20,707 bases of DNA from Thermoleophilia bacterium. GTDB taxonomy: Bacteria; Actinomycetota; Thermoleophilia; Gaiellales; Gaiellaceae. Shown here one piece after another: positions 1-20,707 of the stretch. Below the pieces are notes generated by a model that had not been told where the DNA came from, searched no databases, and saw only the letters and a program-made list of their open reading frames with translations. A program made the translations under genes and the position numbers. The stretch spans positions 1 through 20,707 of the forward strand of contig JAERMP010000033.1 of NCBI GenBank assembly GCA_016844515.1, read 5' to 3'. Numbering within the stretch: position 1 is the stretch's first letter; each line of letters starts with the position of its first letter.

Positions 1-711
1 CGGTCGGATGCTGACATCGGTCACCTCTGCGTTCACCGGGAGGGCGAGCGTCTCGAGCACGACCTCGACGACACTCTCCGGCTGCAGAAGAAGCTCAGGG
101 CGGTACGGCCTGCCCTCGTGGTCGTGGACGACTTCCTGCATCGGCGTCGCCGTCCGGCCGGCGAAAACGGATACGACTCGCACGCCGTCCGGATTCACCT
201 GCTCGCGGAGACCGTCGGCAAACGCCTTGAGACCGGCCTTCGTCGCCGCGTACAACACATTGGTCGCCGAGGCTCTCAGCGCCGCACTCGAATTGATGAA
301 GACGACCTGACCTCGGGCTCGTCGCAACCCAGGAAGCAGCGCCTGCGTTAGCGCGACGGGAGCCCGCAGGTTCACGCGGTACTGCCGGTCGAGCTCGGTG
401 ATGGTTGCTGACGCGACCGCGCCCAACTCGATCGCCCCAGCGCTGTGCACGAGAACGTCGATCCCGTCTTCACCGGCGAGGATTTCCCCGACCGCACGCT
501 CGATGTCTGCGTCCTGCTCGAGATCGGCGACGACAGCCACGATGTGCCCCTCCAGTGCCTCGACCTCCTCGACGAGCAGGTCGAGACGCGCATTGCTCCG
601 TCCGATCGCGTACACGCGTGCGCCAGCTCGCGCGAGTGCGAGGGCTAGCGTGCGCCCGATTCCGCTGCTCGCACCCGTGACCACACAGCATCGGCCGGTG
701 AAGCTCGTCAC
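1..711 (-). CDS. Short-chain dehydrogenase/reductase (SDR), C-terminus cut by window edge
   Basis: Reading the minus strand from GTG at 711 gives 237 codons without a stop up to the window edge. The Rossmann cofactor motif TGASSGIG lies near residue 12. The NNAG-type motif appears as HSAG. The catalytic Ser lies in INSSAALRA, and the YxxxK pair is present as YAATK. This is a classical SDR, an NAD(P)-dependent oxidoreductase of about 250 residues, so only a few C-terminal residues are likely missing. The GTG start overlaps the stop of the upstream DUF4910 gene (GTGA), which implies translational coupling in the polysaccharide operon. From context it may reduce a keto-sugar nucleotide, but the sequence does not fix the substrate, and a FabG-like role is also possible. 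The family call is firm; the pathway role is inferred. Confidence 0.88.
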   Translation of the reverse strand, partial: MTSFTGRCCVVTGASSGIGRTLALALARAGARVYAIGRSNARLDLLVEEVEALEGHIVAVVADLEQDADIERAVGEILAGEDGIDVLVHSAGAIELGAVASATITELDRQYRVNLRAPVALTQALLPGLRRARGQVVFINSSAALRASATNVLYAATKAGLKAFADGLREQVNPDGVRVVSVFAGRTATPMQEVVHDHEGRPYRPELLLQPESVVEVVLETLALPVNAEVTDVSIRP

Positions 712-1997
712 CGTGCACCAGAGTCGGCGTCGACGAGGAGCCCGGCGTCGGTAAGCCGCCGCGCAGACTCTCGGATCCTCGCAAACGGCATTTCTGAACG
801 CTCGGCGATGTCGAGTAGGGAGTTAATCCCGTCTGACTGGTTCAGCACCCACAACATGGCCAGCTGCTCGTCCCGAACCGCGCCGCCGCCCGTGCTCGAG
901 TAGAGGCCGCGCTTGCCAAGCTGTGGCTCGCCCTTTGGAGCGAGGTTCACATAGCGCTTATCGGTCTCGAGCACGTCCAGGATCTCGAGCACCGCACGTA
1001 GCGTCTCTTCGAGTTGCTCGGGCCGGACGAGGCTCAGATCGTCCGCCGAGGAGTGGTACTGCTCGTACTCGCCTTCCCGTGAGCGGCTGAGACAGCCCAC
1101 GGGCAGGTCGAACCCGGGCGAGTTGAACTGGCGTTCGTCCCATCCCCAGGGCACGAAGTCGAGCACGCGTGCTCCGGCGGTGCGCGAGATCACGTGAGCC
1201 GCAGCGCGGTCGACCAGCGTATCGCCCCGCCGGCTCCGCTTGTAGCTCAGTGGCGCAGGATCGCCCACGCATGCCACGACCAACCCGGCGACGATCCGCT
1301 CCAGCCGCTCCTCGTTTCGCGCGAGCCACGTGACCGAGCCGATCGTGCCGGGGATGAACAGGAAGCGGTACGTCAAGCGATGCGACGAACGTGCAAGTGC
1401 CTCCGCGAGCTCTGTCAGCAGCGCGATCCCGGAAAGATTGTCGTTTGGGCAGACGTGCGTCGTGAGCAGGACCTCGTCCTCGGACTCGCCGGACAGGACG
1501 CACTCTCCATAGGTGAGGGAGCCGGCTTCGAGAGTGCTGTCGATGAAGACCTCGTAGTCGGAGTCCTCGAGCGCGTCGAGCGCGCGCTGGGCAAGGCAGA
1601 ACCCCCACGTCCGGGAGTAGTACGACGTCCGGTACGGAACCCAATCCGGATGCTCGGGCAGCGCGTGCAAGTGGGCACGCAGCTCGGCGAGCGGCATCAC
1701 GGCTTGGATGGGCTCGCTGTAGCCGACGATGTGCAGGTTCGACTCCTGGAAATCGACGACCCGGGCTCCTCCTGGCTGGGCGATGTACGCATCGCGGATG
1801 TTCCATTCCGCTGGGACGGTCCAGTCGAGAGCCTGAGTGCCGCTCGGCACCTCATGGACCTCTAGCGGGATCCGGCCCGCGATCGTCTGCAGCGTCTTTC
1901 GAGTGCCGCTCCCGGTAATGCTTCGGCAGAGCGGAAACAGAGCTTCCATCAGCGCGTACATGCGGTTGCCGGTTCCAGTCAGGTCGACCGCCGGCAT
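708..1997 (-). CDS. DUF4910 aminopeptidase-fold protein with C-terminal winged helix
   Basis: The protein has 429 residues from ATG at 1997, which shares one base with the stop of the epimerase gene (TGATG); an overlapping GTG at 2000 is less likely. The family (DUF4910, M28-peptidase-like fold) is common in surface-glycan clusters and its reaction is not established. The M28-like metal-site region is visible: H181 and D186 in HVCPNDNLSG, then DERQFNSPG near 287 and H315 in YHSSADD. Around residues 214-222 the sequence is FIPGTIGSV, with no Glu where classical M28 peptidases place their Glu pair. Residues about 371-425 look like a winged-helix domain (LLDIAERSEMPFARIRESARRLTDAGLLVD). No signal peptide is seen, so it is probably cytoplasmic. 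A role in modifying an amide on the sugar nucleotide is only a guess. Family identification is from memory of motifs. Confidence 0.82.
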   Translation of the reverse strand: MPAVDLTGTGNRMYALMEALFPLCRSITGSGTRKTLQTIAGRIPLEVHEVPSGTQALDWTVPAEWNIRDAYIAQPGGARVVDFQESNLHIVGYSEPIQAVMPLAELRAHLHALPEHPDWVPYRTSYYSRTWGFCLAQRALDALEDSDYEVFIDSTLEAGSLTYGECVLSGESEDEVLLTTHVCPNDNLSGIALLTELAEALARSSHRLTYRFLFIPGTIGSVTWLARNEERLERIVAGLVVACVGDPAPLSYKRSRRGDTLVDRAAAHVISRTAGARVLDFVPWGWDERQFNSPGFDLPVGCLSRSREGEYEQYHSSADDLSLVRPEQLEETLRAVLEILDVLETDKRYVNLAPKGEPQLGKRGLYSSTGGGAVRDEQLAMLWVLNQSDGINSLLDIAERSEMPFARIRESARRLTDAGLLVDADSGAR

Positions 1998-2536
1998 CAC
2001 CGCTCCGCGCTCTCGAAATCCGGGAAGCTGCGATCTCGGTCGTTGATCACGAGGATCGGGCCCGGCCATTCGATGCCGAACGCCGGATCGTCGAAGCGGA
2101 CACCGCGGGCAGCCTCGGGGGCCTCGATCTGGGACATCTGGTACATCACTTCGGAGTGGTTCGTGAGCGTCAGTAGGCCATGCGCGCACCGTTCGGGCAC
2201 GTACAGCGCGCGCCGATTGTCCGCCGAGAGCTCGATCCCGAACCAGCGCTTGAAGGTCGCCGAGTCCCGGCGCAGGTCGACGGCAACGTCGAAGACCGCG
2301 CCGGAAATGCACCGAACGAGCTTCGCCTCGTCGTGCGGCGGAAGCTGGTAGTGGAGGCCACGCAATGTCCCCCGCGCCCGCGTGTACGAGAGGCTGCACT
2401 GGGCGAGCCGGGTGTTCAGCCCGCGCGAGGCGAGCTCGTCCGTGTCCCAGATCCGCGCGAAGAACCCGCGCCCATCGGCGAGTAGTTCCGGCTCTATCAC
2501 CCAGGCGCCGTCGATTGTCGTCTCCCGAAAGTTCAT
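1997..2536 (-). CDS. RmlC-like dTDP-4-dehydrorhamnose 3,5-epimerase family protein
   Basis: This 179-residue protein has the cupin fold signature of RmlC: DGRGFFARIWD near 21, RGLHYQLPP near 59, and YVPERCAHGLLTL. Aligned by eye to Salmonella RmlC, the catalytic His of RGLH, the Tyr that corresponds to Y133 (in EVMYQM) and the Asp near the C-terminus (INDRD) are all kept. The usual NYY/DYY stretch after that Tyr is replaced by SQIEAP, so the substrate pocket differs from true RmlC. It probably epimerises C3 and/or C5 of a 4-keto-6-deoxy nucleotide sugar. The cytidylyltransferase upstream suggests a CDP-linked substrate rather than dTDP, so I do not assign rfbC. The ATG overlaps the PIG-L stop by 4 nt (ATGA), and the stop overlaps the next start. 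Confidence 0.88.
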   Translation of the reverse strand: MNFRETTIDGAWVIEPELLADGRGFFARIWDTDELASRGLNTRLAQCSLSYTRARGTLRGLHYQLPPHDEAKLVRCISGAVFDVAVDLRRDSATFKRWFGIELSADNRRALYVPERCAHGLLTLTNHSEVMYQMSQIEAPEAARGVRFDDPAFGIEWPGPILVINDRDRSFPDFESAER

Positions 2537-3192
2537 CCGATCAGGAGCGACAGCTTCCGGCAGATGAAGGCCTCGGCATAGCGGGTCGGCGACTGGGCCT
2601 CCATCCCGCGAATGCGCATGAGCCCGAGAAATAGCTCCTCGTCAAACCACTGTTTTTCCCGCTGGCTCGAGAACGCATTCAGCACCAGCCGTATCTTCTC
2701 TCGCGCGAGATCCTCGGAGACAGGGACGAAGAAGTTCGGTGCGCCGAGGTCGCCGTCGTACTTCGGAATCTCGTATTCGAGGATGAGGTGATCCCGCCAG
2801 GTGTTCCAGGTCAGCTCGCATACGAGACGGTGGTCCTGATGCAGATCCTCGCGCGTGTGCGTCAGCACGAGCTGCGGATCGAGCTCGAGCTTGAGCTCCT
2901 CGAAGACGTCTTTGACCGCCCCGCCGACGTACGGAAGGTAACCGTCGCGGAAGTGATGACACACGATGGTGCGCGACGCCGCGCCGGCGAGGAACGCGCT
3001 CGCGCTCGCGCGCGCCTCCTGCTCTCGAACGGCGTCCGCTGCGAGCACGACCCATGTGACCTCGAGCTCGTAGGCGCGCTGCAGCGCCAGGAGCGTTGCA
3101 CCGCAGCCGATCTCGATGTCGTCTGCGTGCGCGCCAACGACGAGAACTCGACGGACGGGCGCGTCGCCGTCGAGGAGTGGGAGCCGCAGCAT
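2533..3192 (-). CDS. PIG-L (LmbE) family N-deacetylase
   Basis: This 219-residue protein has the hallmark zinc site of the PIG-L family: GAHADD at residues 20-25 (family consensus AHPDD) and THTREDLHQDH at 111-121, giving His22, Asp25 and His121 as likely ligands. The Pro to Ala change in AHxDD is mild. Family members remove acetyl groups from N-acetyl sugars or related amides. Placed between a nucleotide-sugar activating enzyme and an epimerase, it may act on an amino-sugar intermediate of the same pathway, although no aminotransferase is visible here. It starts at ATG 3192, overlapping the stop of the cytidylyltransferase by one base, and ends in a 4-nt overlap with the epimerase start. No signal peptide; predicted cytoplasmic. 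Confidence 0.9.
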   Translation of the reverse strand: MLRLPLLDGDAPVRRVLVVGAHADDIEIGCGATLLALQRAYELEVTWVVLAADAVREQEARASASAFLAGAASRTIVCHHFRDGYLPYVGGAVKDVFEELKLELDPQLVLTHTREDLHQDHRLVCELTWNTWRDHLILEYEIPKYDGDLGAPNFFVPVSEDLAREKIRLVLNAFSSQREKQWFDEELFLGLMRIRGMEAQSPTRYAEAFICRKLSLLIG

Positions 3193-3986
3193 CAGTGGCT
3201 GAGAGCCGCGTGGTGTCCGACCAGGCGCCAGGGAGCGCTGCCGTTCTCGGCCAAGGTGTCGAGCCGCTGCTTGTCCTTGATCGTGTCCATCGGCCCCCAG
3301 AAGCCCTCGTACCCGTAGCCGATCAGCTCACCGTTCTCTATGAGGCGCCGGAACGGCTCTTCGACGAGCTCCTCTCCGGGGCGAACGTGGTCGAGCACAT
3401 CGCGGCGGAAGACGAAGAAGCCGCCGTTGATCCAGACGTTCGCGCGCTGGATGTCGGTGACAGTCTTGACCGTGCCGTCGTCGTCAACGTCGACGACGTG
3501 CGCAGTGAACATCGGCCGCACCGACAGGAAGAGCCCGGTCTTCCCCGACGACACGAGCCGGTCGATCATGTCGTCGAGCGGCGCGTCGGTCAATCCGTCG
3601 CTGTACGTCGCGAGGAAGTACTCGTCGTCGCCGATGTGCGACGCGACGGCGCGGAGCCGATCGCCGATCGTCGAGTGCAGGCCCGTATCGACAAACGTGA
3701 TGCGCCAGTCCGAGATATCGGCCCCGAGCAGCTCGACCTCTCTCCCCCCCTGCGAGAGGACGAAGTCGTTGGAGAACGCCTCTTTGTACGAGAGGAAGTA
3801 CTCCTTGATGGACTCGCCCTTGTACCCGAGGCACAGGACGAAGTCGTTGTATCCCCACGCGGCGTAGTACTTCATGATGTGCCAGAGGATCGGTCGATTG
3901 CCGACGGTGATCATCGGCTTCGGGATTCGCTGTGTCTCGTCGCCCATACGGACGCCGAGACCGCCGCAGAACAGGACGACTTTCAT
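3192..3986 (-). CDS. Glucose-1-phosphate cytidylyltransferase-like sugar nucleotidyltransferase
   Basis: The 264-residue product matches the RfbF/DdhA type of nucleotidyltransferase. It has an N-terminal FCGGLGVRM loop, the IPKPM lysine at 23, and the run PILWHIMKYYAAWGYNDFVLCLGYKG that is characteristic of CDP-glucose synthases. Later come TYSDGL (metal-binding Asp), NGGFFVF and EGFWGPMDTIKD. The expected reaction is CTP + glucose-1-phosphate to CDP-glucose + PPi, the entry to CDP-6-deoxysugars. The usual GTR of the first loop is GVR here. I chose ATG 3986 over an upstream in-frame ATG at 4037 because homology begins at MKVVLFCGG and an AAAGGAG Shine-Dalgarno sits at 3997-4003, 10 nt before it. 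The 129-nt gap to the upstream methyltransferase holds only this ribosome binding site that I can see. Specificity for CTP is from family similarity. Confidence 0.88.
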   Translation of the reverse strand: MKVVLFCGGLGVRMGDETQRIPKPMITVGNRPILWHIMKYYAAWGYNDFVLCLGYKGESIKEYFLSYKEAFSNDFVLSQGGREVELLGADISDWRITFVDTGLHSTIGDRLRAVASHIGDDEYFLATYSDGLTDAPLDDMIDRLVSSGKTGLFLSVRPMFTAHVVDVDDDGTVKTVTDIQRANVWINGGFFVFRRDVLDHVRPGEELVEEPFRRLIENGELIGYGYEGFWGPMDTIKDKQRLDTLAENGSAPWRLVGHHAALSH

Positions 3987-4115
3987 CGCCCAAGCACTCC
4001 TTTCCAGAGTCCCATCTCCGCAGCCATCACAAACCACTCTCCCCTGAACCGAGCACGACCCAAGTTACCGGCTCGGACTCCCTTTATCGCATTTCGCACG
4101 AAACCGCGTTCCGTG

Positions 4116-5411
4116 TCAAGCGGCAGATCCGGATCGTCGGGCGATGTCTCGTTCCCGGGTCGCGGGGTCGACGACCGTCGCGACTGGAATCGGCACGATC
4201 AGCCGGCCTCCCCACTCGCCGATGTACGCGAGCTGATCCGAGATCTCGTCAGCGAGGTTCCAGGGCAGAACGAGGACGTAGTCGGGCCGGGTCTCTGCGA
4301 TTCGCCCTGTGGGACAGATCGGAATATGGGTTCCCGGCGTGAAGAGCCCCTGCTTGTAGGGGTTGCGGTCGACCGTGTAGTCGAGCAGGTCGGTGCGAAT
4401 CCCGCAGTAGTTGAGGAGCGTGTTCCCCTTGCCCGGCGCTCCATAGCCGACGACCTGCTTGCCTTCGCGACGAAGCGTGATGAGCATGTCGAGGAGCGCC
4501 CGCTTCGACTCCTTGACGTCCTCGGCGAAGCGCACATAGCGCTCCGCCGAACGCAGGCCCTCTCGTTCTTCGTGTGCGGCGAGCGCGGACACGGCCTCCG
4601 TTTGGCCGTGTGGGCCGCCTTGGTGCTGGGCATAGACACGGAGAGATCCGCCATGCGTCGGAAGCTCCGCGAGGTCGTACACCTCGAGCCCGTGGGACCT
4701 GAAGATCTCGGCGACCGTGGCGAGCGAGAAGTAGGAGAAGTGCTCGTGGTAGATCGTGTCGTACTGCACACCCCCCAACAGACATAGGAGGTGCGGAAAC
4801 TCGAACGTGGCCGTGCCGTCGTCCCGGAGCAGGGTCTTCACACCGGCTACGAAATCATTCAGGTCGGGTACCTGGGCGAGGACGTTGTTGGCGACGACGA
4901 GGCTGGCGCGCTTCCCCTCGGCGACGAGCTGTCCGGCGGTCTCCTGACCGAAGAACGCGACAAGCGTCGGCACGCCACGCTCCTCTGCAGCTTTCGCGAC
5001 GTTCGCTGCGGGGTCGATGCCTAGGATTGGAATGCCCGTGCCGACGAAGTGCTGAAGGAGATAGCCGTCGTTCGACGCGAGTTCGACGACGACGTCGTCG
5101 TGGCCGAGTTCGAGTCGCTGCCGGATCTCTTCGACGTAGAGCCGCGCGTGCTCCACCCACGAGGTCGAGTACGCAGAGAAGTACGCGTACTCGGAGAAGA
5201 TGTCGTCGGGAGTTACGAACTCCTCGACCTGGACGAGAAAGCAGCGCTCGCAGGCGAACACGTGGAGCGGGTAGAACGGCTCCATCCGGCGGAGCTGGTC
5301 AGACCGCAGGTAGCTCTCGCAGAGCGGCGACATCCCGAGGTCAACGACCGTCAACCTGAGCGACGCGCCGCAGAAGCGGCAGACGGGGGGATTGGGTTCG
5401 ATAGTCGACAC
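4116..5411 (-). CDS. Zinc-finger SAM-dependent sugar C-methyltransferase (TylC3/NovU type)
   Basis: This 431-residue protein has the three-part layout of nucleotide-sugar C-methyltransferases. The N-terminal zinc module uses Cys11, Cys14, Cys54 and Cys57. The SAM-binding core starts with VVVELASNDGYLLQ at about 107-120. The C-terminal domain carries GYGAPGKGNTLLNYCGI. The run YHEHFSY holds the Tyr, Glu and His that are implicated in catalysis in the TcaB9/KijD1 relatives. Such enzymes add a methyl to C3 or C5 of a 4-keto sugar nucleotide and so make branched sugars. The start is GTG 5411 with no clear Shine-Dalgarno, 19 nt after the glycosyltransferase stop. With the cytidylyltransferase downstream, the substrate is likely a CDP-4-keto-deoxyhexose (inference). 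The carbon methylated cannot be read from the sequence. Confidence 0.92.
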   Translation of the reverse strand: MSTIEPNPPVCRFCGASLRLTVVDLGMSPLCESYLRSDQLRRMEPFYPLHVFACERCFLVQVEEFVTPDDIFSEYAYFSAYSTSWVEHARLYVEEIRQRLELGHDDVVVELASNDGYLLQHFVGTGIPILGIDPAANVAKAAEERGVPTLVAFFGQETAGQLVAEGKRASLVVANNVLAQVPDLNDFVAGVKTLLRDDGTATFEFPHLLCLLGGVQYDTIYHEHFSYFSLATVAEIFRSHGLEVYDLAELPTHGGSLRVYAQHQGGPHGQTEAVSALAAHEEREGLRSAERYVRFAEDVKESKRALLDMLITLRREGKQVVGYGAPGKGNTLLNYCGIRTDLLDYTVDRNPYKQGLFTPGTHIPICPTGRIAETRPDYVLVLPWNLADEISDQLAYIGEWGGRLIVPIPVATVVDPATRERDIARRSGSAA

Positions 5412-5430
5412 GATTGGAAGGTCGCGTGCG

Positions 5431-6441
5431 CTAGGCCGGTGAAGGTCGCTGAGGGTCCGAGCTGAGCCGCAATTTCTTCATGACGTGCCCGCGCCACAGC
5501 AGCGCCCGCACGATCGCGACTGCAGCGCGAACTCGACGGTCGTTGCCCGACTCGAGCACGATGCTCTCCGAGGCTTTCCAGTGGAACGTAAAGAACTCCG
5601 GATCGGTCGCTCGCGAGGGCTTGGGAACCTGACGCGCGTGCCAGGAGACGTACCGCTTGAGCTCGATCCGAAGTCGCGTCCGATACTCGTCCCGCCCGAG
5701 CACCATCGGCCCGTAGCGAAGGAGGAACCGAATGTTCTCGGGGTCGTAGGTGTTGATCCTCCCGGCATACGACGACCTCGCCTCAGGCTGCCGACGGGAG
5801 AAAGTGAGGACCTGGTGGACGTACCCGAAGTCGGTTTGCGTGAGGCCCCAGTAGACGGCCTCGGTGTCGCTGTGCCAGAAACGGGGGTCGTAGAAAGGCT
5901 TACGCCGTCGTACGAGCTCCGACCGGAGAAGCGTTGCCGTTGGACTACCGGTCACGTACGGTCCCCCGAGGAGGGACTGGCGGAGGACCTCGCGGCCGCT
6001 CACAACGGTCTTCCAGTACGGCAGGCCGACGAGATCGACCGTACCCTCCTGAAGCCGGTAGGAGCCGACGATGCCGATCGACTCCGCCGACTCCGCTCTT
6101 TCCACCATGCGTTCCAAACACTCGGGAAAGAGCCAGTCGTCACCCTGGACGATCTTGCAGTAGACGCTGTCGGCGTCCATCGCCTCGAGCGCCCGGTTGT
6201 GGTTCTCGGTCGCATCGACGAGGTCGTCGAATCGAAGGAGCCGAATCCGGGACTCTTGACGCGCAAACCGTTCGGCCAGCTCGCTGGTCGCGTCCGTACT
6301 GCAGTTGTCGACGATCGTGAACAGCCAGTTGGCGTAGGTCTGTTGCAGGACGCTCGCGATGCACTCTTCGAGGTACGCAGCGCCGTTGTGCACGGGCGTC
6401 AGCACGCTCACGAGTGGTGGATCTCTGCTCATCGTGCCCAT
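5431..6441 (-). CDS. Family 2 glycosyltransferase
   Basis: This 336-residue GT-A protein begins SVLTPVHNGAAYLEECIASVLQQTY, followed by TIVDNCSTDAT (first acidic site) and the metal-binding QGDDWLFPE at about 99-106. These are the standard GT2 signatures. Only the N-terminal 220 residues resemble the catalytic domain; the C-terminal part (ELKRYVSWHARQ onward) has no motif I recognise. No transmembrane segment is evident, so it is likely a peripheral cytoplasmic enzyme that transfers one sugar to the lipid-linked intermediate. The start is ATG 6441 with GGGGTG just upstream; ATG 6432 (MSRDPP) is a reasonable alternative. It lies 78 nt downstream of the sugar-phosphate transferase and 19 nt upstream of the methyltransferase. 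Donor and acceptor are unknown. Confidence 0.9.
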   Translation of the reverse strand: MGTMSRDPPLVSVLTPVHNGAAYLEECIASVLQQTYANWLFTIVDNCSTDATSELAERFARQESRIRLLRFDDLVDATENHNRALEAMDADSVYCKIVQGDDWLFPECLERMVERAESAESIGIVGSYRLQEGTVDLVGLPYWKTVVSGREVLRQSLLGGPYVTGSPTATLLRSELVRRRKPFYDPRFWHSDTEAVYWGLTQTDFGYVHQVLTFSRRQPEARSSYAGRINTYDPENIRFLLRYGPMVLGRDEYRTRLRIELKRYVSWHARQVPKPSRATDPEFFTFHWKASESIVLESGNDRRVRAAVAIVRALLWRGHVMKKLRLSSDPQRPSPA

Positions 6442-6519
6442 CTCACCCCGCGCTCACCATAACCGGGTGGCGAGTTCCTGCCGGCCGAGGGCGCAAATAC
6501 GCGTTTCGGTGCCTCCTGT

Positions 6520-7164
6520 TCAGTACTGCAGGCCCTCGCCGCGGGCGATCACGCGGACTGTCTGGCACAGGATCCCAACGTCGTATCGCAACACTCGAGC
6601 GGAACTCCGCCTCCGACACATCTCGGCATAGGCGAGATCGAGCTCGGCGTACGCCGCCGGCTCCGTGACGCCCTTCTGCACCTGAGCCGGCCCCGTCCAG
6701 CCCGCGACGATCTGATTTCGGTACGTGAAGCCCTTCGCGACCTGCATCTCGACCATCGAGGGTGGCCACGGCCGCGGGCCAACCAGGCTCATGTCACCCC
6801 GGAGCACGTTGAAGAGCTGAGGGAGCTCGTCGAGGTACCAGGGCTTGAGAACGCGTCGCCCCGCCCAGGTCAAGTTGGCAGGATCGGCCTCGAGAAGTCG
6901 CGCGTGGGCTTCCGCTCCCTCGGCGCGATCGAGCACCTCACGGCGCAGCGTCCGGAACTTGAGGAGGTCGAACTCGCGGCCTCGAGAGATGCGGCGCTCC
7001 CGGTAGAGCCACGGCCCGCGGTCGCGAGGGCGAAACGCCATATCGACGGTGATCGCCACGCACACGACCGCAAACACCGGCGCGAGCACGAGTGCCAAGA
7101 CGACAGCCACGCCTTTGTCGAGCGCGCGTTTCGACACGGGGTAGGGAACGAGCTCCGAGTTCAT
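6520..7164 (-). CDS. Polyprenyl-phosphate sugar-phosphate transferase (bacterial sugar transferase family)
   Basis: This 214-residue, PglC-like short form starts glycan assembly by moving a sugar-1-phosphate from a nucleotide sugar to undecaprenyl phosphate on the inner membrane face. One hydrophobic segment lies at about 17-42 (VAVVLALVLAPVFAVVCVAI), followed by FDLLKFRTL. Then comes the diagnostic YLDELPQLFNVLRGDMSLVGPRPW, in which the Asp-Glu of DELPQ is the catalytic pair. The long form's four extra N-terminal helices are absent. I start at ATG 7164 because the core begins right there; the open frame continues upstream into the structured intergenic element but has no homology. It is the first gene of the minus-strand operon, so its promoter must lie in or near the element at 7195-7360. 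Confidence 0.93.
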   Translation of the reverse strand: MNSELVPYPVSKRALDKGVAVVLALVLAPVFAVVCVAITVDMAFRPRDRGPWLYRERRISRGREFDLLKFRTLRREVLDRAEGAEAHARLLEADPANLTWAGRRVLKPWYLDELPQLFNVLRGDMSLVGPRPWPPSMVEMQVAKGFTYRNQIVAGWTGPAQVQKGVTEPAAYAELDLAYAEMCRRRSSARVLRYDVGILCQTVRVIARGEGLQY

Positions 7165-7194
7165 GCCGAAGTGATTCTCTCTCCCTCGCGGCGC

Positions 7195-7360
7195 TAGTGC
7201 TTCGTCTCGGAAGTCCCTTGATGCTCCGGCGCGCGAAAAGCAAGCCAGGCTAGGACGCAGGGAGCGCCCGTATTGGTGAATACGGGCGCGACCGAGGACG
7301 ACGCCTGGCGCCGCTTTGCAGCCGCCCGGAGCGCAAGACGACTTTCGGGACGAAGCACTA
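7195..7360 (+). ncRNA. Candidate structured RNA element, copy 1
   Basis: The arms 7195-7215 and 7340-7360 form a 21-bp stem with no mismatch and two G-U pairs. Nested inside are 7223-7229 with 7326-7332 (GCTCCGG/CCGGAGC), 7237-7241 with 7313-7317 (AAAGC/GCTTT), 7244-7250 with 7303-7309 (GCCAGGC/GCCTGGC), and a terminal 11-bp hairpin 7264-7274/7279-7289 with a GGTG loop. Between the last two helices is an internal loop with strands TAGGACGCAGGGAG (7251-7264) and CGACCGAGGACGAC (7289-7302). Both strands occur identically in copy 2. The G-U pairs would be A-C mismatches on the other strand, so the RNA sense is plus. It fills the gap between divergent genes. I do not recognise it as a known family. 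Confidence 0.75.
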
Positions 7361-7364
7361 AGGT
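7359..7364 (+). promoter_or_regulatory. -10-like box TAAGGT of a leaderless-type promoter
   Basis: TAAGGT fits TAnnnT and is followed by 6 nt and then the ATG at 7371, so transcription could begin at the start codon itself. There is no Shine-Dalgarno before that ATG. The box begins in the last two bases of the structured element. No clear -35 hexamer is seen. Confidence 0.4.
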
Positions 7365-7370
7365 GCGCCC

Positions 7371-8666
7371 ATGTCGGAGTCCGGCACCGAGCACCCTGCG
7401 GTGGGCATAGGGCGGGAGAGACAGTTCGACGTATACGTCGGGGGCGCGCGCGGTGCGTACCCGCGCGTTCCCGTCTCCTTCGATCGACTCGAGCAGCGTG
7501 CACGCAAGGCGATGACGCCGGAGGGATACGCCTACATCGCGGGCGGCGCGGGTGCCGAAGAGACGATCCGAGAGAACCGCGCCGCGTTCGAGCGCTGGCG
7601 CATCGTGCCGCGCATGCTTCGCGACGTCTCGGTGCGAGACACGGCCGTGAACGTGCTCGGCACGCCGATGTCGAGCCCGTTCGCTCTGTGCCCGATCGGC
7701 GTGCTCGAGATGGCACATCGAGACGCCGACGTAGCGGTGGCGCGAGCCGCTGCCGCAGAGGGGATCCCGTTCATCTTCTCCAACCAGGCCTCCCGCCCGA
7801 TGGAAGAGACGGCGCGTGCGATGGGAGATGCGCCGCGCTGGTTCCAGCTCTACTGGAGCACTTCGAACGAACTCGTCGCCAGCTTCGTGTCTCGCGCCGA
7901 GAAGTGTGGCTGCTCGGCGATCGTGCTTACGCTCGACACGACGATGCTCGGCTGGCGTGTGCGCGACCTCGATCTCGCCTACCTCCCGTTTCTGCGCGGG
8001 AGGGGGATCGCCCAGTACACGAGCGACCCGGTGTTCCTCGACGCCCTGCAGGAGACACTGCGACAGTCGCCGCCGCCAGGGGGTCGCATCACGCTCGCAG
8101 CGATCGCGTCGTTGTGGGAGCTCGCTGGGTCACACCCGGGCTCACGAGTAGCGAACCTCCGTTCCGGGCTCGCGAGGGCCGCAGTCCGTCGCTTCATCGA
8201 GACATACTCGCGACCGTCGCTCTCATGGAAGGATCTCGCGTTTCTCCGCGAGCGCACACGGCTTCCGATCCTGCTCAAGGGGATCCTCCACCCCGCGGAC
8301 GCGGTGGCAGCGATCGAGCACGGCATGGACGGGATCATCGTGTCGAACCACGGCGGGCGCCAGGTCGACGGCGCAATCGGGACGATGGATGCGCTCTCGG
8401 CGATCGCCGACGTCGTCGCGGGCCGCGTGCCTGTCCTCCTAGACAGCGGGGTCCGCTCGGGCGCCGACGTGTTCCGCGCGCTCGCGCTCGGCGCAACTGT
8501 CGTCGGGCTCGGGCGTCCATACGTTTGGGGCCTCGCCGCCGGCGGCGAGGAGGGCGTCCGAGAGGTGATTCGCAACCTCCGCGCCGACTTCGATCTCACG
8601 CTGGGGCTCGCGGGCTGCGCGTCGGTGAGCGAGATCGGGCGCCACTCGATCCAGCCCGCGAACTGA
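7371..8666 (+). CDS. FMN-dependent alpha-hydroxy-acid oxidase / lactate 2-monooxygenase type
   Basis: This 431-residue TIM-barrel flavoenzyme belongs to the glycolate oxidase/lactate dehydrogenase family. By alignment to family motifs the active site is complete: Y55 in [12 protein letters not shown]161 in QLYW, D189 and R196 in [14 protein letters not shown], and H327 with R330 in SNHGGRQ. FMN phosphate contacts are in DSGVRSG and GLGRPY. It oxidises an L-2-hydroxy acid to the keto acid with O2 or another acceptor, or decarboxylates as lactate 2-monooxygenase does. Its extended N-terminus (about 35 residues before the core) and overall motif spacing resemble the monooxygenase branch. It is cytoplasmic, with no signal peptide. 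It is likely co-transcribed with the HAD gene 7 nt downstream, and it sits directly after the structured element. Substrate is not determined by sequence. Confidence 0.92.
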
Positions 8667-8673
8667 ACCTCTT

Positions 8674-9366
8674 GTGATCGAGGCGGTCATCTTCGACCTC
8701 GACGGCGTGCTCATCGATTCCGAGCACGTCTGGGACGAAGTGCGGGAACAACTCGCCCGCGAGCAAGGCGGGCACTGGCACCAACGTGCGCAGGCCGACA
8801 TGATGGGAATGAGTTCCACCGAGTGGTCGCACTACATGCACGACGTCATCGGGCTCTCCGAATCGCCGGAGGAGATCAACGCCGAGGTCGTCCGGCGGAT
8901 GCTCGAGCGGTACGCAGAACACCTCCCGCTCATCGACGGTGCCGTCGAGGCAGTGCGGCGGCTCGAAGGCTCCTTCCGGCTCGCGCTCGCGTCGTCGTCG
9001 AACCGGCCGTTGATCGACGCCGTTCTCGCATCCACCGGACTCGACCGCCTCTTCGAGGTGACGGTGTCCTCGGAGGAGGTTCGCAGCGGAAAGCCCGCGC
9101 CGGACGTCTTTCTCGAGGCAGCGCGGAGGCTCGGTATCGCACCGGCCAGATGTACCGCGATCGAAGACTCCGCGAACGGCATCCGCGCGGCGCATACGGC
9201 CGGGATACGCGTGATCGCAATCCCGAACCGGCACTACCCGCCGGCTGCGGACGCGCTCGCGCTCGCGGACGCCCTACTCGTTTCGATCGCCGCGCTCACC
9301 CAGGCTGTCGTAGCCGGACGGGACGGGCCTGCGGGGCCACCATCCTCCTCCCCGCTATCAGCGTAA
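8674..9366 (+). CDS. HAD-superfamily sugar-phosphatase / beta-phosphoglucomutase-like hydrolase
   Basis: This 230-residue protein has all four HAD motifs: D8 and D10 in FDLDGVLIDS, S107 in LASSSN, K140 in SGKPAPD, and E164-D165 in IEDSANGI. The helical cap inserted after motif I (residues about 17-88) places it in subfamily I with the phosphoglycolate, 2-deoxyglucose-6-phosphate and beta-phosphoglucomutase groups. It probably removes phosphate from a small sugar or acid phosphate. The start is GTG 8674, since MIEAVIFDLDG is the natural N-terminus. It follows the hydroxy-acid oxidase stop by 7 nt, so the two form an operon, which could hint at glycolate or another 2-hydroxy-acid metabolism (inference). 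The C-terminus has a 20-residue Gly/Pro/Ser-rich tail. Confidence 0.9.
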   Translation: MIEAVIFDLDGVLIDSEHVWDEVREQLAREQGGHWHQRAQADMMGMSSTEWSHYMHDVIGLSESPEEINAEVVRRMLERYAEHLPLIDGAVEAVRRLEGSFRLALASSSNRPLIDAVLASTGLDRLFEVTVSSEEVRSGKPAPDVFLEAARRLGIAPARCTAIEDSANGIRAAHTAGIRVIAIPNRHYPPAADALALADALLVSIAALTQAVVAGRDGPAGPPSSSPLSA

Positions 9367-9433
9367 CGAGGAAATTCGTACTCGTGGGAAACGAAATCGT
9401 GCCGAATGTGTAACTGCCGACGAGCGGGTCGAC

Positions 9434-10666
9434 TCAGCTGGAGATGCGGCCCAGAAGGACGCAGGCGTTGTGCCCGCCGAGCCCCATCGCGTTCGATAGA
9501 GCGACCTCCACCTGCACCCGACGAGCCTCGTTCGGCACGTAGTCGAGGTCGCACTCCGGATCCGGGTTTCGGTAGTTGATCGTCGGCGGGAGGACGCCAT
9601 CGTGCAGCGCTCGAACGCACATCATCGCCTCGACCGCCCCCGCCGCCCCGAACAGGTGCCCCAGCACGGACTTCGTCGAGGAGACTGCCAACTCATATGC
9701 GTGCGCGCCGAACACCTCCTTGATCGCTCTCGTCTCCGCCAGATCCCCTTGCGGCGTCGAAGTCCCGTGCGCGTTGATGTAGCCCACACGCTCCGCCTCG
9801 ACGCCGGCGTGTGTGAGACCCGCGCGCATCATCTCGGCCGCACCCACCGAATCGGGATCGGGCTGGGCCATGTGGTGGGCGTCGTTCGATGTCCCGTAGC
9901 CAAGGACCTCGGCGTACACGCGCGCGCCACGTGCTTGCGCTCGCTCGAGATCCTCGAGGAGCAGCACGCACGCACCCTCCCCCATGACGAATCCCGCCCG
10001 CGTTGCGTCGAAGGGCCGCGAGGCAAGCGTCGGATCCTCCTCTTCGGCGACGAGCCCGCGCATCGCGCAGAATCCAGCGAGGATCACGGGGTGCATGCAG
10101 GACTCGGTGCCGCCGGCCAGGATGACGTCGGCGTCGCCCCGCCGGATCGTCTCGGCGCCCTCCCCCACCGCATGAGAGCCCGTCGCGCACGCTGAGACAG
10201 GCGCGTAGTTCGGGCCGCGAACGCCGAGGTCGATGGCGATCTGTCCACTCGCCGAGTCGACGAGCACGTTCGGGAGAAACCACGGCGAAACCCGGCTATG
10301 TCCGCGCTCGCGCAGGATGTCGTTCTGTGCCATGACGCCGATGGCGCCGCCGATCGCCGAGCCGACGAGGACGCCGGCGCGTGCAGGATCCACGCCTTCG
10401 ACACCCGCGTCGTTCCAGGCCTCACGCGCGGCCGCAACGGCGAGCACGACGTTCCGCTCGAGCCGTCGCGCGTCTTTCGGGCCGACGACTGCCTCCGGGT
10501 CGAAATCCTTCACCTCCGACGCAATGCGCACCGGAAAGCCCGTTGCATCGAAGGCCTGAATCCAATCCACCCCACTCCGCCCGGCGATCGCAGCGTCCCA
10601 GGTCGAATGCGCATCGAGCCCGAGCGGGGTGACAGCACCAAGGCCGGTGACGGCGACGCGACGCAT
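9434..10666 (-). CDS. fabF: Beta-ketoacyl-ACP synthase II (FabF/KAS II type)
   Basis: This 410-residue condensing enzyme has the full Cys-His-His triad: C160 in SACATGSHA, H300 in NAHGTSTPQGD and H337 in STKSVLGHLFGAAG, with K332 alongside. It elongates acyl-ACP with malonyl-ACP in fatty-acid synthesis. The N-terminus MRRVAVTGLGAVTPLG fits ATG 10666 exactly; the much longer upstream open frame is antisense to the ligase gene and not coding. It stands alone here, with no acpP, fabH or fabG beside it, and it converges with the HAD gene (67-nt gap, no clear terminator). It shares a 28-bp divergent promoter region with the ligase gene. Length and motifs match housekeeping FabF rather than a polyketide synthase. 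Confidence 0.95.
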   Translation of the reverse strand: MRRVAVTGLGAVTPLGLDAHSTWDAAIAGRSGVDWIQAFDATGFPVRIASEVKDFDPEAVVGPKDARRLERNVVLAVAAAREAWNDAGVEGVDPARAGVLVGSAIGGAIGVMAQNDILRERGHSRVSPWFLPNVLVDSASGQIAIDLGVRGPNYAPVSACATGSHAVGEGAETIRRGDADVILAGGTESCMHPVILAGFCAMRGLVAEEEDPTLASRPFDATRAGFVMGEGACVLLLEDLERAQARGARVYAEVLGYGTSNDAHHMAQPDPDSVGAAEMMRAGLTHAGVEAERVGYINAHGTSTPQGDLAETRAIKEVFGAHAYELAVSSTKSVLGHLFGAAGAVEAMMCVRALHDGVLPPTINYRNPDPECDLDYVPNEARRVQVEVALSNAMGLGGHNACVLLGRISS

Positions 10667-10694
10667 GAGAGCAAGAGCGTAGTAGCTTGAGGCG
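10667..10694. promoter_or_regulatory. Compact bidirectional promoter between fabF and the DNA ligase gene
   Basis: Only 28 bp separate two divergent start codons. On plus, TAGCTT at 10683-10688 lies 6 nt before ATG 10695. On minus, TACGCT (10681 to 10676) lies 9 nt before ATG 10666. Neither gene has a Shine-Dalgarno in this space, so both messages are probably leaderless or nearly so. The two boxes lie back to back one base apart, so polymerase binding on one side should exclude the other. Confidence 0.42.
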
Positions 10695-11753
10695 ATGGCC
10701 CGCCCTCGTCGTCGACTCCCGAGCGGTGAGCCGGTCGAACGCCCGGCCGACCTCGACCCCACGATTCCCTTCCCGCCGATGGAGGCGGACCTCGTCCGAG
10801 AGCTCCCCACAGGCAGCGAATGGCAGTACGAGCCGAAGTGGGACGGCTTTCGCGGACTCCTCGAGAATGGCTCTGGCGAGCTGCGCCTCTGGTCGCGCAA
10901 CGCGCGGCCGCTGCTTCGCTACTTCCCCGAGCTGCGGCCACTCGACGAACTGCTCCCGCCGCTCTCGGCGCTCGACGGTGAGATCGTGATCGAACGCGAC
11001 GGTGTCCTCGACTTCGACGCGATGCAGACGCGGCTCCACCCCGCCGAGAGCCGCATCCGGAAACTGTCGGCAGAGATCCCTGCGCGCTTCATCGCGTTCG
11101 ACGTGCTCGTCTGGAAGGGAGAGGAGATCTGGCGCGAGCCGCTGTCGAAAAGACGCATGAAGCTCGAGCGGAGCGCGAAGGGCCTCGAGCTATCACCGGC
11201 GACCCGCGACCGCTCGGAGGCGCTCGACTGGCTCGAGCGCTTCGAGGCAATCGGCCTCGACGGCGTCGTCGCCAAGCGTCGCGACCTCTCGTACCTCCCC
11301 GGATCGCGCGACGGAGTGGCGAAGGTGAAGCCCGAGAAGACGGCCGACTGCGTCGTCGTCGGCGTGCGCTGGAAGTCGAGGCCCGACCGGATCGCCACGC
11401 TTCTCCTCGGCCTCTATCGCGAGGACGGCGAGGTCGACTACGTCGGCTCGGCCGCCGTCGCTCCAGCTCGCCATGGCGAAATCGCAGCGCGCGTGGCTCC
11501 GCTGCTAGAAAACGCACCCGAGCGGCGATTCTCCGAGCCGAGCCGTTGGGGAGGCGGCGAGCTCGAGGAGTCGCCGGTGCGACCCGAGCTCGTCGTCGAA
11601 GTGCGCTACGACAAGGTGCAGTCGAACCGCTTCCGCCACGGAACGAAGCTCATCCGCTTCCGTGATGACAAGGATCCCCGGCAGTGCACGTGGCTGGAGC
11701 TCCGGCCCGCCCGACCGACCGGCGTGACGGTCGCGACGTTCCTCGGCCAGTAG
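10695..11753 (+). CDS. ligC: ATP-dependent DNA ligase, LigC type
   Basis: The 352-residue product carries the nucleotidyltransferase motifs in order: I, YEPKWDGFRG with the AMP-accepting K48; III, LDGEIVI near 94; IIIa, RFIAFDVLV; IV, LDGVVAKR; and V, VAKVKPEKT. An OB-fold domain follows from about 215 (CVVVGVRWK to the end). The size and lack of added domains match the stand-alone LigC ligases of actinobacteria and the ligase module of LigD. It seals nicks and double-strand breaks in Ku-dependent end joining or excision repair. A LigD-type polymerase is encoded nearby at 13150-14022, although on the opposite strand and with a secreted-protein gene between. Ku is not in the window. The start is ATG 10695, apparently leaderless. 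Confidence 0.9.
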   Translation: MARPRRRLPSGEPVERPADLDPTIPFPPMEADLVRELPTGSEWQYEPKWDGFRGLLENGSGELRLWSRNARPLLRYFPELRPLDELLPPLSALDGEIVIERDGVLDFDAMQTRLHPAESRIRKLSAEIPARFIAFDVLVWKGEEIWREPLSKRRMKLERSAKGLELSPATRDRSEALDWLERFEAIGLDGVVAKRRDLSYLPGSRDGVAKVKPEKTADCVVVGVRWKSRPDRIATLLLGLYREDGEVDYVGSAAVAPARHGEIAARVAPLLENAPERRFSEPSRWGGGELEESPVRPELVVEVRYDKVQSNRFRHGTKLIRFRDDKDPRQCTWLELRPARPTGVTVATFLGQ

Positions 11754-11773
11754 CCGCCCCACCGCAAGAGGCG

Positions 11774-11779
11774 TAAGCT
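11774..11779 (+). promoter_or_regulatory. -10-like box TAAGCT upstream of the secreted protein gene
   Basis: TAAGCT fits TAnnnT and lies 8 nt before ATG 11788, in the 34-nt gap after the ligase stop. A GAGGG run also lies there but only 2 nt from the ATG, too close for normal ribosome binding, so a leaderless start is more plausible. Confidence 0.35.
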
Positions 11780-11787
11780 CGAGGGCG

Positions 11788-13149
11788 ATGTCTCGCGCAG
11801 TCGTGGCAATCGTCGCGATGCTTGCTCTCGCGGTGCCCGCAGCAGCGGGCCCGCCAGGGTCCTGGACGAGGCTCCCCGGAACCGTCTTCAACTTCGCGGA
11901 GCCGGGCCTCGCCCGCACCTCCGACGGTGTACTCCACGTCCTCTACGTGCGCAAGAACGGGGCGATGTCGGACCTCGTGCACGTCGCCGTCTCCCCGGCC
12001 GGGAAGGTTGGCTCTCATACAGTCGCGCTCGGTCGGTGGAGGACGATGAACCACCCCGACGTCGTTCGTCTCCAGGACGGATCCCTGCGCACGTTCTTCG
12101 GCGGCATCCGCTCGACGGGTCAAGGCGAGACCAACACTGCGCTGAATACGGCCACGGCACCGGCAAGGGGTGCTCCCTGGGAGCTTCAGATCGGCAAGGC
12201 GGCGCACTCGAACGGGGCGTACTCGGGAGCAACGGCCGGCGCCGGGCTCGCGCGCGACGGCACCCCTATATCGGCCTGGTACTCAACCGGAGCCATGGGC
12301 TTCCACTACGGAACGAGCCTGGACGATCCGGACCGGGCGGTTCCGACAACCGGCTGCTGCCTGTACGAGCCCGAGATCGCCGTCGACGCGGCGACGGGAC
12401 AGGCCTACATCGGGTTCTTCTCGCTCGAGAAGTCGGCCCAGGGCGTCTACGCGCAGCGCATCTCTCCGGCAGGAGTCCAGGGAGCGCGGTGGCTCGCGCC
12501 GGGTACGCGCGTGGGCACCAACGCGCTGAACCCCGGCGGCAGGACGTCGCTCAGCGCCCGGATCGGTGCGGCGGGAGTCTTCATGGTGCACGGACAGGGC
12601 TATCCGACGTTCAAGACCGTCGCCGTATCACGCGTCGGGGTCTCGCGGCCGCAGATCGTCCTCAAGGCGGATCGTGCGGAGCACATCAACGTCGCCGCCG
12701 CGCCCGATGGCCGTCTGTGGCTGCTATGGGAGCAGAGCGGGACAATCTTCGCGACGCGCACGAACAAAACAGCGAAGAAGGTCGGCCCCGTCACGCAGCT
12801 CAAGCCCCCTGGGGGCGGCGTGATCTTCCGGCTCAATGGAGAGGGATCCACGGGGGCTCTCGACTTGATCGCAAACATCCAGGGCGGCGGCCAGGCGCTG
12901 TGGCACCAGCAGATCCTGCCGAAGCTCCAACTGACGTCCTCGACTCGGAAGGCTGGGGCAGCCCGCACCATCACGTTCAGGGTGCTCGACGCAGGCGACC
13001 CAGTCGCCGGCGCCACCGTAAAGGCCGGCGGCAAGACGCTCAAGACCGCCGCGAACGGCACCGCCACGCTGAAGCAGGCGACCCTTGCACCGGTGACTGC
13101 AACGGCGTCGCGAGCAGGCTACGTCTCGGCGACAGCCACGGTTCGCTGA
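11788..13149 (+). CDS. Secreted protein with propeller-like repeats and C-terminal Ig-like domain, function unknown
   Basis: The 453-residue product starts with a clear Sec signal peptide (MSRAVVAIVAMLALAVPAAA, cleavage about residue 20 before GPPGSW). The body, about 25-375, repeats short blade-like elements with Asp/Gly turns followed by aromatic strands, such as SDGVLHVLYVR, DAATGQAYIGFFS and APDGRLWLLWEQ. This is the style of sialidase or other beta-propellers; no catalytic residues of sialidases can be identified. Residues about 376-453 form a beta-rich module (ITFRVLDAGDPVAGATVKAGGK) like carboxypeptidase-regulatory or Ig-like domains. No cell-wall anchor or lipobox is present, so it is probably released or loosely surface-bound. 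It lies between two DNA-repair genes without an obvious functional link. The fold call is by pattern only. Confidence 0.8.
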   Translation: MSRAVVAIVAMLALAVPAAAGPPGSWTRLPGTVFNFAEPGLARTSDGVLHVLYVRKNGAMSDLVHVAVSPAGKVGSHTVALGRWRTMNHPDVVRLQDGSLRTFFGGIRSTGQGETNTALNTATAPARGAPWELQIGKAAHSNGAYSGATAGAGLARDGTPISAWYSTGAMGFHYGTSLDDPDRAVPTTGCCLYEPEIAVDAATGQAYIGFFSLEKSAQGVYAQRISPAGVQGARWLAPGTRVGTNALNPGGRTSLSARIGAAGVFMVHGQGYPTFKTVAVSRVGVSRPQIVLKADRAEHINVAAAPDGRLWLLWEQSGTIFATRTNKTAKKVGPVTQLKPPGGGVIFRLNGEGSTGALDLIANIQGGGQALWHQQILPKLQLTSSTRKAGAARTITFRVLDAGDPVAGATVKAGGKTLKTAANGTATLKQATLAPVTATASRAGYVSATATVR

Positions 13150-14022
13150 TCACTCCGGTTTGCGCGCACGCGAAGGCTGCACGCGAGGCGGCTCGCCGGG
13201 CATCTTCGGGAAGTTCGGCGGATACGGAGCCTCGCCGATCCCGTCCTTCTCCTCACGCTCAACCCATTCGAGCAGCAGGCGCAGGTCGCAGACGGCATCG
13301 TCGATTCCCGCGTGGACGTCGCCCAAGGCCGCGAACCGCTCCGGCATCGTTGCCATCGTGAAGTCCTCTGTGACGACATCAGGGAGCTCGTCCCACGTCA
13401 CGGGCGCAGAGACCGTGGCGTCCGGCCGACCGCGCACGGAATACGCTGAGGCGACCGTCCGGTCGCGCGCATTCTGGTTGTAGTCGATGAACACACGCCG
13501 TCCGCGCTCTTCCTTCCACCAGGCCGTCGTCACCTTCTTCGGCAGCCGCCGCTCGGTCTCGCGTGCGAACGCGAGCGCGGCCCGGCGGACGACCGGAAAC
13601 TCCCACTCGGGCTCGATGCGACAGAAGACGTGGATGCCGCGATTCCCCGACGTCTTCGGCCAACCCGTGTAGCCGATCTCGTCGAGCACCTCGTGGACGA
13701 GAGCAGCGACGCGCTTCGCGTCCTTGAACGTCGTCCCGGGCTGCGGGTCGATGTCGATGCGGAGCTCGTCCGGATGCTCGGTATCGCGGCGGCGCGACGG
13801 CCAGGGGTGGAAGTCGACGACCGCGAGGTTCGCTGCCCAGACGACCTGCGCCAGCTCGGTGACGCACAGCTCGTCCGCGTGACGGCCTGACGGGAAGGTG
13901 ACACGCGCGGTCTCGACCCAGTCCGGGTGGTGCTTCGGAACGCGCTTCTGGTAGATCATCTCGCCCGTGACCCCGTCGGGGAACCGACGAAGCTGGGTCG
14001 GCCGCTCGAAGAGCGCGCGCAC
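13150..14022 (-). CDS. ligD: LigD-type NHEJ polymerase/primase domain, N-terminus disrupted
   Basis: The 290 residues from GTG 14022 form an archaeo-eukaryotic primase fold of the LigD PolDom family. Catalytic Asp pair: LRIDIDPQPGT. Other motifs: SGNRGIHVF and VFIDYNQNARDRTVASAYSVR with the third Asp. It fills gaps and adds nucleotides at broken ends in bacterial end joining. Neither ligase nor nuclease domain is fused, so it is a stand-alone polymerase whose ligase partner may be the nearby LigC. Homology continues upstream of the GTG in frame (KTKRDLAEYYIAVGEGI), but a TAG at 14089-14091 closes that frame with no start codon between. A -1 frame reads MARVASPFGRGR from GTG 14105, so the native start probably lies there and one base was lost near 14075-14080. 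It converges with the secreted-protein gene, stop codons abutting. Confidence 0.85.
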   Translation of the reverse strand: MRALFERPTQLRRFPDGVTGEMIYQKRVPKHHPDWVETARVTFPSGRHADELCVTELAQVVWAANLAVVDFHPWPSRRRDTEHPDELRIDIDPQPGTTFKDAKRVAALVHEVLDEIGYTGWPKTSGNRGIHVFCRIEPEWEFPVVRRAALAFARETERRLPKKVTTAWWKEERGRRVFIDYNQNARDRTVASAYSVRGRPDATVSAPVTWDELPDVVTEDFTMATMPERFAALGDVHAGIDDAVCDLRLLLEWVEREEKDGIGEAPYPPNFPKMPGEPPRVQPSRARKPE

Positions 14023-14136
14023 GATGCCTTCTCCGACCGCGATGTAGTACTCGGCGAGGTCACGCTTCGTCTTCCGCGCCCGAAAGGGCTAGCCACGCGC
14101 GCCACGCTACCCGGGACGCAGGAGTTGCGGCCGAAG

Positions 14137-14709
14137 TTACCCGGGACGGCCCATTTCCGGCGGGGGCGGGACCGCCGGCGGTGTGACACCGCGCCTGCGC
14201 CGGACATCGACTGCGGCGGCGACCACGATTGCAGCGACGGCGATAGCAATCGTCCAGAGGCCGATCTGGTTGGCCGTTCGGCGCGCATTCTCCTCCCACT
14301 CGCCTCGGAGGATCAGATCCGACGGATCCTTCCTGGGGATGAGGTCGACTCCGTTGGGATAGCGCGACGTGTGCTCCGCCTCCGCCGTGTCGAGGGGAAG
14401 AAGAAGCGCGATTGTGACTCCAATCGCGCCGATGGCAGGCACGAAAACGGCCGCCCGGGCTGGGAGGAGCAAGGCGATGACCCCAATCAGCACGACTAGC
14501 GTAGAAACGCCGATCGAGAACAGGTAGATCGCGCCGACCGTGGCCTGTGCTGGGTCGGCGAGAACCTCCGCTCCTCTCTTCGTAACGTCCACGGACGGTT
14601 TGTCGAGCACGAGCGAGAACGCCATGAGCGAGACGAAGAAGAGCGGGGTGGCGAGGATGCCTGCGACCGCGAGCGGCGCCTTGGGAGCGCGGCGCAGCCG
14701 GTGTATCAC
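14137..14709 (-). CDS. Four-helix integral membrane protein, function unknown
   Basis: This 190-residue protein has hydrophobic segments at about 13-34, 58-82, 86-104 and 149-166. A soluble loop of about 45 residues (HTSRYPNGVDLIPRKDPSDLILRGEWEENARR) lies between helices 3 and 4, and a proline-rich tail (VPPPPEMGRPG) ends the protein. I do not recognise a family. The GTG start overlaps the stop of the ABC transporter ATPase gene (GTGA), so it is translationally coupled as the last gene of that operon. An accessory role for the transporter is possible, but the position is the only support. The soluble loop's side of the membrane cannot be fixed from sequence alone. Confidence 0.75.
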   Translation of the reverse strand: MIHRLRRAPKAPLAVAGILATPLFFVSLMAFSLVLDKPSVDVTKRGAEVLADPAQATVGAIYLFSIGVSTLVVLIGVIALLLPARAAVFVPAIGAIGVTIALLLPLDTAEAEHTSRYPNGVDLIPRKDPSDLILRGEWEENARRTANQIGLWTIAIAVAAIVVAAAVDVRRRRGVTPPAVPPPPEMGRPG

Positions 14710-15464
14710 AGACGGCCTGCCTCGATGACGCGCTGCAGAAACTCTTGCGTACGCGCCTCGCGCGGGGAGGAGAAAATCTGGGCGGGAGGGCCCTCTTCCA
14801 GGATGACCCCGGCGTCCAGAAAGCAGATCTTGTCGGCGACCTCTCGCGCGAAGCTCATCTCGTGCGTCGCGATGATCATGGTCATGCCTTCGTTCGCGAG
14901 GGTGCGAACGAGGGCCAGGACTTCCCCGACGAGCTGTGGGTCGAGCGCGCTCGTGATCTCGTCGAGGAGCATGAGGCTCGGATTCATCGCGAGCGCGCGG
15001 GCGATCGCCACGCGCTGCTGCTGGCCGCCCGAGAGGCGGTCCGGATACTCGTCCGCCTTGTCTTCCAGACCGATGAGCGCCAGCAGTTCTCGGGCCTGGG
15101 CCTGCGCCTTGGCTTTCGAAAGCTTGCGCGCCCGGATCGGCGCCAAGGTCACGTTCTCCATCACCGTCATGTGCGGGAAGAGGTTGTACGCCTGGAAGAC
15201 GATTCCGATCTTGCGTCTAAGGGCGTTGACGTCCACCTTTGCCTCGGTGATCGTCTGACCGTCGACCACGATCGTCCCCGAGTCGACGTGCTCGAGCAGG
15301 TTCACGCACCGAAGAAGCGTCGACTTGCCCGAGCCCGACGCCCCGATCAGGCAGACGGCCTGGTGAAGGTCGACTGTCAGGTCGATCCCGTGGAGGACCT
15401 CGAGTTCGCCGAAGCGCTTCGTGACGCTCTCGAGCGAGACGAAATGCGAGTTGGCGCCGGTCAC
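14706..15464 (-). CDS. Polar amino-acid ABC transporter ATP-binding protein (GlnQ-like)
   Basis: This 252-residue ATPase is complete: Walker A GASGSGKST near 38, the Q-loop in FQAYNLFPHMTV, signature LSGGQQQRVAIARAL, Walker B LMLLDEITSALD with its catalytic Glu, and the His switch IIATHEM. NLFPHMTVMENVTLAPI and the DEITSALDPQLVGEVL run are typical of GlnQ/HisP-type importers. It powers uptake through the permease encoded just upstream. The GTG start overlaps the permease stop by 4 nt, and its own stop overlaps the next gene, so stoichiometric coupled translation is likely. The substrate class (amino acid or related cation) comes from the whole cassette. Confidence 0.95.
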   Translation of the reverse strand: MTGANSHFVSLESVTKRFGELEVLHGIDLTVDLHQAVCLIGASGSGKSTLLRCVNLLEHVDSGTIVVDGQTITEAKVDVNALRRKIGIVFQAYNLFPHMTVMENVTLAPIRARKLSKAKAQAQARELLALIGLEDKADEYPDRLSGGQQQRVAIARALAMNPSLMLLDEITSALDPQLVGEVLALVRTLANEGMTMIIATHEMSFAREVADKICFLDAGVILEEGPPAQIFSSPREARTQEFLQRVIEAGRL

Positions 15465-16168
15465 ACCGCCTGGGCTCGTTCGCGCAGCTCCCGCTCCTTG
15501 ACGAGGTGGTCGGTAAAGCGGGCGAGCGGGATCGTGAGGATGATGAAGAAGACGGCCGCGACGGTGAAGCCCGCGTAGTTGAAGTAGTCCGAGGAATAGA
15601 AGCCTGCCTGCGCCGCGGCCTCGGTGAGCCCGAGGACCGTGATGAGCGCGGTGTCCTTCTGCAGCCCGATGAAGTCGTTCAGGAGTGGCGGGATCACGCG
15701 CCTGATCGCCTGAGGCAGGATCACGAAACGGAGCGCCTGCGTGTAGGTGAGCCCGAGCGACCGGGCCGCCATGCGCTGACTCGGATGCACGGAATCGATA
15801 CCGGCGCGGTAGACCTCGGTCACGTAGGCCGTGTAGACGAGGGTCAGCGAGACGATCCCGTATACGAAGAGCGATCTATCCGAGATGCCGTCGATGGCGA
15901 GCGCCGGCACACCGAGGCCGATGATGAAGAGGACGAGAATGAGCGGCGTCCCACGAAAGATGTCCGTGTAGACGATCGCGATGGCGCGCAACGGGGAGAA
16001 AGCCCGGCCCGGCAAGCCGCGGATGATTGCGACCCCGAGAGCGAACACGAGGACCAGCGCCTCCGCGATCACCATCAGCTTGATATTCGTCTGGAATCCG
16101 TCCCAGACCTGAGGCACCGCGCGAAGGAAGTCGAGCGGGCTGAAGAACGCGTGAAAGAACTTCCCCAC
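15461..16168 (-). CDS. Polar amino-acid ABC transporter permease
   Basis: This 235-residue inner-membrane protein has about five hydrophobic segments and the HisM/GlnP family signature. FRGTPLILVLFIIGLG lies at about 72-87. The EAA loop that contacts the ATPase is HPSQRMAARSLGLTYTQALRFVILPQAIRRVIPPLLNDFI. It forms the channel, probably as a homodimer because only one permease gene is in the operon. The start is GTG 16168 with a strong GGAGG Shine-Dalgarno about 7 nt upstream. It follows the binding-protein gene by 29 nt and overlaps the ATPase gene by 4 nt. No feature distinguishes the amino acid transported. Confidence 0.95.
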   Translation of the reverse strand: MGKFFHAFFSPLDFLRAVPQVWDGFQTNIKLMVIAEALVLVFALGVAIIRGLPGRAFSPLRAIAIVYTDIFRGTPLILVLFIIGLGVPALAIDGISDRSLFVYGIVSLTLVYTAYVTEVYRAGIDSVHPSQRMAARSLGLTYTQALRFVILPQAIRRVIPPLLNDFIGLQKDTALITVLGLTEAAAQAGFYSSDYFNYAGFTVAAVFFIILTIPLARFTDHLVKERELRERAQAV

Positions 16169-16197
16169 GCTCGACCTCCTTCGCGGCGCTTAGCGTC

Positions 16198-16995
16198 CTA
16201 CTTCAAGACCGGAACTCGTGTGAACGGGAGCCACTTCTTCTGGAGCCGAGTGAGCGTCCCGTTTGCACGCAACGTCCCGATCGCCTTGTCGAGGAAGGGC
16301 TTGAACGTGCTCCCCTTCTCCATCACCGCGCCGTAGAACTCGTTCGTGATGATCTGCCCCGCGACGCCGCCGTAGGCGCCCTTTTTCTTGTTGCTCTGCG
16401 AGACGACGATCGGCACGTCGAGGATCAGCGCGTCGCAACGCCCAGCCTCGACCGCGTCGAAGGCGGCCGTCGAGGATGCCGAGTAGACCAGCGGCTTCTT
16501 CGCCGGGCGCAGCTTGTGCTGGATGTAGCTGAGGCCAGTCGTGTCTTTCTGCGCACAGGTCTGGAGGCTCTTGAGGTCGGCGATGCGCGTGGGCTTGGCG
16601 AGGCCCTTGCGGATGAGAACGCCTTGGTTCGCGTCGAAGTAGGGCGTAGAGAAGCCGACGACCTTCTTCCGCGCTGCCGTGATGGTGACCTCCTCGAAGG
16701 CGAAGTCGTACTTCTTCGGCGCGGGCGAGAAGAGGCCGCCGAAGGGCGCGCGCAGCAACTCGACCTTCGGGATCTTCAACTGCTTCGCGATCGCCAGCGA
16801 GAGCTCGTACTCGAAACCGGACGGGTTCTTGAGGGTCGTCCCCGACGCCCTTCCGTTCCAGAAGCCCGGTGCCGGCAAGTCGAAGCCGACAATGAGCTTC
16901 CCCGGCTCCTTCGTTGGAGGCGCGCTCTGCGCCGAGGCGGTGACGGCGACGACGGCGCTAGCGCCGAGCGCGGCCGCGATCACTGTCCATTTCAC
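16198..16995 (-). CDS. Extracellular solute-binding protein, family 3 (amino-acid type)
   Basis: This 265-residue protein has a Sec signal peptide (WTVIAAALGASAVVAVTASA, cleavage about residue 22) and the family 3 fold. GFEYELSLAIAKQL, DFAFEEVTITAARKKVVGFSTPYF with the ligand-clamping Arg, and DALILDVPI with the Asp that usually binds the alpha-amino group are all present. It captures the ligand outside the membrane and delivers it to the permease. There is no lipobox Cys, unlike most monoderm binding proteins. Two Cys (in LQTCAQ and AGRCDA) could form a disulfide. The GTG 16995 start has GGAGGG 5 nt upstream. It is the first gene of the transporter operon, and a TAGATT (17034-17029) upstream is a weak -10 candidate. 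Confidence 0.93.
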   Translation of the reverse strand: MKWTVIAAALGASAVVAVTASAQSAPPTKEPGKLIVGFDLPAPGFWNGRASGTTLKNPSGFEYELSLAIAKQLKIPKVELLRAPFGGLFSPAPKKYDFAFEEVTITAARKKVVGFSTPYFDANQGVLIRKGLAKPTRIADLKSLQTCAQKDTTGLSYIQHKLRPAKKPLVYSASSTAAFDAVEAGRCDALILDVPIVVSQSNKKKGAYGGVAGQIITNEFYGAVMEKGSTFKPFLDKAIGTLRANGTLTRLQKKWLPFTRVPVLK

Positions 16996-17101
16996 GACAT
17001 CCCTCCTTGTGGGTGATCCGAAAGCCCGAATCTACCGCGCCGACGCCGCACCTGCAGGGAGGCCGATCGCCGGGGTGGACGACGAGTCCCTCGGCGCGGT
17101 C

Positions 17102-17107
17102 TATCGT
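17102..17107 (+). promoter_or_regulatory. -10-like box TATCGT of a leaderless-type promoter for the GroES gene
   Basis: TATCGT fits TAnnnT and lies 6 nt before GTG 17114, the same spacing as at 7371 and 10695. No CIRCE inverted repeat is visible between 16996 and 17113, so there is no sign of HrcA control. Confidence 0.35.
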
Positions 17108-17113
17108 AAGGGG

Positions 17114-17410
17114 GTGATCGAAGAGTCGAGAAGCGTGGACATCACTCTCGAGCCGCTCGACGAGTTCGTCGTCATCCAGCCCGTCTCGGACGAGACGGAG
17201 ACGCGCTCGGGCCTCATCCTCCCGGCATCGGCGGCTGCGGCCGTCGTGTGTCGAACGGGAATCGTCACCGCAATTGGAAGCGACGTGACAGGCGTGGATG
17301 CGGGCGACAAGGTGCTCTACCCCGGCGACGCCGGCTACGAGGTCCGGCTCGGTGGAATCGAGGTGCGAGTGCTGAAGCGCGAAGACCTCATCGCCCGAAT
17401 CCACGACTAG
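17114..17410 (+). CDS. groES: GroES-like co-chaperonin
   Basis: This 98-residue protein of GroES size has PLDEFVVIQPVSDETETRSGLILPASA, where TRSGLILP corresponds to the mobile loop that docks on GroEL (hydrophobic LIL in place of IVL). It then has GIVTAIGSDVTGVDAGDKVLYPGDAGYEVRLGGIEVRVLKREDLIARI, matching the core barrel and C-terminal strand. It should cap a GroEL ring. No groEL follows it, so the partner is elsewhere. I chose GTG 17114 because of the leaderless-type box 6 nt before it; GTG 17135 (VDITLEP) would trim seven residues that are not needed for the fold. The open frame runs much further upstream, but that part is antisense to the binding-protein gene. Its stop codon lies inside the left arm of structured element copy 2. 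Confidence 0.85.
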   Translation: MIEESRSVDITLEPLDEFVVIQPVSDETETRSGLILPASAAAAVVCRTGIVTAIGSDVTGVDAGDKVLYPGDAGYEVRLGGIEVRVLKREDLIARIHD

Positions 17411-17576
17411 TACACGCGTCCGTAAGTTCGGTCGTGGTTGGCGGTTCCCAGACCGAGCAGTCCTAGGACGCAGGGAGTCCCGATACCTGTTGGTATCGGG
17501 CCGACCGAGGACGACGGAATGCGACGTGTCTGGGGGCCCCCGGGCACATCTCTGTACTTGCGGACGCGTGTACTAG
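17407..17576 (+). ncRNA. Candidate structured RNA element, copy 2
   Basis: The arms 17407-17427 and 17556-17576 form a 21-bp stem with one G-U pair. Inside, 17443-17453 pairs with 17528-17538 (11 bp, two G-U). Then 17457-17463 pairs with 17516-17522 (7 positions, one G-A mismatch). The terminal hairpin is CCCGATACC/GGTATCGGG (17479-17487/17492-17500) with loop TGTT. The internal loop strands TAGGACGCAGGGAG (17464-17477) and CGACCGAGGACGAC (17502-17515) are identical to copy 1, while all stems differ in sequence. The element begins within the groES stop codon and ends in the -10-like box of the next gene. All G-U pairs are consistent with the plus strand. Confidence 0.75.
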
Positions 17577-17579
17577 GCT
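17574..17579 (+). promoter_or_regulatory. -10-like box TAGGCT at the end of RNA element copy 2
   Basis: TAGGCT fits TAnnnT and is 7 nt before ATG 17587, again a leaderless layout. As in copy 1, the box begins within the last bases of the long closing stem, so the element and the promoter are physically joined in both places. Confidence 0.4.
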
Positions 17580-17586
17580 CCCCGTG

Positions 17587-17796
17587 ATGCTCGCCTATAC
17601 GTCCGGGACGCTCCTCGCCGTCGCGGCGCTCGCGGCGTGGATCTTCGTATGGTTGATCGTCGCCGTGAGGGTCCTGCGTCGTCACGATCTTGGAGTCGGA
17701 GGGAAGGTGCTCTGGCTCGTCGCCATCCTCGTCGTCCCGGTCCTCGGGCTCTTCATCTACTTCATCTGGGACGCGTCGCGACCGAGGTCGTCGTAG
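17587..17796 (+). CDS. Small two-helix membrane protein, PLDc_N-like
   Basis: This 69-residue protein has two hydrophobic helices, about 4-28 (TSGTLLAVAALAAWIFVWLIVAVRVL) and 38-60. The second (VLWLVAILVVPVLGLFIYFIWD) has the W-x-(hydrophobic)-PVLG-x-x-x-Y pattern of the PLDc_N domain, which is the membrane anchor found at the N-terminus of cardiolipin synthases and as free small proteins. There is no phospholipase catalytic domain, so it is the free form, whose role is not known. The start is ATG 17587; GTG 17584 just before it is in frame and possible. It lies directly after RNA element copy 2 and is followed by a strong hairpin. Confidence 0.75.
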   Translation: MLAYTSGTLLAVAALAAWIFVWLIVAVRVLRRHDLGVGGKVLWLVAILVVPVLGLFIYFIWDASRPRSS

Positions 17797-17800
17797 GACG

Positions 17801-17826
17801 CTGGGGGAACCTCCCGGTTCCCCTAG
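17801..17826 (+). terminator. Strong hairpin after the small membrane protein gene
   Basis: CTGGGGGAACC and GGTTCCCCTAG pair over 11 bp (one G-U) around the loop TCCC, 4 nt after the stop codon. There is no U-tract, so it may be a U-less terminator or part of the repeat cluster that follows. Confidence 0.45.
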
Positions 17827-17900
17827 ACCCCTTCCACTGGTTCGCTCCGCGGACAAGGCGCTATCGCGCCTTCCCCCAGACCCCTTCCACTGGACAAGGC
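17818..17900. repeat. Imperfect tandem repeat with hairpins, intergenic
   Basis: AGACCCCTTCCACTGG occurs at 17825-17840 and 17878-17893, and GGACAAGGC at 17851-17859 and 17892-17900, so a unit of about 53 nt is duplicated with a shorter second copy. Between them AAGGCGC/GCGCCTT (17855-17861/17866-17872) forms a hairpin with loop TATC. TTCCCCCAG at 17871-17879 is a perfect complement of CTGGGGGAA at 17801-17809, so it competes with the nearer hairpin arm. The remaining intergenic sequence to 18080 shows no gene or further repeat that I can support. Confidence 0.6.
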
Positions 17901-18080
17901 ACTTCGCGTCTGATGCTTGATCGAAAATCGGCGCGCAGTCGGGGGCGGCCACGACCAAGTCGGGCGTCGCAGTCACGTGTCGTCAGAGGCTCGAAGCCGG
18001 TGCGACGCGCGAGGGTGGCGATCCCGCGCCGGATCGTGGCCGTCATCCAGCCCGCGTGAATCTCCGATCAAGCGTCTAGG

Positions 18081-18171
18081 CGGAGAAGGAGGGATTCGAA
18101 CCCTCGAGGCAGGGATTTCCCCACCTAACGCCTTAGCAGGGCGCCGCCTTCAGCCACTCGGCCACTTCTCC
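18081..18171 (-). tRNA. tRNA-Ser (GCT)
   Basis: The acceptor stem GGAGAAG/CTTCTCC, discriminator G, T-arm GGTTCGAATCC and a long class II variable arm are all present. The anticodon loop CTGCTAA gives anticodon GCT, which reads AGC/AGU serine codons. CCA is not encoded. Length is 91 nt. Confidence 0.96.
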
Positions 18172-18254
18172 GGGGACGCTCAGGATATCGGACTCCTCCG
18201 CTGGCTCCTGGAGCGCACCGGCCCGAGGGCGTACGGCTAGCCTGTACCTCCCAC
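18172..18254. promoter_or_regulatory. Divergent promoter region of two tRNA-Ser genes
   Basis: This 83-nt spacer separates two outward-facing tRNA genes. On minus, TATCCT (18187-18182) lies 10 nt before the GCT tRNA. On plus, TAGCCT (18238-18243) lies 11 nt before the CGA tRNA. Both resemble -10 boxes; no good -35 sequences are seen. Confidence 0.4.
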
Positions 18255-18341
18255 GGAGGGGTGCCGGAGCGGTCGAACGGGGCGGTCTCGAAAACCGTTA
18301 GGCGTGCAAGCGCCTCCAGGGTTCAAATCCCTGCCCCTCCG
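18255..18341 (+). tRNA. tRNA-Ser (CGA)
   Basis: The acceptor stem GGAGGGG/CCCCTCC, discriminator G, T-arm with GGTTCAAATCC and a long variable arm (GGCGTGCAAGCGCC) mark a class II tRNA. The anticodon loop CTCGAAA gives anticodon CGA, which reads UCG. CCA is not encoded. Length is 87 nt. Confidence 0.96.
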
Positions 18342-18362
18342 CTCAATATTCCCGACGCGCTT

Positions 18363-20390
18363 CTAGCCAGCAACGCGGCGCAGCGGAACGACAGTGGCGC
18401 TCGAGGCCGGCTCAGGCTCCCATGCGCTGTGCAGGGCTCGAGCGGATGGAACGATGTCCTGACCGGGAATCGGCCGTCCCAGCAGGTGGCCCTGCCCGAT
18501 GTCGCAACCCGCCGCACGGAGGCGAGAGAGATGCTCGGCCGTCTCGACACCTTCCGCGATGACCTTGAGCCCCAGACGGTGGGCGAGCTCGATGGTCGAG
18601 TTGACGATCGCCTCGTCGCTTCGATCCGAATCCATGCTGGAGACGAACGACCGGTCGATCTTGAGGACGTGCGCCGGCAGGTTCTTGAGCTGGCCGAGGG
18701 AGGAGTACCCGACGCCGAAGTCGTCGATCGCGATACGAACGCCCTGGTCGACGAGTCGCTCGAGCATCCTGCTCGCGCGCACGCGATCCGAGAGCAGAAC
18801 GCTCTCCGTGATCTCTAGCTCGAGCCAAGACGGGTCGACGCCATGCTCTGCAAGCGCGTGAGCGATCTCGTCCGGGAACCGCGCATCCGCCAGGTCGCGA
18901 CCTGAGACGTTGATGGCAAGGTCGAGCTCGAGCCCCGCGTTCCGCCAGCTGCGAACCTGCTGAAGCGATTGGTCGAGAACGTACCGGGTCAGATTGCGCA
19001 TGAGGCCACCTTGCTCGGCCGCAGCAAGGAAAGCTTCAGGACCGAGGAAGCCTCGCGTCGGGTGCCGCCAGCGGACGAGTGCCTCCGCGCCGCGCACGAC
19101 GCCGTGGCGAAGGTCGACCTGCGGCTGATAGTGCACGACGAGCTCGAACCGCTCGATGGCGCGGCGAAGCTCCCCGGTCATCGCGAGTCGGAGTGGCGAG
19201 CTGTCGTCGAGACCCGGCGAGAACACCTGGGGTGCGCCGAGGCGCTTGGCCGCGTACATGGCGATGTCGGCGCGTCGCAGGAGCTCGTCTCGCGACGTTC
19301 CGTGCGCGGGCGCCAGCGCGATGCCGATGCTCCCCTGCACCTCGAGGGAGACGCCGGCGATCTCGCATGGTTGACCAATGGCGTCTTGGAGCCGCCCTGC
19401 GAGAGCGAGAGCCGAGCGCTCATCGACAGCCCGCTCGCTCAGCACTCCGAACTCGTCGCCGCCGAGGCGCGCCACCAGCTCCTCCGGCCCGAGCACATAG
19501 TCGAGTCGCTTCGCGATCACTGTCAGGAGGTCGTTGCCGCAGTGGTGACCGAGAGCGTCGTTGACCTCCTTGAAGCGCTCGAGATCGATGAAGAAGACGG
19601 CGAGGTCGACGTCCTCCCCGTCTTCAGACGCGAGCGCGTCGTCGAGCCGAGAGCCGAACTGAGTGCGGTTCGCCAGCCCTGTCAGATCGTCGTGGAGCGC
19701 CTGGTGCGCGATCGTGTCCAGCTGACGATTCATGCGCCGCGTGACGCTCCGCATGATCGGGAAGAGGCAAAGCCACAGCGAGAGGAGCACGAGCTCGAGA
19801 ACCGTCGCCACCGTGATCGCTGCGCGCCGGGCGGCGCTCGCAATGGGGCCGTAGTCCTTGTCCACGACGAGGACGCCGCTCGAGCCGTCGCTCAGACGGA
19901 ACGGGGCATAGGCCCTCAAGATCCGCTTGGACGTTGCACCGACCTCGGTCGAGATCAGCTCGCTCGTGACCGTACCCCCGAGAGCCTCCGCGAGTGATGC
20001 CTGCGACGACACGCGTGTTCCTGCACGTTCCGCGTCAGTCGCATACACAAGACGTCCGTCCGGTGCGGCGACGGCGGAAGCAAGCGTCTCTTCGTCCAAC
20101 ACACGGGCCGTGAAGAGTCGGTCGAGCTCGTCCCGCCGAGCAGCCGAGAGCGGCACGCGTAGGTCCGACGGGTGCAGCTGGTCGACGACTGCTTGCGCGA
20201 CGATGCTGGCCTGGAGTGTCGCCGTATGCTCAGCCCGCCCGCGCTCGAAGTGGCGTATGTAGACGAGCAGGGTCGCGGCCCCGATGCCAAGTGTCAGCGC
20301 AGAGAAGAGCACCACGCGCAGGACGAGACGAGGCGGGCGCTGACCGAGCGTCGCAGCGCCGCCTGACGGCGCCGATACCGCCTTGCTCAC
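18363..20390 (-). CDS. Membrane-bound GGDEF-EAL cyclic-di-GMP enzyme
   Basis: This 675-residue sensor enzyme has a first membrane helix at about 23-45, an extracytoplasmic sensory region (46-185), a second helix at about 189-212, a GGDEF domain (about 228-392) and an EAL domain (about 402-655). The cyclase motif RLGGDEF (308-314) is intact. The phosphodiesterase motifs EALVRW (436-441), DDFGVGYSS (556-564), KIDRSF and AEGVET (612-617) are intact, so both synthesis and breakdown of c-di-GMP are possible. The inhibitory I-site RxxD is replaced by GPEE, so product inhibition is probably lost. The sensory region resembles double-Cache-like ligand sensors only in layout. The GTG 20390 start overlaps the stop of the upstream repeat protein (GTGA). 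Confidence 0.94.
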   Translation of the reverse strand: MSKAVSAPSGGAATLGQRPPRLVLRVVLFSALTLGIGAATLLVYIRHFERGRAEHTATLQASIVAQAVVDQLHPSDLRVPLSAARRDELDRLFTARVLDEETLASAVAAPDGRLVYATDAERAGTRVSSQASLAEALGGTVTSELISTEVGATSKRILRAYAPFRLSDGSSGVLVVDKDYGPIASAARRAAITVATVLELVLLSLWLCLFPIMRSVTRRMNRQLDTIAHQALHDDLTGLANRTQFGSRLDDALASEDGEDVDLAVFFIDLERFKEVNDALGHHCGNDLLTVIAKRLDYVLGPEELVARLGGDEFGVLSERAVDERSALALAGRLQDAIGQPCEIAGVSLEVQGSIGIALAPAHGTSRDELLRRADIAMYAAKRLGAPQVFSPGLDDSSPLRLAMTGELRRAIERFELVVHYQPQVDLRHGVVRGAEALVRWRHPTRGFLGPEAFLAAAEQGGLMRNLTRYVLDQSLQQVRSWRNAGLELDLAINVSGRDLADARFPDEIAHALAEHGVDPSWLELEITESVLLSDRVRASRMLERLVDQGVRIAIDDFGVGYSSLGQLKNLPAHVLKIDRSFVSSMDSDRSDEAIVNSTIELAHRLGLKVIAEGVETAEHLSRLRAAGCDIGQGHLLGRPIPGQDIVPSARALHSAWEPEPASSATVVPLRRVAG

Positions 20391-20707
20391 GGCTTCGTGC
20401 CCTTGTTCTGCCCTGGAGCGTTGCCCGAGTTGCCGGGAGCGTTGCCGGAGTTGCCGGGAGCATCGCCCGAGTTGCCGGGAGCATCGCCCGAGTTGCCCGG
20501 AGCATCGCCCGAGCTGCCGGGAGCATCGCCCGAGTTGCCCGGCGAGTCGTCGTCGTGACCGGGTGTATTGCCCGAGTTGCCGGGAGCATCGCCCGAGGTG
20601 CCCGGCGAGTCGTCGTCGTGACCGGGTGTATTGCCCGAGTTGCCGGGAGCGTCGCCCGAGTTGCCGGGAGCGTCGCCCGAGTTGCCGGGAGCGTCGCCCG
20701 AGTTGCC
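20387..20707 (-). CDS. Heptapeptide-repeat (GNSGDAP) low-complexity protein, N-terminus outside window
   Basis: The minus strand stays open from the window edge for 106 codons to a TGA at 20389-20387. The visible part is made of the repeat GNSGDAP and variants (GNSGNAP, GSSGDAP, GTSGDAP), twice broken by NTPGHDDDSPG, and ends GQNKGTKP. It lacks hydrophobic or aromatic residues, so it is a flexible, probably exported tail or linker; the functional domain, if any, lies outside the window. The reading frame is supported by the clean repeat and by the 4-nt stop-start overlap with the GGDEF-EAL gene, which implies an operon. Surface location is inferred from composition only. Alternative frames also stay open because the repeat unit is 21 nt. 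Confidence 0.75.
   Translation of the reverse strand, partial: GNSGDAPGNSGDAPGNSGDAPGNSGNTPGHDDDSPGTSGDAPGNSGNTPGHDDDSPGNSGDAPGSSGDAPGNSGDAPGNSGDAPGNSGNAPGNSGNAPGQNKGTKP
20412..20707. repeat. 21-bp tandem repeat with a nested 63-bp duplication
   Basis: A 21-bp unit (about TTGCCGGGAGCGTCGCCCGA on plus) repeats to the right edge and encodes the heptapeptide. The block with GTCGTCGTCGTGACC appears twice, 63 bp apart (three units), which shows a higher-order duplication. Copy number may vary among strains, and the array continues beyond the window. Confidence 0.9.

Follow-up and report, generated by a model that had tools for sequence, protein, structure and literature searches.

A dispersed family of MITE-like, non-autonomous elements of ~160 bp, probably mobilised by insertion sequences (IS), is represented by two copies in the window (the whole stretch of 20,707 nucleotides that was analysed). 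The mobility of these elements is well supported by sites occupied in one genome and empty in another, by duplication-like flanking repeats and by terminal repeats shared with IS5-family elements. The plus strand of the element is under selection to stay folded, and the folded strand likely acts as RNA, as judged from the pattern of pairing across the family.

Two hairpins and the family to which they belong

The two copies described in the original prediction are present at the places given there, and their sequence, fold and core match were confirmed (Table 1). Both are rod hairpins of ~160 nt, in which the arms and caps differ while the two 14-nt core strands are identical. The predicted RNA folds reach -112.7 kcal/mol for copy 1 (z -11.09) and -107.0 kcal/mol for copy 2 (z -9.70), with none of 200 shuffled sequences folding as well in either case, and copy 1 scores 88.0 bits with the covariance model. 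Copy 1 is located between divergent genes coding for a sugar transferase and an FMN-dependent dehydrogenase, and a sigma-70 consensus scan of positions 7100-7450 around it yielded no promoter. The supposition that the hairpins belong to no known RNA family was borne out, since neither copy matched any of 4227 Rfam families at E values of up to 1. A search of 12 loci at E up to 0.1 likewise gave nothing at the elements, the AsrC match in locus L060 falling outside the element. A literature search found no description of the element family, and among the nine publications containing at least one of four core strings none was on a bacterial repeat, judged by their titles. Elsewhere in the window, two tRNA genes with long variable arms (Rfam tRNA matches) are encoded on opposite strands at 18081-18171 (-) and 18255-18341 (+), while a 21-bp unit (about CCGGGAGCRTYGCCCGAGTTG) is repeated at least 12 times at 20354-20707, within reach of a long minus-strand frame, cut by the window end.

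Table 1. Coordinates of the two element copies, their parts and the adjacent genes in the window
Feature	Positions	Strand	Remarks
Copy 1 including flanks	7194..7361	+	CTAG 7194-7197, CTAA 7358-7361, body 7198-7357; from sequence, fold and covariance model
Copy 1 left arm	7198..7250	+	variable stem; outer part at the terminal inverted repeat position
Copy 1 conserved 5' core strand	7251..7264	+	TAGGACGCAGGGAG
Copy 1 capping hairpin	7265..7288	+	pairing kept, sequence free
Copy 1 conserved 3' core strand	7289..7302	+	CGACCGAGGACGAC (family form GACYGAGGACGMC)
Copy 1 right arm	7303..7357	+	
Sugar transferase, bacterial (PF02397), neighbour of copy 1	6520..7164	-	start codon 29 nt left of CTAG
FMN-dependent dehydrogenase (PF01070), neighbour of copy 1	7371..8666	+	start codon 9 nt right of CTAA
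Copy 2 including flanks	17407..17576	+	CTAG on both sides (17407-17410, 17573-17576), body 17411-17572
Copy 2 left arm	17411..17463	+	
Copy 2 conserved 5' core strand	17464..17477	+	TAGGACGCAGGGAG
Copy 2 capping hairpin	17478..17501	+	
Copy 2 conserved 3' core strand	17502..17515	+	CGACCGAGGACGAC
Copy 2 right arm	17516..17572	+	
Cpn10 (GroES-like) domain protein (PF00166), neighbour of copy 2	16679..17410	+	TAG stop within the left CTAG of copy 2
Small PLDc_N domain protein (PF13396), neighbour of copy 2	17587..17796	+	downstream of copy 2

Further homologs carrying the loop strands were recovered by exact-pattern, model and copy-count searches alike. Scanning the genome_contigs collection (84,980 species) with the exact core pattern GGACGCAGGGAG-N12-40-CGACCGAGGACGAC identified 50 places, all in records titled Actinomycetota, Actinobacteria, Actinomycetes, Thermoleophilia, Gaiellaceae or Solirubrobacteraceae and all in assemblies titled MAG. 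The same pattern had no match in viral contigs, and copy 1 as query had none among phages and plasmids. The inner 73 positions were built into a covariance model (R1), which at 1e-4, with at most 16 candidates scored per genome, matched in 149 of 299 genomes of the class to which genome G001, a record titled Thermoleophilia bacterium, belongs. In a sample of 396 genomes from the whole phylum it matched in 23, of which 15 were already among the class genomes. The family is seen so far only in Actinomycetota, chiefly in the class of G001. With a looser exact pattern, 101 copies were counted in G001 and 7-30 copies in each of 11 other genomes, while the reversed pattern, used as control, gave 0 copies in all 12. 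Although abundant in an actinobacterial class with few cultured members, the repeat has no entry in Rfam. For the comparisons below a set of 134 elements was used, derived from 150 of 156 model matches by removing duplicates and those with too little flanking sequence.

Some members depart from the usual arrangement. Three cores occur in tandem, ~110 nt apart, at L040:745-1036, and two-core tandems with the same spacing are found in G001 at 317869-318023 and 334251-334405. Five copies in identical orientation are located on a single contig at G277:C14:4658-15003. Loci L007 and L012 hold outlying members with arms that close poorly or are re-arranged, and the L012 core falls within a 1017-aa frame predicted for the other strand. 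At L201:2520-2570, half an element (the left arm) is joined to an IS1380-family transposase gene.

Covariation, folding strand and core

The compensatory change claimed for the two copies extends to the family. Among 47 inner sequences, all of which contain the exact core pattern, 14 of the 16 pairs show changes on both sides, paired cells amount to 87.4% compared to 65.6% in shuffled alignments, and the covariation score is 0.584 compared to 0.200 when shuffled and at most 0.137 for slid structures. None of 500 shuffles reached any of the five covariation measures.

That only the plus strand reads as RNA had been argued from the G-U pairs. For copy 1 alone this argument is weak (two G·T and no A·C pairs; its constrained MFE fold has three G-U pairs on either strand), but over the family it is decisive. 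When the arms of the 134 elements were aligned with each other using a scoring that treats G·T and A·C equally, plus-strand G·T and A·C pairs numbered 442 and 37, respectively (357:33 in the arms and 85:4 in the caps), with G·T more frequent in 122 elements, A·C in six and a tie in six. From the outermost nine positions inward along the arm the counts are 61:6, 108:5, 86:8, 68:6, 19:4 and 15:4, and by gene context they are 224:21 for antisense tandem, 50:6 for sense tandem, 65:2 for convergent and 45:4 for divergent settings. Given this excess of G·T in every gene context, it is the plus strand that folds, RNA being its most likely form. In addition, the plus fold is more stable than the minus fold in all 51 elements tested. 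Other mismatches number 376 in the arms and 18 in the caps. In four groups of closely similar copies, single changes private to one copy turned Watson-Crick pairs into 29 G·T, 11 A·C and 24 other mismatches, while 23 private double changes retained Watson-Crick pairing, which leaves room for template switching at the hairpin as a helper process. The cap loops are mostly triloops (79 of the 134 elements) and not tetraloops, as is usual in RNA. According to a modelling study, G-U pairs are strongly maintained in RNAs and G·T pairs weakly in single-stranded DNA (ssDNA) viruses (PMC6993869), which favours RNA over ssDNA as the folding molecule.

The core sequence AGGACGCAGGGAG is exact in 123 of the 134 collected members and in 68 of the 74 members from outside the exact-pattern loci, although its constancy is inflated by the collection, the first loci having been gathered by the exact core pattern and the remainder, including those 74, as top model matches. 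Among 117 elements read, the 3' strand conforms to GACYGAGGACGMC, where Y is C in 75, T in 39 and G in three, and M is A in 79 and C in 38. The C/T position lies opposite an invariant G, so that both forms are able to pair. The two strands had been described as a 14-nt loop; their identity in both copies holds, but they are better seen as a structured internal loop with G-C pairs of its own. According to the MFE folds of both copies and to RNAalifold, two tandem G·A steps (GGAC/GGAC and GGAG/CGAC) are enclosed by these G-C pairs, and the RNAalifold G-C steps across the core (14-64, 17-61, 21-58, 22-57 and 25-54) concur with the single folds. This pairing scheme is predicted from sequence and energy rules. 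Nothing was found here in favour of the suggestion that the loop is a ligand site, and we know of no hammerhead or other ribozyme core that fits it. An interior with RNA-grade covariation and a clear strand raises the question of whether a DNA transposon can depend on, or carry, a structured RNA.

Insertion sites, terminal repeats and gene context

The view of the original prediction that this is not a DNA repeat was not supported, although the two copies in the window are indeed far diverged. The elements are mobile repeats, dispersed over the genome, with sites that are occupied or empty, flanks that resemble duplications and terminal repeats shared with IS5-family insertion sequences. Three empty orthologous sites were found in total. 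An element in L041 occupies the junction designated B/C, where L035, L090, L091, L092, L095, L096 and L108 are empty; L035 in turn has an element at the A/B junction, which is absent in L090 and L041, and the site of the L028 element is empty in L088. Loci L043 and L081 hold an element at an identical site, with arms that are diverged but folding, indicating that copies can persist or that a site can be hit twice.

With the element ends set by the pairing of the first ten bases, identical flanking repeats of at least 4 nt occur at 27 of the 134 elements, compared to 11.1±3.1 when the right flanks were exchanged (maximum 21 in 300). Ten of these 27 are of other kinds than those containing CTA or TTA (e.g. 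AGCT, GGCC) and look like misplaced ends. Repeats of at least 4 nt with CTA or TTA (YTA) were found at 18 of the 134 elements, compared to 5.1±2.0 after exchange (maximum 14, with none of 1000 as high), and those of at least 5 nt at eight, compared to 1.6±1.2 (one of 1000 as high). The YTA repeats comprise CTAG (eight), CTTAG (five) and one each of CTAA, CTAAG, CCTAG, CTAC and CCTAGG. Exact duplications are thus present in a minority of the elements, and a first count with over-extended ends set by the MFE fold had shown no excess (eight vs 16 at 3 nt or more). The YTA-type duplications point to a staggered cut. A closing helix of at least six pairs is present in 133 of the 134 elements, and the traits of bacterial MITEs are found together here: a short length, closing terminal inverted repeats, many dispersed copies, target duplication and empty sites.

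Terminal sequences similar to those of the element were found in two kinds of IS. G001 contains a multicopy IS5-family element (NF033581, 242.6 bits, cut-off 140) with the end CTAG|CAGGCTGCTGAAAAA, and two of the four copies examined have identical 4-nt flanks (CTAG, TTAA). The ends of the G001 elements match the end of this IS over 14-20 nt, within one genome. Nine PF13340 matches occur in G165, where the two open pieces of one IS, L236, match the IS5-family model NF033580 with 141.7 and 109.1 bits (cut-off 110). The L236 ends are CTTAG|AACTCGAATCAGAATGA on one side and AACTCGAATCGAAATGA on the other, CTTAG is found on both sides in two of the three copies with both ends in view, and these ends are 95-96% identical over 22-25 nt to element ends from genomes other than G165. 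Beyond these 14-25 nt, IS and element differ and the interior matches neither IS, so that simple deletion from one or the other IS does not explain the element. The ends of two kinds of IS with one core further indicate that the core goes with at least two end types. MITEs are commonly viewed as IS remnants with an unimportant interior, whereas here the interior is constant and the ends change. Movement of the element by IS5-like enzymes would be an economical account of its ends and duplications.

Probing with PF13340 gave matches in four of 15 genomes, the IS in G165 being the only one with such ends, and with PF01609 the G001 IS was the only one with such ends among five genomes. G210, with 17 copies, had no PF01609 match. 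By eye, no transposase-bearing version with the core was seen among 22 half-core matches in 1.05 Mb of loci. Three other partners were considered and rejected. For IS1380 as the autonomous form, 20 loci of relatives of the L201 gene were examined, and arm matches below E 1e-4 as well as model matches below E 0.2 were absent from them. The Y1_Tnp domain (PF01797) of a RAYT/HUH partner is present in 26 of 99 genomes, with 0 matches in G001 and its 101 copies, while the reverse transcriptase domain PF00078 is absent in eight of 11 genomes with 7-21 copies and has 13 matches in G001.

Genes were called with a self-trained codon model, which missed the Cpn10 gene beside copy 2, and the context labels that follow therefore carry errors. 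Genes lie within 400 nt on both sides of 115 of the 134 elements, with 67 elements in antisense tandem, 20 in sense tandem, 16 in convergent and 12 in divergent settings; three of the remaining elements are inside predicted frames and 16 are without a close neighbour on a side. The bias of antisense over sense tandem settings (p 4e-7) persists after thinning at 75% identity (26 vs eight of 52 elements, p 0.003). Where the adjacent gene is antisense, the right end is located within 3 nt of its stop codon in 45 of 85 cases and the left end at its start codon in 26 of 84; where it is sense, the left end is at the stop codon in 20 of 38 cases and the right end at the start codon in none of 38. Sixteen elements span the entire distance from stop to start codon. 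A Shine-Dalgarno-like word at the right spacing is present in 19 of the 26 start-codon cases, compared to 3.5±1.7 when shuffled. The orientation counts and these words suggest that the element tends to lie antisense, with its end lent as a ribosome-binding site, and present a case of a mobile element end resembling an intercistronic ribosome-binding site. On one reading, the more stable plus-strand hairpin would hide the ribosome-binding site in the sense orientation. The predominance of antisense over sense copies is a poor fit to a plus-strand cis-regulatory leader.

Candidate mechanism, alternatives and related systems

The explanation that we consider probable is that of a MITE-like, non-autonomous element of ~160 bp moved in trans by an IS5-type transposase, with a core and rod acting as a protein-binding RNA of the plus strand. 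A resident transposase would act on the terminal repeats, the core and rod would function as plus-strand RNA, and the structured internal loop with its two tandem G·A steps would be the putative protein-binding site. The plus-strand fold and the core persist with different ends and in every context, which suggests that they are required by the element and not by any single neighbour. The bound protein would serve the element itself, through mobility or host tolerance, rather than a neighbouring gene. Antisense copies may be tolerated in operons because the messenger-strand hairpin would be weaker, with A·C in place of G·U, and the element end may supply a ribosome-binding site to an operon gene. 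The protein-binding role of the folding module and the steps leading from fold to effect are inferred. Speaking against the explanation are the predominance of antisense copies, the lack of a promoter in the sigma-70 scan, the triloop caps, the finding of two IS only with matching ends, the shortness of these matches, the minority of exact duplications and the private A·C and other mismatches. For ERIC, an effect of this MITE on transcripts that depends on its orientation is described (PMC2229807), which provides a precedent. A more far-reaching version, which is possible but doubtful, is that of a selfish RNA-bearing transposable unit, in which the folding core would be the true signature of the replicator, acting as RNA in its own movement or control, and the terminal repeats exchangeable adaptors for whichever IS5-type transposase the host carries.

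The strong covariation, the conserved core and plus-strand selection over the whole rod would also be expected of a host RNA, either a trans-acting small RNA or a regulatory one, that happens to have been spread within MITEs and that binds a ligand or protein for a host function through its core, and the site shared by L043 and L081, with diverged yet folding arms, would also fit. Copy numbers as high as 101 in a genome, the clustering of closely similar copies, the lack of a preferred sense placement (67 antisense and 20 sense tandem), a G·T:A·C ratio that is similar in every context and the presence/absence between genomes nonetheless make this explanation unlikely. Slightly less likely again is a fold in ssDNA, with the plus strand folding during transposition or replication and being read by a recombinase, as in REPINs, IS200/IS605 and attC. 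Selection on one strand, its independence of gene context and the short triloops (79 of 134) agree with this, while the absence of a Y1_Tnp match in G001, the staggered cut indicated by the YTA-type duplications and the reported weak maintenance of G·T pairs in ssDNA viruses (PMC6993869) speak against it.

Neutral upkeep of the hairpin, whereby template switching would keep the arms complementary and the strand bias would be mutational or derive from selection for a weaker messenger-strand hairpin, is improbable. It would account for double changes between Watson-Crick pairs, which are common even as private changes (23), and for the 376 mismatches beyond G·T and A·C in the arms, but not for the maintenance of a 14+14 core that is no palindrome (123 of 134, with the collection bias stated above), the counts in the caps (85 G·T, four A·C and 18 other mismatches) or a bias that is similar in all four gene settings. 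That the element is retroelement-like, or derives from a group II intron, and is copied via RNA is barely credible; the RNA-like fold and the 13 PF00078 matches in the genome with the most copies are set against eight of 11 genomes with 7-21 copies and no reverse transcriptase match, and against terminal repeats that match DDE insertion sequences.

Several known systems share features with the family. The MIRU of mycobacteria are likewise actinobacterial and located between the stop and start codons of co-directional genes, but differ from the new element in sequence, length, fold and tandem arrangement. The 6S RNA is also a rod with a large internal loop, whereas the new element has no Rfam match, its conserved part is the loop sequence and its copies are many. 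As in IS5-family MITEs, the ends and YTA-type repeats match IS5-family elements, here those in G001 and G165, but the match extends over only 14-25 nt, the interior matches neither IS and one interior is found with different ends. According to reviews of the ERIC/IRU, Correia/NEMIS and RUP MITEs (PMC10969869, PMC2229807), these are similarly 100-200 bp long with terminal inverted repeats and target duplication, their transcripts would form long hairpins and related IS mobilise them in trans. The new element differs from them in its sequence, its YTA-type repeats of 4-6 nt, the combination of one core with different ends, the diverged but covarying arms and the strand-specific pairing. Neither review text contains the word 'compensatory'. 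Dispersed units with hairpins predicted in ssDNA or mRNA are also described for REPINs/RAYT (PMC3116915), and the new element is set apart from these by the lack of Y1_Tnp in the copy-richest genome, by a build other than the REP doublet and by its target-duplication-like repeats.
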